From: Haloplanus sp. GDY1
Lineage (GTDB): Archaea; Halobacteriota; Halobacteria; Halobacteriales; Haloferacaceae
Assembly (NCBI RefSeq): GCF_023703775.1
Contig: NZ_CP098514.1
Location: forward strand, 1,488,001 to 1,552,000
Reading direction: 5' to 3'
DNA: 64,000 nt
Positions within the stretch are counted from its first letter, which is position 1. Every line of letters starts with the position of its first letter. Of the stretch, positions 1-64,000 are shown in pieces. The notes below the pieces were generated by a model, which saw only the letters and a program-made list of their open reading frames with translations, did not search any database and was not told where the DNA came from. Both the position numbers and the translations under genes were made by a program.

Positions 1-494
1 GCCGGCGGTTCGATGTCCCGCGTCCGCAGCGGGGCGTTGATCTTGAGGGCGGTGACGCCCAGGTCGTGCAGGGTCGACGCCCGGTCCTGCAGGTCCCTCG
101 ACGGGTTCTCCTCGACGAACTGCTCGCCGACGGTCGTGTAGACGCGCAGCCGGTCCCGGACCCGCCCACCGAGGAACTCGTAGACGGGCAGGTCGTACTG
201 CTTGCCCTTGATGTCCCACAGCGCGTGATCGATTCCCGAGATCGCGGTCATCAGGATCGGGCCACCGTAGTAGAACCCTCCGTAGTACATCCTCTCCCAG
301 AGGTCGTTGATCTCCAGCGGATCCTCACCGACGACGAAGGCGTCCATCAGGAACTCGCAAGCCGCCTTCACGATGTTGGAGTACGCGCCCATCGTCGGCT
401 CACCCCACCCCACGATGCCGGTGTCGGTTTCGACGCGGAGGCACACCAGTCTGGGAGGGAGCTTGAACAGCTCGTAATCCGTGACGGTGACCAT
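1..494 (-). CDS. Enolase-superfamily (mandelate racemase type) sugar-acid dehydratase, N-terminal part
   Basis: The gene runs off the left edge; 164 codons are visible. The start is ATG at 494 (MVTVTDYELFKLPP). The visible part holds the capping domain of the mandelate racemase/muconate lactonising branch of the enolase superfamily: VETDTGIVGWGEP near residue 25, a YYGG..YYGGP segment near residue 75 and ALWDIKGKQYDLPVYEFLGG around residues 88-107. It then enters the first barrel strand (TALKINAPL). The catalytic Lys and the metal ligands lie beyond the edge. Family members abstract a proton alpha to a carboxylate in sugar acids; the capping domain resembles D-galactonate dehydratase-like enzymes, but the substrate cannot be told. 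It is a different subgroup from the enolase paralogue at 47791-49065. Confidence 0.85.
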   Translation of the reverse strand, partial: MVTVTDYELFKLPPRLVCLRVETDTGIVGWGEPTMGAYSNIVKAACEFLMDAFVVGEDPLEINDLWERMYYGGFYYGGPILMTAISGIDHALWDIKGKQYDLPVYEFLGGRVRDRLRVYTTVGEQFVEENPSRDLQDRASTLHDLGVTALKINAPLRTRDIEPP

Positions 495-836
495 GTTACC
501 ACATCCCGGAGAGCCATGGAATAGCCTTTCGGGTCGGTGGACGGCGCCGCTCTCGGGGGGTCCCGGGCGGTCCCCGGCGGTGAGCGGAGCCTCACCCGCG
601 AACCCGCTCGGCACTGTCACCGGCCGGACCGCGTCTTCCCGCCGAGAAGCAGTTCTCGTGAAGACATGAACGGATTGCGGACGACCCGCCGTCCGGAACG
701 TCGAAACCCGTCCCGGGAGATCACCCGGAGTCGCCGGGTCCGATCCGTCGTCGAACCCCGATCCGAGCGCACACGGAGCGCGCCGGGTTCCGTGACGGGG
801 TGTGACGTTTAGTATCCCACCCGCCAAACGGACGGT
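495..836. other. Intergenic region between divergent genes
   Basis: These 342 bases lie between two divergently transcribed genes. The open frames inside are Arg/Pro-rich with atypical composition, and I see no credible gene, RNA or repeat. A TATA-like TTTAGTAT at 808-815 sits about 25 bases before the ATG at 837 and probably drives that gene without a leader. Confidence 0.6.
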
Positions 837-1520
837 ATGGCCGGTGAACTTCCACGTCAGCAGTTCGTCCTCGACACGTCGCTGTTCCTCACCGAGGAGA
901 TTCGCCGGGGGGACGAATCGCTGGAGACGGCCGTCCGCCGTCTGCTCGACCTGGTGGCGACGGCCCGCCTCGAACTCAACATCTCCTGTTACATGCCGCC
1001 CTCCATCCACGACGAACTCGGCGCGATGCTCCGGGACAGGGACGTGGAGGACGAGGTGTTCTCCCGACTCGACACCTGGGTGGTGCGAAAGAGCCCCGAC
1101 CGGTACGGCGTGTCCATCCCCGCCAACATCGTCTACAACTTCATCGACGAGATGAGCGACCGAGTGGATCGGGGGCTGCGAGTCTCCGAGGCGGCGATCC
1201 GCGAGGTGGAGCAACTCGACCCCGAGGACCTGACCGCCGACGGGCACGACGAGTACATGACCGCCGCCGACCGCGTGCTCTCGAACATGCGCGACAAGTA
1301 CCGACGGGCGCTCCGACAGGGGGTCCTCGATTCCCGGGAGGACTTCGACTTGCTCGTCCTCGCGCGCGAACTCGACGCGGGCGTGGTGACCGAGGATCGC
1401 GGAATCATCTCCTGGGCCGACGAGTTCGGCCTCCGCTACGTCCGCGGTGGCCAGTTCCCGACCCTCCTCGAGGAGTACGTGCGCGCGACCGGCGGCGAGC
1501 GCGGGGCCGCCGAGGAGTGA
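837..1520 (+). CDS. PIN-domain RNA ligase partner / HARP (Aquifex RNase P homologue)
   Basis: 227 residues, the usual family length. FVLDTSLF at residues 10-17 carries the first catalytic Asp of a PIN nuclease. The C-terminal acidic cluster [29 protein letters not shown] supplies the others. The middle part ([12 protein letters not shown], then [20 protein letters not shown]) is typical of the RNA ligase partner family, also called HARP, homologues of the protein-only RNase P of Aquifex. HARPs can trim tRNA 5' leaders in vitro. Archaeal HARPs coexist with RNA-based RNase P, and in Haloferax volcanii they are known not to be the main RNase P activity, so the cellular job is open. No RNA ligase gene is adjacent. 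Confidence 0.85.
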
Positions 1521-1616
1521 CGGCGGGGACTGGCTCCGGGCCGATCGGCGAGACGCCCCTATCGGTCGACGGGAACATGCGGGGACTATATATGTGGAGT
1601 TGGCTCATCAGGGCAC

Positions 1617-4241
1617 ATGGACGAGACGGCCGAGCCGGGCCGCGTGCTCTACGTCGACGACCGGGAGACCGCGGTGGCGACGGCGGATCGTCTCGAACGG
1701 CTGAGCGACGACCTGACCGTCGAGGCCGCCACGGACGCGAGCGCCGCCCTCGACCGACTCGCGGGGGGACCGTTCGACTGCGTCGCCTACGCCGGGGACG
1801 GACTCGACTTCGTCGAGTCGGTTCGCGAGGTGGCCGCGGACCTCCCCGTCGTCCTCGTCGTCGAGTCGGAACGCGAAGGACTCGCCGGCGACGTGCTCGC
1901 CCGTGACGGCCTCGACTACTGCCGGGAACGACCGGGGTCGGCCGGCGACGAGGTGCTCGTCAACCGACTCGAACACGCCGTCGAGCGGAATCGCGCGGCG
2001 GCCGACCGCGTCGACCGGCTCGTCGCTGCCGTCTGTCGGGCGCTCGTCGACGCGGAGACGAGGGACGAAGTCGAACGGCGCGTCCGTGACACCCTGGACG
2101 ACGCCGGCTACACCGCCTGGATCGGCGACTACGATCCGGAGCGTGGCGTCGTCGACCCGCAGGTTGCCACCGGGAACGCGAGCGCCCTCGACCGGATCGA
2201 AGTCGAAACCGACGACGCCCCGGCGGCACGGGCCGTCGAAACGCGCGAACCGGTCGTCGCGAGGGCGCGGACGACCGTGGGCGCCGTGTCCCGCGGTGGC
2301 GGCGAGACCGACCCCGGCGTCACGATGACCGTCCCGCTGGTCAGCGGGGAGACGATCCACGGCGTCCTCCAGGTGTGTACGGACCGGACGGAGGGATTCG
2401 GAGCCCGGGAGCGCGAGGCCCTGTCGACGCTCGGAACGGACATCGCCGACGCCATCGCCCGCGTCGAGGCCCGCACCCGTCGGGAGCGGCGGCAGCGACA
2501 GTTCCGGAGCGCCGTCGAACACGCCGGCCACGTCGTGTTGATCACCGACACCGACGGTCGGATCACGTACGTCAACGACGCCTTCGAGTCCGTCACCGGC
2601 TACACCGCGTCGGAGGCGCTCGGGCGCCGTCCCTCGATGCTCCAGTCCGGCGAACACGACGAGGCGTTCTACCGCGACCTCTGGGAGACGATTTCGTCCG
2701 GCGACACCTGGGAGGGCGAAGTCGTCAACGAACGCAAGGACGGCACACGGTACGTCATCGATCAGACCATCGCCCCGATCACGGGCGACGACAGCGACAC
2801 CGACGGCTTCGTCGCCATCAACCGCGACGTCACGTCGCGCAAGGAACACGAACTCAACCTCGCCTTTCTCAAGCGGGCCATCGACCAGGCCGGCATCGGC
2901 ATCGGAACCTACGGCGCCGACGGGTACGCGACGTACGTCAACGAACGGCTGGCCGAGCAGTTCGGGACCGACAGGGAGGACCTCCGGACCGAACACATGT
3001 GCGCGCTCGATCCCACCCTCGACCGGGAGCGGTTCTCGGCGTACTGGGACTCGTTCGACGACGGCGAGCGGCGGATCTACGACACGCACATCGAGCGCCT
3101 CGACACCGGGGAGCGGCGTCCGGTCGAGGTCGTCACGTCCCGCGTCCGGATCGACGGCAAGGCCTACCAGGTGAACACGGTCCGGGACGCCGCCGAGCGC
3201 AAGCGCCAGGAACGGGACCTCGAACGCTTCCGGAGCGCGGTCGACCACGCGGGCCACAGCGTCCTCATCACCGACGTCGAGGGGCGAATCGAGTACGTCA
3301 ACGGGGCCTTCGAGGAACAGAGCGGCTACTCCGCCGCGGAGGCGATCGGTCGGACGCCCTCCCTGGTGCGCTCCGGCGAACACGACGAGGCGTTCTATCG
3401 CGACCTCTGGGAGACGATCCTCGACGGCGAGGTCTGGCAGGGCGAAGTCGTCAACGAACGCAAGGACGGCGAGGAGTACGTCGTCGATCAGACCATCGCC
3501 CCGATCACGACCGACGGCGACATCGACGGCTTCGTCGCCATCAACCGCGACGTGACCGAACTCAGGGCCTACGAGCGCGAACTGGAGGCACAGAACGACC
3601 GGCTCAAGGAGTACGGCCAGACCGTCGCCCACGACCTCCGGAACCCGCTCGCCCTCCTCGACGCCGAACTCAAGCAGTTCCGCGCGACCGTCGACTGGGA
3701 CGCGGAGGCGGTCGACGCGGCGGCCGTTCGCGAACTCTGTGAGAACGCCCGCGCGGCGGTCGACCGGATGGAGACCCTGATCGACGACCTGCTCGCGATG
3801 GCCGAACACGGACGGCGGGTGCTCGATCCGGAGCCCGTCTCCCTCGAGTCGGCGGCGGCGGCCGCCTGGTCACAGGTCGGCGGCGACGACGCCGGCCTGT
3901 CCGTCGGCGACACCACGGTCGACGCCGACCCCGACCGCCTCCGTGAGTTGCTCTCCAACCTCTTTCGCAACGCGGTGGAACACGGCGGCACGGACGTCCA
4001 CGTCCGGGTGGAACCGCTGGACTTCTCGACCGGCTTCGCCGTCGAGGACGACGGCCCCGGCATTCCCCCGGACGAGCGCGAGGAGGTGTTCGAGCGCGGG
4101 TTCACCACCGCGGCGGACGGCACCGGCTTCGGGCTGGCCATCGTCGAACAGATCGCCGAGGCCCACGACTGGGACGTCTCGGTGACCGAAGGACGGGACG
4201 GCGGCGCACGGTTCGAGTTCCGCGTCGACGGATCGCGGTGA
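1617..4241 (+). CDS. Multi-PAS/GAF sensor histidine kinase with receiver-like N-terminus
   Basis: 874 residues, soluble, no membrane segment. Order: receiver-like domain (1-120, opening VLYVDDRE), GAF (about 125-280), PAS1 (294-406), PAS2 (about 407-530), PAS3 (536-647), HisKA with H about residue 671 in TVAHDLRNPL, then HATPase_c with N box LFRNAVEHG, G1 DDGPGIP and G2 GTGFGLAI. The kinase core is intact. The receiver-like domain has DCVAYAGD where a phospho-acceptor DxxLxD-type strand is expected, so it is probably a pseudo-receiver. PAS1 and PAS3 are near copies of each other even at DNA level. TATATATG at about 1586-1593 lies upstream of the ATG at 1617. The signal sensed and the output partner are unknown; no response regulator adjoins. 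Confidence 0.9.
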   Translation: MDETAEPGRVLYVDDRETAVATADRLERLSDDLTVEAATDASAALDRLAGGPFDCVAYAGDGLDFVESVREVAADLPVVLVVESEREGLAGDVLARDGLDYCRERPGSAGDEVLVNRLEHAVERNRAAADRVDRLVAAVCRALVDAETRDEVERRVRDTLDDAGYTAWIGDYDPERGVVDPQVATGNASALDRIEVETDDAPAARAVETREPVVARARTTVGAVSRGGGETDPGVTMTVPLVSGETIHGVLQVCTDRTEGFGAREREALSTLGTDIADAIARVEARTRRERRQRQFRSAVEHAGHVVLITDTDGRITYVNDAFESVTGYTASEALGRRPSMLQSGEHDEAFYRDLWETISSGDTWEGEVVNERKDGTRYVIDQTIAPITGDDSDTDGFVAINRDVTSRKEHELNLAFLKRAIDQAGIGIGTYGADGYATYVNERLAEQFGTDREDLRTEHMCALDPTLDRERFSAYWDSFDDGERRIYDTHIERLDTGERRPVEVVTSRVRIDGKAYQVNTVRDAAERKRQERDLERFRSAVDHAGHSVLITDVEGRIEYVNGAFEEQSGYSAAEAIGRTPSLVRSGEHDEAFYRDLWETILDGEVWQGEVVNERKDGEEYVVDQTIAPITTDGDIDGFVAINRDVTELRAYERELEAQNDRLKEYGQTVAHDLRNPLALLDAELKQFRATVDWDAEAVDAAAVRELCENARAAVDRMETLIDDLLAMAEHGRRVLDPEPVSLESAAAAAWSQVGGDDAGLSVGDTTVDADPDRLRELLSNLFRNAVEHGGTDVHVRVEPLDFSTGFAVEDDGPGIPPDEREEVFERGFTTAADGTGFGLAIVEQIAEAHDWDVSVTEGRDGGARFEFRVDGSR
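2646..3552 (+). repeat. Intragenic duplicated PAS segment (two arms, about 726 bp apart)
   Basis: Positions 2646-2830 and 3372-3552 inside the histidine kinase encode PAS1 and PAS3. Long stretches are identical or one base apart at DNA level, for example the codons for SGEHDEAFYRDLWETI and for GEVVNERKDG. A six-base indel separates the arms near the ends. Synonymous sites agree too, which suggests a recent duplication or gene conversion. Confidence 0.8.
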
Positions 4242-4270
4242 TCCGGGGCACCTCCCGGCGGCGGGAACGG

Positions 4271-4277
4271 TTATTAG
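4271..4277 (+). promoter_or_regulatory. TATA-like box for the phosphate permease transcript
   Basis: TTATTAG at 4271-4277 is the only AT-rich hexamer-sized patch in the gap after the histidine kinase. Haloarchaeal transcripts start about 25 bases downstream, which would be at about 4299-4300, exactly on the ATG of the 10-codon mini-ORF. Confidence 0.55.
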
Positions 4278-4299
4278 CGCGCCGGGCCAACTGCACCTA

Positions 4300-4332
4300 A
4301 TGGTCGTGACCCCCGTGCCCGAGGCGGTCTGA
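4300..4332 (+). CDS. Possible 10-residue leader peptide upstream of the PiT permease
   Basis: ATG at 4300 opens a short frame encoding MVVTPVPEAV that ends with TGA at 4330-4332, two bases before the GTG of the permease at 4335. The frame differs from that of the permease, and no start codon lies in the permease frame further upstream. With the TATA-like box at 4271, the transcript should begin on or next to this ATG, so ribosomes would translate the mini-ORF as a leaderless message and then reinitiate or couple to the GTG. It could equally be chance. Confidence 0.35.
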   Translation: MVVTPVPEAV

Positions 4333-4334
4333 GC

Positions 4335-5537
4335 GTGGCGGGAGCCGTGTTCTGGGCGCTCGTCGCCCTGGCGACGCTCACCAGTTTCGTCACGGCGTGG
4401 ACCCTCGGCGCCAACAGCAACTCGCCGCCGTTCGCGCCCGCCATCGGTGCCAACGCCATCTCCACGATGCGGGCGGCCTTCCTCATCGGCATCCTCGCCG
4501 CGTTGGGGGCGCTGACACAGGGCGGCGCCATCTCCGAGACGGTCGGGGCCGGCCTCGTCGACGGCGTCCGGATCACGTCGCTGGCGGCGACGGCCGGCCT
4601 GCTGACCGCCACCGGGTTCATGGCCGTCGGCGTCTACACCGGCTACCCCATCCCGGCGGCGTTCGCAACCACCGGCGCGATGGTCGGCGTCGGCCTCTCG
4701 CTCGGCGGTGATCCCGCCGTCGACACGTACCGCCGGATCGTGACCTTCTGGGCGCTGGTTCCGCCCGTCTCCGGCGGCCTGGCCTACCTCACGGCGACGC
4801 TCCTCCGTCGCGACGACATCCCCGAAACGGTCGGCGTCCCGCTCCTGGCGGCCCTCGTCGGCGGCATCGTCGCGAACGTCCAGTTGTCGGTCGTCCCCTC
4901 GCCGCCCGGCGTCGGCGGGAGTTCGATTTCGGGGTTCGTCGCCCGAGGGCTCCCCGCCCCGACCGTCGGCGGCGTCGACCCCGTGGTCGTCGCCGTGACC
5001 CTCGCCGCCGCCGCGGCGAGCTTCCAGTTCATCCGTCGGCGCACGCAGCGATCCGTCGACGACGGCGTCCGTACGTTCCTCGTCGTCCTCGGGAGCGTCG
5101 TCGCCTTCTCCAGCGGCGGGAGCCAGGTCGGGTTGGCGACCGGGCCGCTCGAGAACCTCTTCACGGCCGAACTCGGACTCCCGGGCATCGCCCTCCTCTT
5201 TCTCGGTGCGACGGGCATCCTCGCCGGCGCGTGGATGGGCGCGCCCAGACTCCTGCAGGCCACCTCCCGTGAGTACGCTCAACTGGGAATCAGACGCTCC
5301 ATCGCCGCGCTGGTCCCCGGCTTCGTCATCGCCCAACTCGCCATCGCCCTCGGCATCCCCATCTCGTTCAACAACATCATCATCTCGGGGGTCATCGGCG
5401 GCGGCCTCGCCGCCGGCTCGGCGGGCGTCTCGCGGAAGAAAATCGCCGTGACCGTCGCCTTCTGGCTCGTCACGCTCGTCACCTCCGTGCTGGTCGGCTT
5501 CGGCCTCTACCGCGCCTTCGCCGCCGTCCTCGGCTAG
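4335..5537 (+). CDS. pit: Inorganic phosphate transporter, PiT family
   Basis: 400 residues, about ten membrane segments. The N-terminal repeat has GANSNSPPFAPAIGANAISTMRAAF, the duplicated PiT signature region with Asn/Asp-poor glycine-rich loops; the C-terminal counterpart is IPISFNNIIISGVIGGG. PiT proteins move phosphate with a cation (H+ or Na+) across the cytoplasmic membrane. A central insert (about 170-230) is shorter than in bacterial PitA, as usual in archaea. The start is GTG at 4335, since no other start is in frame upstream. Its stop overlaps the stop of the convergent UspA gene in a shared CTAG at 5534-5537. A PhoU/AbrB regulator lies 28 kb away at 32859-33890. Confidence 0.9.
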   Translation: MAGAVFWALVALATLTSFVTAWTLGANSNSPPFAPAIGANAISTMRAAFLIGILAALGALTQGGAISETVGAGLVDGVRITSLAATAGLLTATGFMAVGVYTGYPIPAAFATTGAMVGVGLSLGGDPAVDTYRRIVTFWALVPPVSGGLAYLTATLLRRDDIPETVGVPLLAALVGGIVANVQLSVVPSPPGVGGSSISGFVARGLPAPTVGGVDPVVVAVTLAAAAASFQFIRRRTQRSVDDGVRTFLVVLGSVVAFSSGGSQVGLATGPLENLFTAELGLPGIALLFLGATGILAGAWMGAPRLLQATSREYAQLGIRRSIAALVPGFVIAQLAIALGIPISFNNIIISGVIGGGLAAGSAGVSRKKIAVTVAFWLVTLVTSVLVGFGLYRAFAAVLG

Positions 5538-5965
5538 CGAACGACGGTCACCGTCACCGGTGCCTCCCCGACCACCGCCGTCGCCACCGTCCCGAGCAGA
5601 CGCCGGGCGACGGCGTTTCGCTCCCCCCCGTGTCCCCCCATGACGATTCGGTCGACGCCCGTCTCGGCGACGTACTCGAGGATGGTCTCCGCGGGGTCGC
5701 CCGTCCGGACGACGGTGTCGACCGTCCGGTCGGCGTCCGCGGCCCGGTCACGCGCCCGTTCGACGAGCCGTTCGGCTCGGTCGCGTGCGTCGTCGCGTCG
5801 CTCCTCGTCGGCGCCGAGAATCCCGCCCTCGCTCATCCCCCGGTCGAGTGGCGTCGCCACGTTCAGGACCGTCACACGGCAGTCGAAGAGTGAGAGGGCC
5901 TCCGCAAGCGCCTCGTCGGCGAGCGGTGAGCCGTCGAGCGGGACGAGGACGTGTGAGGGGGGCAT
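5534..5965 (-). CDS. Universal stress protein, UspA family
   Basis: 143 residues from ATG at 5965 (MPPSHVLVPLDGSPLADEAL). A longer frame to 5989 adds unrelated residues. The fold is a single Usp domain: VLVPLDGS strand at the start, then ILEYVAETGVDRIVMGGHG and RLLGTVATAVVGEAPVTVTVV near the end. The nucleotide-binding loop G-2x-G-9x-G(S/T) appears as GGHGGERNAVARRLLG, so ATP binding is possible but the final S/T is replaced. Usp proteins are small cytoplasmic stress or transporter-associated modulators. It converges on the phosphate permease with a 4-base overlap. Confidence 0.9.
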   Translation of the reverse strand: MPPSHVLVPLDGSPLADEALAEALSLFDCRVTVLNVATPLDRGMSEGGILGADEERRDDARDRAERLVERARDRAADADRTVDTVVRTGDPAETILEYVAETGVDRIVMGGHGGERNAVARRLLGTVATAVVGEAPVTVTVVR

Positions 5966-6114
5966 GGGGTGGGCTTGGACGCGCGGCAAAATAGCTCCGG
6001 TGGTCGGCCGGGAGCGGCGTCCGTACGCGCCCGGCGTGCGTCGCCGCTCCCGTTAGGTCCGCGCGACGTGATTCGGAGTGGGTTCGCGACTGGAGTGGCC
6101 CGACACCGGAGAAG

Positions 6115-6187
6115 TAGTCCCGGGCGGATTCGAACCGCCGTCCTGGGCTCCAAAGGCCCAGATGATTGGCCACTACACCACGGGACT
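6115..6187 (-). tRNA. tRNA-Gln (anticodon UUG)
   Basis: 73 bases on the minus strand. Acceptor arms AGTCCCG / CGGGACT pair fully, with discriminator A at 6115. The anticodon stem is TGGGC/GCCCA with loop CTTTGGA, giving anticodon UUG. The T arm carries GGTTCGAATCC. CCA is not encoded. No intron is visible. Archaea charge this tRNA with glutamate and amidate it with GatDE. Confidence 0.97.
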
Positions 6188-6237
6188 ACACGTCGCTGTT
6201 CGGCGGCCGCCCCGTATAAATCCAGCCGTTCGCGTCG

Positions 6238-6672
6238 TCAGTCAGCCGGGTTCTCGCACTCCACGTCGAGTTCGGCGCAGGCGTCGGCGTCGGCGTCGAA
6301 GCAGTCCGGGCAGTTCGGGTTGCGGTTGATGATGGTGTCGAGGCGCTCGGCCACGGTGTCGTCGATGACGGCTTCGAGTTCGCGGGCCTCGGCACGGAAG
6401 TCCTCCACGTCGAGGACGTTCGCGAGGAACCGCTCGATGATGCAGTACGTCTGAATCGCGTCGCGGGCGCGGGTGATCCCCTCGTCGGTGAGGCGGACCC
6501 CCTTGTACTTCTCGTGTTCCGCGAGGCCACGGGTTTCGAGCTTGCCGATCATCTCGTTCGCGCTCGCGGGGCTCACGTCGAGCATGTCCGCGAGCGCGCC
6601 CGTCGCCGCCGGGCCGTCCTCCATCTCCTGGATCAGGTAGATCGCCTTGAGATACTGGTCTGCCGTGTTCAT
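6238..6672 (-). CDS. DtxR/MntR-fold transcription regulator with atypical metal site
   Basis: 144 residues. The N-terminal winged helix (about 5-65, MNTADQYLKAIYLIQEME..ATGALADMLDVSPASANEMIGKLETRGLAEHEKYKGVRLT) matches the DtxR/MntR/SirR family of metal-dependent repressors. The dimer/metal domain follows (66-115). In DtxR and MntR the main site includes an E-H pair in helix 5; here the equivalent stretch reads RELEAVIDDTVAERL, with Ala in place of His. The C-terminal tail instead has four cysteines (121, 124, 132, 139). The gene follows the ferritin-like gene by two bases (TAG CG ATG), so the pair is one operon and iron or redox control is likely. Which ligand it senses is unknown. Confidence 0.88.
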   Translation of the reverse strand: MNTADQYLKAIYLIQEMEDGPAATGALADMLDVSPASANEMIGKLETRGLAEHEKYKGVRLTDEGITRARDAIQTYCIIERFLANVLDVEDFRAEARELEAVIDDTVAERLDTIINRNPNCPDCFDADADACAELDVECENPAD

Positions 6673-6674
6673 CG

Positions 6675-7169
6675 CTAATCCCGTTTCTCCATGATCTTCG
6701 TCACCTCTTCGACGCCGTCGGCCTCGTCCTCGCGGATCGACCGCAGAACTTCGAGCAGGCGCTCCCGATCCACCGAGAACCGAGCGTCGCTGGCCTCGAT
6801 CGCCGACACGAGGTCGTCGTAGAACTTGTACGCCGTCTCCTCGTTACAGAGCTGATCGTAGAGGACGCCGTCGAAGTCGTCGGGTTTGGTCTGTGCGTAC
6901 TGCGCCTCGACGAGCGCCTCGATGTCCTCGAAGGGGATGGACTCCGCGTCGAGGTCGGCGACCAGTTCGTCCAGTCGCTCGCGGTGGGCCGCCGACTCCT
7001 CGGCGGCGTCGGCGAGGAGTTCCTCGACTTCGGGATCGAGGCTCCGGTCGACGTCGAGCGACTGGTAGTGGTGGTGGGCTCGTGCCTCGACCACCTCCTC
7101 GAGGACGATACCGATCTGGAGGAGGCGGGCTAACTGGTGGTCGGAGCCGACCCGGTGGCTGACGCTCAT
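6675..7169 (-). CDS. Ferritin-like helical-bundle protein paired with the DtxR-type regulator
   Basis: 164 residues from ATG 7169 (MSVSHRVGSDHQLARLL); a longer frame from GTG 7184 is less likely because a Shine-Dalgarno-like GGAGGTG (about 7183-7189 on this strand) fits the ATG better. The protein is predicted helical with Glu/His-rich helices: LEEVVEARAHHHYQ (23-36), AAEESAAHRERL (55-66) and NEETAYKFYDDL (109-120), arranged as in rubrerythrin-like or ferritin-like bundles. The exact E-x-x-H spacing of classical ferritins is not seen, so metal binding is inferred. The tight operon with a DtxR-fold regulator suggests iron storage, sensing or peroxide defence. Confidence 0.65.
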   Translation of the reverse strand: MSVSHRVGSDHQLARLLQIGIVLEEVVEARAHHHYQSLDVDRSLDPEVEELLADAAEESAAHRERLDELVADLDAESIPFEDIEALVEAQYAQTKPDDFDGVLYDQLCNEETAYKFYDDLVSAIEASDARFSVDRERLLEVLRSIREDEADGVEEVTKIMEKRD

Positions 7170-7232
7170 CGGAACGACTGCCACCTCCGTTCGACTGTGA
7201 CCGGGACGGGCATACGATGCAATCGGGGAGAG

Positions 7233-7251
7233 GGGAACTTAAGGTGTTCCC
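7233..7251 (-). promoter_or_regulatory. Inverted repeat over the ferritin-like/DtxR operon promoter
   Basis: GGGAAC (7233-7238) and GTTCCC (7246-7251) form a perfect 6-7-6 inverted repeat around an AT-rich core that reads ACCTTAA on the minus strand. The core looks like the TATA box of the operon starting at 7169. A regulator bound here would block transcription, so it is a candidate operator, possibly for the DtxR-type protein encoded in the operon. Confidence 0.45.
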
Positions 7252-7260
7252 TGCGGCCGC

Positions 7261-8472
7261 CTACTCGCGGAGCCGGGCCGCGACCTGCGACTCCAGGTCC
7301 TCGCGGAGTTCGTCGACCTCGATCTCCTCGAGGACGGGCACGAAGAAGCCCTCCACGAGGGTGTTCCGGGCGTCACGTTCCGGAATCGACCGCGACGTGA
7401 GGTAGAACAGGTCCTCCTGATCGACCTGGCCGACCGTCGCGGAGTGAGAGGCCTCGGTGTCGTGGTTGTTGATGATGAGCTTCGGCGAGGCGTCGGCCTC
7501 GCTGTCGTCGCTCAGCATGAGCGTGTTCTCGCGCTGGTAGGAACTGGTGTCCCACGCCTCGCGGCCCACGTCCTGCACGCCCTCGTACACCGAGCGGGCG
7601 GTGTCGTCGAGGACGCCGCGGGTGACGAGGTCGGCCGTCGTGTGCTCGGCCTGGTGCCAGACCCGCGCGTTCACGTCGAAGTGCTGGTCGTCGTGGCCGA
7701 AGAAGGCCCCGACGATCTTGGTCTCGGAGCCGTCGCCGTTGAGTTCCGTCTCGATGTCCGAGCGGGTGAGCCGGGAGCCGATGTTCCCCTCGATCCAGTC
7801 GATGGTCGAGTACACGTCCGCGTCGCCGCGCTTGAGCGTGACGTTGTACGTGTCCTCGTCGAGGGTCTGGAGCGAGCCGTACTGGACGTAACTGTTCTCG
7901 CCGGCGTCGACTTCGACGAGGTTGCTGTAGTAGCGGTCGCCCTCGACGTCGTCGCCGGAGTCGATCCGTTCGAGGATCGTCACCGACGAGGAGTCCTCGG
8001 TGACGACGAGCGTCTGGCTGAACAGCGACCGGGAGTTCATCTCCGTCCGGATCGTCACGTCCTCGGCGTCGACGCCCTCGGGGACGTAGATGAACGTCCC
8101 GGTCGTGAACAGCGCGACCGACAGCGCCGTCAGGTAGTTGGTGTCCGGCTCGATCACGGAGCCGAACTTGGCCTCGAGGAGGCTCGGATGCTCCGCCATC
8201 GCCTCGGCGAAGGAGAGCACCTCGACGCCCTCGTCGGTGACGCGGTCGGTGTCGTCGGCCTGGTTCAGCGGATCGGCCAGCTCGCTGAAGTCGAGCTGGT
8301 CGAGGTTCGTCCACCGCCGGCCTGGCGTCTGGATGACGTCGGGCATCTCCAGATCGTCCATGGCCTTGAGCGCCTTCAGCCGCGTCTCGCGGAGCCAGTC
8401 GGGCTCGTCGCGGCGGTCGGCGATCTCGTGGACGGTCGCTTCCGAGAGGTCTGCTGGTACCTGCGTGCTCAT
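7261..8472 (-). CDS. sufD: Fe-S cluster assembly scaffold protein SufD
   Basis: 403 residues. SufBD-type beta-helix protein; the C-terminal half carries the family core (VWHQAEHTTADLVTRGVLDD, LIINNHDTEASHSATVGQVDQEDLFYLTSRS, ending before LVEGFF). It forms the SufBC2D complex that assembles iron-sulfur clusters on a scaffold. The final core block has H in NHDTEASHSATVG, the conserved His region near the SufB-SufD interface. It is the last gene of the leftward sufCBD set; sufB ends two bases upstream of its ATG (TAA, two bases, ATG), so they are probably co-translated. The acidic N-terminal part (1-110) is haloarchaeal in character. Confidence 0.96.
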   Translation of the reverse strand: MSTQVPADLSEATVHEIADRRDEPDWLRETRLKALKAMDDLEMPDVIQTPGRRWTNLDQLDFSELADPLNQADDTDRVTDEGVEVLSFAEAMAEHPSLLEAKFGSVIEPDTNYLTALSVALFTTGTFIYVPEGVDAEDVTIRTEMNSRSLFSQTLVVTEDSSSVTILERIDSGDDVEGDRYYSNLVEVDAGENSYVQYGSLQTLDEDTYNVTLKRGDADVYSTIDWIEGNIGSRLTRSDIETELNGDGSETKIVGAFFGHDDQHFDVNARVWHQAEHTTADLVTRGVLDDTARSVYEGVQDVGREAWDTSSYQRENTLMLSDDSEADASPKLIINNHDTEASHSATVGQVDQEDLFYLTSRSIPERDARNTLVEGFFVPVLEEIEVDELREDLESQVAARLRE

Positions 8473-8474
8473 GG

Positions 8475-9905
8475 TTATCCGAGACTCCCCTCCATCTCGA
8501 GTTCGACGAGACGGTTGAGTTCGACCGCGTATTCGATGGGCAGTTCCTCCGTGATCGGCTCGATGAAGCCCGAGACGATCATCTGCTTGGCGTCGTCGTC
8601 GTCGAGGCCGCGGCTCTGGAGGTAGAAGACGTCCTCGTCGCCGATCTTGCCGACCGTCGCCTCGTGGGCCACGTCCACCGTCGACTCGTTGATCTCCATG
8701 TACGGCATGGTGTCGCTGGTGGACTCGTTGTCGAACATCAGCGCGTCACACTCGACGCTCGTCGAGGAGTTGGCCGCGCCGTCCGCGATGTGGACCAGGC
8801 CGCGGTAGTTGGTGCGGCCGCCGTCCTTGCTGATCGACTTGGACTCGATGGTCGATTTCGTGTTCGGCGCGTTGTGGTACACCTTCGCGCCGGTGTCGAT
8901 GTTCTGCCCCTCGCCCGCGAAGGCGATGGTGATGTGGTTGTCGGAGGCGCCACGGCCCTTGAGGACCGAGGAGGGGTACAGCATCGTCGCCTTCGACCCC
9001 ATCGACCCCGAAATCCACTCCATCCGGCCGTCCTCCTCGACGAGCGCCCGCTTGGTGTTCAGGTTGTAGGTGTTTTTCGACCAGTTCTGCACGGTCGAGT
9101 ACTGGACGTGGGCGTCCTCGCCGACGAACACCTCGACGCCGCCGGAGTGGAGGTTGAACGCCGAGTATTTGGGCGCGGAACAGCCCTCGATGTAGTGGAC
9201 CTCGGAGTTCTCCTCGGCGATGATGAGCGTGTGCTCGAACTGGCCCATCCCCTCGGAGTTCATCCGGAAGTACGCCTGCACCGGCATCTCGACGGTGGTG
9301 TCCTCGGGGACGTAGACGAACGAGCCCCCGGACCACACGGCGCCGTGCAGCGCTGCGAACTTGTTGTCGCTCGGGGGGACACACTTCGTCATGAAGTGTT
9401 CGCGGACCAGGTCCTCGTGTTCCTGGACGGCCTCGTCCATGTTGCAGAAGACGACGCCCTTCTCCTCCCAGCGCTCCTGCATGTTCTGGTAGACGACCTC
9501 GGACTCGTACTGGGCGCCGACGCCCGAGAGCGCGTTCTTCTCGGCCTCCGGGATACCCAGTTTGTCGAAGGTGTCCTTGATGTCGTCGGGCAGGTCCGTC
9601 CAGTCGTCGACGCTCTCGCGGGTCTCGACGTCGGGGCGGATGTACGGGACGATTTCGTCGACGTCGACCTCGGAGAGGTCGGGCTGGCCCGGCCAGTCGG
9701 TCGGCATCGGCATCTCCTGGAACTGCTCCAGGGCCCGGAGCCGCCGCTTCAGCATCCACTCGGGCTCGTCCTTGTCCTCCGAGATGACGCGGATCGTCTC
9801 CTCGGTCAGGCCCTTGTCGGCCTGGAACGAGGACCGCTCCTCTTTCTTGAACTCGAAGCGGGCTTCGGTGTCCGTCTCTTTGAGATGATCTTGATCGGAG
9901 CTCAT
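8475..9905 (-). CDS. sufB: Fe-S cluster assembly scaffold protein SufB
   Basis: 476 residues from ATG 9905 (MSSDQDHLKETDTEARFEF). The open frame extends to 10589 but that part is a shadow of sufC. Typical SufB blocks: FVYVPEDTTVEMPVQAYFRMN, HYIEGCSAPKY (Cys of the SufB core), FAGEGQNIDTGAKVYHNAPNT, and MPYMEINESTVDVAHEATVGKI near the C-terminus. SufB receives sulfur and builds the nascent cluster within SufBC2D in the cytoplasm. It lies between sufC (26 bases upstream) and sufD (two bases downstream). Confidence 0.97.
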   Translation of the reverse strand: MSSDQDHLKETDTEARFEFKKEERSSFQADKGLTEETIRVISEDKDEPEWMLKRRLRALEQFQEMPMPTDWPGQPDLSEVDVDEIVPYIRPDVETRESVDDWTDLPDDIKDTFDKLGIPEAEKNALSGVGAQYESEVVYQNMQERWEEKGVVFCNMDEAVQEHEDLVREHFMTKCVPPSDNKFAALHGAVWSGGSFVYVPEDTTVEMPVQAYFRMNSEGMGQFEHTLIIAEENSEVHYIEGCSAPKYSAFNLHSGGVEVFVGEDAHVQYSTVQNWSKNTYNLNTKRALVEEDGRMEWISGSMGSKATMLYPSSVLKGRGASDNHITIAFAGEGQNIDTGAKVYHNAPNTKSTIESKSISKDGGRTNYRGLVHIADGAANSSTSVECDALMFDNESTSDTMPYMEINESTVDVAHEATVGKIGDEDVFYLQSRGLDDDDAKQMIVSGFIEPITEELPIEYAVELNRLVELEMEGSLG

Positions 9906-9931
9906 GATGTGGTGTTGTGGCTGCAGCCGTA

Positions 9932-10849
<918 letters not shown>

Positions 10850-10909
10850 GTCCCTACCGAATGGCTGGGGTGTAACACGCATAATGCTTACGCATTCTCC
10901 CCCTTCGAG

Positions 10910-10923
10910 TTTCGTCAGCGAAA
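10910..10923 (-). terminator. Possible polB terminator hairpin in AT-richer spacer
   Basis: The 104-base spacer between the end of polB (10954) and the start of sufC (10849) is less GC-rich than its surroundings. TTTCG-4-CGAAA at 10910-10923 can form a small hairpin, followed on the minus strand by no long T run. TTCTG/CAGAA arms at about 10931-10958 form a second weak inverted repeat. Either could help end polB transcription; archaeal terminators are mainly T-rich tracts, so this is weak. Confidence 0.3.
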
Positions 10924-10953
10924 ACTATCGTTTCTGGAAATCGAAATCGAGTT

Positions 10954-13900
10954 TCAGAACTGACCGAGCCCGGTCTGTCGCTGACCGCTTTTCACCTCGT
11001 CCCACGAGAGGTCGAGCGCCTCGATGATCCGGGCGATGGGGCCCTTGAGCGTCTTCTCCAGCATCCGATCCCAGTCGACTTCGAAGGCGTCGGGGATCTG
11101 GTCGGCGTACTCGAAGCAGATGACGTCCGGATCGCGCTTGAACTCGCCGTAGAGGGCGTCGGTCTGGGGATCGAACCCCTCCTCCTCCTCCAGTCGGCGG
11201 AAGAAGTCGGGGTGGACCTTCTTCAGGTACAGTCGCTTGGGCTTGCTCCCCCGCTGGAAGTTGGTGCCGAGCAGGAGGTTGGCGTACTTCGCCCCCCTGA
11301 CCTGTGCCGTGTCGGTGTCGTAGGCCGACAGGCGCTTGCCGATGCCGCCGGGGATGCCCACGTCGTCGAGGTCGACGTTCCCCGCCTCGTAGTCCTCGAT
11401 GACGTCGTGGACGTACTCCTCGACGTCGTCGACGTCCTCGCCCGTGACGATCATCTCGATGACGCGGCGCTGGACCTCCTTGGTGATCGGGGCGATGTCC
11501 GAGCGCTTGTACTCGAAGCCCGTGATGTCGATGTCGTCGACGTGTTTGCCCTCCTTCCAGACGATGTGTCCCGCGTAGCGCTTCTTCTTTCCCGCCTGGA
11601 AGAACCGCCGGTAGAGCTTCTCGAACTCGATCTGGAAGCGGTGGTGGTGTGCGTTGAGTTCGTCGAGCGCGAACTCGTCGTAGGAGTCGTTGATGTGCTC
11701 CTCAAGTTCGTAGCCCGTCTCGATGGCGCCGGCGATCTGCTGCAGTTCCGACTCGCTCATTTCGGGGTGGGACTCCCGAATCTCGTCGGGTACGTCCCCA
11801 ATTGCAGCATCCTGTCCAAGCTCCAACATGACAGAATCCGTATCTCCGTAGGCCACCTCGTAGCCCACGTCGTTGGCTGCCGACTGCGTGTGTTCGATGA
11901 CGTCGCGGCCGGTGGCGGTGACGGCGGCGCCCATCTCTCGGTCGTAGAGGCGGAAGCGGTCCCACCCGAGAACGCCGTACAGGGAATTACCAATAAATTG
12001 GTATTTCCCATTACGGCCCGCGAGGAGTGTGTTGTTGTCCGCGACGGTGACACAGTAGACGCCGTCTTCGGCGGTACTCGTTCCGCCGGAGCGGTGCATC
12101 CGGAAACTGTTCTTGGCGTCCTCGGTGCAGTAGATGCGCCACGTTCCGCTGTCGCGGTTGTAACTGGCCGTCCGGCCGAGGTGTGCACAGAGCCGGAGCA
12201 CGTCGTCGCGTAGCTGGTCGCTCGCCGTCGAGTAGCGCCAACTGTTCACCTGCCGGTCGCCGTCGCCCGCGATGAGCGTATCGAGGAAGCGCTCCTTCTG
12301 GGCGCGGCTGGCCTCGAAGACGAATTCGGGAATCCGTTTCTCGAAGCCGTCCTCGCCACAGATATCTTCGAGCCAGCGGCCGAGCAGTCGTGAGGTGAAC
12401 TGGTAGCTCCGGTCGTCGACGTAGTGGTCGAACCCCAATCGATCCAGCAAGTCACCGATGGCAGCGTGGTCGTCGGCCTCGCCGCCGTCGGCCATCGCTT
12501 CCTGTGCGAGTTGGATCGTCGTGGCCGAGCCACGGAGCGTCTCGCCGTACTGCTGGTCTTCGGACGTGTACACCGACCCTTCGGTGATGTACCACGCCAA
12601 GAGGTCGAGAAAGTCGTCGCCGTCGTAGAACCGCGGAATCCACTTCCGTCCCCGTTCTGCGTGAACGTAGAACTCGGAGCAGTGGTCGTCGAGGTACTCG
12701 CGATGGTCCTCGAACTCCGCGGACGAGAAGACGTAGCCCGTCTCACCGAGATCGTTTTTCACCACCTTGTCCGGGGAGTAGCCGACTTCGGCGGCCAGCG
12801 TGTGCCCGTGTACGTCGTTGTTCGCCCACACCTCGTAGTCGCCGTCCAGCAACTCGGTCAGATCGACCGTCTCCAGTCGCTCGCCGCCCGGCCCGTCCCA
12901 ACCGTGTGGCAGTTCGTAGTGCGACGACTCGTTCAGGTCACCGGCCTCGACGAACCGAAAGTCGTCCCACGATTCGCCGTTCGTGTCGTCCTTCCGGACG
13001 AGCATCCGGTGGTTCGGCGTGACGCTGAAGTCGACCTTGCTCGTCTCGATGTCGACGAGTTCGCCCCGGTAATCCGGATACGCGTGCGTCTCCGTCACCG
13101 GCTTGACTTCCATCCGCAACGTCTCGGGGTCGAGCGAGTACACCTCGTCGCCGACGTCGAGATCACGGATGTTCCGGACGCCGTCCGGCGTGAGTACGTC
13201 GGTGTCCGGCGTGAAGCAGTTCATGATAACCTTCACCGCCTGCTGCTCCCGGTCGTACTGCTCGTACCCCTCGGTTCCCGGGTCGTGTTCGTTTCGCTCC
13301 GCCTTCTTCTCCTCTCGCTCCTCCAGCAACTCGTCGACCATCTCCCGGATGACGCCGTCCGGTTCCTTCCGGAAGTGGGTCCCGTTGGGGGCGTGGTACG
13401 TGTCGCCGTCGTAGGCCTCGGGGTCGACCTTCGTCTCCGGCGACGCGTTGATCGTCACCATGCACATCGGGTACAGCGACTTCAGGTCGAGGACGCTGAC
13501 GTTCTCCTTGATCCCCGTGATCGGGTCGAACACCGCCCCGCCCTCGTAGTCCTCGGCGTCGGCCCGCCCCTTCGACGGGAGGGCGAAGTCGCCGTGGACC
13601 TTGTGGAGGACGTACACGTCGACGGCGTCGCCGGGCGTCGGCGCGTCCTCCAGCTTACAGCCGACGAACGTCCGCACCTCGTCCCAGAAGGAGATGATGT
13701 CGCGCTTGCGGTCGAGTTCGACGCAGAGTTCCACGTCGCGGAGGTTGTACTCCAGCAGGCGCTCGGGGTCGTCCTCCCAGAGGTCGCCGATGTCGCCGGT
13801 GTAGCGTTCCTTCCCCGCACCGAGTTCCATCTCGCCGACCGCGTCGAGTCGGTAGGACTCCAGTTCCGTGAACTGGGTTCGCTTGTACGCGTAGAGCAGG

Positions 13901-14943
13901 TCGAAGACGACCCGGCCCTTGATCGTCGGGCCGCCCCAGTCGCTACGCCACACCTCGCCGACCCGCGAGAGGCGGTCGGGGTTCAGGTCCTGGTCCACGT
14001 CCGGGCGCGAGCCCACCTCCTGCAGGCGATCGATGAGGTAGGGTGCGTCGAAGTCCTCGAAGTTCCACCCCGTGAGCACGTCCGGATCGGTCTCCTCGAC
14101 GTAGGTGAGGAAGGCGTCGAGCATCGCGGCCTCCGAATCGAACGACCGGATCTCGGCGGTCATGTCGTCGTCGAGGCCGTCGTAGCCGTCGAACGCCTCC
14201 GGGACGGGTCCCGTGCCGTCGGGGGCCTCGTACAGCCACGCGACGTACTCGTCGCGCTCGGAGTCGTGACTCGTGAGACAGACGACGGGCTCCTCGCCGT
14301 CCTCGGGGAAGCCCGACCGGTCGTCCACCTCGATGTCGAACGTGTTCACCCGGAGGTCGGTCGGGACGTCGACGGCCTGGAGTTCGTCGTGTGGCACCTG
14401 AATCGATCCGCCCTCGAGTCGGCGGACGGGAACGCGAACGCCGCTTCCGATGTCCTTGTCGATCAGGAGGCGGTTGGGAAAGAGGATGTCCGCCTCGTAG
14501 TGGTCGAACTCGTCGCGGATGTTCCCCACGTCCCGCGGCGTCCGGGTACAGATCTTGGTCAGATCCTCGCCGCGGATGCTCTCGTACCCCTCCTCGGTCC
14601 GCGTGATGACGTCCCGATCCAGGTCGTCGTCGTCGAGGCTCGCGGTCGGCGCGTAGAAGTAGGGCTCGAAGCCGAGGACCCGCACGTGCTCCGACTCGCC
14701 GTCCGGCGTCCGACCGAACACGTGGACGACGGGGTACTCGTCGGAACCCTGTCCCTCGACCGTGTAGTCGACCTGCGTGACCGCGAGGTCGACCGTCCCG
14801 TCCGGATCGGGAAACTTCAGGTCCGCCGCGTCGACCACCTCGGCGACCGACTGCCCCGCGTCGCCCGCGACGGCGACGGCCTCCGCGTCGGGTCTGTCGG
14901 CGTCGTCGGTCCCCCAGGACCCGGTGAGCTCCGCCTGTTCCAT
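10954..14943 (-). CDS. polB: Replicative DNA polymerase family B with an in-frame intein
   Basis: 1329 residues from ATG 14943 (MEQAELTGSW); the open frame upstream to 15039 runs through the promoter. After removal of the intein (residues 576-986) the polymerase is 918 residues. Exonuclease motifs: NTFDIEVDD (Exo I) and GWNFEDFDAPYLIDRL (Exo II). Polymerase motif A is DLKSLYP, motif B KVIMN/SLYG (split by the intein), and motif C YGDTDSV. It copies DNA with proofreading at the replication fork. The TATA-like TTTTTACC 27 bases before the ATG implies a leaderless mRNA. Active polymerase requires protein splicing. It is upstream of, and on the same strand as, sufCBD. Confidence 0.97.
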   Translation of the reverse strand: MEQAELTGSWGTDDADRPDAEAVAVAGDAGQSVAEVVDAADLKFPDPDGTVDLAVTQVDYTVEGQGSDEYPVVHVFGRTPDGESEHVRVLGFEPYFYAPTASLDDDDLDRDVITRTEEGYESIRGEDLTKICTRTPRDVGNIRDEFDHYEADILFPNRLLIDKDIGSGVRVPVRRLEGGSIQVPHDELQAVDVPTDLRVNTFDIEVDDRSGFPEDGEEPVVCLTSHDSERDEYVAWLYEAPDGTGPVPEAFDGYDGLDDDMTAEIRSFDSEAAMLDAFLTYVEETDPDVLTGWNFEDFDAPYLIDRLQEVGSRPDVDQDLNPDRLSRVGEVWRSDWGGPTIKGRVVFDLLYAYKRTQFTELESYRLDAVGEMELGAGKERYTGDIGDLWEDDPERLLEYNLRDVELCVELDRKRDIISFWDEVRTFVGCKLEDAPTPGDAVDVYVLHKVHGDFALPSKGRADAEDYEGGAVFDPITGIKENVSVLDLKSLYPMCMVTINASPETKVDPEAYDGDTYHAPNGTHFRKEPDGVIREMVDELLEEREEKKAERNEHDPGTEGYEQYDREQQAVKVIMNCFTPDTDVLTPDGVRNIRDLDVGDEVYSLDPETLRMEVKPVTETHAYPDYRGELVDIETSKVDFSVTPNHRMLVRKDDTNGESWDDFRFVEAGDLNESSHYELPHGWDGPGGERLETVDLTELLDGDYEVWANNDVHGHTLAAEVGYSPDKVVKNDLGETGYVFSSAEFEDHREYLDDHCSEFYVHAERGRKWIPRFYDGDDFLDLLAWYITEGSVYTSEDQQYGETLRGSATTIQLAQEAMADGGEADDHAAIGDLLDRLGFDHYVDDRSYQFTSRLLGRWLEDICGEDGFEKRIPEFVFEASRAQKERFLDTLIAGDGDRQVNSWRYSTASDQLRDDVLRLCAHLGRTASYNRDSGTWRIYCTEDAKNSFRMHRSGGTSTAEDGVYCVTVADNNTLLAGRNGKYQFIGNSLYGVLGWDRFRLYDREMGAAVTATGRDVIEHTQSAANDVGYEVAYGDTDSVMLELGQDAAIGDVPDEIRESHPEMSESELQQIAGAIETGYELEEHINDSYDEFALDELNAHHHRFQIEFEKLYRRFFQAGKKKRYAGHIVWKEGKHVDDIDITGFEYKRSDIAPITKEVQRRVIEMIVTGEDVDDVEEYVHDVIEDYEAGNVDLDDVGIPGGIGKRLSAYDTDTAQVRGAKYANLLLGTNFQRGSKPKRLYLKKVHPDFFRRLEEEEGFDPQTDALYGEFKRDPDVICFEYADQIPDAFEVDWDRMLEKTLKGPIARIIEALDLSWDEVKSGQRQTGLGQF
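11986..13218 (-). mobile_element. PolB intein with LAGLIDADG-type homing endonuclease domain
   Basis: 411 residues inserted in polymerase motif B, after KVIMN and before SLYG (the site often called pol-b). First residue Cys (CFTPDTDVLTPDG, block A); block B TPNHRML with the T-x-x-H pair; blocks F and G VYCVTVADNNTLL..GKYQFIGN; then Ser as the +1 nucleophile. All splicing nucleophiles are present. The penultimate residue is Gly, not the usual His, a variant known in some active inteins. Endonuclease motifs FLDLLAWYITEG and RFLDTLIAGDGD with acidic catalytic residues look intact, so homing may still be possible. The reading frame is open throughout. Confidence 0.95.
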
Positions 14944-14966
14944 ACCGCCCGCTTCGGAGGTGCCGG

Positions 14967-14973
14967 GTAAAAA
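14967..14973 (-). promoter_or_regulatory. TATA box of polB
   Basis: TTTTTAC on the minus strand at 14973-14967, centred about 27 bases before the ATG at 14943. The spacing is that of leaderless haloarchaeal transcripts and supports the ATG at 14943 over upstream in-frame starts. Confidence 0.65.
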
Positions 14974-15050
14974 CCCAACCACTCCGTCCCGAAAAGGCTG
15001 CCACGACGGAAAGACATTTACCATGTCATTGCTTACCACGCTCCGTGACG

Positions 15051-15230
15051 ATGTCCGACCACGTCGACGCAGGCCGGTGGGACAGTGCGGACGAACGCCG
15101 TCCGGATCACGACGGGATCGACACCGTCGAGGCGTACGAGGTCGAGGACGGGACGGTGCTGTACGACGCCGAGAACCCGCTCGCGTGGGTGGAGTCGTCG
15201 GCCGCGGTGCCGATCAGCGAACTCGCCTGA
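15051..15230 (+). CDS. Small acidic haloarchaeal protein
   Basis: 59 residues from ATG 15051 (MSDHVDAGRWDSADERRPDH); a GTG two codons earlier is also possible. Very acidic, no Cys, no membrane segment. The second half (VEAYEVEDGTVLYDAENPLAWVES) is compact and looks like a small beta domain. I recognise the pattern as a conserved haloarchaeal hypothetical (perhaps DUF7331, from memory) but know no function. It starts divergently from polB, sharing the 107-base gap. Confidence 0.7.
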   Translation: MSDHVDAGRWDSADERRPDHDGIDTVEAYEVEDGTVLYDAENPLAWVESSAAVPISELA

Positions 15231-15354
15231 GACGGGGTATTGTACGCCAGTACCGGCGATTCGCCGGGGTCACGGCGAACCACCGTGGAACGGGGACAAT
15301 GCTCCGTGTGGGGACAACCGAACCCTTTTGCCGTCGCGTTGACTCCCTGGGAGC

Positions 15355-15693
15355 GTGCCGTTCGATTCCGGGAGAGACGAGGCCGACGAGACGGACCTCG
15401 AGGCGCGCGCGGCCGACCTCGGTCCCGACCCGCCGCGCGCCCCGACCCCCGACACCGACCCGTCCGACGTCGACCCGGAGATCAGGGGGCTGTTCTGGCG
15501 GAGCGTCCTCATGGCCAACGTGGCGGTGTTCTGTCTGGCGTTCGGCCCGATGCTCGTGGGGTTCGAGGGAGCGTGGACGATCGGGACCGTCACCGTCGTC
15601 GTCGGCGTGATCGCCGGGCTCCGGGTGTACCACCTCTATCGGATCTTCCGGCGGCGAGACGAGGGGCCGGAGGCCGACGAGCGCAACCCATAA
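15355..15693 (+). CDS. Small membrane protein with acidic N-terminal tail
   Basis: 112 residues from GTG 15355. An acidic, Pro-rich N-terminal 45 residues are followed by two membrane segments (about 52-72 VLMANVAVFCLAFGPMLVGF and 76-93 TIGTVTVVVGVIAGL) and a short basic/acidic tail. CCCTTTTGCC about 25 bases upstream resembles a TATA element, consistent with a leaderless GTG start. It is probably conserved only among haloarchaea; function unknown. Confidence 0.7.
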   Translation: MPFDSGRDEADETDLEARAADLGPDPPRAPTPDTDPSDVDPEIRGLFWRSVLMANVAVFCLAFGPMLVGFEGAWTIGTVTVVVGVIAGLRVYHLYRIFRRRDEGPEADERNP

Positions 15694-15718
15694 CTCCGCG
15701 GCTCGCCTCGCGCCGACC

Positions 15719-16150
15719 ATGCGAACCGTCCGGGACGACGAGGGCGAGCGTTACCTGCTCGTGAAGCGGTCGGCGGAGTCGAGTCTCGTGCGCGACCCCG
15801 AAACCGGCGCCGAGCGCTACCTGCCGAACGCCGCGTTGACGGTCGACGACGGGACCGCACCGCTCCAAACCGCGGCCGAGGCGGTGCCCGAGCCCGTGCG
15901 TCGGGTCCTCGTCGCGACGCCGAACGACCGCGCGCTCGGCCTCCTCGTCGAACTCGTGGATCGCGGGCCGCTCGCCGTGCGGACGCTCCTCGACGCCTAC
16001 GACGTCTGTGAGAGCGACCTCCACGGCCTGCTCGGGGAGTTCCGGGCGGCCGGCCTGATCGCGGAGACGCGGGTCGCCGGCGAGCGCGGCTACGAGGCGA
16101 CCGAGCCGACCCGCGAGGCGGTCGAGCGCCTGCGGGCCGCCGCCGACTGA
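15719..16150 (+). CDS. Winged-helix-like conserved haloarchaeal protein
   Basis: 143 residues. The N-terminal 60 residues form a small beta domain (RYLLVKRSAESSLVRDPETGAERYLP). The C-terminal part (about 62-140, VRRVLVATPNDRALGLLVELVDRGPLAVRTLLDAYDVCESDLHGLLGEFRAAGLIAETRVAGERGYEATEPTREAVERL) has the pattern of a winged helix: helix-turn-helix, then a wing and a trailing helix. It may be a transcription regulator, but the DNA target is unknown. It converges on rad50 with a 61-base gap. Confidence 0.7.
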   Translation: MRTVRDDEGERYLLVKRSAESSLVRDPETGAERYLPNAALTVDDGTAPLQTAAEAVPEPVRRVLVATPNDRALGLLVELVDRGPLAVRTLLDAYDVCESDLHGLLGEFRAAGLIAETRVAGERGYEATEPTREAVERLRAAAD

Positions 16151-16211
16151 GACGCCGAGCGACCGCCGTCGACGCTCCTCGACGAGCGCTGCCCCGCCGC
16201 CTCCCCCCGCG

Positions 16212-18887
16212 TCAACCGCCGACGTCGCCGGTGATCTCCGCGGGAGTCGACCGCGACACCGTCGACCGGTTGGTTCGGGGGTCCTTCTCGACGCGCACGA
16301 GGTCGTCGGCGGCGCCGACGAGTTCCTCGTCGTGGCTGACGATCACGATCTGTGCCACCCCCAGACCGCGCATCTCCTCGACGAGGTCCACCAGTCGCGA
16401 GACGTGACCGGCGTCGAGGAAGACGGTCGGTTCGTCGAGGATGAGCGGCGGCATCGGCGCCGCGCCGTCGATGCCCTCCGCCAGCAGGCGGTAGATGGCA
16501 CACCGGAGGCTGAGGTTGAACAGCGCCCGCTCGCCGCCCGAGAGCTGGGTGGGGTCGAGTTCGCTCCCGTCCTTCCCGACGACCGAGAGTTCGTAGTCGC
16601 CGTCGAGGCGCAGGTGGGCGTAGGCGTCGTTGCCGTAGACGAGGTCGAACGTCTCGTTCAGGAGCCGTTCGAGGGTCTCGACGTTGCGCTGGCGGAGTTC
16701 GGCCCGCAGGTCGCCGTACGTGGCCTCCAGCCGTTCGGCCTCCTCGTGGAGGTCGTCGAGGGCCGCGACCCGATCCGCGAGGGCGTCACGCTCCTCGCGG
16801 AGTGCCGACAGAGCGTCGAGTTCGTTCCGAACGCCGCCGATCTTCGCCTGGAGGTCGTCCCGTCGCTCCGCCAGCCGGTCGAGTTCCTCGCGCACGTCCG
16901 CGAGGTACTCCTCGGCGTTTCGCTTGTTCCGGCGCGCCGCCTCGATGGCGTCCTCGTCGACGGCCTCGCGCAACTCGTCGCGGCGGTCCCGTTTCTCCGC
17001 CAGCCGTTCGCGCCGTTCGTCGTTCGTCTCCTCGATCCGCGTCGCCTCCCCGCGGAGCCGGTCGATCTCGTCCTCGCGGTCGGCGATCCGGTCCAGCCGG
17101 GACTCGACGGCGTCGACCCGCTCGCGCGCCTCGCCGATGGCCTCCAGTTCGGCCGTCAACTCCTCGACCCGGTCCTCGGCGTCGGCCGCCTCCTCGCGTT
17201 TCTCCGCCGCCACCTCGCGTGTCTCCGCCGCCCGCTCCCGCAGGTCGGCCGCCTCCGACTCGCGGTCGGCGGCCGCCTCGCGCTTCTCGGTCGCGTCGTC
17301 GCGCCGCTCGGCCGCACGCTCCGCGAGGCGCTCGCGTTCGGCCTCGACGTCTGCCAGCCGCGACTCCGCCTCGGCCAGGTCGTCGAGCGCCTCGATCCGA
17401 TCGTCGAGGTCCGCGACGCGCTCGCGGGCGGCCTCCAGTTCGGCCTCGAGTTCCGACAGCCGCTCGCGATCCTCCTCGATCCGGTCGGCGTGCGGCGAGT
17501 CCTCGACCGGCTGTCCACACTCCGGGCACTTCCCCGCCGCCAGCAGTTCCTCGGCCTCCGCGACCCGCTCTTCCGCCGAGGAGCGTTTGGCGTCGAGTTC
17601 CGCGACCCGCTCCCGGACCTCGGCGCGGCGTTCGCGGAGTTCCTCGCGCCGGTCGGCCGCCTCGCCCCGGTCGACCGGCGCGTCCTCGAACCGAGCCGCC
17701 AGCTCCGAGGCCTCCGCGTCCAGTTCCTCGATGCGGGCCTCGTGATCCGCGGCCGCCTCCTCGGCGTCGGCCGCCGCGTCGCGAAGCTCCGCGGCCCGCT
17801 CCTCGGCCCGGTCGGCGCGCTCGGCCAGGTCCTCGGCCTTCTCCGCGAGGTTGGTCGCCTGGTTGTCCAGCCCCGTCGCCGACGCGTTCGCCTCGGTTCG
17901 GGCCTCGCGGACAGCCTCCTCGCGCTCGGTCAGTTCCGCCCGGCGCGCCTCGACGGCGTCGGTCGTCGGCTCGTCGAGCCCCGCCGCGTCGAGGCGGTCG
18001 TCGACCGCCGCCTCCAGTTCGGCGATCCGCTCGCGGGCCGCCTCGATCCGCTCGCGGATCCCCTCGCGTTCCGTCTCGGCCTCGCGGATCGCCGCCTCCA
18101 GGTCCTCGATGTCCGCCTCGACGGCGTCGAGTTCCTCGCGTTTCGCCTCGTGCTCCTCGAGGACCGCCTCGGCCTCGCTTTTCGTCCGCTCGGCCTTCTC
18201 GCGCTGTTCCTCGTAGTTGTCGATCCGATCGTTCACGTCCGCGAGGTCCCCCTCCAGATCGTCGAGTCGGGCGTGGAGGTTCTCGGCTTCCTTCTCCTCG
18301 ATCTGTGACTCGACCTTCCGGAGTTCGCCCCGCTTCTCCGAGCGCACGTCCTCGACCCCGAGCCGGGCGTCCGCGGCGCGCTCGCGGTACTCCTCCAGCC
18401 GACCCAGTTGCAGGAGGTCGTCGATCACGTCCTGTCGCTGGTCCGGCGAGGCGTTGATGAGCTGGTTCACCTCGCCCTGCCGGACGTACGCGCAGTTGAC
18501 GAACGCCTCGGCGTCCATGCGGAGCAGGTCGGCGACGAACCCGCGCACGTCCCGCGCGCCCTCGACGGTCACGTCGGGACCGTCGAGATGACAGTCGGCC
18601 GTCGACGTCCGGTCGCCGGACTGCCGGAGGCGGCGATGGACGTGATACGACGCCCCGTCGTGGGTGAACCACAGGTCGATTTCGGCCTCCTCGGCGCCGT
18701 TGGTCACCACCTCGTCGAGGGTTCCCTCCAGCGCCTTCGATCCGTAGAGCGCGAAGAAACACGACTCCAGCAGCGACGACTTCCCGCTGCCGTTGAGGCC
18801 GTGGATCACGGTCACGCCGTCCCGGAGGTCGAGGTCAGCGTCGGCGTAAGGCCGGAAGTTCCGCAGGCGGATCCGGTCGAACCTCAC
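16212..18887 (-). CDS. rad50: DNA double-strand break repair ATPase Rad50
   Basis: 891 residues, typical length. Walker A GLNGSGKS (about 30-37); Q-loop [11 protein letters not shown]; two long Glu/Arg/Ala-rich coiled coils flanking the zinc hook CPEC (about 452-455, in [15 protein letters not shown]); C-terminal signature [12 protein letters not shown] and Walker [13 protein letters not shown] (about 812-822). With Mre11 it holds and processes broken DNA ends. The start is GTG at 18887, which overlaps the mre11 stop as GTGA, so the two are translationally coupled. The coiled-coil composition gives long spurious frames on the other strand. Confidence 0.98.
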
Positions 18888-20125
18888 AGGAAGTCCTCCA
18901 TGGAGACCTGATCGTCTGGCGCTGGCTCCCCGTTCTCGGTGGCCTCGGCCGCGTCCGGGCCGGTGGCCGACGCCCCGTCGGGGTCGCCCCGGTCGAGCGA
19001 CCCGTCGTCCACGGCGTCGGCGACGAGGTCCGCGACCCGATCACGGACGTTCGAGTCCGCCAGCCCCTCGTCGCGGACCGTCTCGTCGAGCCGACGACCC
19101 GCGTCGGAGAGGTCCATCTCGCGGATCCGCTCGCGGACCGCCGCGTCGGGGTCGCCGAACTCCACCTCCGCGTCGGCCTCCACCCCCTCGCCGCCGACCG
19201 CCCGGTGGTCCGTGACGCGTGCGAGCAGGGCTCCCTCCTCGAGCGCCGCCTCCTCGACCGCCGCCGGGGTGACGGGGTCGCCCTCGCCGGTGATCGACAC
19301 CACGGCCACCGCGTCGGTCAGGTCGTGCTGGCGCACCTGCTCGCGGACCCGGTCGACGCCCTCGCCCTCCGCCAGGTCCACGTCGACGAAGGCGAAGGGC
19401 CGGGTGTCGAGCGAGCGTCGCCTGACGTCGACCGTGGCGTCGCCGCCGGCGTCGGCACCGAACTCGACGAGGTTGTAACCGCGGGCGTCGCGTTCGTCCG
19501 CGCTCGCCCGCTCGGTCGATCCGCAGTAGGTCACCCACGTCCCCCGGACCTCCGCCCGGTCGGGAGTGTGGTTGTCGCCGAGCAGCATCGCGTCGAAGTC
19601 GACGTTCGACGCCGACAGCACCGTCTCGGTGTCCCAGTCGGCGTGCGGGAAGGGGGTGAACAGACCGTGGGCCACCAGCGCCGCTGTGTCGGCGTCGTGG
19701 GGTTCGAAGTCGTAGTCGAGGTCCTCGCGCCGGGAGCGCGGGACGTGATCGAGGCCGTAGAAGGCCGTCTCGCCGACGACGGTCGGGTCGTCGTCGAGGC
19801 GGGTCGCCAGGCCGAGATCGGAAAAGAGGTCGAGCCACTGGCTCCCGCGGGTCGCCTCGTGGTTGCCGACGACGGCGAGGAAGGGAACGTCGGCGTCGTC
19901 GAGGCGGCGAAGCGCGGAGAGAACGCCCAGGAGGTCGGGGAGGTCGGGGCGGCGGTCGTGAAAGAGATCGCCCGCGTGGACCACGGCGTCGACGGACGCG
20001 TCGCCGTCGGCCACGGCGTCGTCGATCACCGCCTCGAACGCGTCGAGGAAGTCCTGCCGGCGCTCCGACGAGTGGTACTGTCGGTAGCCGACGTGGGTGT
20101 CGCCGGTGTGAATCACCCGTGTCAT
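18884..20125 (-). CDS. mre11: DNA double-strand break repair nuclease Mre11
   Basis: 413 residues from ATG 20125 ([14 protein letters not shown]). Calcineurin-like phosphoesterase motifs: [46 protein letters not shown] and LLGDNHTPD. The last motif has GDNH where many Mre11 proteins have GHxH, so one metal ligand may be Asp. The C-terminal capping and Rad50-binding region (270-413) is acidic and ends with VSMEDFL. The nuclease resects double-strand breaks with Rad50. Overlaps of four bases link it to the upstream 103-codon gene (ATGA) and to rad50 (GTGA). Confidence 0.97.
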
Positions 20126-20433
20126 CGCTCCGGAGGTTGACCGTCGGGACTCAAAACCGTTCCGCGACCGGAGCGGAAGTGGTCCGCCGCGGCCGCCCGA
20201 CAGCGGTCGACGGTCGCGAGCGCCCGCCGTCCCCGGCACGCGGCCGCCTCGTCACCCGAGCGGTCGGCCGCCGCCACCGCGCGACGGAGTCGGTCGATCC
20301 CGTCGTCGTCGACGAACGCGGCGAGGTCACACACGTCGTCGAGCGCCGAGACTGCCTCGTCGACGGTCGCCGTCGGATCGGCCGCGTCCCCGGTCGCCAG
20401 CGCGCGGAGCGCGTCGCGTACCTCGTCGGTCAC
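20122..20433 (-). CDS. Small helical protein co-translated with mre11-rad50
   Basis: 103 residues from GTG 20433 (then TDEVRDALRALATG). The open frame extends upstream to 20676 but that part is a shadow of the winged-helix gene. Predicted all-helical and Ala/Asp-rich; one Cys pair (CDLAAF, ACRGRRALATVDRC) is scattered rather than zinc-like. The last codons overlap the mre11 ATG (ATGA), so the protein is made together with Mre11. No family recognised; a role in the Mre11-Rad50 pathway is inference from position only. Confidence 0.7.
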   Translation of the reverse strand: MTDEVRDALRALATGDAADPTATVDEAVSALDDVCDLAAFVDDDGIDRLRRAVAAADRSGDEAAACRGRRALATVDRCRAAAADHFRSGRGTVLSPDGQPPER

Positions 20434-20459
20434 GGCCAGGGGTGGCCGCCTCCCCGGGC

Positions 20460-20720
20460 TTAAATCTTCAGGGAGTAGAGGCGCTTGCGCGCGTCGGAGA
20501 AGGAGAACCGCGACTCGACGACGTCCTCGTCCTCGAGTCGGGTCAGCGCGTAGCGCACCGTCCGCGGGGGCAGGAGCGTCTCCTCGGCAAGTTGGCTCTG
20601 GCTCAGCGTCTCGTTGTAGTCGAGTACCTTCGCGACGAGTTTGGCGCTCGGGGGCAGATCGCGCACGTCGGCCCACCGATCCGCGTCGGCGTCGCGGGGA
20701 ACTGCCTCGGTCGTGCTCAT
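20460..20720 (-). CDS. Winged-helix transcription regulator, first gene of the mre11-rad50 operon
   Basis: 86 residues from ATG 20720 (MSTTEAVPRDADADRW); a GGAGG stands about five bases before the ATG and decides this start over one six codons earlier. MarR/ArsR-like winged helix: LPPSAKLVAKVLDYNETLSQSQLAEETLLPPRTVRYALTRLEDEDVVESRFSFSDARKRLYSL. Recognition helix about 48-60. It precedes the 103-codon gene by 26 bases and is transcribed with it towards mre11 and rad50. An AT-rich repeat lies just upstream. Confidence 0.85.
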   Translation of the reverse strand: MSTTEAVPRDADADRWADVRDLPPSAKLVAKVLDYNETLSQSQLAEETLLPPRTVRYALTRLEDEDVVESRFSFSDARKRLYSLKI

Positions 20721-20747
20721 CTTGCCTCCCACTCGCACATACAGGAT

Positions 20748-20779
20748 GATAATATTTGCTATCGAGATATTTTCTATAG
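20748..20779. promoter_or_regulatory. AT-rich direct repeats between divergent winged-helix and PAN genes
   Basis: A strongly AT-rich island in a GC-rich genome. AATATTTGCTAT (20751-20762) and GATATTTTCTAT (20766-20777) agree at 10 of 12 positions with a 15-base period. The first copy coincides with the minus-strand TATA (about 28-36 bases before the ATG at 20720). It could be a double TATA or an operator for the winged-helix protein. Confidence 0.5.
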
Positions 20780-20864
20780 TAATACCCAGGGCGTGTGAAC
20801 CCGAACCACGGCGAAGACCGCGCCCACCCGAAGTCTCTTATGAGTCAGCGCCTTAAATCGGGCA

Positions 20865-22079
20865 ATGACCGACACTGTGGACGACGTCGAACTCCCGTAC
20901 GACGAGGAGGCGGCGTCGCAGCAGGAAAAAATCGAGGCCCTCCGCGAGCGGCTCGACGTGCTGGAGGGGCAAAACGAGGAGATGCGCGACAAGCTGCTGG
21001 ACGCGAACGCCGAGAACAACAAGTACCAGCAGAAGCTGGAGCGGCTGACCCACGAGAACAAGAAGCTCAAGCAGTCGCCGCTGTTCGTCGCGACGGTGCA
21101 GGAACTGACCGACGAGGGCGTCATCATCAAGCAGCACGGCAACAACCAGGAGGCCCTGACGGAGGTCACCGACGAGATGCGGTCGGAACTCGAACCCGAC
21201 TCGCGGGTCGCGGTGAACAACTCCCTCTCCATCGTCAAGCGCCTCGACAAGGAGACGGACGTGCGGGCCCGCGTGATGCAGGTCGAACACAGCCCGGACG
21301 TGAGCTACGAGGACATCGGCGGCCTCGAGGACCAGATGCAGGAGGTCCGCGAGACGGTCGAGATGCCGCTCGACCGTCCCGACATGTTCGAGCAGGTCGG
21401 CATCGAACCGCCCTCGGGCGTTCTCCTCCACGGCCCGCCCGGCACCGGGAAGACGATGCTCGCGAAGGCCGTCGCCAACCAGACCGACGCCACCTTCATC
21501 AAGATGGCCGGCTCGGAACTCGTCCACAAGTTCATCGGCGAGGGGGCGAAGCTCGTCCGCGACCTCTTCGAGGTGGCCCGCGAGAACGAGCCCGCCGTCC
21601 TGTTCATCGACGAAATCGACGCCATCGCGTCGAAGCGGACCGACTCGAAGACCTCCGGTGACGCCGAGGTCCAGCGGACGATGATGCAGCTGCTCTCCGA
21701 GATGGACGGCTTCGAGGAGCGCGGCGAGGTCCGCATCATCGCGGCGACCAACCGCTTCGACATGCTCGATCCGGCCATCCTCCGGCCGGGCCGGTTCGAC
21801 CGCCTCATCGAGGTGCCGAAACCCGACGACGAGGGGCGCGAGATCATCTTCAGGATCCACACCCGCGACATGAACGTCGCCGAGGACGTGAACTTCGAGG
21901 AACTGGCCGAGATGACCGGCGACGCCTCCGGCGCCGACATCAAGGCCATCTGTACCGAGGCCGGGATGTTCGCCATCCGCGACGACCGCACCGAAATCTA
22001 CATGGACGACTTCGTCTCCGCGTGGGAGAAGATCAGCGCCGAGTCGACCGACGACAGCGTCTCGCGGGCGTTCGCCTGA
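20865..22079 (+). CDS. pan: Proteasome-activating nucleotidase PAN
   Basis: 404 residues. N-terminal coiled coil (about 18-70), OB domain (75-150, FVATVQELTDEGVIIKQHGNNQEALTEV), AAA+ domain with Walker A GPPGTGKT (about 191-198), Walker B VLFIDEID (about 244-251), second region of homology IIAATNRFDMLDPAILRPGRFDR, and a C-terminal helical lid. PAN is a hexameric unfoldase that feeds proteins into the 20S proteasome. The C-terminus ends RAFA, so the HbYX docking motif appears as a variant with Phe in place of Tyr. CTTATG about 27 bases upstream is a plausible TATA element. Confidence 0.97.
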   Translation: MTDTVDDVELPYDEEAASQQEKIEALRERLDVLEGQNEEMRDKLLDANAENNKYQQKLERLTHENKKLKQSPLFVATVQELTDEGVIIKQHGNNQEALTEVTDEMRSELEPDSRVAVNNSLSIVKRLDKETDVRARVMQVEHSPDVSYEDIGGLEDQMQEVRETVEMPLDRPDMFEQVGIEPPSGVLLHGPPGTGKTMLAKAVANQTDATFIKMAGSELVHKFIGEGAKLVRDLFEVARENEPAVLFIDEIDAIASKRTDSKTSGDAEVQRTMMQLLSEMDGFEERGEVRIIAATNRFDMLDPAILRPGRFDRLIEVPKPDDEGREIIFRIHTRDMNVAEDVNFEELAEMTGDASGADIKAICTEAGMFAIRDDRTEIYMDDFVSAWEKISAESTDDSVSRAFA

Positions 22080-22132
22080 TCGCCGCCGACGCGTGACGCG
22101 ACGTTTTTGCCCCGGCGCCCGGTAGGTGGGGT

Positions 22133-22561
22133 ATGACCGTCCGCACCGACGTGGCGCCGAGTACGCTCCCCGTGACCCTCCGGGAGGGCGGCGTCGAAGT
22201 GGAGTATCTCGACGGCCGAACGGCGTTCTACCGCGGCGTCCCGGAGAAGGTGACAGAGACGCTCGCGACCGGTCCCGGCAAGGAGGTCCACGTCCTCGTG
22301 ACCGACCCCGAAGGGACCGAGGGCGTGATGATGTACGTCAACGACCGCAAGACCCACGAGGACATCCTGGAGTCGACGGGCGTGGGGCGGATACTCCTCG
22401 ACGAGGGGGAGACGGAGGAGGTGTTCCCGGGCGTAACCGTCGGCTCCCCCGACGGGATGCGGTGCCGGGTGGAGGCCGACCTCTCGGAGGCGCGGGGGCG
22501 CGTGTTCGTCTTCGTCGAGGACGACTGGGGCGAGGAGTCGTACGAACTGGTCGCGGCGTAG
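22133..22561 (+). CDS. Conserved haloarchaeal protein (DUF5796-like)
   Basis: 142 residues, acidic, predicted mostly beta strand: VTLREGGVEVEYLDGRTAFYRGVPEK, VHVLVTDPEGTEGVMMYVNDRKTHEDILESTGVGRILLDEGE and MRCRVEADLSEARGRVFVFVEDDWGEESYELV. No catalytic motif, Cys pair or membrane segment. I believe it belongs to the family catalogued as DUF5796; no function known. It follows PAN by 53 bases on the same strand and may be co-transcribed. Its stop abuts, with zero bases between, the stop of the convergent zinc-finger gene. Confidence 0.8.
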   Translation: MTVRTDVAPSTLPVTLREGGVEVEYLDGRTAFYRGVPEKVTETLATGPGKEVHVLVTDPEGTEGVMMYVNDRKTHEDILESTGVGRILLDEGETEEVFPGVTVGSPDGMRCRVEADLSEARGRVFVFVEDDWGEESYELVAA

Positions 22562-22702
22562 TTACTGGAGGTAAGAGGGGTCGGCGCTGTCGCTGTCGCA
22601 GTTGTCCTCGTGCTGTTCGGCGTCGTCCCGGTCGTCGAACAACATCCCACAGACTTCGCACTCGTACCACGTCATTCCGTCCCGCTCTGTCGTGGTCACC
22701 AT
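22562..22702 (-). CDS. 46-residue C2HC zinc-finger protein
   Basis: Encoded from ATG 22702 to TAA 22562-22564. The protein starts MVTTTERDGMTWYECEVCG and carries C-x2-C (residues 15 and 18) followed by QHEDNC (His 31, Cys 35), a C2H2/C2HC finger, then SADPSYLQ. Such one-finger micro-proteins are common in haloarchaea (perhaps DUF7128, from memory) and some affect motility or biofilms; the role of this one is unknown. It converges end-to-end with the gene at 22133-22561. Confidence 0.8.
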   Translation of the reverse strand: MVTTTERDGMTWYECEVCGMLFDDRDDAEQHEDNCDSDSADPSYLQ

Positions 22703-22780
22703 GTGTGTACGTGCGCGAGGCGGCGGTAAAACCGTTGCCCCGGTGCCATCGCGCCCCGACGCCCCGTCGGAGGTCGATTC

Positions 22781-23119
22781 TCAGCCGTCGAGCGTCGAGA
22801 CGTCCGCGACGGTGACGGCCATGCCGAACAGCATGAGGCCGATGCCGGTCACGCCGACGGGGACCGAGACCTGCAACAGCGTCGACCCCGCGAAGGCGCC
22901 GACGCCGCCGGAGACGGCCCCGAGGGTCCGCGACTGGGTGGTCCGGCCGTTCAGTCGCCCCCACGTCTCCCGGTGAGCGAGGACGACTGCCGTGGTCGCG
23001 CCGTAGACGACGGCGACCGAGAGGAGGGGGAGACCGAGCGATCCGGAGACGACCGCGACGAGGGCGGCGAGACCGACGCCGACGGCGGCAGCGATACCGT
23101 AGCGGACGGAGCGGCGCAT
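22781..23119 (-). CDS. Small four-helix membrane protein
   Basis: 112 residues from ATG 23119 (MRRSVRYGIAAAVGVGL). Four hydrophobic segments at about 8-25, 28-47, 68-85 and 88-105, separated by short loops (HRETWGRLNGRTTQSR in the middle). The frame stays open far upstream through purA, but that part is Arg-rich shadow. No recognised family; probably a conserved haloarchaeal membrane protein. It lies 56 bases downstream of purA on the same strand and may be co-transcribed. Confidence 0.75.
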   Translation of the reverse strand: MRRSVRYGIAAAVGVGLAALVAVVSGSLGLPLLSVAVVYGATTAVVLAHRETWGRLNGRTTQSRTLGAVSGGVGAFAGSTLLQVSVPVGVTGIGLMLFGMAVTVADVSTLDG

Positions 23120-23175
23120 ACGGGGCCGTACGCCCACGGAAGGAAAGGGAGCCCGCACCGTCGCGGGGTCTGCGA

Positions 23176-24507
23176 CTACCCCTGGCGCTCGAAGGGGTCG
23201 GCGAGTTCGATGGTCTCGGCGCGGTCCGGGCCGACGCCGACGGCGTAGATGGGCGCGCCCACCTCGTCGCTCAGGTACTCCAGATACGTCCGCGCGTTGG
23301 CGGGGAGCGCGTCGTAGCCCTCCTCCGCGACGGCGGTCCAGTCCACCTCGGGCCACGGTTCGAACTCCTTCAGGATCGGGTCGCAGTCCGCCCAGCGCTC
23401 GGTCGTCGCGGGCATCGTCTCCAGTCGCTCGCCGTCGAGTTCGTAGGCGTCGCCGACCTGCACCTCGTCGAGTCCGGCCAGGACGTCGAGGTGGTTGACC
23501 GCGATGCCGGTGAAGCCGCTCGCGCGGGCGGCGTGCCGGAGCATCGGCACGTCGAGCCAGCCGATCCGGCGGGGCCGACCGGTGACGGTGCCGAACTCGC
23601 CGCCCTTCTCGCGGATGTAGTCGGCCAGGTCCTCGTCGTCGCCGTCGAGTTCCGTCGGCAGGGGACCGGTGCCGACGCGGGAGAGGTAGGCCTTCACGAT
23701 GCCGACCACCTCGCCGCGGCCGACGACCGTCGGTCCGACGCCCGTCCCCGTCGACGCGCCGCCAGCGGTCGGGTTCGAGGACGTGACGTAGGGGTAGATG
23801 CCGTGGTCGATGTCGATGGAGGTGCCCTGTGCCCCCTCGAACAGCAGGTTCTCGCCGGCGTCGAGTTTTCCCCCGAGGAAGTCGCCGGCGTTCACGGTCA
23901 TGTCCTCCGCCGCGAGTCGGCGGCCGACGTCGGCGAACTCCTCGTGGAGCGCGTCGACGTCGAACTCCTCGCCGGCCTCGAGGCCGAACACCTCCTCGAC
24001 GAGCGCGCGCTTCTGGGGGACGACGTACTCCAGTCGGTCGCGGAGTACGTCCGGATCCAGCAGGTCGCCGACGCGAATCCCGCGCCGGCCCACCTTGTCC
24101 TCGTAGGTGGGGCCGATGCCGCGTCCGGTGGTGCCGGCAGCCAGGTCGTCGTCGCTCTTGGCCTCCTCCTCGATGCCGTCGAGGACGCGGTGGTACGGCA
24201 TGATGACGTGGGCCCGGCGCGCGACGCGGACGTCCGGGTCCAGCCCCCGCTCCCGGAGCGCGTCCAGTTCGTCGAACAGCGTGCGCGGGTTGACGACACA
24301 GCCGTTGCCGAGGACGCCCACCTTGCCGCGGACCGCGCCGCTCGGCACCAGCGACAGCTTGTACTCCTCGCCATCCTCGACGACGGTGTGGCCGGCGTTG
24401 TCCCCGCCCTGATACCGGACCACGATGTCGGCGTTCCCACCCCACAAGTCGACGAGGGCACCCTTGCCCTCGTCTCCGAGCTGGGATCCGACGATGGTGA
24501 CAGTCAT
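23176..24507 (-). CDS. purA: Adenylosuccinate synthetase
   Basis: 443 residues. Catalyses GTP-dependent condensation of IMP and aspartate, first step from IMP to AMP, in the cytoplasm. N-terminal nucleotide loop GSQLGDEGKGALVD contains the catalytic Asp; GGDNAGHTVV contains the catalytic His; GRGIGPTYEDKVGRRGIRVGDL and FEGAQGTSIDIDHGIYPYVTSSNPTAGG are diagnostic; GRPRRIGWLD lies near the substrate loop. The ATG at 24507 is 215 bases from the divergent regulator gene at 24723. Confidence 0.98.
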   Translation of the reverse strand: MTVTIVGSQLGDEGKGALVDLWGGNADIVVRYQGGDNAGHTVVEDGEEYKLSLVPSGAVRGKVGVLGNGCVVNPRTLFDELDALRERGLDPDVRVARRAHVIMPYHRVLDGIEEEAKSDDDLAAGTTGRGIGPTYEDKVGRRGIRVGDLLDPDVLRDRLEYVVPQKRALVEEVFGLEAGEEFDVDALHEEFADVGRRLAAEDMTVNAGDFLGGKLDAGENLLFEGAQGTSIDIDHGIYPYVTSSNPTAGGASTGTGVGPTVVGRGEVVGIVKAYLSRVGTGPLPTELDGDDEDLADYIREKGGEFGTVTGRPRRIGWLDVPMLRHAARASGFTGIAVNHLDVLAGLDEVQVGDAYELDGERLETMPATTERWADCDPILKEFEPWPEVDWTAVAEEGYDALPANARTYLEYLSDEVGAPIYAVGVGPDRAETIELADPFERQG

Positions 24508-24703
24508 GTCCGCCCGGAGGTTCCGCCCGCCTCGCTAAACCGATTACGATACGGTCACGACGGCCGGCGGGAAGGGGCGTTTCCCCGCCGAGGCCGACGG
24601 TGTCGGCCGATCCGGCCACGACCCGAAGCGTTAACTACTCCCACTCCCGACGTCTATCCGATTCCGCGTCGTCGGGACTCACAGCAACTTTTAAAACCCG
24701 CAA

Positions 24704-24723
24704 TGACAAGTTAACAAGTGTCA
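24704..24723. promoter_or_regulatory. Operator-like inverted repeat covering the start of a winged-helix gene
   Basis: TGACAAGTTAACAAGTGTCA has TGACA/TGTCA arms and an internal direct repeat CAAGT (24707-24711, 24715-24719). It begins about six bases after the TATA-like CTTTTAAAAC (24689-24698) and ends on the A of the ATG at 24723. It therefore covers the expected transcription start. Autoregulation by the winged-helix protein is the simplest reading. Confidence 0.5.
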
Positions 24724-25028
24724 TGATAGACAGGCTCGAGAAAGAAGTCGATATGCTCGAACGCCATCTGCAGGTGCTGAAGATGGTCATCGGAAACGAA
24801 CCCATCGGCATCGTGAAGATGTCCAACGAGACGGGCTACCCGCATCACAAGGTTCGATACTCCCTTCGCGTCCTCGAGGAGGAGAACCTGATCGAACCGT
24901 CGAGTCAGGGTGCGATCACCACCGAGGACACCGCCGACTTCGTCGACGAACTCGACGAGAAGATCGACGCCATCGTCGACAAACTCGACTCGATGAAGAT
25001 CGAAGAGACGGCCGAGATCCAGGGCTAG
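24723..25028 (+). CDS. Winged-helix transcription regulator
   Basis: 101 residues from ATG 24723 (MIDRLEKEVDMLERHLQVLK); the longer frame from 24600 runs through the promoter. An N-terminal helix (1-22) looks like a dimerising coil. The winged helix is MVIGNEPIGIVKMSNETGYPHHKVRYSLRVLEEENLIEPSSQGAITT (22-68), and an acidic helix (72-95) follows. It is probably a conserved haloarchaeal DNA-binding protein. The TATA box is CTTTTAAAAC about 28 bases upstream. The stop shares CTAG with the convergent gene. Confidence 0.85.
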   Translation: MIDRLEKEVDMLERHLQVLKMVIGNEPIGIVKMSNETGYPHHKVRYSLRVLEEENLIEPSSQGAITTEDTADFVDELDEKIDAIVDKLDSMKIEETAEIQG

Positions 25029-27094
25029 AGGTCCGGAACGCTCAGGAAGAAGTCCTCGTCTCGCGCCTCGACCAGACACAGATGGAATCCGGATTTCCGT
25101 GAGAGCTTCACGTAGCTTCGTCTGGAACTCCGACTGAACAGGCCGCCGCGAGTGGCGTCGACCGCGACCTCCATCGCGTCGGCGTCGAAGTAACTCGTCG
25201 TCACGAAGAAGGCGGCGGCGAAGTTCTCCTCGGCGTCGCTCACCCGTTTCGAACGGTCGAGCAGCGACTCGATGGCCGACGCGGACGTCGGCTCGCGGCC
25301 GTCCTCCATGGCCGCGACGAACAGCGGTTCCCCCATCTTGTCCCGGAACACCACGTCGAAGGACACCGACCGGTCGTCGCGCTCCTCCTCGGTCGTCACG
25401 TCCACGCCCCCGCCGAGGTCGATGCGATCGATCCGTTCGATCGCCTCGTACAGTTTCGACAGTTCGGCGCGCGTGTCCGTCTGCCGAATCTCGTAGGTCA
25501 CCGCGGTCAACAGCCACTCCACGAACCGGTGTTCGGGGGTCCCGCGGAGGAACGCCTCGAACGGCTGGCCGTCGACGGCCAGCCCCGCCGTCTCGAACTC
25601 CGTGTGGTAGTCGAGACGGAGGTTGGCCCGCAGCGTCGACTCGTCGATCCGTCCCTTCGCCGCGCGTTCGAGCGTCCCCTCGGTCTTGTCCTCGTATCTG
25701 ACGAACAGGTTGGTGCCGGAGAGCGCCTCCTCGCGGGTGAGCGTCCGCTCGCCGGCCACGCCCCCCTCTCCGTCCTCGAGTCGCTGGATCTCCGCCTCCA
25801 GTTCCTCGACGCGGTCCTGGAGTCGGTCGACTGTGGCGCGTAACTCGTCGCGCTCGCGTTCGAGACTGTCGCGCTCCGTCTCGAGCTCCTCCTTCTCGGC
25901 CCGGACCGCGTCGAGTTCCCGGCGCAGCCGAGCGACCCGATCGGCGGTGGCCGCGTCGGCCGACGAGGCGGAGGCCGGCGTCTCGTCGGCGGGATCGGCC
26001 TCGTCGGTCCCGTCGGCGGGATCGGCCTCGTCGGTCCCGTCGGGGGCGTCCTCGGCCCTCGCGTCCTCCGCCGAGCCGACCTGAACGTCCTCCGTGGTCA
26101 CCGCCCCGGCCTCGTCGGCGACCCCGTCGCCCCCGGCGGTCGCCCCCCCGTCGACGGCACTCGTGGCGTCGGCGTCGTCGCTGCCGGCGGTCGTCGCCCC
26201 GGCCGTCGCGGCGTCGGCATCCTCGGCCGTCGCCTCCGCCTCGTCCGCATCGGCCTCGTCCGGTTCGGCCACCTCCGGGGTCGCCCAGTCCGCGGACGGA
26301 CTGCCGCCGTCGGCGTCAGTCGGATCGGTACCGGTCGTCTCGTCGTCGCTCGCCGGACCCTCCGTCGCCGTCGCGCCGGCGTCGAAGGCCTCGGGCGACG
26401 ACCCGTCGCCGTCGGCCGGATCCTCCGTCTCGGTCGCGCCGCCGAACGCGACGTCCTCGACGGCTCCCCCGTCGACGTCGGCGTCGCCCGAGGCCGCGGC
26501 CGCGCCTCCGGCGGCGGCAGCGCCCGCATCTCCGGCGTCGTCGGCCGGTTCCGGACGCTCCGGCAGGTCGATCACCTCGACGTCGGCGTCGACGACGGAG
26601 TAGATGCCCACCTCGTCGGCCGCGCGCTCGAACGCCTCCTCGCCCGTGAGGAGGCGGCGACTGTTGCCCACGTAGGCGACCGGGAGCGACCGACCGCCGT
26701 AGTAGACGACGTAGTAGTCGCCGGAGAGGACGTTCTCCGAGAGTTCGACGTAGCCGACGAAGTTGCCCGCGGAGAGGGTGTCGTCGATCTCGGTCAGCGG
26801 CGTCTCGTTCGAGTAGTACTGACCGCGCGTCTCTCCCCCGCGAGCCTGCATCGCAAAGAGGAGCGGCAAGGAGACGTCGGGCGCAGTGTACGCCGTCAGC
26901 GACGCATCCTCGAAGTCGTCGATGTCGCCGTCGAACACGCCGACGTAGCGACCGTTCAGAACGAACGCCCAGGCGGATCCGTCGGTGACCGCCCCCGAGA
27001 ACCCGTCGTCCGCGAGGTCGTACAACCCCGTAACGCCGTCGGAGACGGGGCGAGTCCCCCACTCGGTCACCGCGTCCAGAATCTCGCCGTCCAT
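25025..27094 (-). CDS. Conserved haloarchaeal protein with low-complexity linker and coiled coil
   Basis: 689 residues. Three parts. Residues 1-170 form a folded domain (AFVLNGRYVGVFDGDI..VYYGGRSLPVAYVGNSRRLLTGEEAFERA). Residues about 175-385 are an Asp/Ala/Glu/Thr-rich, probably disordered linker with repeats such as DPADGTDEA. Residues about 390-440 are a coiled coil (LRRELDAVRAEKEELETERD onward), followed by a C-terminal domain (about 450-689) with SGTNLFVRYEDKTEGTLERAAKG, LDYHTEFETAG and FSRSSRRSYVKLSRKSGFH. No enzyme motif and no membrane segment seen. I believe the family has a DUF number (perhaps DUF7527) but no known function. It converges on the regulator at 24723 with a shared CTAG. 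Confidence 0.8.
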   Translation of the reverse strand: MDGEILDAVTEWGTRPVSDGVTGLYDLADDGFSGAVTDGSAWAFVLNGRYVGVFDGDIDDFEDASLTAYTAPDVSLPLLFAMQARGGETRGQYYSNETPLTEIDDTLSAGNFVGYVELSENVLSGDYYVVYYGGRSLPVAYVGNSRRLLTGEEAFERAADEVGIYSVVDADVEVIDLPERPEPADDAGDAGAAAAGGAAAASGDADVDGGAVEDVAFGGATETEDPADGDGSSPEAFDAGATATEGPASDDETTGTDPTDADGGSPSADWATPEVAEPDEADADEAEATAEDADAATAGATTAGSDDADATSAVDGGATAGGDGVADEAGAVTTEDVQVGSAEDARAEDAPDGTDEADPADGTDEADPADETPASASSADAATADRVARLRRELDAVRAEKEELETERDSLERERDELRATVDRLQDRVEELEAEIQRLEDGEGGVAGERTLTREEALSGTNLFVRYEDKTEGTLERAAKGRIDESTLRANLRLDYHTEFETAGLAVDGQPFEAFLRGTPEHRFVEWLLTAVTYEIRQTDTRAELSKLYEAIERIDRIDLGGGVDVTTEEERDDRSVSFDVVFRDKMGEPLFVAAMEDGREPTSASAIESLLDRSKRVSDAEENFAAAFFVTTSYFDADAMEVAVDATRGGLFSRSSRRSYVKLSRKSGFHLCLVEARDEDFFLSVPDL
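25985..26038. repeat. 27-bp exact tandem repeat inside the low-complexity linker gene
   Basis: Two exact 27-base units (25985-26011, 26012-26038), each starting GTCGGCGGGATCGGCC. They keep the reading frame and encode the DEADPADGT repeat of the 689-residue protein. Confidence 0.85.
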
Positions 27095-27149
27095 TTGTGC
27101 AGGTATGCACCCAAGCGAGCCAAATACTTTCCGGCAAACGGCCGCCGAC

Positions 27150-27374
27150 TCACTCGTCGACGAACTCGACGGTGACCCGGCGGCGCTCCCCGTCGACGTA
27201 CTTGTACCGTTCGTCGGGGGCCTCGTCCTCCGCCCGGCGGTGGGAGCCGTCGCAGAAGGGGTACTCCTCGCTCAGCCCGCACAGACAGACCGCCACGTCG
27301 CCGTTCTCGTCGTCGATGTCCGCCGGCGTGATGATCTTCGGCCCCGTCGCTGTGTGTGTCACTTCCCGTGGCAT
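27150..27374 (-). CDS. CDGSH-type iron-sulfur protein
   Basis: 74 residues from ATG 27374 (MPREVTHTATGPKIITPAD); the longer frame to 27542 is not supported. Motif CLCGLSEEYPFCDGSH gives Cys30, Cys32, Cys41 and His45, the four ligands of a 2Fe-2S cluster in the mitoNEET/CDGSH family. It is a soluble single-domain protein, probably an electron or cluster carrier. It lies 55 bases before the 689-codon gene on the same strand, and next to another small Cys protein and cytochrome oxidase subunit III. Confidence 0.93.
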   Translation of the reverse strand: MPREVTHTATGPKIITPADIDDENGDVAVCLCGLSEEYPFCDGSHRRAEDEAPDERYKYVDGERRRVTVEFVDE

Positions 27375-27442
27375 ACCACGCGGTGGAGCGTCCGGAGACT
27401 TAACGGCGTCGCGGAGCCGCCCGGGAACCGCGACGCGGCGGC

Positions 27443-27670
27443 TCAGTGCTTGTGCGTGAACAGCAGGGGGCTCCCCTCGTGGACGGTGACACAGATGTCG
27501 AGCGGTTCGATCTGTTCGAGGCTGGTCGCCGTCTTCTTGCACGCCACCAGGTCGTCGAACGGCTCCTCACAGACGGGACACGCCACCGAGACGGTGTTCT
27601 GGTAGAGTTTGATCTCGTCGTTCTCCTCCCGGGGCGTGAGCGACGACACGAGCTGCTCGAAATCGTCCAT
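27443..27670 (-). CDS. Small Cys-rich (zinc-ribbon-like) protein
   Basis: 75 residues from ATG 27670 (MDDFEQLVSSLTPREENDE). CPVC at 31-34 with Cys44, Cys60 and His64 (DICVTVHEG) could bind one metal ion. The C-terminus is PLLFTHKH. Resembles small haloarchaeal proteins that databases call flagella cluster proteins (perhaps DUF7385, from memory); no motility gene lies nearby, so that name would mislead. Function unknown. Confidence 0.75.
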   Translation of the reverse strand: MDDFEQLVSSLTPREENDEIKLYQNTVSVACPVCEEPFDDLVACKKTATSLEQIEPLDICVTVHEGSPLLFTHKH

Positions 27671-27727
27671 GGCGATAGCTAACCGTGCGACCACATAAAT
27701 TTACGGCGGCGAGCGGGCCGCGACCGC

Positions 27728-28582
27728 TCAGGCGCCGATGGAGGCGCCGAGGTACAGCACGACGACGAGGAAGATCCAGACCACGTCGACGAAGTGCCAG
27801 TACATCGAGACGGTGCTGACCGAGACGTGACGCTCGGCGGAGTACTGCCCCGCGAGCGCACGGATCGTGACGATGGCGAGGAGGACGCCGCCGAGCGAGA
27901 CGTGGAGCCCGTGCAGCCCGGTCAGCCCGTAGAAGGCCGATCCGAACAGCCCGGAGGTGACCGTGAACTCGGAGTGGACGATGAACTCGTAGTACTCGTA
28001 GACCTGCCCGCCGATGAAGACGAGACCGAGGACGAGCGTCGCCAGCAGTCCGAGCACGAACTTCCGGCGGTCGTCCTTCCGGATGGCGACGTGTGCCCAG
28101 TGGAGCGTGAGACTCGACGCCACCAGGATGGCGGTGTTGATGATGACGAGCGACCCCGTCAGATGCGGAAGCTCACCCGGCGGCCACGTCCCCGCGCGGA
28201 TGAAGAAGTAGTACGTAAAGCCCGCGCCGAAGGTGGCGATCTCGGAGCCGAGGAAGGCGATCATCCCCCAGCGGAGCGCCGACGCGCTCGTTTCGTTGCT
28301 GCCCCGGGACCAGAACTCGACCACGAAGGCGTGATACAGCCAACCGTACAGGCCGAGGAGGAAGGTCCCGACGCTCGCGGCCGTCAACAGCGGGGCGAAC
28401 ATGGGGTTGATCGTCGAGTCCTGCCCGCCAGCGACGATGAACAGCGCCGCGGCGACGTAGATGCCGCCGGCGCCCAGTGCCGTGATGAAGGGCCACCAAC
28501 TGGCCTCGCCGAACCCCCGGGGCCAGTCCTCGACCGCCGGGAGGTGATGTCCGTGGTCGTCCCCGCCGTGTTCCGTACTCAT
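27728..28582 (-). CDS. coxC: Haem-copper oxidase (cytochrome c oxidase) subunit III
   Basis: 284 residues from ATG 28582 (MSTEHGGDDHGHHLPAVED). Seven membrane segments. Family features: ETSASALRWGMIAFLGSEIATFGAGFTYYFF, GSLVIINTAILVASSLTLHWAHVAI, and FYGLTGLHGLHVSLGGVLL near the end, closing with MYWHFVDVVWIFLVVVLYL. It is an accessory subunit of the terminal oxidase in the membrane. No subunit I or II is adjacent, so the rest of the complex is encoded elsewhere. The His-rich N-terminal tail is a minor oddity. Confidence 0.96.
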   Translation of the reverse strand: MSTEHGGDDHGHHLPAVEDWPRGFGEASWWPFITALGAGGIYVAAALFIVAGGQDSTINPMFAPLLTAASVGTFLLGLYGWLYHAFVVEFWSRGSNETSASALRWGMIAFLGSEIATFGAGFTYYFFIRAGTWPPGELPHLTGSLVIINTAILVASSLTLHWAHVAIRKDDRRKFVLGLLATLVLGLVFIGGQVYEYYEFIVHSEFTVTSGLFGSAFYGLTGLHGLHVSLGGVLLAIVTIRALAGQYSAERHVSVSTVSMYWHFVDVVWIFLVVVLYLGASIGA

Positions 28583-28678
28583 ACCCCCCCGTTGCGATTC
28601 GACTACCAAAAATCCTCCCAACCGCCGCCGCGATCGGTTCCGGAAGCTACTCGGAGGGGACACCCCAAGCGTCGACCG

Positions 28679-30088
28679 ATGGCCCGGGACCCGCGTCGCG
28701 GCGGACGACGCCGGCGACCACGCGTCGCGTCCGTCCTCCTCGCGACCTGCTGGCTCCTCGCGCTCCCCGTCGGCCGCGTCGCCGCCCACACCGGGGGGCT
28801 CCGGGGGGCGACCCGCGACCCCATCGCCATCCCCACGTGGCTGTTCCTGCTCACCGGCGGCGGCGTCGTCGGCGTCTCCTTCCTGCTCGCCAGTTTCGTC
28901 ACCGACCGGCGCCTCGTCGCCGCCGTCCACGACTGGTCCCGACCGCTCCCCGATCCGGGCCGACTCGGCCGCGCCCTCGTCGCCCTCCTCGGCGTCGTCG
29001 CCCTCGCCGTCACGCTCGCCGTCGGCGTCGTCGAGGACGCGACGGGCGTTCGCAACCTCGCGGTGCTGGTCGTCTGGGTCGCCTGGTGGGGCGGCTACGT
29101 CGCCTCGACGTACCTGCTCGGGAACTCCTGGCCGGCGCTCAACCCCTTCCGAACCGTCGCGGAACGGCTCCCCACGCTCGACCGCACCTACCCCGAGCGT
29201 CTGGGGGCGTGGCCGAGCGTCGCCGCCCTCCTCCTCCTCGTGTGGGTCGAAGTCACGGCGCCGCTCGCGGACGACGCGCGCCTCCTCGCGGCCGTCGTCG
29301 GGGGCTACGCCGCCGTGACGCTCGTCGGCGCCGCCGTCTTCGGGCCGGATCCCTGGTTCGACCGGGTCGACCCCCTCGCCCGGGCGTTCCGGCTCTACGG
29401 CCGACTCGCCCCCGTCGGCGTCGAGGACGGCCGCCCCCGACTGCGACTCCCCGGCGGCGCTCTCCCCGGGACGGCCCTCGACGGCCGCGACGACGCCGCC
29501 TTCGTCGTCACGCTCCTCTTCGTCACCACGTACGACGGCTTCGTCGCCACCGGGCCCTGGGCGACCGGGGTCCGGGCCGTCGCCGGGGCCGGCGTCCCGC
29601 CGCTGCTCGCGTATCTGGGCGCTTACCTCGTCGGGGCGGGGCTGTTCTATCTCGCCTACCGGGTTGCCGCCCGCCTCGGGCGGCGACGCGCCGACACCTA
29701 CCTCTCGACGGCCGAACTCGTGCGGCGGTTCGCTCCCTCCCTGCTCCCCATCGCCGCCGGCTACCACCTAGCGCACAACCTCGGCTCGGTGCTCGTGCTC
29801 GCCCCGACGCTCGTCGCCGTCGCCGCCGCCCCCCTCTCGCCCCCGCCGTCGCCGCCACAGCTGGCCGGCCTGCCGGCGTGGTTCGGCGGCCTCGAACTCG
29901 CCTTCGTCCTCCTGGGACACCTGCTGGCCGTCTGGGTCGCTCACGCCACGGCCTACGAGCTGTTCCCCTCCCGACTACAGGCCGTCCGCAGCCAGTACGG
30001 CGTGACCGCCGTCATGATCTGTTACACCATGCTCAGCCTCTGGATCGTCGCCGAACCGTACGTCCCGCCGCCGTTCATCGCCTCGTGA
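28679..30088 (+). CDS. Polytopic membrane protein, unknown function
   Basis: 469 residues from ATG 28679 (MARDPRRGGRRRRPRVAS); the open frame upstream through coxC is a shadow. An Arg-rich start leads into a signal-anchor, then about ten hydrophobic segments. Notable conserved-looking features: GNSWPALNPFRTVAERLP (about 142-159), DPWFDRVDPLARAFRLYGRLAP, TTYDGFVATGPW and GYHLAHNLGSVLVLAPT. Aromatic and His residues inside membrane stretches hint at cofactor or metal binding, but I recognise no family. It is divergent from coxC (96-base gap) and overlaps the next gene by four bases (GTGA), so the two form an operon. Confidence 0.8.
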   Translation: MARDPRRGGRRRRPRVASVLLATCWLLALPVGRVAAHTGGLRGATRDPIAIPTWLFLLTGGGVVGVSFLLASFVTDRRLVAAVHDWSRPLPDPGRLGRALVALLGVVALAVTLAVGVVEDATGVRNLAVLVVWVAWWGGYVASTYLLGNSWPALNPFRTVAERLPTLDRTYPERLGAWPSVAALLLLVWVEVTAPLADDARLLAAVVGGYAAVTLVGAAVFGPDPWFDRVDPLARAFRLYGRLAPVGVEDGRPRLRLPGGALPGTALDGRDDAAFVVTLLFVTTYDGFVATGPWATGVRAVAGAGVPPLLAYLGAYLVGAGLFYLAYRVAARLGRRRADTYLSTAELVRRFAPSLLPIAAGYHLAHNLGSVLVLAPTLVAVAAAPLSPPPSPPQLAGLPAWFGGLELAFVLLGHLLAVWVAHATAYELFPSRLQAVRSQYGVTAVMICYTMLSLWIVAEPYVPPPFIAS

Positions 30089-30372
30089 CCGTGACCGACA
30101 GCAATAGCGACACCGATCCGGACACCCGCGCCCCGCCCGACGCGGCCTCCCACGTCTGTGAGCGGTGTGGCCGGCCCTTCGCCCGCGGGGAGTATCTGGC
30201 GCTCCACCGTGGCCTCCGTCACCCGTCCGACCTGTCGGCTGCGGAGCGGGAGGCCTTCGAGGCGGCGCGCGAAGAGGAGGAGGCGGACCTCCGGCGGTTC
30301 AGACTGCTCGCGCTCGCGGCGCTCGTCGCGCTCTACTTCGGGTTCCTGATGACCTACGCGGTGGTCACCTAG
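30085..30372 (+). CDS. C2H2 zinc-finger protein with C-terminal membrane anchor
   Basis: 95 residues from GTG 30085, overlapping the stop of the previous gene (GTGA). After an acidic tail of 20 residues comes CERCGRPFARGEYLALHRGLRH, a classic C-x2-C-x12-H-x4-H finger, then an acidic helix (SAAEREAFEAAREEEEADLRR) and one membrane helix (LLALAALVALYFGFLMTYAVV) at the end. It may be a small partner of the membrane protein upstream. Perhaps DUF7410, from memory. The stop shares CTAG with squalene synthase. Confidence 0.85.
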   Translation: MTVTDSNSDTDPDTRAPPDAASHVCERCGRPFARGEYLALHRGLRHPSDLSAAEREAFEAAREEEEADLRRFRLLALAALVALYFGFLMTYAVVT

Positions 30373-31448
30373 TCGGCCCCGCCACGCGCCCGGTGGTAGG
30401 GCTGGCCGGCGATGTCCTCCCGGAGGTCGTCGAGCGCGCCGCGGGCGGTGTCGGTGTCCGTCATCTCCGTGACGACGGCGAACACTTCCTTGCGCGACAC
30501 CTTCACGCCGGCCTCCGAGAGGGCGTCCTCGGGCCGGGCGAGGAGTTCGCGCAACGTCCCGACCGCCAGCAGGAAGGGGATGGCCCACGCCGCGAGGGTG
30601 TTGCCGTCCGTCGTCGGGACGGTTTCGAGGTACGTCTGGGCGTCGTCGAGGAAAGAGCGGGCGTGGCGGGCGGTGCGCCGGACGACCGCCGCCGCGCCGG
30701 ACTCGTGTTCCGGGGCGACGACCTCCTCCTGCGGGACGCCCTCGGCGGCCAGCCACTCCGCCGGCAGGTAGACGTTGTCCTCCTCGGTGTAGTCGTCGTA
30801 GACGTCCTTGGCGACGTTGACCAGTTGCAACAGCAGGCCGAACTCCTCGGCGGTGTCGTAGAGGCGGGCACGCCGCCCCTCGCTGAGGTCGCCACGGGCC
30901 AACAGGTTGGTGACGAGGTTGCCGACGGTTCCGGCGGCGTAGTAGCAGTACTCCTCCAGTTCCTCGCGGGACTGGATGCGGAGCCCCCCTTCGTCGGCGT
31001 AGCGCTCGACGAACATGGCCATCCCCTGGACGAGTTCCCGCGCGGGCGGCGTGACCGCCTCGCGGACGTCCTCGGGGAGTCCGCGAAAGGTCCGGACGAT
31101 CCGCGGCGTGCTGGCGACGACCTCCCAGTCGTCGGAGCGGTCCTCCGGTGCCGGGAGCCACTCGTCGACCGCCTCGCGGAACGCCTCGGCGTCCGTCCCG
31201 TCGGTCGGATCGAGGACGCGGTCGTACTCGCGGAGGAGCCGAGCCTGTTCGGCCGGCGGGACGTGGTCGGCGTCCTCGACGGTGTCAGGGACGCGACAGA
31301 GGAGATAGCCGACACAGATGTACGAGGCCATCGGTTCGTCGAGTACGTCGACGGTCAACGCGAACGTTCGGGAGACGCCCTGAACCGCCTCGTGGCACCA
31401 GTCGAGGTCGGCTCCGTCACCGGGAGGTCTGGCTGCGTGTCGAGACAT
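30369..31448 (-). CDS. Squalene/phytoene synthase family protein, probably squalene synthase
   Basis: 359 residues. Head-to-head prenyl transferase fold: VSRTFALTV near residue 25; first Asp-rich motif DTVED at 55-59; AGTVGNLVTNLL; second Asp-rich motif NVAKDVYDD at about 209-217 followed by NVYLPAEWL. Sequence order SRTFAL..YLLCRVPDTVEDAD favours farnesyl diphosphate to squalene (farnesyl-diphosphate farnesyltransferase) over phytoene synthase, but only activity data could decide. Haloarchaea use squalene for quinone-like lipids and membranes. TTTTTAACC about 30 bases upstream of the ATG is a likely TATA box. It converges with the zinc-finger gene in a shared CTAG. Confidence 0.88.
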   Translation of the reverse strand: MSRHAARPPGDGADLDWCHEAVQGVSRTFALTVDVLDEPMASYICVGYLLCRVPDTVEDADHVPPAEQARLLREYDRVLDPTDGTDAEAFREAVDEWLPAPEDRSDDWEVVASTPRIVRTFRGLPEDVREAVTPPARELVQGMAMFVERYADEGGLRIQSREELEEYCYYAAGTVGNLVTNLLARGDLSEGRRARLYDTAEEFGLLLQLVNVAKDVYDDYTEEDNVYLPAEWLAAEGVPQEEVVAPEHESGAAAVVRRTARHARSFLDDAQTYLETVPTTDGNTLAAWAIPFLLAVGTLRELLARPEDALSEAGVKVSRKEVFAVVTEMTDTDTARGALDDLREDIAGQPYHRARGGAD

Positions 31449-31531
31449 TCGGAGCGGTTGCGGGTTACGACCGAGGGGTTAAAAAGTCTCGTGGGCGACT
31501 CCGCCGCCCGGCGAGCGAAGCCACAAGTCGT

Positions 31532-32848
31532 ATGTCCCGGCCAGCCGAGACACGCCGTGTGCCATCGACCAAGCAGGTCGCCGGGATCGGTGTCGTGGTC
31601 GTGATCCTGCTCGCGGGGGTTGCCTTCGTCGTCTTCAGCCAGCCCACCGTCTCGGGAATCGACAACCGGTTCGGCGACGTCAACGAGACGACCACCGTCG
31701 TCGAGAGCAACCTGACCGTGCAAAACCCCAACCCCGTCGGTGCCAGTCTCGGAGGCCTCACCGTCGACTACGCCATCGACATGAACGGCATCCGGATGGC
31801 GACCGGCGTCAAGAACGGCGTCTCCATCCCCAAGGGTCAGTCGACGGTGCCGATGACCACGCGGCTCGCGAACGAACGCATCCCCACGTGGTGGGTGAGC
31901 CACATCCGCAACGGCGAGCGGACGACCCTCGCGGTCAACGCCGACGTCCACTCGTCGCTCCTCGGCACCTCCTTCGGGGCGCCGAAGGTGTCCCGGACCA
32001 TCGAGACCGACATCATCTCGGCGTTCAACTCCACCGAGGACCGCCCCGTCGGGTCGTCGCCGACGGGGGGACCGATCCTCGTCATCCGCGAGACCAGCGC
32101 GCAGTGGGGGAATGTCAGCGCCTCGTCGACGGACATCGACATGCGCTTCGTCGTCCACAATCCCAACTCCTACGCGGTGCCGGTCTCGGAACTGAGCTAC
32201 CGGGCGCGGATGAACGGCGTCGAGATGGGGAACGGCACCACCGAGGGACAGGGCGTGATCCCGCCCGGCGGCACCCGGACCATCGAGGCGACCACGACGC
32301 TGAACAACCAGCACATCGACGAGTGGTGGGTGAGCCACCTGGAGAACGAACAGGTGACGCAGCTCCGCATCGACTTCTCGGCGCGGGTCGAACTCCCCAC
32401 GGGGACGGTGGAGGTGCCGCTCGACCCGCTGACCTACACCCGGACCATCGAGACTGACATCTTCGACAACAAGCCGGACGACGACTCGGGCGGAAACGGG
32501 ACGGCGACGCCCGATGGGACGGCCACGCCCGATGGGACGGCCACGCCCACGCCCACACCGAGCGACGACGACGACGGCCTCCTCGGCGGGGACGGAACCG
32601 CGACGCCCACCCCGAGCGACGGCGGGACGGCGACTCCAACTCCGGGCGACGACGGCACGACGACTCCAACTCCGGGCGACGACGGCACGACGACTCCAAC
32701 TCCGGGCGACGACGGTCCACTCGACGGCGGGGAGGACACCGCGACGCCGACGCCCACGGACGACGCGACCCCCACGCCGACGCCCACGGACGACGACGGC
32801 GGCCTGCTCTCCGTCGAGGAGCCGGGAGCGGTCGCGGGAACGCGTTGA
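31532..32848 (+). CDS. LEA14-like (WHy domain) membrane-anchored surface protein
   Basis: 438 residues from ATG 31532 (MSRPAETRRVPSTKQVAG). One N-terminal membrane anchor (about 17-37, GIGVVVVILLAGVAFVVF). Then two LEA type 2/WHy domains: about 48-160 (TTVVESNLTVQNPNPVGASLGGLTVDY) and 185-310 (DIDMRFVVHNPNSYAVPVSELSYRA). Each contains the N-P-N and WWVSH elements (TWWVSHIRNG, EWWVSHLENE). The last 115 residues are a Thr/Pro/Asp/Gly-rich stalk with tandem repeats, probably exported and glycosylated. LEA14 proteins are linked to stress protection. It is divergent from squalene synthase. Confidence 0.88.
   Translation: MSRPAETRRVPSTKQVAGIGVVVVILLAGVAFVVFSQPTVSGIDNRFGDVNETTTVVESNLTVQNPNPVGASLGGLTVDYAIDMNGIRMATGVKNGVSIPKGQSTVPMTTRLANERIPTWWVSHIRNGERTTLAVNADVHSSLLGTSFGAPKVSRTIETDIISAFNSTEDRPVGSSPTGGPILVIRETSAQWGNVSASSTDIDMRFVVHNPNSYAVPVSELSYRARMNGVEMGNGTTEGQGVIPPGGTRTIEATTTLNNQHIDEWWVSHLENEQVTQLRIDFSARVELPTGTVEVPLDPLTYTRTIETDIFDNKPDDDSGGNGTATPDGTATPDGTATPTPTPSDDDDGLLGGDGTATPTPSDGGTATPTPGDDGTTTPTPGDDGTTTPTPGDDGPLDGGEDTATPTPTDDATPTPTPTDDDGGLLSVEEPGAVAGTR
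32631..32715 (+). repeat. 30-bp tandem repeat encoding the Thr/Pro stalk
   Basis: Three nearly identical units starting CGACTCCAACTCCGGGCGAC at 32631, 32661 and 32691 (third is partial). They keep frame and encode TTPTPGDDG repeats of the LEA-like protein. Length variation between strains would be expected. Confidence 0.9.
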
Positions 32849-32858
32849 GGGCGGGCCG

Positions 32859-33890
32859 TCACTCGATGGTGACGTGTTCCGACTCCTCGTTGAGCGCGAG
32901 GTTCGCGGCGATTTCGGCGTTTCGCATGGCGTACTGCGCGGTCTGCTGAAGACTCACCAGCACCTCGCGCGTGCGGAGGAGTTCGACCTTCGGCATGTCG
33001 GGCAGGCCGCGGATGAGTTCCATCTCGCGGTCGCTGATCTCCTCGAACATCCGCCCGACTGCGATGGCCTTGTCGTAGTCGCGTTCGACGACGGCCTCGA
33101 CCGCCGTGGCGGTGATCTCGTCGACCTGATCCGTGAACTCGCGGACGGCCCGCATCGTCGAACTGTCGACGTCGAGCGTGTTGTTCTTCGCGTCGAGCGC
33201 GATGTTGCCGATGTCCTCGGCGTTGTCGGCCGTGAGTTCGAGGTTCTTCGCCACCGAGCGGTAACCGATCAGGGGGAACCCGGATTCGAGACCGACCGCC
33301 CGGGCGAGGTTCGGGTTCTGGTAGGCCATGAAGATCAGGCGGAGCAGGAGGACGAATATCTTGTTCGCCTGACGCTCGCGGTTCAGCGCCCGCTCGGCCA
33401 GGTCCGCGTTGCCGTGGGCCAGGGCCTTCACCGACTCGCCGCGCATGGTGCTGCCGGTGTTCTCCAGTCGTTCGAGGAGGTTGTCGAGCGTGAAGTCCTC
33501 GGGGTCGACCGAACACCGGATCGCGATCCGTTCGGGCGTCTCCTCGATGACGCCGAGACCCATCAACTGCGTCTCGGCGCGGTAGACGGCGTTGATGTGC
33601 TCGCTTTCGAGGGCGCCCTCCGACTTCTCGATGTGGATGACCCGCCGCCCGAGGACGTACTGGGCGACGATGGCGCGTTCGAGCGCCCCCGAGTCCAGGT
33701 TGTCCGCGTGAATCGTCGCCTCGGAGCCCTCGGTGCTTGCCGACTCCGGGAGCACCGTCAGCGTCCCCTTGCCCCCCATCCGGAGCGACACCTCGTCCCC
33801 CTTCTCGACGTTGTGTTCTTTCGCCCACTCCGCCGGGAGCGTCATCGCCAGCGTCGACGGTCCCAGTCGTTGCACTTTTCGGGTTTCCAT
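32859..33890 (-). CDS. PhoU-domain protein with N-terminal AbrB DNA-binding domain
   Basis: 343 residues from ATG 33890 (METRKVQRLGPSTLAMTLP). GGAGGT stands nine bases before this ATG, whereas it touches the in-frame ATG three codons earlier, so the later start is chosen. Residues 1-50 form a SpoVT/AbrB swapped-hairpin domain (LPAEWAKEHNVEKGDEVSLRMG). Two PhoU helical bundles follow (about 115-215 and 220-330), with DAKNNTLDVDSSTMRAVREF in the second. Archaeal AbrB-PhoU fusions are thought to regulate phosphate uptake genes. A TATA element GTATAATG lies at about 33936-33943. Confidence 0.9.
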   Translation of the reverse strand: METRKVQRLGPSTLAMTLPAEWAKEHNVEKGDEVSLRMGGKGTLTVLPESASTEGSEATIHADNLDSGALERAIVAQYVLGRRVIHIEKSEGALESEHINAVYRAETQLMGLGVIEETPERIAIRCSVDPEDFTLDNLLERLENTGSTMRGESVKALAHGNADLAERALNRERQANKIFVLLLRLIFMAYQNPNLARAVGLESGFPLIGYRSVAKNLELTADNAEDIGNIALDAKNNTLDVDSSTMRAVREFTDQVDEITATAVEAVVERDYDKAIAVGRMFEEISDREMELIRGLPDMPKVELLRTREVLVSLQQTAQYAMRNAEIAANLALNEESEHVTIE

Positions 33891-33970
33891 ACCACACATA
33901 CCTCCCCCGAAGACCTTAATCTTCACTATGCGACATTATACCCCATGAAAGATGTTGAGGTGTGGCGATT

Positions 33971-35029
33971 TTAGGCGATTTCCATCAGGCGCCGCTCGAA
34001 GCGGCCGACCCGCACGCGCGTCCACCCGCGGAGTTCCGCGTCGAGTTCCGGATCGTCGGTGTCGACCCGCAGCCGTCCGATGTCGTCGAGTTTCGCTCGC
34101 GAGGCGACCACCTCGACCGCACACCGGCGGATCACCGCCGGCGAGAGCTGTGGGTTCCCCCGGCCGAAGACGAACCCCTGGCCGCCGATGGGCGAGACGA
34201 CGATCACGTTGCGGTCGCCCAGCGACGCCAGAATCTCGTCCTCGGTGGCGTCCCGGGCGAGCACCTCGCCGTCGCGCCACACGTCCACGCCGAGCGGCGA
34301 CCCGTCGAATCCGAGGGCGTCCTTGATCGCGCCGACCGTGCTACCGGGGCCGAGGACGTACGTCACGCCCGCCTCCACCCCGTCGGCGAACCCCTCGGCC
34401 AGCGACTCGACGTTCCCGCTCCCGGTCTGTTTCGAGGACTGCAGGGACTCCCCGACCGGCACCCACGCGACCGCCCGAAGCTCCGGGTTCACGGCTCCCT
34501 CGCGGTACTCGTCCTCGTCGATGTCCATCACCTCGCGGCGCTCGGTTCGCTCGAAGGAGGCGACCACGTCGGCGGCGTCCTCCGGCGAGACGGCGAAGAC
34601 CGAGGAGTAGACCTTCACGCCGCCCGGAACCCCGAGCATCGGCGTCTCGGTCCCCTCCAGCGCGTCGGCCACGTCCGCGGCGGTGCCGTCGCCGCCGACG
34701 AAGACGACGAGGTCGACGCCGGCGTCGAGAAACGCCGCGACCGCCGCCCGCGTGTCCGCCGCCGTCGTCTCCTCCCCTGCCGGCTCGCCCAGCACCTCGG
34801 GGTCGACCCCCGCCTCGCGGGCTAGGTCGGCGCCCATCGGCGCGCCCCACGTCAGGACCGTCGCGCCGGGGACGCGGTCGGCGAGGGCTTCGAGCGCCCG
34901 GCGCGCCCGGTCCGGCGAGCGGGGGTCGGCACCCCGGGCGCGTGCCTCCTCGACCTTCCCGTCGGTTCCTTTCAGACCGACCCGTCCGCCCATGCCCGCG
35001 ATGGGGTTGACCACGAACCCGAGTCGCAT
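33971..35029 (-). CDS. ATP-NAD kinase family protein
   Basis: 352 residues from ATG 35029 (MRLGFVVNPIAGMGGRVGLKG). N-terminal domain with VNPIAGMGG and the nucleotide loop VFVGGDGTAADVADAL (about 108-123); the C-terminal all-beta part contains GPGSTVGAIKDALGF and VVSPIGGQGFVFGRGNPQLSP. This is the NAD kinase/AcoX-like branch (PF01513 superfamily) that is longer than ordinary NAD kinase and carries GGVKVYSSVFA instead of the usual G-x-x-G-F-L motif. NAD phosphorylation is not proven; another small diphosphate-containing substrate is possible. Confidence 0.85.
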   Translation of the reverse strand: MRLGFVVNPIAGMGGRVGLKGTDGKVEEARARGADPRSPDRARRALEALADRVPGATVLTWGAPMGADLAREAGVDPEVLGEPAGEETTAADTRAAVAAFLDAGVDLVVFVGGDGTAADVADALEGTETPMLGVPGGVKVYSSVFAVSPEDAADVVASFERTERREVMDIDEDEYREGAVNPELRAVAWVPVGESLQSSKQTGSGNVESLAEGFADGVEAGVTYVLGPGSTVGAIKDALGFDGSPLGVDVWRDGEVLARDATEDEILASLGDRNVIVVSPIGGQGFVFGRGNPQLSPAVIRRCAVEVVASRAKLDDIGRLRVDTDDPELDAELRGWTRVRVGRFERRLMEIA

Positions 35030-35157
35030 GCTGAGGCCTACGCCGGCACGGTGAAAAGCGTCGCGGCTACGGATCGACGGTCGTCGTCCCCGCGCGACGG
35101 CGACCGTCGCAGCGGCGTCCACGAACGTTTAAGCGACTGCCGTCGATAGGTCCAGCC

Positions 35158-35268
35158 ATGCTCCCGCTTCAGTCCGGGGAACCGCTCCCCATCGCGGCGA
35201 CCGGTGCGGTCGTGTTACTCGCCAGTCTCGGCGTCACCCTGCTCTGGTTGCTCTACCTGCGCCGCTAG
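35158..35268 (+). CDS. Possible 36-residue single-pass membrane protein
   Basis: Frame from ATG 35158 to TAG 35266-35268 encodes MLPLQSGEPLPIAATGAVVL and a continuing hydrophobic helix that ends in LRR. GTTTAAG about 28-32 bases upstream resembles a TATA element, which supports a leaderless small gene. The last 54 bases overlap the 3' end of the convergent CinA-like gene. Such short hydrophobic frames can be chance; confidence rests on the promoter and helix pattern. Confidence 0.45.
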   Translation: MLPLQSGEPLPIAATGAVVLLASLGVTLLWLLYLRR

Positions 35269-35946
35269 GTCGACCCGGTCGCGGAGCCAGTCGGCCGCGT
35301 CACCGGCCGTCCCCGCGTCGGCGGCGATGACCTTCAGCCGAACCGAGTCGCCGGGGTAGCTCCCGACGGTCACGTCGAACCGCTCCTGGACCTCGTCGAG
35401 ACGGTCGATGAGCGCGCTCTCCGGTTCCGTCGTCCGAACCTCCTCGACGTGTCGCCGGGTGCCCTCGAACTCCCCGGCGACCGTCTCGAACATCGCCTTC
35501 ATCTCGTCGGGGACGCCGGGCAGGACGTAGACGGCGTCGAGGGCCGCGCCCGGCGCCACCCCTTCGGGGTTCGGGAGCATCCGCGCGCCGGCCGGGAGGT
35601 GGGTCGTCCCCTCGGTCAGGTCCGCGGCCGTGTAGTCGCCGTGGTCGTCGATCCACGCCTCGGCCGCCTCGTTGGGGGCCACCTCCCGACCGAACGCCGC
35701 CGCGACGCCGTCCATCGTCACGTCGTCGTGGGTGGGGCCGACGCCGCCGGTGACGATCACCGCGTCGTACTCCGCGCGGTACTCGTTGACCACGCGGGCG
35801 ATGTCGGCGATCCGGTCGGGGACGGTGGTGATCCGCTCGACCGACACCCCGCGGTCGTCGAGGCGGTCACACAGCCACGAGGCGTTCGTGTCGACCGTGT
35901 CCCCGGAGAGCAGTTCGTCGCCGACGGTGACGACCGCGACTCGCAT
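35215..35946 (-). CDS. CinA-like molybdopterin-binding domain protein
   Basis: 243 residues. MoCF/MogA-like fold: MRVAVVTVGDELLSGDTVDTN at the start, VIVTGGVGPTHDDVTMDGVAAAFG (about 63-86), and LPNPEGVAPGA plus VYVLPGVPDEMKAMFE in the second half. This is the N-terminal domain of CinA; the C-terminal deamidase domain is absent. In bacteria CinA hydrolyses ADP-ribose and nicotinamide nucleotides; stand-alone archaeal forms are uncharacterised. The C-terminal 17 residues overlap a small gene on the other strand. Confidence 0.9.
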   Translation of the reverse strand: MRVAVVTVGDELLSGDTVDTNASWLCDRLDDRGVSVERITTVPDRIADIARVVNEYRAEYDAVIVTGGVGPTHDDVTMDGVAAAFGREVAPNEAAEAWIDDHGDYTAADLTEGTTHLPAGARMLPNPEGVAPGAALDAVYVLPGVPDEMKAMFETVAGEFEGTRRHVEEVRTTEPESALIDRLDEVQERFDVTVGSYPGDSVRLKVIAADAGTAGDAADWLRDRVDLAAQVEQPEQGDAETGE

Positions 35947-35988
35947 GACCCGGGGTAGACGGCCGGACGTGAAAAGGGTCGCGCCCGG

Positions 35989-36786
35989 TCAGCCCATGCC
36001 GGGCGGCGGGTCGTCGCGGAACTCGTCGTCGGTGTCCACGTCCAGGCCGAGTTCCTCGCGTTGCTCCCGGAGTTCCTCGATGCGGCGCTTGTAGTAGAGG
36101 ACGCCGACCGCGCCGACGACGGCCAGTCCGGCGGCGGCCCCGCCGAAGATCAGCAGGTCGCGCTGCAGGTAGAACTGCACCGAGACGGCGTCCGCCGTCA
36201 CGTCGTCCCAGCGGACGACCCGGCTGTCGCCGTCGGTCACCACCTCGTAGCCGCGGGGGCTCACCTTCCCGAACGGGAACACCTCGACGCGGCGGTCCGG
36301 CGGCAACACGACGGCGTAAGAGCCGTCGACGAACGTCGGGAGGCTGAACCGCTTTGGCGTACTGGAGGAGGTGAACGCGAGCTGTCCGCCCCCGCCGTCC
36401 GGGGAGTCGTCGGGGAGGCTGACCGCCACTCGCGAGCGCGACCGGTTGATCGACCCGCCGCGCGCGACCAGTTCGGTCCCCGTGACGACCGTTCCGTTGG
36501 GGTAGCGGTACCGCACCGCCGAGACGGGGATGGCGTTCCGACCGCCGAAGCCGTCGCGGCGGAACAGCTCCATTCGGGTGTCGTTCATCCGGTAGACCGC
36601 CTGAAACCGCGCGTTCTCCGTGATCGTGATGTGGGCGTCGACCTCGCTGTCCCAGACGTACGGCGACGGCGGCTCCTCGTTCAACTGCTCGTCGGAGATG
36701 GGCTGTGAGCCGAAGAGGCCGGCACACCCCGCGGTGAGGACGAGCGCCACGAGCCCGAGGAGCGGGAGCAGGTGACGGCGGGTCAT
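35989..36786 (-). CDS. Lipoprotein with C-terminal membrane helix
   Basis: 265 residues. Signal sequence MTRRHLLPLLGLVALVLTAG with a lipobox LTAGC at Cys21. The extracytoplasmic part (25-215) is mostly beta (ITITENARFQAVYRMNDTRMELFRRDGFGGR..). One membrane helix (about 213-232, LLIFGGAAAGLAVVGAVGVLYY) and a basic then acidic cytoplasmic tail (RRIEELREQREEL) follow. I believe the family is DUF5803. It follows the DUF2110 gene by one base and is third in an operon with tfe, an arrangement that is likely conserved in haloarchaea; role unknown. Confidence 0.85.
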   Translation of the reverse strand: MTRRHLLPLLGLVALVLTAGCAGLFGSQPISDEQLNEEPPSPYVWDSEVDAHITITENARFQAVYRMNDTRMELFRRDGFGGRNAIPVSAVRYRYPNGTVVTGTELVARGGSINRSRSRVAVSLPDDSPDGGGGQLAFTSSSTPKRFSLPTFVDGSYAVVLPPDRRVEVFPFGKVSPRGYEVVTDGDSRVVRWDDVTADAVSVQFYLQRDLLIFGGAAAGLAVVGAVGVLYYKRRIEELREQREELGLDVDTDDEFRDDPPPGMG

Positions 36787-36787
36787 C

Positions 36788-37453
36788 TCAGGGGACGACG
36801 CACTTGAGTTCCGCGGGCAGGTACTCGCCGACGCTGGCGAGCAGCCCCGGCGGGTCCGTCCCCTCGGCGGTGACGACGCTCTGTTCGAGCAGGCCCAGCC
36901 GTTCGACGGTGACGACGTCGCGGGCGTGACCGGCGCGGTTCAGCGTCGCTCGCACCTCGCCCCGGGTCGCGCTGTTGACGTTCAGGCGGCCGGTCCCGCG
37001 CGTCCACTCGTACAGCCGGTCGCGCTCCGCGTCCGCCAGCCGCGGCGGGTCGCCGGCGACGAAGCGCATCGGGAGATGCTGGACGAGGCCGAACCGGTCG
37101 CGGATCTGTGCCGGCGACCCCGGCCCCAGGCCGAGTTCGGCGGCCGGGATCCGGATCCGCTCGCCCGCGTCGAGGACGAACCCCTCGTCGTCCCACGATT
37201 CGAGGGTGCCGACGTACGTCTCGCCGTCCTCGAAGCCCGTGCCGATCGCCCCCCACTCCTCGGCCAGGGCGTTGCGCGCGGCCACCGCGTCGTCGCCGGA
37301 GACGGTCACCGAGACGAAGTCGTCGTGGCGGACGCCCACCTCCCACTCGACGTCGAGGTCACCGATCAGGTTGTCGACCAGGGCCGTCATCCCGTCGAGC
37401 GCCCGGTCCCGCGCGTCGCCCTCGACGTAACATTTGGTTGCGAGGACGACCAT
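36788..37453 (-). CDS. Conserved archaeal protein, DUF2110 family
   Basis: 221 residues from ATG 37453 (MVVLATKCYVEGDARDRAL). Two-domain look: N-terminal ferredoxin-like fold (VDNLIGDLDVEWEVGVRHDDFVSVTVSGDDAVAARNALAEEWG) and a middle S1/OB-like beta barrel (YVGTLESWDDEGFVLDAGERIRIPAAELGLG), then a KH-like or helical C-terminus. The barrel hints at nucleic acid binding. The ATG overlaps the tfe stop (TGATG). Co-transcription with a general transcription factor suggests a role in transcription or RNA metabolism, but that is inference. Confidence 0.85.
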   Translation of the reverse strand: MVVLATKCYVEGDARDRALDGMTALVDNLIGDLDVEWEVGVRHDDFVSVTVSGDDAVAARNALAEEWGAIGTGFEDGETYVGTLESWDDEGFVLDAGERIRIPAAELGLGPGSPAQIRDRFGLVQHLPMRFVAGDPPRLADAERDRLYEWTRGTGRLNVNSATRGEVRATLNRAGHARDVVTVERLGLLEQSVVTAEGTDPPGLLASVGEYLPAELKCVVP

Positions 37454-37977
37454 CAGCGAGTGAGTTCCACGTTGAGTTCGTTCCGAAGCTCCTCGATCCG
37501 TCGCTCCGTCGCCTCGATCAGGTCGTCGTTGTCCATCGGTTCGAGCGGGGCACCCGTCTCCGGACACTGGAAGTCACACTCCATCGCCTCGCTGAACTCG
37601 AAGCGGATGCCCGCCGGCTCCGAGAGGTAGAACTCGTGGGTCCGCTCGTACTCCAGTCGCTCCTCCAGGGCGTCGAGGAGGCGGTACATCTCCTCTTCGA
37701 GGTTCTCGGGGATGTTCTCGTACTCGAACGTCCAGAGGTAGGTGAGCCACCCCGAGTCCTCGTCGCGGACGCGGCGGTAACTGGCGAGGTCGTTCTCGTA
37801 GAGGATAAAGAGGGCGCGGCGAACGTCGTTCAGTTCGAGCCCCAGTTCCTCGGCGAGTTCCTCGTCGGTCACCTCCCCGTCCGGCGGTGCGGCGGCGACC
37901 GGCATCCCCGTCGGGCCGACGAGTTCGTGGAGGTACTTCTGGATCACCGGATCGCTCAGCAGCTCCTCAAAAGCCAT
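37453..37977 (-). CDS. tfe: Transcription factor E (TFE alpha) with degenerate zinc ribbon
   Basis: 174 residues. The extended winged helix (1-85, MAFEELLSDPVIQKYLHELVGPTGMPV..ALFILYENDLASYRR) and the linker helix (92-112) match archaeal TFE, which helps RNA polymerase open promoters. In TFE the C-terminal ribbon uses two C-x2-C knuckles. Here the first reads YLSEPAGIRF (Ser119 and Ala122 in the Cys positions) and the second FQCPETG (Cys138 present, Thr141 in place of Cys), with an extra Cys134. Zinc binding in the usual way looks impossible. First gene of an operon with DUF2110 and the lipoprotein. Confidence 0.95.
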   Translation of the reverse strand: MAFEELLSDPVIQKYLHELVGPTGMPVAAAPPDGEVTDEELAEELGLELNDVRRALFILYENDLASYRRVRDEDSGWLTYLWTFEYENIPENLEEEMYRLLDALEERLEYERTHEFYLSEPAGIRFEFSEAMECDFQCPETGAPLEPMDNDDLIEATERRIEELRNELNVELTR

Positions 37978-38057
37978 TGTGTCCCGTTCGGACCGGGGGC
38001 GATTTAAACGCCACGGTCAGGCCGGCGGCGGGAGCCCACGCTGACCGCGGGCCGAGG

Positions 38058-38654
38058 TCACGCCCGCTCGGACTCCTCGTCGGGCTCGCGCGACTCCTCC
38101 GACTCGGCCGCCGCCTCCGCGCGCCCCCGCGCCAGTTCGGCGTCGATGTCGTCCTCCACGTCGTCGAGGGAGGCGACCGTGAGGACGTTGCCGCCGCCGG
38201 GGTCGACCACCAGCACCTCCGCGCCCACGGGAATCTCGCCGTCCATCGAGCGGGCGCTGTAGTTGGGGTTGAACCCCCCGCGGTCGAGTTTCACCTCGCC
38301 GCTTCGCGGGGTCACCCGCTCGGTCACCCGCCCCGTCCGGCCGCGGAGCGAACTGGAGTCGCTGGTCTGGCCGGTGCCCGAGTCGCCGTAGAAGTCGAAC
38401 CGTCGGTACCCCGCGAGCGCCAGCCCCCCGAACAGGAGGACGAGGACGGCGAGCACGAGCGGGCCGGCGACCGGTCCGAGGAGCAAGCCCACGATGCCGG
38501 CACCCAGGAGGGCCACCCCGAGGACCGCGAAGTGCGCTCCCGGTGCCATCGCCTCCGCGATGGAGAGGCCGAGCCCCGCGACGATCAGCAACAGCGGCAG
38601 CGTCTCGGGGCCGAGTTCGATCCCCGCCTGGAGGACGCTCGTCGGGACGACCAT
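38058..38654 (-). CDS. NfeD-family membrane protein
   Basis: 198 residues. Four membrane segments in the first 95 residues (LPLLLIVAGLGLSIAEAMAPGAHFAVLGVALLGAGIVGLLLG..). A soluble OB-fold domain (about 110-170, LRGRTGRVTERVTPRSGEVKLDRGGFNPNYSARSMDGEIPVGAEVLVVDP) with the NfeD pattern G-x-V, then an acidic tail. NfeD proteins partner SPFH/stomatin proteins in membrane quality control; no stomatin gene is adjacent here. Confidence 0.92.
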   Translation of the reverse strand: MVVPTSVLQAGIELGPETLPLLLIVAGLGLSIAEAMAPGAHFAVLGVALLGAGIVGLLLGPVAGPLVLAVLVLLFGGLALAGYRRFDFYGDSGTGQTSDSSSLRGRTGRVTERVTPRSGEVKLDRGGFNPNYSARSMDGEIPVGAEVLVVDPGGGNVLTVASLDDVEDDIDAELARGRAEAAAESEESREPDEESERA

Positions 38655-38720
38655 GCTTCGTCCTTGGGGCCGCGGGCGTTTATACTACCGGCTCGACGAC
38701 GACCGCTCGACCGAGCGGCC

Positions 38721-38921
38721 TCACAGGCTCCCGAGGGCGACGTAGAAGATCAGCAAGGAGAGCGTCACGCCGACCAGGACGAAGAGGCTGTTCTCGAGCG
38801 TGGGCGTGCCGGGCTCGATGGGCTCCGAACCGGGCGTTTCGGCGTCCTCGCCCACCTCGTCGACGGCGAACCGCCACTGGGACTCGTCGTCGTCGCGGTC
38901 CTCCTCCGAGAGTGCGCTCAT
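38721..38921 (-). CDS. Small single-pass membrane protein with acidic head
   Basis: 66 residues. Acidic N-terminal 42 residues (MSALSEEDRDDDESQWRFAV..) and one C-terminal membrane helix (ENSLFVLVGVTLSLLIFYVALGSL). Tail-anchored topology is likely. Probably a haloarchaea-specific family (perhaps DUF7312, from memory); function unknown. It sits between pyk and the NfeD gene on the same strand, with gaps of 39 and 66 bases. Confidence 0.75.
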   Translation of the reverse strand: MSALSEEDRDDDESQWRFAVDEVGEDAETPGSEPIEPGTPTLENSLFVLVGVTLSLLIFYVALGSL

Positions 38922-38960
38922 ACCTCCCGGTAGCGGGCGCCCACGGAAAGGGATACCGGC

Positions 38961-40715
38961 CTACCGCTGGTGTTCCCGCGGCGTCACGTCGCCGTCGTAG
39001 ACGACGCCGCGGTCGGCGTGGACCGTCACCGTCGTGCCCTCGGCCACCTCGTCGGGCAGCGGCGCCCCGCTGACCATCGGCACGCCGCGCTCCCGTGCGA
39101 TCATGGCGGCGTAGCTCGTCATGCCCGGCCGGGCGTCGACGATGCCGCCGATGCGGCCGGTGTCGCCCGAGAACTGCCCGTCGAAATCCGCCGGGAGGAC
39201 GACGATGGCGCCCGCCGGGGCGTCCGAGAGGTCGCCGTCCGGACACCGGAACACGGGACCGGCGACGCGCCCGCTGACCACGTTCCGCCCCGTGGCGACC
39301 GTCTCGGAGGCGACGTGGACCTTCAGGGTGTTCGTGGTGTTGGTCCCCTCCAGTTCCGTCATCATCCCCGAGAGGACGACGACGGTGTCGCCGCTCTCGG
39401 CGGCGCCGGCGTCGATGGCGGCGTCGACGGCGGCGTCGATCATCCCCTCGATGTCCTCGCGGTAGGCGGCGTACTGGGCGTCGACGCCCCACGAGAGCGC
39501 GAGCTGTCGGCGCACGCGGTCGCGCGGCGTCGTCGCGACGACGGGGACGTTCGGCCGGAACTTCGAGGTCACCCGCGCCGTGTACCCCGACTCCGAGACG
39601 GCGACGATGGCCGCGGCACCGAGGTCGCGGGCGAGATACCGCGCCGCCCGCGCCAGCGCCTCGGTCTGGGACCCCTCGGCCGCCGCGGGCACCCGCCCCT
39701 CGGTCGTCTCGACGTACTCGTCGCTCGCCTCCACCTGGCGGACGATGCGGTCCATCGTCTCGACGACCCGAACGGGGTGGTCGCCGATGGCCGTCTCCCC
39801 GGAGAGCATCACCGCGTCGGTGCCGTCGAGGACGGCGTTCGCGACGTCGGAGGCCTCCGCGCGGGTCGGCCGCCGGGAGGTGACCATCGAGTCCAGCATC
39901 TCCGTCGCGGTGATGACCGGCACGCCCGCGTCCTGGGCGCTGTGGATGATCCGCTTTTGCACCATCGGGACGTCCTCCAGCGGGCACTCCACGCCCAGGT
40001 CGCCGCGGGCGACCATCACGCCGTAGGAGGCCTCGACGATCTCGTCGATGTTCTCGACCGCGCCCGCCCGCTCGATCTTCGAGACGACCGGGATGTCGCC
40101 GCCGAGGTTCTCGATGGCGTCGGTCACGGCGAGGACGTCGTCGGCGTCGCGGACGAAACTCGCCGCCACGAAGTCCGCCTCGCCCTCGACCGCGACCTCG
40201 ATGTCGCGGCGGTCCCCCTCGGTCACCACGTCGAAGTCGAGTTCGACGCCGGGGACGTTCACCCCCTTGCGGCTCCCGAGTTCGCCGCCCGAGACGACCC
40301 GGGCGGTGACGACGTCCCCGTCGACCTCCTCGACCCGCGTCTCGATCCGGCCGTCGTCGAGGAGGACGCGGTCGCCGGCGTCGACGGCGCCGAGGGAGTA
40401 AGAGAGGCCGATCTCCTCCGGCGTCGCCGTGTCCCCCTCGACGAACCGAACCGTCGAGTCGGTCGGCAGGTCGATGGGGTCCTCGAGGGGCGCGGTCCGG
40501 ACCTCCGGTCCCTGGAGGTCGAGCATCACCGAGAGCGGGTCGTCGATGGCGGCGTCGACCGCGTGGACCCGCTCTATCACCGCCGCGCGGTCCTCGGGGG
40601 TGCCGTGACTCGCGTTGAGGCGCGCCACGGACATCCCCGCGTCCGCGAGTTCGCGGATCGTCGACCGGTCGTCGGAGGCGGGACCCAGCGTGCAGACGAT
40701 CTTTGCCCGTCGCAT
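38961..40715 (-). CDS. pyk: Pyruvate kinase with C-terminal PEP-utiliser-like domain
   Basis: 584 residues from ATG 40715 (MRRAKIVCTLGPASDD). Makes ATP and pyruvate from PEP in glycolysis. Catalytic core motifs: MSVARLNASHG, DLQGPEVRT, SKIERAGAVENIDEI (catalytic Lys), MVARGDLGVECP, ITATEMLDSM. The core plus regulatory C domain end at about residue 475. About 105 extra residues resemble the swivelling phosphohistidine domain of PEP-utilising enzymes, but the usual H of SHAA is replaced (MTSYAAMIARERGVP). That domain is known on some bacterial pyruvate kinases, where the His is also replaced or retained; here it cannot carry phosphate on this residue. Confidence 0.96.
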   Translation of the reverse strand: MRRAKIVCTLGPASDDRSTIRELADAGMSVARLNASHGTPEDRAAVIERVHAVDAAIDDPLSVMLDLQGPEVRTAPLEDPIDLPTDSTVRFVEGDTATPEEIGLSYSLGAVDAGDRVLLDDGRIETRVEEVDGDVVTARVVSGGELGSRKGVNVPGVELDFDVVTEGDRRDIEVAVEGEADFVAASFVRDADDVLAVTDAIENLGGDIPVVSKIERAGAVENIDEIVEASYGVMVARGDLGVECPLEDVPMVQKRIIHSAQDAGVPVITATEMLDSMVTSRRPTRAEASDVANAVLDGTDAVMLSGETAIGDHPVRVVETMDRIVRQVEASDEYVETTEGRVPAAAEGSQTEALARAARYLARDLGAAAIVAVSESGYTARVTSKFRPNVPVVATTPRDRVRRQLALSWGVDAQYAAYREDIEGMIDAAVDAAIDAGAAESGDTVVVLSGMMTELEGTNTTNTLKVHVASETVATGRNVVSGRVAGPVFRCPDGDLSDAPAGAIVVLPADFDGQFSGDTGRIGGIVDARPGMTSYAAMIARERGVPMVSGAPLPDEVAEGTTVTVHADRGVVYDGDVTPREHQR

Positions 40716-40797
40716 GCCCCTCCCTTCAGGGCCACGGGTCAAAAAGAGGGTTCATCGGAAGTCGGGGGCGAGACTCGGCGTCGGGGGCGGCGGCCGG

Positions 40798-42885
40798 CTA
40801 CCGCACCCGCTCGCCGGGCACCGCGTCCGCGACCGTCGTCAGCAGATCGGCCTCCTCGCCCGCAGCGAGCACCATCCCGTTGGACTCGACGCCGAACAGT
40901 TCCGCCCGCTCCAGGTTCGCCAGCACGATCACCCGGGTCCCCGGCAGCGAGTCGAGGTCGTGGAGCTGCTTGATGCCGGCGACGATCTGTCGCTCCTCGA
41001 CGCCGATGTCGACGACGAGGCGGGCGAGTTTGTCCGCGCCCTCGATCCCCTCGGCCGAGACGACCTCCCCGACCCGCATGTCGAGGTCCTGGAACTCCTC
41101 GAACCCGATCCGGTCGGGCTCGAGGGGTTCGAGGTCCTCCGCGTCCTCCGCGTCCTCCGCGTCCTCCTCGTCGGCGCCCTCGGCGGCGGCGTCCGCCGCC
41201 TCGCTTCCCTCCTCGGCGGCCTCGACGCGCTCCTGGAGCTTCGCGTTGAGCTCCTCGACCCGCTCCTCGGGGATCTTCTCGTAGAGTTCGTCGGGTTCGC
41301 CGAACTCGGCCGCGGGAGGTTCGAGCGCGGCGTCGACGGTCACGTCGTGGACCGACCCCTCGCCGCCGACCTGCGACCACAGGCGCTCGCAGGTTCCGGG
41401 CGCGACGGGGGCAAAGAGGACGGCGACGGCCTTCGAGACCTGCACGCAGTCCCGGAGTACCCGCGCCGCCGCCTCGGGGTCGTCGTCGACGAGGTTCCAC
41501 GGCTCGTTTTGCTGGATGTACTCGTTGCCGAAGGCCGCGAGCGAGACGGCGGCGTCGCCCGCGTCCCGCACCGAGTAGTCGTTGACGGCGGCGGTGAAGT
41601 CGTCGATCGCCTCCTCGATCCGGTCGCGAACCTCGGGCGAGAGGTCCGCGTCGGGCGTCCCGCCGAACTCTCGGTGGGCGAAAAGCAGGGAGCGGTACGC
41701 GAAGTTGCCCACCGTCCCGACGAGTTCGTTGTTGACGCGCTCGCGGAAGCGCTCCCACGAGAAGTCCACGTCCTGCTGGAAGCCGCCGTTGGTCGCGAGG
41801 TAGTAGCGGAGGAGGTCCGGATCGAACCCCTCGTCGAGGTACTCGTCGGCCCAGACGGCGCGGTTCCGCGAGGTGGAGAAGCCCTTGCCGTTGAGGGTGA
41901 TGAACCCGCTCGCCATGACCGCGCGGGGTTCGCCGTAGTCGGCGCCGCGCAACATGGCGGGCCAGAAGACGGTGTGGTGCTGGATGATGTCGCGGCCGAT
42001 CACGTGGACCACCTCGCCGTCGTCCTTCCACGCCTCCTCCCAGTCGAAGACGCCGGGACCGACGCGCTCGCTGTACTGCTTCGTCGAGGAGACGTACTCG
42101 ATGGGGGCGTCGACCCAGACGTAGAGGACGAGGTCCTCCTCGCCGGGGTAGTCGATCCCCCAGTCCATGTCGCGGGTGATACACCAGTCGCGGAGTTCCC
42201 CCTCGATCCACTCGCGGGGCTGGTTCTTCGCGTTCGCGGTGCCTTCGAGGCGGTCGATGAACTCGGAGAGGTAGTCCTGGAACGCCGAGACGCGGAAGAA
42301 CTTGTGGGTCTGCTCGCGGTACTCCGCCGGATTGCCGGTGATGGTGCTCCGGGGGTCCTCGATCTCGCCGGGTTCGAGGTGGCGACCACAGCCCTCGTCG
42401 CACTCGTCGCCGCGGGCCCGCGCCCCGCAGTAGGGGCAGGTCCCCTCGACGTACCGGTCGGGGAGCGACTGATCCTCGGCGGGATCGTAGGCCACCATGA
42501 TCTCCTTCTCGTAGATGTGACCGTTCGCGTCCAGCGCCTCCACGATTTCGGTCGTCAACTCGACGTTCGTCGCGTCGTGGGTGTGGCCGTAGTTGTCGAA
42601 GTCGACGCCGAACTTCGGGAACGTCGCCTCGTAGGCCTCGTGCCAGTCGAGGGCGAACTCCTCGGGGGAGACGCCCGCCTCCTCGGCGTTGACCGCGACG
42701 GGGGTGCCGTGCATGTCCGACCCGGAGACGAAGGCCGTCTCCTGACCGAGTTTGCGCAGGGCGCGGGCGTAGACGTCCCCGCCGACGTACGTTCGCAGGT
42801 GGCCGATGTGCAGGTCGCCGTTGGCGTAGGGCAACCCACAGGTCACCACCGCCGGTCGATCCGTGGGGAACTCCTCGTGACTCAT
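40798..42885 (-). CDS. metG: Methionyl-tRNA synthetase
   Basis: 695 residues. HIGH motif at 26-29 (DLHIGH); zinc knuckle CPYCGARARGDECDEGC (about 149-165); KMSKS-like loop as KGFSTS near residue 334; anticodon domain with NEPWNL; C-terminal tRNA-binding OB domain (about 590-695, FQDLDMRVGEVVSAEGIEGADKL..GTRVIVLANLERAELFGVESNGMVLAA). The linker between them (about 550-580) is a low-complexity acidic stretch with AEDAEDAED repeats coded by 9-base repeats. Charges tRNA-Met in the cytoplasm. The start ATG is 42885. Confidence 0.97.
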   Translation of the reverse strand: MSHEEFPTDRPAVVTCGLPYANGDLHIGHLRTYVGGDVYARALRKLGQETAFVSGSDMHGTPVAVNAEEAGVSPEEFALDWHEAYEATFPKFGVDFDNYGHTHDATNVELTTEIVEALDANGHIYEKEIMVAYDPAEDQSLPDRYVEGTCPYCGARARGDECDEGCGRHLEPGEIEDPRSTITGNPAEYREQTHKFFRVSAFQDYLSEFIDRLEGTANAKNQPREWIEGELRDWCITRDMDWGIDYPGEEDLVLYVWVDAPIEYVSSTKQYSERVGPGVFDWEEAWKDDGEVVHVIGRDIIQHHTVFWPAMLRGADYGEPRAVMASGFITLNGKGFSTSRNRAVWADEYLDEGFDPDLLRYYLATNGGFQQDVDFSWERFRERVNNELVGTVGNFAYRSLLFAHREFGGTPDADLSPEVRDRIEEAIDDFTAAVNDYSVRDAGDAAVSLAAFGNEYIQQNEPWNLVDDDPEAAARVLRDCVQVSKAVAVLFAPVAPGTCERLWSQVGGEGSVHDVTVDAALEPPAAEFGEPDELYEKIPEERVEELNAKLQERVEAAEEGSEAADAAAEGADEEDAEDAEDAEDLEPLEPDRIGFEEFQDLDMRVGEVVSAEGIEGADKLARLVVDIGVEERQIVAGIKQLHDLDSLPGTRVIVLANLERAELFGVESNGMVLAAGEEADLLTTVADAVPGERVR

Positions 42886-42970
42886 ACGTGTTCACTGGAG
42901 GATGGAACCCTAAAGCCCGCCGGTTCCGCGTGCGACGGACCTACGTACGCGGACGGACAGGGGACCGACC

Positions 42971-43147
42971 GTGGCCCCACCATCGGTCCGCGGTCCGGTC
43001 TGTCTGGTCTGTGGCGCACTCGCGGGGAGCGTCCTCGGTGCGCTGTTCGTTCCGGATCCAACGGGCACCGTCGCGTTCGTGCTCTCGCTCGGCTGTACCG
43101 CCGCCGTCGCCGGGTCCCTGTACCGGAGCGACTGGCTGCGCGGGTAG
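42971..43147 (+). CDS. Small two-helix membrane protein
   Basis: 58 residues from GTG 42971 (MAPPSVRGPVCLVCGALAGS) to TAG 43145-43147. A CLVC pair opens the first hydrophobic stretch (about 11-28); the second is TVAFVLSLGCTAAVAGSL (about 33-50); the end is YRSDWLRG. It fills the gap between metG and the methyltransferase, both on the other strand, with composition and codon use like the neighbours. No family recognised. Confidence 0.55.
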   Translation: MAPPSVRGPVCLVCGALAGSVLGALFVPDPTGTVAFVLSLGCTAAVAGSLYRSDWLRG

Positions 43148-43177
43148 CCGGGCGGGAACGCGACGGCTCCCTCGCGA

Positions 43178-43945
43178 TCAGCGCGGCGTCGCCGCGATGG
43201 CGACGTACGGCTCCCCCGGTCGGCGCCGTCGCTCGACGGTCGCCACCCGGTCGACGACGAGGCCGGCGTCCTCCAGACACCCGCGCCAGTACGCCTCGTG
43301 GTCGGTCACGCCGTCGGGCGTGATCGGCAGTTCCAGCAGACCCACGACCCCGTCGTCGGCACACACCCGCCGGAGTTCCGCGGCGGCGTCCGCGCGGTGG
43401 GCCTCGGGCACGTCGTGGAGTACGCGGCAGGCGGTGACGGCGTCGAACGCCCCGTCGGCAACGGGGAGACGGGCGGCGTCGCCCGCGACCGGCGACACGT
43501 CGACGCCGGCGACGGCGCCGTTGCGACGGGCCAGCGCCGGCCCGTTGCCGAGGATCACCCGGTCGTCGAAGACGTCACAGCCCACCACGGTGGCGTCGTC
43601 CGGCAGGTGCGGCGCGAGGCCGACCAGCGACCGCCCGGTCCCACACCCCACGTCGAGGACGCGGGCGCCCTCGGCCAGCGGGAGGAGCGATCCGAGCGCG
43701 TCGTACTTCGCTCGGTCGAGCGCCCACGGCGGGGGCGAGAGCAGACGGCGGGTCGCGTCGCCGCCGCGGTAGAGCGCGCCGGCGCCGACCCCCACGGCGA
43801 CGGCGCGGAGCGTCCGGCCGCCGCGGCGGAAGGCGGCGATGGCGGCCGCGACGAGCGCCGCCGCGGCGACGATCCGAGCGAGTCGCTCCCGCCAGTGGTA
43901 GACGCCGAAGAAGTACGGTCGGAGTGACACGGGAGTGCCATCCAC
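43178..43945 (-). CDS. Membrane-anchored class I SAM-dependent methyltransferase
   Basis: 255 residues from GTG 43945. Two N-terminal hydrophobic segments (about 23-38 and 46-58) precede a Rossmann methyltransferase domain: motif I VLDVGCGTGRSLVGLAPHLP (about 97-116), motif II acidic D at VVGCDVFD, motif IV FDAVTACRVLHDVPE, and a post-motif LLELPITPDG. SAM binding is clear; the acceptor is unknown. The membrane tie suggests a lipid or quinone-like acceptor (inference). It is divergent from the aminotransferase at 44009. Confidence 0.88.
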   Translation of the reverse strand: MDGTPVSLRPYFFGVYHWRERLARIVAAAALVAAAIAAFRRGGRTLRAVAVGVGAGALYRGGDATRRLLSPPPWALDRAKYDALGSLLPLAEGARVLDVGCGTGRSLVGLAPHLPDDATVVGCDVFDDRVILGNGPALARRNGAVAGVDVSPVAGDAARLPVADGAFDAVTACRVLHDVPEAHRADAAAELRRVCADDGVVGLLELPITPDGVTDHEAYWRGCLEDAGLVVDRVATVERRRRPGEPYVAIAATPR

Positions 43946-44008
43946 CCGCGACGGGATGTAGCTACCGGGGATCGAACCCCTTTTGCTCCCGCCGGGCCAC
44001 CGCCGACT

Positions 44009-45169
44009 ATGACCCTCGGTCCGACCGACCGCGTGCGTTCAGTCGAGCGATCGAGCATTCGCTACATGTTCGACATCGCGGAGGAAGTCGACGACGACCT
44101 CGTGCGACTGGAGGTGGGCATTCCCGACTTCGACACGCCCGCGCACGTCACCGACGCCGCCTGCAGGGCGGCGCGGGACGGGCACACCAGTTACACCACC
44201 AACGCCGGCAACCCGGAACTCCGCGACGCCATCGCCGACCACATGGCCGCGGACTACGGCGTCCGGGCCGACCCCGACGAGGTGATCGTCACCTCGGGCG
44301 GGATGGAGGCGCTGCACCTCGCCGCGCTCTGTACCGTCTCGCCCGGTGACGAGGTGGTCTTCCCGACGCCCGGCTTCCCCAACTACTGGGTCCAGACCCG
44401 GATGGCCGACGGCGTGCCCACGCCGGTCCCCATGCCCGCCGAATCGGGGTTCGATCTGAGCGCCGACCGCCTCGTCGACGCCATCGGCCCCGACACGGCG
44501 CTGGTGATCCTCTGTTCGCCCAACAACCCCACCGGCCGGACGTACGACCCCGAGACGGTCCGTGCCGTCGTCGACGCCGCCGCCGACCACGACGCCTACG
44601 TCGTCGCCGACGAGGTGTATCTCGGCCTCTCCTACGAGGACGACCCCCGGAGCGTCGCCGCCATGACGGGCAACCCCGAGAACGTCCTCACGGTCAACTC
44701 CTGTTCGAAGCGCTACGCCATGACCGGGTGGCGGGTCGGGTGGCTCGCGGGCACGACCGACATCGTCGATCAGGCGACGAAGATCCACGAGTCGACCACC
44801 TCGTGTGCGCCGAGCGTGAGCCAGCACGCGGCCCTCGCGGCCCTGACCGGGCCGCAGGACGCCGCTCAGGAGATGTACGACGCCTTCCGCGAGCGCCGCG
44901 ACTACGTCGTCGACCGCGTCGCCGACGTCGACGGCCTCTCCTGCCCCCGACCGGAGGGCGCCTTCTACGCCTTCCTCGACCCGGACCTCCCGGGAACGAG
45001 CCTGGAGATGGCCGAACACCTCCTCCGGGAGTACGGCGTCGTCCTCGCCCCCGGCGACGGCTTCGGCGACGCGGGCGCCGGCTGGCTCCGCCTGAGTTTC
45101 GCCAACAGCCTCGACCGCCTCGAAGTCGGCTTCGACCGCCTCGAACGCGCCATCGACGACGCACGGTAG
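44009..45169 (+). CDS. PLP-dependent class I/II aminotransferase
   Basis: 386 residues. Fold type I: GIPDFDTPAHVTDAA, YTTNAGNPELRDAIADHM, LCSPNNPTGRTYDPETV (substrate Asn/Gly), VADEVYLGLSYED (PLP Asp), and the Schiff-base Lys at about 234 in NSCSKRYAMTGWRVGW; C-terminal Arg in AGWLRLSFANS binds the substrate carboxylate. Aspartate or aromatic aminotransferase-like; the amino acid cannot be decided. A TTTTGC patch about 28 bases upstream of the ATG probably serves as TATA element. Confidence 0.93.
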   Translation: MTLGPTDRVRSVERSSIRYMFDIAEEVDDDLVRLEVGIPDFDTPAHVTDAACRAARDGHTSYTTNAGNPELRDAIADHMAADYGVRADPDEVIVTSGGMEALHLAALCTVSPGDEVVFPTPGFPNYWVQTRMADGVPTPVPMPAESGFDLSADRLVDAIGPDTALVILCSPNNPTGRTYDPETVRAVVDAAADHDAYVVADEVYLGLSYEDDPRSVAAMTGNPENVLTVNSCSKRYAMTGWRVGWLAGTTDIVDQATKIHESTTSCAPSVSQHAALAALTGPQDAAQEMYDAFRERRDYVVDRVADVDGLSCPRPEGAFYAFLDPDLPGTSLEMAEHLLREYGVVLAPGDGFGDAGAGWLRLSFANSLDRLEVGFDRLERAIDDAR

Positions 45170-45296
45170 CGCGACCGAATCCTCCGCCGACGGACCCGAC
45201 CCCGAACGCCGCGGCTTCCAGTGGACTGGGTCGAGCGGATCGAGGTGCGGCGGCGACCCGACCCGCGCCAGCGGGTGGCCGTCTTCGCCAGCGATC

Positions 45297-46037
45297 CTAC
45301 CCCTCGCGGATCGCCCGCTCGGCGGCCGCGAGCGTCGCCTCGGCGTCGAACTCGGTCACGATCCGTTCGAGTTCCTCGCGCGGTGCGTCGGCCAGGTCGC
45401 GGGCGTGGGCCGTGATCGCCGGAATCGCCCGCAGGATGTTGTCGACGACCGGCACGTCCGCCACCTGCGCCGACCGCGAGAGGGGGTTGAGGTCGACGAC
45501 GATCTCCACCTTGCCGAGGTCCGCGAGCGCCGCGGCCCGGTCGCCGTCCTCCAGCGGCACTAGCACGACGTCCGCGGCGGCGATGCCGTCGGCGTCCACC
45601 TTCGCTCGCTCGTGGTCCAGATTCGGGAGTCGCGCGTCGGCCGCCAGCCCCTTCACCTCGCTCGCGCCGTGGTCGCGGAGGTGGTCGGCGATGGCACGCA
45701 TCCGCTCGTCGGTACGGTTGAACAGGTTCACCTCCAGCTCCGCGCCGACGGCGTCGGCGAGGGCGACGAGGTCCCCCGGCACCAGCGCCGCGGCGTTGCC
45801 GTTCACCGAGACGACGGGGCGATCGGCGAGCAACAGGTGGGCGGCGGCGGCCCGCGCCGCGTCGTCCGCCGAAGGGAGCGTCCGCTCGCCGAGCAGGTAG
45901 TCGAACGCCTCGCCGCGCCCCTGTGCGATGAGGCCCTGCCTGCTGGTGATGCCCTTCTCGACGCCCGCCTCGATGCGGTGGCGGGTCACCAGCGAGTCGT
46001 GACGGGGGTGGTCCTCGGGTATCTCGGCCTCGACCAT
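45297..46037 (-). CDS. 4-phosphopantoate--beta-alanine ligase (archaeal phosphopantothenate synthetase)
   Basis: 246 residues from ATG 46037 (MVEAEIPEDHPRHDSLVTRH); the longer frame to 46094 is not supported. Typical blocks: HDSLVTRHRIEAGVEKGITSRQGLIAQGRGEAFDYLLGE, VVSVNGNAAALVPGDLVALA, EVNLFNRTDERMRAI, and VVDLNPLSRSAQVADVPVVDNILRAIP. Joins phosphopantoate and beta-alanine in archaeal coenzyme A synthesis, replacing bacterial PanC/CoaA. No pantoate kinase gene is adjacent. Confidence 0.95.
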   Translation of the reverse strand: MVEAEIPEDHPRHDSLVTRHRIEAGVEKGITSRQGLIAQGRGEAFDYLLGERTLPSADDAARAAAAHLLLADRPVVSVNGNAAALVPGDLVALADAVGAELEVNLFNRTDERMRAIADHLRDHGASEVKGLAADARLPNLDHERAKVDADGIAAADVVLVPLEDGDRAAALADLGKVEIVVDLNPLSRSAQVADVPVVDNILRAIPAITAHARDLADAPREELERIVTEFDAEATLAAAERAIREG

Positions 46038-46129
46038 GCGCGTTCGATACGCTGGCCCGGGTAAAAGCGCCCCGGTCAGGACACGCCGATCCACAAACGG
46101 TTAGTCACCCCCATCCGACCCCACGGACG

Positions 46130-46693
46130 ATGCCCTCCACCCGATCCGCCCGCGTCGGGAGCGCCGCGACCGTCCTCGTCGCCGCGCTCTCGCTCGCGGG
46201 ACTCGCTACCGCACAGTCCCCGCTTCCCACCGAGTTCGACCTCGGCCTCCGACTCGCCGCCCGCTTCGGCGGCGCGTTCGTCGTCAATCTCCTCCTCGGC
46301 GGGTTGCTCCTCGCCCTGGCGCCGGAGTACACGCGGCGGATGGTCGACGACGTCCGCGACGACCCGGGAAGCGCCTTCCTCTGGGGGCTGCTCGTCGGCA
46401 TCGGCGTGCCAATCGCCCTGGTGTTGGTGGCGTTCACGATCATCGGGCTCGTGATCACCATCCCGGGACTGCTCGCGCTGGCCCTCGTCGGCCTCGTCGG
46501 CAACGCGGTCACCATCTGCTGGCTGGGGGGCGTCCTCACCGACGACGTCGGCGCCGCCGCGGTCGGCGCCGGCGCGCTGGTGCTGTCGCTGATCGCCGCG
46601 GTTCCCCTCCTCGGCAACCTCGCGACCACCCTGATCGGGTTCGTCGGCATCGGCGTCGTCGGGCGCGACCTCTACACCTCGTGGCAGGGGTGA
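46130..46693 (+). CDS. Secreted/membrane protein of unknown function
   Basis: 187 residues. A signal peptide (MPSTRSARVGSAATVLVAALSLAGLATAQ) is followed by four hydrophobic segments (about 47-65, 86-125 in two helices, 130-160 and 160-175). LRLAARFGGAFVVNLLLGGLLLALAPEYTRRMVDDVRDDPG is the most conserved-looking stretch. It resembles the small membrane proteins that sit beside bactofilin genes, but none is seen here. It is divergent from the phosphopantothenate synthetase and 72 bases upstream of the kinase gene. Confidence 0.75.
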   Translation: MPSTRSARVGSAATVLVAALSLAGLATAQSPLPTEFDLGLRLAARFGGAFVVNLLLGGLLLALAPEYTRRMVDDVRDDPGSAFLWGLLVGIGVPIALVLVAFTIIGLVITIPGLLALALVGLVGNAVTICWLGGVLTDDVGAAAVGAGALVLSLIAAVPLLGNLATTLIGFVGIGVVGRDLYTSWQG

Positions 46694-46765
46694 GCCGATA
46701 GGGCGGTATCCGGCCGGACGGTCGGGAGCAAACGTGAAGTGTTCGGGGGGTTTCGGGGCTGACGA

Positions 46766-47794
46766 ATGACCGACCAGGACCCGGACTTCACGGCCGACGC
46801 GGCCGTCGAGCACTGCCGGCGCCACGGGGTCGTCCCGCCCGACGCGGACGCGACCGTGCGCTCGCTCGGCGGCGGCGTCTCGAATCACGTCTACCAGGTG
46901 ACCTGGGACGACGACTGTGTCGTCGTGAAGCGCCCGCTCCCGAACCTCGCCGTCGAGGACGACTGGCCCGCGGACGTCGACCGCGTCCACAACGAGGCGG
47001 CGGCCATCCGCACCTACGAGTCGGTGCTGGCCGACTCGGGCGTCCGGGCCCGCGTCCCGGGCGTCGTGAGCGAGACGGACGACCACGTCGTCGCCATCGA
47101 GTGCGCGCCCGCGGACGCGACGATGTGGAAGGCGGAACTGCTCGACGGCCGGGTCGACGCCGGCGTCGCGACGGCCGTCGGCGACGTCCTCGGCGCCGTC
47201 CACGCGGCGACGGCCGACGACCCCGAGGTGCGCGAGACGTTCGCGGAGAAACGGCCCTTCGACCAGTTGCGCGTCGACCCCTACCACCGCGCCACGGCAC
47301 GGCGGAACCCCGACGTCGCCGACGCCATCCGCGAGGAGATCGACCGGGTGCTGGGGACCGAGCGCACCCTCGTCCACGGCGACTACAGCCCGAAGAACGT
47401 CCTCGTCGACCGCTCCGGGGCGACCACCCCCTGGATCCTCGACTTCGAGGTGGCCCACTGGGGTGACCCCGCCTTCGACACCGCGTTCATGCTCAACCAC
47501 CTCTACATCAAGTCCGTCTACAACCACGGGAACCACGCCGCCTACGCCGACGCCGCCGACCGGTTCTGGAACGCCTACGACGCCGCGGTCGACTGGGACA
47601 TCGAACGCGAGACGGTCCGGGAACTCGCCGTGTTGATGCTGGCCCGCGTCGACGGCAAGTCGCCCGTCGAGTACGTCGAGCGCGAGGCGGTGGCCGACGC
47701 CCTCCGCCGGGTGGCAAAGCGGACGCTCCGCGGCGACGCCGGGCGCCTCGACGGGTTCGCGGCGCTGGCCCGCGAGGAGGCGCTGGCCCTATGA
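46766..47794 (+). CDS. APH-fold small-molecule kinase paired with an enolase paralogue
   Basis: 342 residues. Aminoglycoside phosphotransferase/choline kinase fold: N-terminal loop SLGGGVSNHVYQVTW, ATP Lys in CVVVKRPLP (about 52-60), HNEAAAIRTYE, catalytic loop LVHGDYSPKNVLVD (about 202-215, Asp205 as base and Asn210) and metal-binding WILDFEVAHWGDPAFDTAFMLNHL (from about 224). The overall pattern resembles methylthioribose kinase-like proteins. It likely phosphorylates a small hydroxyl compound. Its stop overlaps the ATG of the enolase paralogue (ATGA), so both proteins are made together and probably act in succession. Confidence 0.88.
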   Translation: MTDQDPDFTADAAVEHCRRHGVVPPDADATVRSLGGGVSNHVYQVTWDDDCVVVKRPLPNLAVEDDWPADVDRVHNEAAAIRTYESVLADSGVRARVPGVVSETDDHVVAIECAPADATMWKAELLDGRVDAGVATAVGDVLGAVHAATADDPEVRETFAEKRPFDQLRVDPYHRATARRNPDVADAIREEIDRVLGTERTLVHGDYSPKNVLVDRSGATTPWILDFEVAHWGDPAFDTAFMLNHLYIKSVYNHGNHAAYADAADRFWNAYDAAVDWDIERETVRELAVLMLARVDGKSPVEYVEREAVADALRRVAKRTLRGDAGRLDGFAALAREEALAL

Positions 47795-49065
47795 CCGACA
47801 TCGAGGGCGTCGACGCGTGGGAGGTACTGGACTCGCGGGGCGAGCCCACGGTTCGCGTCCGGGTCGAGACGGCCGACGGCGCGGGCACCTTCACCGTCCC
47901 GGCGGGGGCGAGTACGGGCGCCCACGAGGCCGTCGAGCGCCGCGACGGCGGCGACCGCTACGGCGGCCGCGGGGTGCGCGACGCCGTCGCGGCGGTCCGC
48001 GACGAACTCGCCCCCGTGGTCGTCGGGCGCCCTGCGACCGACCAGCGCGGGATCGACGAGGCCCTCGTCGACCGCGACGGCACCGAGAGCCTCTCCCGAC
48101 TCGGCGCCAACGCCGTCCTCGGCGTCTCGGGCGCCGTCGCGCGCGCCGCGGCCGCGGCGACCGACCGCCCGCTGTACGAGGCGCTGGCGCCCGACGCCGG
48201 CCCCGGATCCCTCCCGCTGCCCATGGTCAACGTCCTGAGTGGCGGCCTCCACGCGGCGGCCGACCTGCCGATCCAGGATTTCCTCGCCGTGCCCGTGGGA
48301 GCGGACACCTACCCCGAGGCGCTGGAGACGGCGTGGGCGGTGCGCCGGGCGGCCGGCCGGCGGATCGGCGACGGCGACCACCCGCCCCCGGTCGCAGACG
48401 AGGGCGGGTTCGTCCCCCCCGTCGCCGACGCGGACGCCGCCTTCGACCTCCTGGTCGACGCCGTCCGTGACGCCGGCCACGACCCGGGGTCGGACGTCGC
48501 CATCGCCGTCGACGTGGCGGCGACGCACTTCTACGATCCGGATCGGGAGCGGTACGCGCTCCCCGGCGAGGCGCTGTCCCGCGAGGCGATGATCGACCGC
48601 GTGGCGGGCTGGATCGACGACCACCCCGTGCGCTCGGTCGAGGACCCGCTCGCCGAGGACGACTGGCGCGGCTGGGAGCGACTGGCCGACCGCGTCGGCG
48701 ACCGGGTGCAGTTGCTCGGCGACGACCTGCTGGCGACGAACGCCGCCCGCCTCGACCGGGCGGTCGACGCCGGCGCCGCCAACGCCGCGCTGATCAAGCC
48801 GAACCAGGCGGGGACGATCACCCGGACGCGGCGGGTCCTCGAGCGCGCGGTGGACGCGGGCTGGGCGCCCGTCGTCTCCGCGCGCTCCGGCGAGACCTGC
48901 GATTCGACCATCGCTGACCTCGCCGTCGCGCTGGACGCCGGGCAGATCAAGATCGGATCGCTCGCCCGGTCGGAGCGTCTCGCCAAGTACAACCGACTGC
49001 TCGAGATCGACCGGCGACACGGCGGCGGCTTCGCGGGAGCGGCGGCACTGTCCCCCCGGCTCTGA
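47791..49065 (+). CDS. Enolase paralogue with altered catalytic residues
   Basis: 424 residues, full enolase length. N-terminal loop VPAGASTGAHEAVERRDGG; His154 (GGLHAAAD); metal ligands Asp241 (AVDVAATHF), Glu284 (SVEDPLAEDDW) and Asp311 (LLGDDLLATN); acid Glu204 (ADEGGF); base Lys336 (LIKPNQAG); Lys387 (GQIKIGSLARSERLAK). Two differences from glycolytic enolase: QEF is QDF (Asp163 for the Glu at yeast 168) and SHRSGE is SARSGE (Ala364 for the His at yeast 373). The metal site and the Lys/Glu pair remain, so enolisation chemistry on another substrate is likely. It is co-translated with the kinase. Canonical haloarchaeal enolase is usually encoded in a ribosomal protein cluster. Confidence 0.9.
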   Translation: MTDIEGVDAWEVLDSRGEPTVRVRVETADGAGTFTVPAGASTGAHEAVERRDGGDRYGGRGVRDAVAAVRDELAPVVVGRPATDQRGIDEALVDRDGTESLSRLGANAVLGVSGAVARAAAAATDRPLYEALAPDAGPGSLPLPMVNVLSGGLHAAADLPIQDFLAVPVGADTYPEALETAWAVRRAAGRRIGDGDHPPPVADEGGFVPPVADADAAFDLLVDAVRDAGHDPGSDVAIAVDVAATHFYDPDRERYALPGEALSREAMIDRVAGWIDDHPVRSVEDPLAEDDWRGWERLADRVGDRVQLLGDDLLATNAARLDRAVDAGAANAALIKPNQAGTITRTRRVLERAVDAGWAPVVSARSGETCDSTIADLAVALDAGQIKIGSLARSERLAKYNRLLEIDRRHGGGFAGAAALSPRL

Positions 49066-49231
49066 CCCCTCGGACGGGGTCCGCGTGCGCCGCGGGCCGA
49101 CACCCCCCGAGGTCCCGCGCGAACGGTCGAGGCACCCCGTCGCCGAACCGCGACGCACCGTCCGGCCATCCCCCAGCGCCGCGCCCCCGGTACACCGCGA
49201 GGCGGTGTACGCCCACGGCTTCCGGACGGGG

Positions 49232-49274
49232 ATAGTTGGATATTTTGCCGTTACTCACGATACTATCGTTACTT
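49232..49274 (+). promoter_or_regulatory. AT-rich promoter with palindrome upstream of the CARF-like regulator
   Basis: A perfect inverted repeat ACGATA-C-TATCGT occupies 49258-49270. A second pair GATAGT/ACTATC (49232-49237, 49263-49268) overlaps it, and CGTTACT occurs twice (49250-49256, 49268-49274). The AT-rich ATATTTTG at about 49241-49248 may be the TATA box. The ATG is at 49306. The remainder of the 240-base gap after the enolase paralogue (49066-49231) shows nothing recognisable. Confidence 0.5.
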
Positions 49275-49305
49275 AGAACTCGACGCGTGTCGTCGGGATC
49301 GGTGA

Positions 49306-50076
49306 ATGAACGTCGCAGAACGCGTCCACGTGATGCCGCTCGGGTTCGAACACGACCGGATCGTCGAACCGGCAGTCGAGTACCGGGCCGACCGGGTGAT
49401 CCTGCTCGACTGGATCGCCGACGACATCGAGCGCCCGGCGTACCACGAGGACGTACTCGCCGATCTCGACTCGGCGGGCATCGACGTCGAGCGCCGGGAG
49501 TGTGCGCTGTTCGACCTCTACGACTCCATCGCGGTCGTCGCGGAGATCGCGACCGACGAGGCGACCCCCGACGGCGAGGACGACGTCGCCAACGAGGTGT
49601 ACGTCAACCTCGCGACGGGGAGCAAGATCACCGCCATCGGCGGCATGATCGCGTGCATGGTGACCGGGGCCGCCCATCCCTACTACGTCCGCGCCGAGCG
49701 CTACGCCTCGGGGACCGAACCGGTGGGGTACGGGATGGAACTCGCCATCGATCTCCCGACGTATCCCATGGACCGCCCCGACCGCCAGCAGATCGCGGTA
49801 CTGGACCGACTCGTCGAGGAGGGAGCCTGCTCGAAGAAGGCGCTGATCCGCTTCGGCGCCGACCGCGACCTCCCGTTCATCCGGGACTGCGACCGACCGT
49901 TCGACGGGTCGGGAAAACCGACGAAACAGGCGTACGCGCGACTCCGACGGCACGTCGTCGACCCGCTCCGGGAGCGGGAGTTCGTGACCGTCGAGGCCGC
50001 CGGGACGACCCGGCGGGTGCGGGCGACGGAGGCCGGACGGAACGCCCGCCGGGCGTTCGGCTACGTCCTCGATTAG
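49306..50076 (+). CDS. CARF-like N-terminal domain fused to winged helix (HFX_2341/DUF6293-like regulator)
   Basis: 256 residues. The N-terminal half (1-150) is a Rossmann-like domain: VHVMPLGFEHDRIVEPAVEYRADRVILLDW, VIAVVAEIATDEA-like helices, and EVYVNLATGSKITAIGGMIACMVTG, which occupies the place of the ligand loop N-x-T-x-G-T-K in CARF domains of Csa3-type CRISPR regulators. The C-terminal half (about 165-256, QQIAVLDRLVEEGACSKKALIRFG..RLRRHVVDPLREREFVTVEAAGTTRRVRATEAGRNARRAFGY) is a winged helix. I believe this is the family named after HFX_2341 (DUF6293). No CRISPR or cas gene is in the window, so it may sense another nucleotide ligand. Confidence 0.85.
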   Translation: MNVAERVHVMPLGFEHDRIVEPAVEYRADRVILLDWIADDIERPAYHEDVLADLDSAGIDVERRECALFDLYDSIAVVAEIATDEATPDGEDDVANEVYVNLATGSKITAIGGMIACMVTGAAHPYYVRAERYASGTEPVGYGMELAIDLPTYPMDRPDRQQIAVLDRLVEEGACSKKALIRFGADRDLPFIRDCDRPFDGSGKPTKQAYARLRRHVVDPLREREFVTVEAAGTTRRVRATEAGRNARRAFGYVLD

Positions 50077-50423
50077 TCCAGCCGCTCGACGACCCGTCGA
50101 AGCCGGTCGTCGTCGCCGAAGGCCTCGACCAGCGTCGTCGTCTCGTGTGCGAGTTCGTACGCGGGTCGCCCCTTGCCGACGGGCGACCGCTCGCCGTCGT
50201 CCGCCGTCCGGACGTGCTCCGCGGCGTCGAGTTCGTTGAGTGCGCGGGTCACGTCGGCCTCGGAGACGGAGCCAACCACGTCCTCGACGTCGGTGGCTTC
50301 CTCGGCACAGACGCGGGCGATTTCGCCGGCGTGGGCCGGCGTCTCTCCCGCGTCCGACAGGCGTGCGATGCCGAGCAGGGTGAGTCGCTGGACGAGCGTC
50401 GTCGAGTCGAGCCGGTCGGACAT
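50073..50423 (-). CDS. Winged-helix protein convergent to the CARF-like regulator
   Basis: 116 residues from ATG 50423 (MSDRLDSTTLVQRLTLLG). Winged helix: LVQRLTLLGIARLSDAGETPAHAGEIARVCAEEATDVEDVVGSVSEADVTRALNELDAAEHVRTADDG then VGKGRPAYELAH as the wing. Likely DNA-binding. It converges on the CARF-like gene with a 4-base stop overlap. Function unknown; conserved haloarchaeal family likely. Confidence 0.8.
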   Translation of the reverse strand: MSDRLDSTTLVQRLTLLGIARLSDAGETPAHAGEIARVCAEEATDVEDVVGSVSEADVTRALNELDAAEHVRTADDGERSPVGKGRPAYELAHETTTLVEAFGDDDRLRRVVERLD

Positions 50424-50499
50424 ACGTGTCACCTGAACGTCTCCCCTCAACTACCTTTCGAGGCGCGTCCGGGGGCGGACGGCTGGACGCCGACGGCCG

Positions 50500-51252
50500 T
50501 CACTCGTCGGCGTCGACGAGCGGCGCGGTCGACCGGTACACCATCCGCATCGGCAGCCCGGTCGCGTCGGTCTCGGGCTCCGGAGGGAGGGTCCGCAGTT
50601 CGCCCGGTCCCGGACGGGCCGTGTAGGCGAGCGCCACGGCGTCGAGGACGTCGTCGACGCCGACCTCCGCGCCGCCGGTCGCCTCCGCGGCCGACTGCAC
50701 CACCGGAGGGGCGTCGCGGTCGAACTCGGCGAGCGTGCGCATCCGCTCGGCGTAGCCGCCGGCGGTCAGCTTCGAGTACTCCAGGGGCTCGTCGGCGAAG
50801 GCGCGAAAGCACACCTCGGGGTGAGCCTCGGCGATCACCTCGCGGGCCTCCGGCAGTTCCTGCAGCAGTTCGTCGACCGCGGCGATGTCGTCGCTGATGG
50901 CGAAGGCCTGTTTCGTGAGGCCCGTGCCCGTCTTGCGTTCGTTGACACGCTTGGCCGCGGGGTAGCGGCGCTTGCGCGTCGCCTCCCGGACCGGCGGCGT
51001 GAACACCGCCGACCGCCTCGGCCCGAGCACCTCCCGGGCGAGCCGTTCACACGCCCGTCCCGTCGAGCCCTCCTCGATCAGGCCGATGGGGACGTCGAGC
51101 AGGATCCGCTCGGCGCGCTCCTCGTACCGGAGCCAGAGGTCGCCGACCTCCTCGAAGACGGCGGCGTGATCGAACTCCCCGACGCCGAACGCGACGGCGA
51201 CCCACGACCCCGAACTCACGTCCGCGCCGACGTACAGCGGGTCGTCGCTCAT
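50500..51252 (-). CDS. DUF429 protein (predicted RNase H-like nuclease)
   Basis: 250 residues from ATG 51252 (MSDDPLYVGADVSSGSWVAVAFG); GTG one codon earlier is possible. RNase H-like pattern: first Asp in VGADVSSG, then DVPIGLIEEGSTGRACERLARE, VFTPPVREATRKRRYPAAKRVNERKTGTGLTKQAFAI, EAHPEVCFRAF and the C-terminal VDDVLDAVALAYTA. Members are predicted nucleases without experimental proof. Acidic residues at the expected strands are retained. Stands alone on the minus strand, upstream of a wHTH gene by 76 bases. Confidence 0.9.
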   Translation of the reverse strand: MSDDPLYVGADVSSGSWVAVAFGVGEFDHAAVFEEVGDLWLRYEERAERILLDVPIGLIEEGSTGRACERLAREVLGPRRSAVFTPPVREATRKRRYPAAKRVNERKTGTGLTKQAFAISDDIAAVDELLQELPEAREVIAEAHPEVCFRAFADEPLEYSKLTAGGYAERMRTLAEFDRDAPPVVQSAAEATGGAEVGVDDVLDAVALAYTARPGPGELRTLPPEPETDATGLPMRMVYRSTAPLVDADE

Positions 51253-51276
51253 CACCCGAGACCAGTCGGTGCCGAC

Positions 51277-52983
51277 CTAAAAACCAGTCGCCTCCGAGAG
51301 CGTGAGGACGATCCTGACGCCGTCCCGATAGTCGGGGTCGACGGTCGCGCCCCAGCCGTGAACTTGGGCGAGCGTCCGGACCATCGGGAGAGCGGTGCCG
51401 ACCGCCCCGTGGCCCGCCGCGTCCCCGTACTCGAAGTACTGCTCCGGGTCGCCCGTCGGCGGGTCGCCGTCGCCGGTGATCGTCAGGTCGCCGTCCCGCC
51501 GGTCGACGACCACCGACGTCGCGCCGCTGTCGAGGAAGAACTCGAACGCCCGCTCGAGGAGCACCTCGAACCGGGCCGGATCGGCCGGCACCGACCCCTC
51601 GCACTCGACGGCGAGGGCGGCGTCGCCGTGATCGGTCCCCGCCCAGGCCGCCCGGGCCACCCGGGGGACGTCGACCGGCTCGGGGTCGGTCACCGTCTGA
51701 CCGTACTGCGCGAGCGTCGCGAAGTCGTTCATCAGCCGCGTGGTCCGATCGGTCGTGTCGGTCGCGGTCCGGAGCGCCTCCCGGGCCGCGGCCACCTCGC
51801 CGGCGTCGAGCCGCGCCGCCGCCGAGCGGACGTTGCCGCGGATGACCGTCACCGCGTTCCGGAGCTCGTGTCGCATCCCCCTCGCGAGGTCCTCCAGTTG
51901 CCGGTCGTGCCGTTCGAGTTCGCGGCGGTGGCGCTCGATCCGGGTCACGTCAGAGAAGACGACGACCCGCGAGAGCGAGCCCTGGCCGACGTCGAAGGCG
52001 TTCTCGGTCACCACGTAGTGCCGGGGCTCGCCCTCGACCTCGACGTCGACGACCCCGTCATCGTCGTCGAGCGCCGCCGCCACCGCCGGGAGCGCGTCCA
52101 GCGGGTCGCCGACCGCGCCGTCGAGAGCCGGGAACAGCCGCCGTGCCGCGTCGTTGAACTCGCGGATGCGGCGGTCGTCGTCGAGGAATATCGTCGCCCC
52201 CTCGACGCCGTCGGTGAGCTGAACGGCGAAAAAGCGGTCCTCGAAGACGAACAGCGTCCCGACGGCGAAGGCCGCCACGCCGAGGGGGGCGTGGATCACG
52301 TCGATCAGGAGCGGCGACGCGTAGCCGACGATGTCGAGGACGACCGGCGCGCCGGAGAGCCCGACCAGAACGGCGAGGGGGCGGGCGTCGTAGTCGGCCT
52401 CCCGGAACGTCTCGAACAGGGCGAACATGCCGACGGTCGCGAGCGTGTAGGAGAGCCCCGTCACGATCCAGTGAAACAGCCCCTGTCGGATCGCCAGATG
52501 TGGGAAAGGCGACGCGACGAACCCCGTGGTGAAATAGAGGTGGTGGAGTGGGTTCGTGAGCTTCACCGCGACGACGACGAGATACAGGGCGACCGCGGCC
52601 CGCCGGTAGGTCGACCGGCGGTGGTAGCTCCGTCCGGTGTACGCGGAGCAGAAGTAGAGCCAGGCGAAGACGGTGCTGAACCCGAGGACGAGACCGAGCA
52701 GATAGACGGCGGTCTTCGCGGAGCGACCGGACAGGAGGAGGAGGACGGCGTGGGAGGCGGCCCAGCCGCTCGTCGTGACGAGCAGGGCGACGAGACCGCG
52801 GCGCGTCGCGGCGTCCTCGACGCGACGGGCGCGGACGGCACCGGCGACACAGCCCACGGCCGCCATCGTGAACACGAGGGCGTACGCGACGGGGGCGGAC
52901 ACTCCGACGACCAACGCTCTGTCCCCCCGTAGGATCGAGCGGTAACCAATCCTTCGGTACAGGAAGGCCGCCGGCCGTGGCAT
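51277..52983 (-). CDS. Membrane histidine kinase with seven-helix sensor and atypical ATPase domain
   Basis: 568 residues from ATG 52983 (MPRPAAFLYRRIGYRS), which lies about 25 bases after CATAAG; the frame to 53127 crosses the promoter. Seven membrane segments (about 25-235, 7TM histidine-kinase sensor type), a PAS domain (about 245-355, GATIFLDDDRRIREFNDAARRLFP), HisKA with GMRHELRNAVTVIRGN (His about 371) and a HATPase-like domain. In the ATPase the N box reads LLERAFEFFLDSGAT (no Asn) and the G1 box reads GDGDPPTGDPEQYFEYG, both unlike active kinases. ATP binding is uncertain; it may act as a phosphatase or dock to others. Confidence 0.85.
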   Translation of the reverse strand: MPRPAAFLYRRIGYRSILRGDRALVVGVSAPVAYALVFTMAAVGCVAGAVRARRVEDAATRRGLVALLVTTSGWAASHAVLLLLSGRSAKTAVYLLGLVLGFSTVFAWLYFCSAYTGRSYHRRSTYRRAAVALYLVVVAVKLTNPLHHLYFTTGFVASPFPHLAIRQGLFHWIVTGLSYTLATVGMFALFETFREADYDARPLAVLVGLSGAPVVLDIVGYASPLLIDVIHAPLGVAAFAVGTLFVFEDRFFAVQLTDGVEGATIFLDDDRRIREFNDAARRLFPALDGAVGDPLDALPAVAAALDDDDGVVDVEVEGEPRHYVVTENAFDVGQGSLSRVVVFSDVTRIERHRRELERHDRQLEDLARGMRHELRNAVTVIRGNVRSAAARLDAGEVAAAREALRTATDTTDRTTRLMNDFATLAQYGQTVTDPEPVDVPRVARAAWAGTDHGDAALAVECEGSVPADPARFEVLLERAFEFFLDSGATSVVVDRRDGDLTITGDGDPPTGDPEQYFEYGDAAGHGAVGTALPMVRTLAQVHGWGATVDPDYRDGVRIVLTLSEATGF

Positions 52984-53004
52984 GAGTGGCCTACTCACGG
53001 AAGC

Positions 53005-53010
53005 CTTATG
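53005..53010. promoter_or_regulatory. Shared bidirectional TATA-like box
   Basis: CTTATG on the plus strand reads CATAAG on the minus strand. It is about 30 bases before the cold-shock ATG (53038) and about 24 bases before the histidine kinase ATG (52983). One box may serve both genes, each with a leaderless message. Confidence 0.45.
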
Positions 53011-53037
53011 CGTCGAGGGGGCCTCCGTACGATTGCA

Positions 53038-53232
53038 ATGGCAACTGGTACGGTTGATTTCTTCAACGACACTGGCGGTTACGGCTTTATCGAGACTGAG
53101 GACGCGGACGACGACGTGTTCTTCCACATGGAGGACGTGGGCGGCCCGGACCTCGAAGAAGGACAGGAACTCGAATTCGAAATCGAGGACTCCCCCAAGG
53201 GTCCCCGCGCGACCAACGTCGTTCGCCTGTAA
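53038..53232 (+). CDS. Cold-shock domain protein, CspA type
   Basis: 64 residues. Cold-shock OB fold: ATGTVDFFNDTGGYGFIETEDADDDVFFHMEDV contains RNP1 (GYGFIE) and RNP2 (VFFHM). The usual basic/aromatic surface is retained but acidic residues replace many Lys, as in other halophiles. It binds single-stranded RNA or DNA and prevents structure formation. The gene is divergent from the membrane histidine kinase at 52983. Confidence 0.95.
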   Translation: MATGTVDFFNDTGGYGFIETEDADDDVFFHMEDVGGPDLEEGQELEFEIEDSPKGPRATNVVRL

Positions 53233-53364
53233 GGCGACGACGGCACTTCTCGCCGATTTCCACGATTTTTGCGTGACTACCGCCGCCAGCGGCGGCGCCG
53301 CCGATTCTCAGGCCTGAGAACACGAACGGCACGTTGAAACCCGTGGACGACGACGACCCGACGA

Positions 53365-54945
53365 ATGGACCCGTCCGCCCGCCGAGTCGCGCTCGTCGCC
53401 CTGGTCGTCGCGGTGGGGGTGGGCTCGCTCGCCCCCGGCGCGGGAGTGGCCGGCCAGACGCCGCCGGCGATCACCGTCACCGTCGACGGGACGGCCGTGG
53501 CCGACGGCAACGCCACGCTGGTCGAGACCGATCCGACCGTCGGCGTCACCGTCGACGCCGATCGGTCGATCCGCGTCGTCTCCGTGCGCGTCGACGGGAC
53601 GACCCAGCGGCGGTTCTCGCCCAACGCCACCTCGTTCGACCGGTCGATCGACCTCGCCCTCGCGAGCGGCGAACACACCCTCTCGGTCGTGGTGAAGACC
53701 GACGACGTCACCACCCACGAGGTGACGGTGACGAAGGACGCCGAGCGGCCCTACGTCGCCTACACCGCGCCGTTCGAGACCGACACCTACGCGCCGCCGC
53801 CGGAGACGGCGACGGTGAACCGCTCCCGAATCACCCTCGCGGGCGAGTTCACGGACGTCACCGGCGTCACCCACCTGCGCATCGTCCGCGAAGTCGAGTA
53901 CGAGGTGGGGTCGAACACGCGCGTCGACCGCGAAACCTACTCGGCGTCGGATCTGAACGGGTCGTTCGAGCAACGGATCTTCCTGGGAATGGGGACGAAC
54001 AACGTGACCGCCAGGTATCACGACGCGCTCGGCCACGTCCGGGAACACCGGGTGCAGATCACGGTCCAGGACACCGCGCCGCCGACGCTCGCGAACCTCT
54101 CGGCGGTGCGGCGGGGGCCCGAGACGCTCCGGCTCCGGGGCCGGGCGTCCGACAACGGCCAGCTCCGGAGCGTCTCGCTCAGTCCCGAGGGCGACTCCGG
54201 GACGACCTATCTGCTCCGTCCGACCATCGACCGGCCGAACCCCGCCCGCCAGCGCTCGACGTTCGACTCGAACGTCTCCCTCCATCCGGGCGTCACCGCC
54301 GTCGTCGTCACCGCCACCGACACCGCCGGGAACACCGTCGAACGGACCGTGACCGTCCGCCGGACCGTCGTTCCCGAACTTCGCTTCGACCGCGGGGGGA
54401 CGCGGTACGTCAACGGGACGACGGTCGTCGCCAGAGGGGTCGCGACCGACGGCGAAATCGTCGCCGCGAGCGTCGAGACGGTCGACCCCGCCACCGGTGA
54501 GGTGGTGGACATCGCCTCGCTGCACGACGGCGACATCGTCACCGATCTCTCCTTCGAACGGCACCTCGACGCGCCGGCGGGTCGGCAGGTGACGGTCCGG
54601 TTGCGCGTCATGGACTCCTCGGGGACCGAACACGTCACCACGCTGGACCGGCGGCTGACGGTCGAGACGCCGACGGCGACGCCCACACCGGCGCCGACGG
54701 CGACGCCCGCGCCGACCCCGACTCCCGACGCCACGGCTGCGCCGACGGCGACGCCCGCGCCGACCCCGACCCCCGACGCCGGCGGGGTGACCGTCCCCCT
54801 GGTCGGCGTGACGGTTCCGGTGCCGTCGGTGCTCGGCGCGTCCGTCGCCGTCCCCGTGCCGTTCGTGGGGCCGTTCGACGTACCGATCGTTCCGGTCGCA
54901 GCATTGTTCGTCCTCGGCCTCGGTGCCGTGGGCCGCCGTCGCTGA
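53365..54945 (+). CDS. Secreted Ig-like surface protein with Thr/Pro stalk and C-terminal membrane anchor
   Basis: 526 residues. Signal peptide (VALVALVVAVGVGSLAPGAGVAGQ). Several beta-rich Ig/cadherin-like repeats (35-435), such as VDGTAVADGNATLVETDPTVGVTVDADRSIRVVSVRVDGT and PTLANLSAVRRGPETLRLRGRASDNG, carry NxS/T glycosylation sites. A Thr/Pro-rich stalk (about 432-475, TPTATPTPAPTATPAPTPTP) precedes a hydrophobic segment ending in RRR. The end resembles PGF-CTERM-like sorting anchors but no PGF motif is visible, so archaeosortase processing is not claimed. Probably displayed on the S-layer. Confidence 0.8.
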   Translation: MDPSARRVALVALVVAVGVGSLAPGAGVAGQTPPAITVTVDGTAVADGNATLVETDPTVGVTVDADRSIRVVSVRVDGTTQRRFSPNATSFDRSIDLALASGEHTLSVVVKTDDVTTHEVTVTKDAERPYVAYTAPFETDTYAPPPETATVNRSRITLAGEFTDVTGVTHLRIVREVEYEVGSNTRVDRETYSASDLNGSFEQRIFLGMGTNNVTARYHDALGHVREHRVQITVQDTAPPTLANLSAVRRGPETLRLRGRASDNGQLRSVSLSPEGDSGTTYLLRPTIDRPNPARQRSTFDSNVSLHPGVTAVVVTATDTAGNTVERTVTVRRTVVPELRFDRGGTRYVNGTTVVARGVATDGEIVAASVETVDPATGEVVDIASLHDGDIVTDLSFERHLDAPAGRQVTVRLRVMDSSGTEHVTTLDRRLTVETPTATPTPAPTATPAPTPTPDATAAPTATPAPTPTPDAGGVTVPLVGVTVPVPSVLGASVAVPVPFVGPFDVPIVPVAALFVLGLGAVGRRR

Positions 54946-55045
54946 TGGGGTCGACGCTCCCGCGGATCCCGTTCGCCACAGCGGTTTTCCGACGGCGGCA
55001 CCTACCTGACGAGGAGGTGATGGTATCCCGCGCGACGCCCGCCCC

Positions 55046-55594
55046 GTGAGTACCCTCCATCTGACCGACGCGGTGACGACGGTCGGGGCCCGTCAGTGTG
55101 CGAACGCGACGCCCAGCCCGGACAAGCCGACGGTCATCGTCGTCGCCCTGGCGGGCTCACCGGGTCAGTGGCTCGACCGCTGGGAGCGAGCGGCCGACAC
55201 CGACACCGACCGCGCGACGTTCGTCGTCGACGACGCCACCTCGTGGCTGGCCGGCGACCCCCGCGACCGTCTCGCCGCCGAGTCGTCCCCGGACACCGAG
55301 GTGTGCGTGCGGACCGTCGCGTCGCCGGGCAACCTCACCGACATCGGCGTCACGCTGACCGAGGTGCTGGACGAGGAGTCGACGGAGCGGGCCCTCCTCT
55401 GTTTCCAGTCGCTGACGGTCCTGTTGCAGTACGCGCCGCTCGACGAGGTGTACCAGTTCCTCCACACGCTCGTCGCGCACGTCGACCGGGCCGGCGCGAC
55501 GGCGCATTTCCACCTTCACGAGGCCGCCCACGACGAGGAGACGGTCGACACCTTGCGCCCCCTCTTCGACCGGGTTCGCGGCGACGCCGAGTGA
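55046..55594 (+). CDS. Conserved haloarchaeal protein with RecA-like fold (DUF7504-like)
   Basis: 182 residues from GTG 55046. Pattern VIVVALAGSPGQWLDRWERAADTDTDRATFVVDD, then GNLTDIGVTLTEVLDEESTERALLCFQSLTVLLQYAPLDEVYQFLHTLVAHVDRAGATAHFHLHEAAHDEETVDTLRPLF resembles KaiC/RecA-like P-loop proteins that lack a true Walker A. The repeated His residues near the end (HFHLHEAAH) stand out. I believe it is the family DUF7504, often found near signalling genes. Function unknown. Confidence 0.78.
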   Translation: MSTLHLTDAVTTVGARQCANATPSPDKPTVIVVALAGSPGQWLDRWERAADTDTDRATFVVDDATSWLAGDPRDRLAAESSPDTEVCVRTVASPGNLTDIGVTLTEVLDEESTERALLCFQSLTVLLQYAPLDEVYQFLHTLVAHVDRAGATAHFHLHEAAHDEETVDTLRPLFDRVRGDAE

Positions 55595-55831
55595 TCAGGC
55601 GAGCGCCACGTAGCCGAAGTAGCCGCCGGCGAGGACGAGGCCGACGCCGGCGGCCCGGACCAGGTGTCGCCAGCGGTCCGGGAGCGGCGAGTCGGCGCCG
55701 TACTCCCCGCGCCCGCCGTCCGGGCGCCGGCCGACGGTGTGGGCCCGCACCACGGCCCCGGGCGCGAGCAGACAGACCGCCCCGAGCAGGAGGCCGAGCA
55801 CCGCCGCGAGGAGCGTCCGAAGGTCGGCCAT
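55595..55831 (-). CDS. Small membrane protein co-translated with htpX
   Basis: 78 residues from ATG 55831 (MADLRTLLAAVLGLLLGAV). Two membrane helices (about 3-22 and 60-78) with a basic/acidic loop (RPDGGRGEYGADSPLPDRWRHLVR) between them. The ATG overlaps the stop of htpX (TGATG), so the protein is co-translated and may be a partner or regulator of HtpX. No family recognised. Confidence 0.7.
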   Translation of the reverse strand: MADLRTLLAAVLGLLLGAVCLLAPGAVVRAHTVGRRPDGGRGEYGADSPLPDRWRHLVRAAGVGLVLAGGYFGYVALA

Positions 55832-56655
55832 CAGCCACGGAGGCGTTCGATCCGCTTCTCGACCGGCGGGTGGGTCGACAGGAGGCTCGCGAACCCGTCG
55901 CCGTCGCCGAAGATACAGAGCGCGTTCACCTGCTCGTCGACCGAGTCGTCGCGGTGCCGGGCGGTGTTGCTGATCTTCTCCAGGGCGCTCGCGAGCGGTT
56001 CGCCGCTCCCGATCTCCTCGGCGGCGTCGGCGTCGGCGACGTACTCGCGGTACCGCGAGATGGCGAAGACGAACAGCATCACGAGCATCTGTGTGATCTG
56101 GCCGACGACGATGGCGAGGAAGAAGTCCGCGATGTCGTTGTCGCCGGTCAGCAGCACGGCCCACTGGGCGACGATGGCGACGATGGAGGCGACGCCCTGC
56201 CCCAGCACCATCATCACCACGTCGCGGTTGCGGATGTGGGCGAGTTCGTGCGCCAGCACCCCCTCCACCTCGTCGGGGTCGAGCTGACGGAGGAGTTCCT
56301 GACTCACGACGACGGTTCCGGCGCCCTTCCGCCCGACAGCGAAGGCGTTGGGAACGCCCATCCGGGCGATCATCAGCCGCGGCTTGTCGATGCCCATGTC
56401 CTTCGAGAGCGACTCGACACGGCGGTGGATCTCTGGGTAGCGATCCTCCGGGAGGTCGTCGGCGCCGACGCTGCGCAGCGCCATCCACTTCCCGAGTTTG
56501 TACTGGACGCCGACGAAGACGACGCTACCGACGATCACCAGCGGGAACACGCCGGTTCCGAACATCCCCATCACGACGACGGCGGCGACGGCGTAGAACC
56601 CGAAGAGGATCGATCCCACGACCGCCATCCGCGCTTTCAGTCCGACGTGGCGCAT
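55831..56655 (-). CDS. htpX: M48 family membrane metalloprotease, HtpX type
   Basis: 274 residues. Two membrane segments near the N-terminus (about 11-32, 35-52). The zinc site is HELAHIRNRD (about 134-143) with the distal Glu in YREYVADADAAE. Typical IARMGVPNAFAVGRKGAGTVVVSQELL precedes it. HtpX removes damaged membrane proteins in the cytoplasmic membrane, usually under stress. Followed by a small membrane protein gene through a TGATG overlap. Confidence 0.95.
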   Translation of the reverse strand: MRHVGLKARMAVVGSILFGFYAVAAVVVMGMFGTGVFPLVIVGSVVFVGVQYKLGKWMALRSVGADDLPEDRYPEIHRRVESLSKDMGIDKPRLMIARMGVPNAFAVGRKGAGTVVVSQELLRQLDPDEVEGVLAHELAHIRNRDVVMMVLGQGVASIVAIVAQWAVLLTGDNDIADFFLAIVVGQITQMLVMLFVFAISRYREYVADADAAEEIGSGEPLASALEKISNTARHRDDSVDEQVNALCIFGDGDGFASLLSTHPPVEKRIERLRG

Positions 56656-56784
56656 GGGAGGGAGTCGCGCCCGCGGCCACTAATGTTCGGCGGTTCGCCG
56701 TGGTACCGATTCACGATCGCCCGAACCGTCGGTCACGCACGGATCGACCCGGCGACCGTGGGGAGTGTGGATGTCTGACGTACC

Positions 56785-56790
56785 TTTATA
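56785..56790 (+). promoter_or_regulatory. TATA box of the coiled-coil/smc/scpA operon
   Basis: TTTATA at 56785-56790, centred about 27 bases before the ATG at 56815, a textbook haloarchaeal box for a leaderless message. Confidence 0.75.
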
Positions 56791-56814
56791 CGTTCGGGGG
56801 CGCCTGATTGGTGC

Positions 56815-57105
56815 ATGAGCAACAGGGTGGAGGAGCTCGAATCGCAGGTCGCGGAACTGCAGGCCGCCGTGGACGGTCTCACCGAGGAACTGGTCGAGAC
56901 GCGGGAACGGCTGCGACAGCTCGAAGCCGACGAGGGCGTCGAGCACACGCGAGCACCGGAACCCCGCGAGTCCGACCCGGCCGAGACCGAGCCCACCCCG
57001 GAACCGGGGGACGCGGCCGAGGAGGAGGAAGAGGTAGACGCCGGAACCGAGGCGGAAGACGACGACGGCTCCGATTCGGACGGGAACGACATCATCGTCG
57101 CCTGA
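56815..57105 (+). CDS. Short coiled-coil, acidic-tail protein preceding smc (DUF7518-like)
   Basis: 96 residues. The first 45 residues form a coiled coil (VEELESQVAELQAAVDGLTEELVETRERLRQLE). The rest is acidic and disordered, ending DSDGNDIIVA. It is 18 bases upstream of smc and leads the operon under the TATA box at 56785. I recall this as a conserved haloarchaeal partner in front of smc (perhaps DUF7518). A role with SMC is inferred from position and coiled coil only. Confidence 0.85.
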   Translation: MSNRVEELESQVAELQAAVDGLTEELVETRERLRQLEADEGVEHTRAPEPRESDPAETEPTPEPGDAAEEEEEVDAGTEAEDDDGSDSDGNDIIVA

Positions 57106-57123
57106 TCGGGGCCACCACCCCTC

Positions 57124-60100
57124 ATGCACATCACCGAGCTGGTACTCGACGACTTCAAGAGCTTCGGCCGAAAGACGCGCATCCCGTTCTACGAGGACTT
57201 CACCGTCATCACGGGGCCGAACGGCTCCGGCAAGAGCAACATCATCGACGGCGTCCTCTTCGCTCTGGGGCTGGCCCGGACCCGGGGCATCCGCGCCGAG
57301 AAGCTCACGGACCTCATCTACAACCCGGGGCACGAGGACGGCGCGGATCGGTCCGGTCCCCGCGAGGCGAGCGTCACCGTCGTCCTCGACAACTCCGACG
57401 GCACCCTCGACCGCTCGCAGGTGGTCAACGCCGCCGGCACCGAGGACGTGGGCGACGTGGACGAGATCGCGGTCAAGCGGCGGGTCAAGGAGACCGAGGA
57501 CAACTACTACTCCTATTATTACCTCAACGGCCGGTCGGTCAACCTCTCTGACATCCGCGACCTGCTGGCGCAGGCGGGGGTGACCCCGGAGGGGTACAAC
57601 GTCGTCATGCAGGGCGACGTGACCGAGATCATCAACATGTCCGCCGGGCAGCGGCGCGGGATCGTCGACGAGATCGCGGGCGTCGCCGAGTTCGACGCGA
57701 AGAAGGAGGACGCCTTCGAGGAACTCGACGTCGTCGAGGAGCGCATCGACGAGGCCGACCTCCGCATCGAGGAGAAGGAGGATCGGCTCGATCAACTCGA
57801 AGACGAACGCGAGACGGCCCTCGAATACCAGTCGCTCCGCGAGGAGAAGGCGGAGTACGAGGGCTACCTGAAGGCGGCCGAACTGGAGGACAAGCGGGCG
57901 TCGCTGGAGCGTACGGAGAAACGCATCGAGGCGAAAGAGCAGGAACTCGCCGACCGGCAGTCCACGCTCGACGACCGCGAGGCCGCCGTCGAGGAACTGG
58001 AGGCCGAACTCGACGACCTCACCCGCGAAATCGAGCGGAAAGGCGAGGACGAACAGCTCCGGATCAAGGGAGAAATCGAGGAGATCAAAGGCGAGATCGG
58101 CCGCCTCGAGGCCACCATCGAGAACCAGGAGGAGAAGATCGAGGAGGCCGAACGGGAGCGCCGGGAGGCGTTCGTCACCCTCGACCGCAAGACCGAGAAG
58201 CTCGACGAACTCGAGAGCGAGCGCCGGTCGATCAAGGTGGAGAAGGCGTCGGTCAAAAGCGACATCGAGGAGAAGGAGTCGGAACTCGCCGACGTCGAGG
58301 CGGAGATCGAGAACGTCGACACCGCGTTCGACGAACTCAAAGAGGAACTGGCGGCGCGCAAGGCGGAGCTAGAGGAGAAAAAGACCGAGCGCAACGACGC
58401 CCAGCGGGAGAAAGACCGGCTGCTCGACGAGGCGCGTCGCCGGTCGAACCGGATCAGCGAGGCCCAGGAGGAACTGGAGTCGGTCCACGAGCGGATTCCG
58501 GACCTGAAGGCGGAGCGCTCGGACCTGCACGGCGAACTCGACCGCGCGGAGAAGAACCGGGAGAAGATCGACTCGGCCATCGAGGAGCTACGCGCGGAGA
58601 AGGCCGACCTGAACGAGGACCTCGACGGGATCGAGGAGGACCTCCGGACGAAACAGAACGAGTACGCGGAACTGGAGGCCCGCGCGAGCCGCGACGGCGA
58701 CGACTCCTGGCCGCGGTCGGTGACGACGGTCCTGAACGGCGGCATCGACGGCGTCCACGGGGCGGTCGGGCAGTTGGGGAGCGTCGACGCCGAGTACGCC
58801 ACCGCCTGTGAGACCGCCGCGGGCGGCCGGCTGGCGAACGTCGTCGTCGACGACGACGGCGTGGGCTCGACCTGCATCGACTACCTCAAGTCCCGGTCGG
58901 CGGGGCGGGCGACCTTCCTCCCCCTCACCGAGATGGACCGGCGGGGGCTCCCCAACGAGCCCGCCCATCCCGGCGTCGTCGACTTCGCCCGGAACCTCGT
59001 CGACTACGACGACCGCTACGCCGGCGTCTTCTCCTACGTCCTCGGGTCGACGCTCGTCGTCGAGGACATGGACACCGCCCGGGAGTTCATGGGCGACTAC
59101 CGGATGGTGACCCTGGACGGCGACCTGGTCGAGAAAAGCGGCGCGATGACCGGCGGCTCCGGGGGCGGGTCGCGCTACTCCTTCACCAAGAGCGGGAAGG
59201 GGAAGCTCGAGCGCCTCGCGGAGGAGATCGAGTCGCTGGAGGACGACCGCCGGGCGGTCCGCGAGGAGATCCGCGACGTGGAGTCGCGCCTCGACGACGC
59301 GCGGGACCGCAAGGCCGACGCCGCGGAGCGGATCCGCGAGGTCGAGAGCGAACTCGAGGACGTCGAGGCCGACATCGAGGCGGCCGAGGCGGAGGCCGAG
59401 GAACTGGAGGCCGAACTCGACGACCTCCGCGAGGAGCGCGAGGCGGTCGACGAGGAGATGAGCGACCACGAGGACCGCATCGCGGACCTCGACGACGAGA
59501 TCGAGGCCATCGAGGCCGACATCGCCGACCTGGAGGCGGAACTCGCGGACTCGCGCGTCCCCGAACTCACCGAGCGCAAGGAGGGGATCGAGGACGACAT
59601 CGCGGAGCTGGAAGACCGGATGGACGACCTCGACGCGCGCCTCAACGAGACGGAACTGGAAGTGGAGTACACCGAGGAGGCCATCGACGACCTCGAAGCG
59701 ACCATCGAGGCGGCCCAGAACCGCAAGGCCGAGGCCCAAGAGCGGATCGAGGAGGTCGAAGACGAAATCGAGGCCCACGAGGAGACCTTAGCGGAGAAGC
59801 GCGCGGCCATCGAGGACCTGGAGGACGAACTCGCGGACCTGAAAGCCGAGCGACGGGAGTTGCAGTCCGACCTGCGCGAGGCGACGGAGGCTCGCGACGA
59901 CGCCCGGAGCCGGGTGAGCGAGGTGGAGTCGGCGCTCTCGGACCTCGAAGACGACGCCGAGCGCCTGCGCTGGGAGATCGACGAACTGGAAGGCGAGGTC
60001 GGCGAGTACGACCCCGCGGAGATCCCGGATCACGACGAGGTCGAGGAGAACGTCGAGCGGCTGGAACGCGAGATGGAGACGCTGGAGCCCGTGAACATGC

Positions 60101-60705
60101 TCGCCATCGACGAGTACGACGAGGTGCAGGACGCCCTGGAGGACCTGCAGGAGCGTCGCGACACCCTGGTCGACGAACGGGACGCCATCGAGGAGCGCAT
60201 CGAGGCCTACGAGTCCCAGAAACGGGAGACGTTCATGGAGGCGTTCGACGCCATCGACGCGCACTTCCAGGACATCTTCGAGCGGCTCTCGGCGGGGACG
60301 GGCGAACTCCACCTGGAGAACGAGGAAGACCCCTTCGAGGGCGGTCTGACGATGAAGGCCCAGCCGGGGGACAAGCCGGTCCAGCGCCTGGACGCGATGA
60401 GTGGCGGCGAGAAGTCACTGACGGCGCTGGCGTTCATCTTCGCCATCCAGCGACACAACCCCGCGCCCTTTTACGCGCTGGACGAGGTGGACGCCTTCCT
60501 CGACGCGGCCAACGCGGAGCGGGTGGGCGAGATGGTCGACGACCTGGCGGGCGAGGCGCAGTTCGTCGTCGTCTCGCACCGCTCGGCGCTGCTGGATCGC
60601 TCGGAGCGCGCCATCGGCGTCACCATGCAGGGCGACAACGTGAGCGCCGTGACGGGCATCCGACTGGACGGCGAGTCCGAACCGGAGGTGACGGCGGATG
60701 ACTGA
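57124..60705 (+). CDS. smc: Chromosome segregation protein SMC
   Basis: 1193 residues. ATPase head: Walker A GPNGSGKSN (about 31-39) and, at the C-terminus, signature LDAMSGGEKSLTALAFIF (about 1087-1104) and Walker B PFYALDEVDAFLD (about 1115-1127). Two long coiled coils (about 175-520 and 670-1010) flank the hinge (about 528-650, SVTTVLNGGIDGVHGAVGQL..). SMC condenses and segregates chromosomes as a dimer with ScpA. It overlaps scpA by eight bases (stop TGA at 60703, scpA ATG at 60698). Lys-poor, Glu/Asp-rich composition is typical of halophiles. Confidence 0.98.
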   Translation: MHITELVLDDFKSFGRKTRIPFYEDFTVITGPNGSGKSNIIDGVLFALGLARTRGIRAEKLTDLIYNPGHEDGADRSGPREASVTVVLDNSDGTLDRSQVVNAAGTEDVGDVDEIAVKRRVKETEDNYYSYYYLNGRSVNLSDIRDLLAQAGVTPEGYNVVMQGDVTEIINMSAGQRRGIVDEIAGVAEFDAKKEDAFEELDVVEERIDEADLRIEEKEDRLDQLEDERETALEYQSLREEKAEYEGYLKAAELEDKRASLERTEKRIEAKEQELADRQSTLDDREAAVEELEAELDDLTREIERKGEDEQLRIKGEIEEIKGEIGRLEATIENQEEKIEEAERERREAFVTLDRKTEKLDELESERRSIKVEKASVKSDIEEKESELADVEAEIENVDTAFDELKEELAARKAELEEKKTERNDAQREKDRLLDEARRRSNRISEAQEELESVHERIPDLKAERSDLHGELDRAEKNREKIDSAIEELRAEKADLNEDLDGIEEDLRTKQNEYAELEARASRDGDDSWPRSVTTVLNGGIDGVHGAVGQLGSVDAEYATACETAAGGRLANVVVDDDGVGSTCIDYLKSRSAGRATFLPLTEMDRRGLPNEPAHPGVVDFARNLVDYDDRYAGVFSYVLGSTLVVEDMDTAREFMGDYRMVTLDGDLVEKSGAMTGGSGGGSRYSFTKSGKGKLERLAEEIESLEDDRRAVREEIRDVESRLDDARDRKADAAERIREVESELEDVEADIEAAEAEAEELEAELDDLREEREAVDEEMSDHEDRIADLDDEIEAIEADIADLEAELADSRVPELTERKEGIEDDIAELEDRMDDLDARLNETELEVEYTEEAIDDLEATIEAAQNRKAEAQERIEEVEDEIEAHEETLAEKRAAIEDLEDELADLKAERRELQSDLREATEARDDARSRVSEVESALSDLEDDAERLRWEIDELEGEVGEYDPAEIPDHDEVEENVERLEREMETLEPVNMLAIDEYDEVQDALEDLQERRDTLVDERDAIEERIEAYESQKRETFMEAFDAIDAHFQDIFERLSAGTGELHLENEEDPFEGGLTMKAQPGDKPVQRLDAMSGGEKSLTALAFIFAIQRHNPAPFYALDEVDAFLDAANAERVGEMVDDLAGEAQFVVVSHRSALLDRSERAIGVTMQGDNVSAVTGIRLDGESEPEVTADD

Positions 60706-61525
60706 ACTGCCGGACGACGTCGACCTCCCGCGGACGGACGACGACGAGGTGGAGCCGGTCGAACTCCTGGTCCAGTTGGCCGAGGACGGTGAAATCGACC
60801 CTTGGGACATCGACATCGTCGACGCGACCGACGCCTTCCTCGACCGGCTGGACGAGACGGACCTGCGCACGTCGGGGCGGGCGCTCTTCTACGCGAGCGT
60901 CCTCCTGCGGATGAAAAGCGACGCGCTGCTGGACGACGGGCCGGACGACCCGGAGCCGGAGCCGTGGGAGGTGGCGATGGAGGGCGGCGACCCGGCGGCG
61001 GCGAACGGCCACGACCCCATCGACGCGCTGGATGCCGAACTCGACCGGCGGCTGGAGCGAAAGCACGCCCGGGGGTCGCCGGAGACGCTGGACGAACTCG
61101 TCCGCGAACTCCGCGAGGCCGAGCGAAACTCGTGGTGGAAGGAGTCCCGCTCCTACGACACCTCGGAGTCGCCACAGGGGTACGACCGCGGGACCCAGAC
61201 CCTCGATTACCGCGCCGCGGACGACGTCCGCGAGGGCGGCGAACCGACCGAGGGCGACGTGACCGCGACCACCCACACCGAGGACATCGAGACGACCATC
61301 GAGGAGGTGCGCGAGACGGTGCGCACCCACTACGACGCCGGCCGCGCGGAGGTGCTGTTCGCGGAGGTGCGCGAGGCGGGCGGGGCGCCCGTCGACACCT
61401 TCCTCGCCCTGCTCTTTCTGGCCCACCGCGGGGAGATCCGACTCCGACAGGACGACCTGTTCGGCGACCTGTGGGTGCGTGACCCGTCGGCGCCGAGGGT
61501 CGGTGACGAGGCCGTCGCGGACTGA
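60698..61525 (+). CDS. scpA: Segregation and condensation protein ScpA (kleisin)
   Basis: 275 residues. N-terminal kleisin block VEPVELLVQLAEDGEIDPWDIDIVDATDAFLDRLDETD..RTSGRALFYASVLLRMKSDALL binds the SMC neck. A long acidic linker (about 90-185) leads to a C-terminal winged helix (about 195-275, DIETTIEEVRETVRTHYDAGRAEVLFAEVREAGGAPVDTFLALLFLAHRGEIRLRQDDLFGDLWV) that binds the SMC cap. It closes the SMC ring. The last eight codons (VGDEAVAD, stop) are part of a 46-bp tandem repeat. No scpB is visible downstream. Confidence 0.96.
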   Translation: MTELPDDVDLPRTDDDEVEPVELLVQLAEDGEIDPWDIDIVDATDAFLDRLDETDLRTSGRALFYASVLLRMKSDALLDDGPDDPEPEPWEVAMEGGDPAAANGHDPIDALDAELDRRLERKHARGSPETLDELVRELREAERNSWWKESRSYDTSESPQGYDRGTQTLDYRAADDVREGGEPTEGDVTATTHTEDIETTIEEVRETVRTHYDAGRAEVLFAEVREAGGAPVDTFLALLFLAHRGEIRLRQDDLFGDLWVRDPSAPRVGDEAVAD

Positions 61526-61611
61526 GACCGACGGCTCCGAACCGGTCGGTGACGAGGCCGTCGCGGACTGAGACCGACGGCCCCGAACCGGTCGGTGACG
61601 AGGCCGTCGCG
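61498..61611. repeat. 46-bp tandem repeat spanning the scpA stop codon
   Basis: GGTGACGAGGCCGTCGCGG recurs with exact 46-base spacing (GAGGCC at 61508, 61554 and 61600). The units are identical except for single-base changes (GGCTCC versus GGCCCC) and the third is partial. The unit contains the final VGDEAVAD codons and stop of scpA, so the end of the gene has been duplicated downstream into the 178-base spacer. Confidence 0.92.
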
Positions 61612-61703
61612 AGTACAGTTCGCTCGGAGCGGCGCGTCGGGGTCGCCCCGGCGGCGCGTCGGGGTCGGAACGCGTAAGCCACGGGCGTCGCAACGCCGAG
61701 TCG

Positions 61704-62954
61704 ATGCTGGTGGCGCTGCCGACGCTCCCCGACCGTCCGTTGCTCGTCGCCCTCGTCGCGCTGCTGTGGCTCGCCCTCGTCCTGTACGGCGCGTCGGCTG
61801 GCTGGTGGCTGGTCGAGACGCTCGTCCTCTCGTGGGGGTGGCGAGCGGACCGGGCGGAGCGGTGGGGCCTCGACGAGGTGCAGGTGCGGATCCTCACCGT
61901 CGACGCCGAGGCGGTCGTCCAGGGAACCGTCGACGCGTTGCCCGAGGCGGTGACCGACGTCCACGTGATCGCCGAGCGGGACGTCGACGTCGACGGCGCG
62001 GTCGTCGACGTCGTCCCCGACTCGTTCGACTGTACCGCGACCAACAAGGGCCGGGCGCTGGAGTGGGCGCGCCGGAACGTCGACTGCGACCGCGAGTACG
62101 TGCTGTATCTCGACGAGGACACGCTCGTGACGGAGTTGACGGGGCTCCCGGACGCCGACGTGGTCCAGTTCACCGAGAAACCGATCTACACCGGGTCGCG
62201 ACTGACGTACCTGTGTGAGGTGTTCCGGATCGGCTACCAGTTCGAGCAGTTCGGCTTCCACCGGCTTCGCTACCCGCTGTACGCGTGGGGGGGTGGCGTC
62301 GCGATCCGGCACGGCCTGGAACAGTCGATCACCTGGGACGCCCGGACGATCACCGAGGACACGAACTTCGTCTGGCGGGCGGCCGACGAGCGGTCGATCA
62401 GTTACCGGCTGGTCGACGCCCGCTTTCGCAACCAGGCGCCGCCGTCGGTGTGGGCGATGCTCAAACAGCGGCGCCGCTGGATCTCCGGGACGATGCGCGA
62501 CGACGCCGCCCTCCCGCTTCGCTACCGGCCGCTCGCCTTCACGCGGGTCGTCGCGTGGGCGCTCTCGCCGCTCGTCCCCCTCCTGGTCGTCGGCGCGTAC
62601 GCGTTCCCGGGGTCCGCGGCGACGCTCGACAGTTACGTCGCGCTCTCGACCGCCCTGCTCGGGATACTCGTCCTCTACACGCTGGCGGGGCTGGTCGCCT
62701 ACCGCAAGCACCCGCTGCTCTGGCCGGTCTTCCTGCTCGCGACGCCCGTCGGCGTCGTCCTGCACGCCCTCGGGGCGATGTGGGGGCTGGTCCGGCCGGT
62801 CGACACCTTCGAGGTGACCGAGAAGGTGGCGCCGGCGACGATCGAACGGGTGAACGCCGGCCTGGAGGAGGGGGCCATCGCCGACCACGACGGGAGCGAA
62901 CGGCTGATCCGGGGGTCGCCCGAGGCCTTCGAGTGGACGGTCTTCGACGACTAG
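61704..62954 (+). CDS. Membrane glycosyltransferase family 2 (Egghead/BRE-3-like)
   Basis: 416 residues. N-terminal membrane helix (about 11-45), GT-A domain with DxD-like YLDEDTLV (about 135-142), acceptor ED in TITEDTNFVWRA, and the (Q/R)xxRW motif as KQRRRWISG (about 253-261), then four or five membrane helices. The pattern ATNKGRALEWARRNV..YLDEDT matches the Egghead/BRE-3 type beta-1,4-mannosyltransferase-like GT2 proteins. It likely elongates a lipid-linked or extracellular polysaccharide. The donor sugar is unknown. Confidence 0.87.
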   Translation: MLVALPTLPDRPLLVALVALLWLALVLYGASAGWWLVETLVLSWGWRADRAERWGLDEVQVRILTVDAEAVVQGTVDALPEAVTDVHVIAERDVDVDGAVVDVVPDSFDCTATNKGRALEWARRNVDCDREYVLYLDEDTLVTELTGLPDADVVQFTEKPIYTGSRLTYLCEVFRIGYQFEQFGFHRLRYPLYAWGGGVAIRHGLEQSITWDARTITEDTNFVWRAADERSISYRLVDARFRNQAPPSVWAMLKQRRRWISGTMRDDAALPLRYRPLAFTRVVAWALSPLVPLLVVGAYAFPGSAATLDSYVALSTALLGILVLYTLAGLVAYRKHPLLWPVFLLATPVGVVLHALGAMWGLVRPVDTFEVTEKVAPATIERVNAGLEEGAIADHDGSERLIRGSPEAFEWTVFDD

Positions 62955-63015
62955 TGCGGTCGCCGTTCGACGGACCGCCGCCCGGACGGTACCGCGAGGC
63001 GACGACGGCCGCCGG

Positions 63016-63273
63016 CTACCGACGGTCGCGGACCCGGACGCGGTTCGGTTCGACCGTCACCTCGTACCCCTCGTAGGAGAACCGGAGCGATTCGACCGTG
63101 GCCGAGCGGGCGAACAGCCGGTCGACGGCGTCCGGATCCACGACTCTCGCCAGCGGCGACAGTTCGGCGGGCGGCCGGTTCGAGACGGCGGCGAGGGCGC
63201 GGACGATGGCTTCGCTGACCGCCTCGTCGCTCCCGATGGGGGCGACGTGATCCTCACCCCCTGCGTCGGACAT
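63016..63273 (-). CDS. HalOD1 output-domain protein
   Basis: 85 residues. Single HalOD1 domain: EAIVRALAAVSNRPPAELSPLARVVDPDAVDRLFARSA..LRFSYEGYEVTVEPNRVRVRD. This domain is restricted to haloarchaea and usually found alone or after response regulators; its target is unknown. No receiver gene adjoins. Confidence 0.93.
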   Translation of the reverse strand: MSDAGGEDHVAPIGSDEAVSEAIVRALAAVSNRPPAELSPLARVVDPDAVDRLFARSATVESLRFSYEGYEVTVEPNRVRVRDRR

Positions 63274-63351
63274 GGTGCCATGCTCTCCCGATGGCGGTTT
63301 ATCCCCTTCGACTTCGCGTCGGCGTCGTGGACCCTCCGCAGTCGGTCCCCG

Positions 63352-63588
63352 TCACTCGCGCGTGGGAACGGTGTCGGTGACGACGAGCAGGATGGCGAGG
63401 CCGAGCACCGCGAGCAGGACGACGGCGACGCGCACGTCGACCAGCAGGTCAACGACGGCGGCGATGCCGGTCTCGTGGGCGAGTTCGACCGTCTCGCGCC
63501 TGACGACGTGGAACGGGGGCACGTGGACCGCCGTCAGGATCGCGACGACGGCGACGAGGAGCCAATCGAGGCCGTCTCTCTCGCGCAT
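63352..63588 (-). CDS. Small two-helix membrane protein
   Basis: 78 residues. Two hydrophobic segments (about 8-24, WLLVAVVAILTAVHVPPF, and 50-72, VRVAVVLLAVLGLAILLVV) with a short amphipathic region (RRETVELAHETGIAAVVDLL) between. Resembles small haloarchaeal membrane proteins of unknown role. Standing between the HalOD1 gene and the AEC permease on the same strand. Confidence 0.75.
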   Translation of the reverse strand: MRERDGLDWLLVAVVAILTAVHVPPFHVVRRETVELAHETGIAAVVDLLVDVRVAVVLLAVLGLAILLVVTDTVPTRE

Positions 63589-63658
63589 TCGCCCGACATG
63601 GGTCCGGCGGTGGCTTAAACGTCGCGGCCGGGGCCGGCTCCCGGGGCTGGAGCCCCCG

Positions 63659-64000
63659 TCAGACCAGCAGTCCCGACTCCAGAAGCGCGATGAGCAGCGT
63701 CAGGAGGGGGACGCTCAGGACCGTCGTGACGAGGACGGTCGTGCTGACGTACTCGGCGACCGAGAGGCCGTCGCCGACGGACTCGCCGCCGAACTCGACG
63801 ACCAGCAGGAGGGGGGTGATGGCCGCCGGCGTCGCACACTCGAGGACGAACGTGCGCGCGACGGTGGGGTTCCGGAACCCGACGGCGAGGGCGATGGCCG
63901 CCCCGACGAGCGGCGCGACGCCCAGTTTCAGGACCGTCGCCTTCCCGACGCTCGCGAGCGCGGCGCCGTAGTCGGTGTCGGAGAGCTGGATGCCGAGGAT
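63659..64000 (-). CDS. AEC-family (auxin efflux carrier) permease, C-terminal part
   Basis: The gene runs off the right edge; 113 codons and the stop are seen. Translation reads ILGIQLSDTDYGAALASVGK, then four membrane segments (LKLGVAPLVGAAIALAVGF; FVLECATPAAITPLLLVVEF; YVSTTVLVTTVLSVPLLTLLIALL). The ECATPAAITP loop and the order match AEC/PIN-like carriers. Substrate unknown. Confidence 0.85.
   Translation of the reverse strand: MLGIQLSDTDYGAALASVGKATVLKLGVAPLVGAAIALAVGFRNPTVARTFVLECATPAAITPLLLVVEFGGESVGDGLSVAEYVSTTVLVTTVLSVPLLTLLIALLESGLLV

Follow-up and report, generated by a model that had tools for sequence, protein, structure and literature searches.

The window, by which we mean the whole 64-kb stretch of DNA analyzed here, carries on its forward strand a gene (49306..50076) for a protein of 256 amino acids with two recognizable domains. 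The sensor domain, residues 6-133 (49321..49704), matches PF19810 (HFX_2341_N; E 1.3e-38, 132.6 bits compared to a gathering score of 30), and the winged-helix DNA-binding domain, residues 149-251 (49750..50058), matches PF22665 (DUF6293_C; E 1.8e-26, 93 bits compared to 27). The best PADLOC model, CARF3 (PDLC01847), from which the label CARF3 is taken, covers residues 1-254 with an E-value of 3.6e-85 and 283 bits, PADLOC giving no curated cut-off. In contrast, the NCBIfam models reached scores well below their cut-offs, both for the HFX_2341 equivalog NF051475 (19.3 bits, cut-off 500) and for Csa3 TIGR01884 (19.0 bits, cut-off 60.2). With strong Pfam and PADLOC matches and weak NCBIfam scores, the protein is thus a member of the family, but neither Crr (HFX_2341) nor Csa3. 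It combines a CARF sensor with a winged helix and belongs, as a transcription regulator, to the DUF6293 / HFX_2341-like (CARF3) family. Family matches at E <= 0.001 were found in 132 of the 148 genomes of the family sample, a figure that includes orthologues of Crr. Upstream of the gene, an APH-type kinase gene overlaps an enolase gene by 4 bases (46766-49065). Downstream, a small gene of 116 aa on the reverse strand (50073..50423) converges on the CARF gene and overlaps its stop by 4 bases; its product shows a weak Cdc6-type winged-helix match below the cut-off.

A sequence search of the PDB with the single protein or with the query set A2 gave no significant match, and a search with the profile A3 yielded at best 8bao (E 0.016). 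An AlphaFold model that drew on the window protein together with 45 relatives reached a mean pLDDT of 94.4 and a pTM of 0.87. CARF proteins were the matches listed by Foldseek and made up nearly all of the best 50 VIA-align rows. Can2 (7bdv) superposed with Z 14.7 over 122 residues (rmsd 2.5), and the ring nuclease Sis0811 (7pq3) with Z 13.5 over 191 residues (rmsd 5.7). Csa3 matched as well (2wte, Z 11.0 over 194 residues; 6w11, Z 10.7), however the rmsd of 13.8 for 2wte implies that the two domains sit differently in Csa3 and in the window protein. The C-terminal part (157-256) resembled BpsR (6pco; Z 10.6, 76 residues, rmsd 1.9). Hence, the CARF-like N-terminal domain fused to a winged helix, which a sequence-only reading of this DNA had proposed together with a comparison of the predicted structure to CARF domains, is borne out by Pfam, PADLOC and the fold.

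Two conserved motifs mark the putative ligand site. Motif 1, P11-L-G-F-E-H-D-R18 (49336..49359, forward strand), was matched by reading to Csa3 motif 1; in an alignment of 46 sequences P11, G13, [FY]14, E15 and R18 were each present in all 46. Motif 2, N101-L-A-T-G-S-K107 (49606..49626, forward strand), is slightly more variable, with N101 in 46, G105 in 43 and K107 in 37 of the 46 sequences. It opens the loop NLATGSKITAIGG (residues 101-113), which had been singled out from the sequence and indeed lies in this reading frame. In the HMMER profile comparison, VNxxxGSK aligned to VNISGGTK of 8bao (E 0.016) and to VNITGGTK of Card1 (E 0.25), both weak matches. Csa3 is described as binding cA4 through h-G-F-(N/D) and L-x2-G-h-R, and the exchange G96A or R98A abolishes binding, according to the available passages of PMC8844856 and PMC8699464. 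The window protein shares h-G-[FY] of motif 1 and L-x2-G-x-[R/K] of motif 2 with Csa3, a correspondence drawn from those passages and not from a residue-level structural alignment. A ligand site resembling that of cyclic-oligoadenylate receptors is therefore plausible, as judged from these motifs.

The second, distant family match in the window's own genome (3.44 Mb, 4 contigs) is an orthologue of Crr, the published Haloferax regulator HFX_2341, which acts mostly as a repressor according to the accessible part of PMC11434293. To Crr itself the window protein is a distant paralogue. Fifteen such loci were sampled, of which 13 were readable (L069, L164-L166, L168 and L170-L177); at L167 the gene is a different kind of paralogue, and L169 lacks a readable N-terminus. 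All 13 keep motif 1 as VPVGFDYDR, whereas N[VI]S[SA]MPRP, with MPRP invariant, replaces motif 2 (NLATGSK). This replacement suggests that Crr binds a different ligand or none. Because Crr lacks motif 2, the clade of the window protein seems the better candidate for accommodating a ligand of the Csa3 type. A 9-bp array of the kind described below was not seen by eye in the promoters of the readable Crr orthologues.

Between a TATA-like box, ATATTTT (49240..49246, assigned by eye and unscored), and the start codon lies an array of direct repeats, CGTTAC-TCA-CGATAC-TAT-CGTTAC-TTA (49249..49275, forward strand), which we propose as an autoregulatory operator on the basis of its conservation. Three CGTTAC-like hexamers, at 49249, 49258 and 49267, stand in a 9-bp register, with a consensus of CGTTAC-N3 repeated three times. 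The array begins 2 bp past ATATTTT, and 33 bp lie between the end of its last hexamer and the start codon. It is present in all seven orthologues of the genus, with three hexamers in six genomes and four in G090. The sequence-only reading had emphasized a palindromic promoter, ACGATA-C-TATCGT (ACGATACTATCGT), and two copies of CGTTACT. Both are there: the palindrome lies inside the array (49257..49269) and owes its existence to the middle unit, which in this genome reads CGATAC, and the two CGTTACT copies (49249 and 49267) are the only ones in the 64 kb. As an operator, however, the palindrome was rejected for its lack of conservation, since it is perfect in just one of the seven orthologues, that of the own genome. 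Although it occurs at a single place in the window, and still at one place when up to 2 mismatches are allowed (2 matches, counting both strands), shuffled sequences gave a mean of 0.60 and reached 2 in 12 of 100 cases; likewise, two CGTTACT are at chance level (shuffle mean 2.13). Each count is insignificant alone, while the array that contains them is significant. A bacterial promoter and terminator scan, which is not designed for archaea, found nothing.

A perfect inverted repeat, GTACACCGC-GAG-GCGGTGTAC (49190..49210), lies further upstream and offers a rival site for the regulator. The protein might bind here as a symmetric dimer and, in the manner of Csa3, activate transcription from a position upstream of the TATA box, while another factor binds the array. 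A palindrome suits a dimer, and the 8-base arms are exact in five of the seven gene-bearing genus loci, while the gene-less loci (L155-L159) all lack exact arms. Moreover, the Csa3a palindrome of Saccharolobus is placed upstream of BRE/TATA in the available passages of PMC8699464. The same consideration would speak against the array as operator, as direct repeats should be a poorer match for a symmetric dimer than an inverted repeat, and the Csa3a operator in print is palindromic. On the other hand, in L005 and L006 the inverted repeat is absent or degenerate, and its exact arms were found in none of the other loci compared, other genera included, whereas the 9-bp array is present in seven of seven genus loci and recurs across genera. 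We regard binding to the inverted repeat as unlikely.

The case for the array as operator of its own gene gains from genome-wide scans. In the own genome, the three-unit pattern occurred at one place with up to 2 mismatches, and at five with up to 3, compared to two for the reversed pattern. Across the 12 genomes of the genus, with up to 1 mismatch, the sole match outside the promoters of the CARF gene was a coding repeat in G062, and the reversed-pattern control gave none; the G074 array was reached only at 2 mismatches. Exact two-unit copies elsewhere were confined to G062, where one such CGTTAC-N3-CGTTAC sits about 42 bp ahead of the start of a further family member with about 30% identity (L070 10237-10251). 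Cross-regulation of this distant DUF6293 paralogue is possible. A sequence model was then built from 12 arrays, excluding the G062 paralogue array, and run against the 12 genomes at E <= 1, with 150 candidates scored per genome, so that weak sites may be missed. It returned 11 matches, namely eight in seven own promoters, one in the promoter of the G062 paralogue and two on plasmids; in the own genome this array was the sole match among the 150 of 268 candidates that were scored. Two of 14 further loci matched the model, both at family-gene promoters (L070 and L078, the latter a Haloarcula orthologue). The plasmid sites (G046:C4 and G111:C3, model E 0.12 to 0.13; L178 3248 and L179 3367) lie in homologous stretches, where a GTAACAGTGGTAGTAACGTTAG repeat is found downstream of a 160-aa ORF. 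Four other candidates were set aside, three inside predicted frames (G024:C7:24889, G062:2029917 and G046:485666) and one because it seemed, by eye, to belong to a short frame rich in cysteine (G062:852995). Thus, the array is found essentially only in promoters of the window gene's family, an independent paralogue included.

The 9-bp period extends beyond the genus. In 79 non-redundant family promoters (of 109), the mean z of self-similarity at period 9 was 1.22 +/- 0.19, and at the other periods from 5 to 15 it lay between -0.19 and 0.20. When promoters were split into close and distant by similarity to the window protein, a division drawn after the promoters had been seen, the closest relatives reached 2.41 +/- 0.19 (n = 31, kept of 47), close relatives outside the genus 2.09 +/- 0.20 (n = 24, kept of 40) and distant members only 0.46 +/- 0.22 (n = 48, kept of 62). 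Of the first 30 loci, six with about 40-44% identity (L024, L025 and L027-L030) were assigned to the distant group. L008 was left out because a contig end cuts its upstream side, and the same genome enters as L075. Some close members were weak (L084 0.4, L085 0.9, L019 1.2). The unit itself drifts while the period stays, reading CGTTAC in the window's genus, Halohasta and Haloarcula and CGTCAC or CGACAC in Halorubrum; a quick FastTree tree places the first three in one set with a support of 98. In Halohasta salina, a second CGTTAC array in the opposite orientation was observed at the 3' end of the CARF gene (L042 7025-7048, on the same contig as L075), and the gene that follows it encodes 105 aa with no family above the cut-off.

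An association of this kind leaves the binder unnamed, and the array could be the site of a different regulator of the CARF gene, or an activator site. Control promoters of neighboring genes carry a weaker period-9 signal as well (0.80 +/- 0.13; n = 71, kept of 118). These controls were also raised at periods 6, 12 and 15 (0.29, 0.52 and 0.38), which makes their signal look like codon periodicity from called starts inside coding sequence; the close family promoters do not follow this pattern (0.37, -0.06 and -0.12). A general regulator would have further sites, but the model found only this one among the candidates scored in the own genome, and the promoter of the G062 paralogue carries the CGTTAC unit too. 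We regard both readings as quite improbable.

Taken together, we consider it probable, from sequence comparison, that the CARF3 regulator limits its own synthesis through the CGTTAC array, that an adenylate-type ligand modulates its expression and that its regulon is small. Dimers would bind with their winged helices placed next to one another along the CGTTAC units. Archaeal transcription starts about 25 bp downstream of the TATA box, and the array, beginning directly behind the TATA-like box, should consequently reach the transcription start. Bound dimers would then cover the region between the two. A protein bound there should block initiation, and from this we infer negative autoregulation, which fits the mostly repressive action of Crr in the accessible part of PMC11434293. 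A small adenylate-type nucleotide held across the CARF dimer may alter the fit of the winged helices to the array and hence expression. The regulon might consist of the own gene only, plus the family paralogue or an adjacent gene in some genomes. In the open-access literature, we found no report of a 9-bp direct-repeat operator for the DUF6293/HFX_2341 family, PMC11434293 being the only paper to treat DUF6293 or HFX_2341, and neither a ligand nor a mapped operator has been reported there for haloarchaeal non-CRISPR CARF transcription factors. The protein is a real CARF-type regulator of an ordinary family, and it is the type of its candidate operator that is of interest.

What such a receptor might sense depends on the signal sources at hand. 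Cas1 had no match in the own genome and matched in two of the 12 genus genomes, and the Cas10 palm2 model matched none of the 12 genus or 148 family genomes, with matching controls, although other Cas10 forms may escape this model. PF09651 was uninformative as a CRISPR probe, as it matched nowhere, controls included. The absence of cas genes, noted from the sequence for the window, thus stands in the own genome for Cas1 and Cas10 palm2, the sole families covered, and these searches revealed no genomic link to CRISPR-Cas of the kind known for Csa3. A co-occurrence with cyclic-oligoadenylate synthases, also raised by the sequence-only reading, did not emerge, given the Cas10 palm2 result and a plasmid-borne CBASS cyclase in only one of seven gene-bearing genus members, the own genome. 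SMODS cyclases were detected in two of the 12 genus genomes; one is the own genome, the other G106, where the locus is without the gene. The CBASS operon of the own genome lies on a contig of 164 kb and encodes an oligonucleotide cyclase, an E1-E2/JAB fusion and a TIR-SAVED effector (L180, G000:C3:74001-84500, at 4740-9453). DAC, the c-di-AMP synthase family, is present in all 12 genus genomes and is the sole signal source found in every one; being universal, its co-occurrence proves nothing. Tentatively, the window protein may belong to a CRISPR-independent haloarchaeal branch in which the CARF receptor senses a non-CRISPR cyclic adenylate (c-di-AMP from DAC, or a CBASS product) and acts, unlike Csa3, as a transcription factor on a cooperative 9-bp-phased direct-repeat operator of its own gene.

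Alternatively, the protein could mainly remove or buffer a cyclic oligonucleotide like the Crn1-type ring nucleases, with DNA binding only setting its own level. The best full-length structural matches are indeed Sis0811 and SSO1393 (Z 12 to 13.5, 191-196 residues), with Csa3 a superposition of both domains leaves an rmsd near 14, and no further chromosomal target sites were found among the candidates scored in the own genome. However, Crn1 enzymes use a catalytic Ser and Lys of the CARF pocket, and motif 1, as read from the sequence, is PLGFE and contains no Ser; moreover, the palm2 search found no Cas10 signal source in the family genomes. An enzymatic main role is very doubtful.

Compared to autoregulation through the array, control of the adjacent genes finds least favor. 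The kinase/enolase pair adjoins the gene here and is intact beside it in three other genus members (G062, G074 and G083, with G000 four of seven). G046 has only a fragmented enolase there and no kinase, and in G090 and G101 neither was found within the 20 kb examined; conversely, three of the five gene-less genomes (G096, G106 and G111) hold the pair at the locus. The convergent gene is present in six of seven genus members with the CARF gene and in all five without it. Adjacency and position, as noted from the sequence, are therefore real, but neither neighbor is coupled to the gene, and both were rejected as partners. The CARF gene is therefore an accessory gene that occupies a fixed site regardless of either neighbor. 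Outside the genus, no conserved neighbor was accepted either: among 32 loci no cluster apart from the gene itself occurred in more than eight, and most of the recurrent ones reflect gene order shared within one genus. That the protein regulates the kinase/enolase pair or is coupled to the convergent winged-helix gene is thus extremely improbable, all the more as the array belongs to the promoter of the CARF gene itself and the pair lies upstream of it.

PhoB- and MetJ-type regulators pack on short-period direct repeats, with periods of 11 and 8 bp, much as we propose for the 9-bp array, although these proteins are unrelated to the window protein. The Crn1-type ring nucleases SSO1393 and Sis0811 align with both domains, but are CRISPR-associated enzymes, while the window gene is not so associated by the Cas1 and Cas10 palm2 searches. 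MM_0565 of Methanosarcina mazei is also an archaeal CARF-winged-helix (wHTH) regulator; unlike the window gene, it is encoded at a type I-B CRISPR locus, according to the accessible part of its description. Csa3 (TIGR01884; Saccharolobus Sso1445, PDB 2wte, 6w11, 6wxq) likewise combines CARF with a MarR-like winged helix, and differs in its CRISPR link, its domain orientation and, in the available passages, its palindromic operator. Crr of Haloferax mediterranei (NF051475) belongs to the same Pfam N-terminal family, pairs a CARF-like sensor with a C-terminal DNA-binding domain and is likewise haloarchaeal without a genomic link to CRISPR; the two proteins are about 30% identical over the N-terminal part, and both genes occur in the own genome. 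Unlike Crr, the only haloarchaeal relative studied, the clade of the window protein joins a compact, conserved candidate operator to a pocket keeping both Csa3 motifs, so that the signals and binding sites of CRISPR-less CARF regulators become open to direct experiment there.
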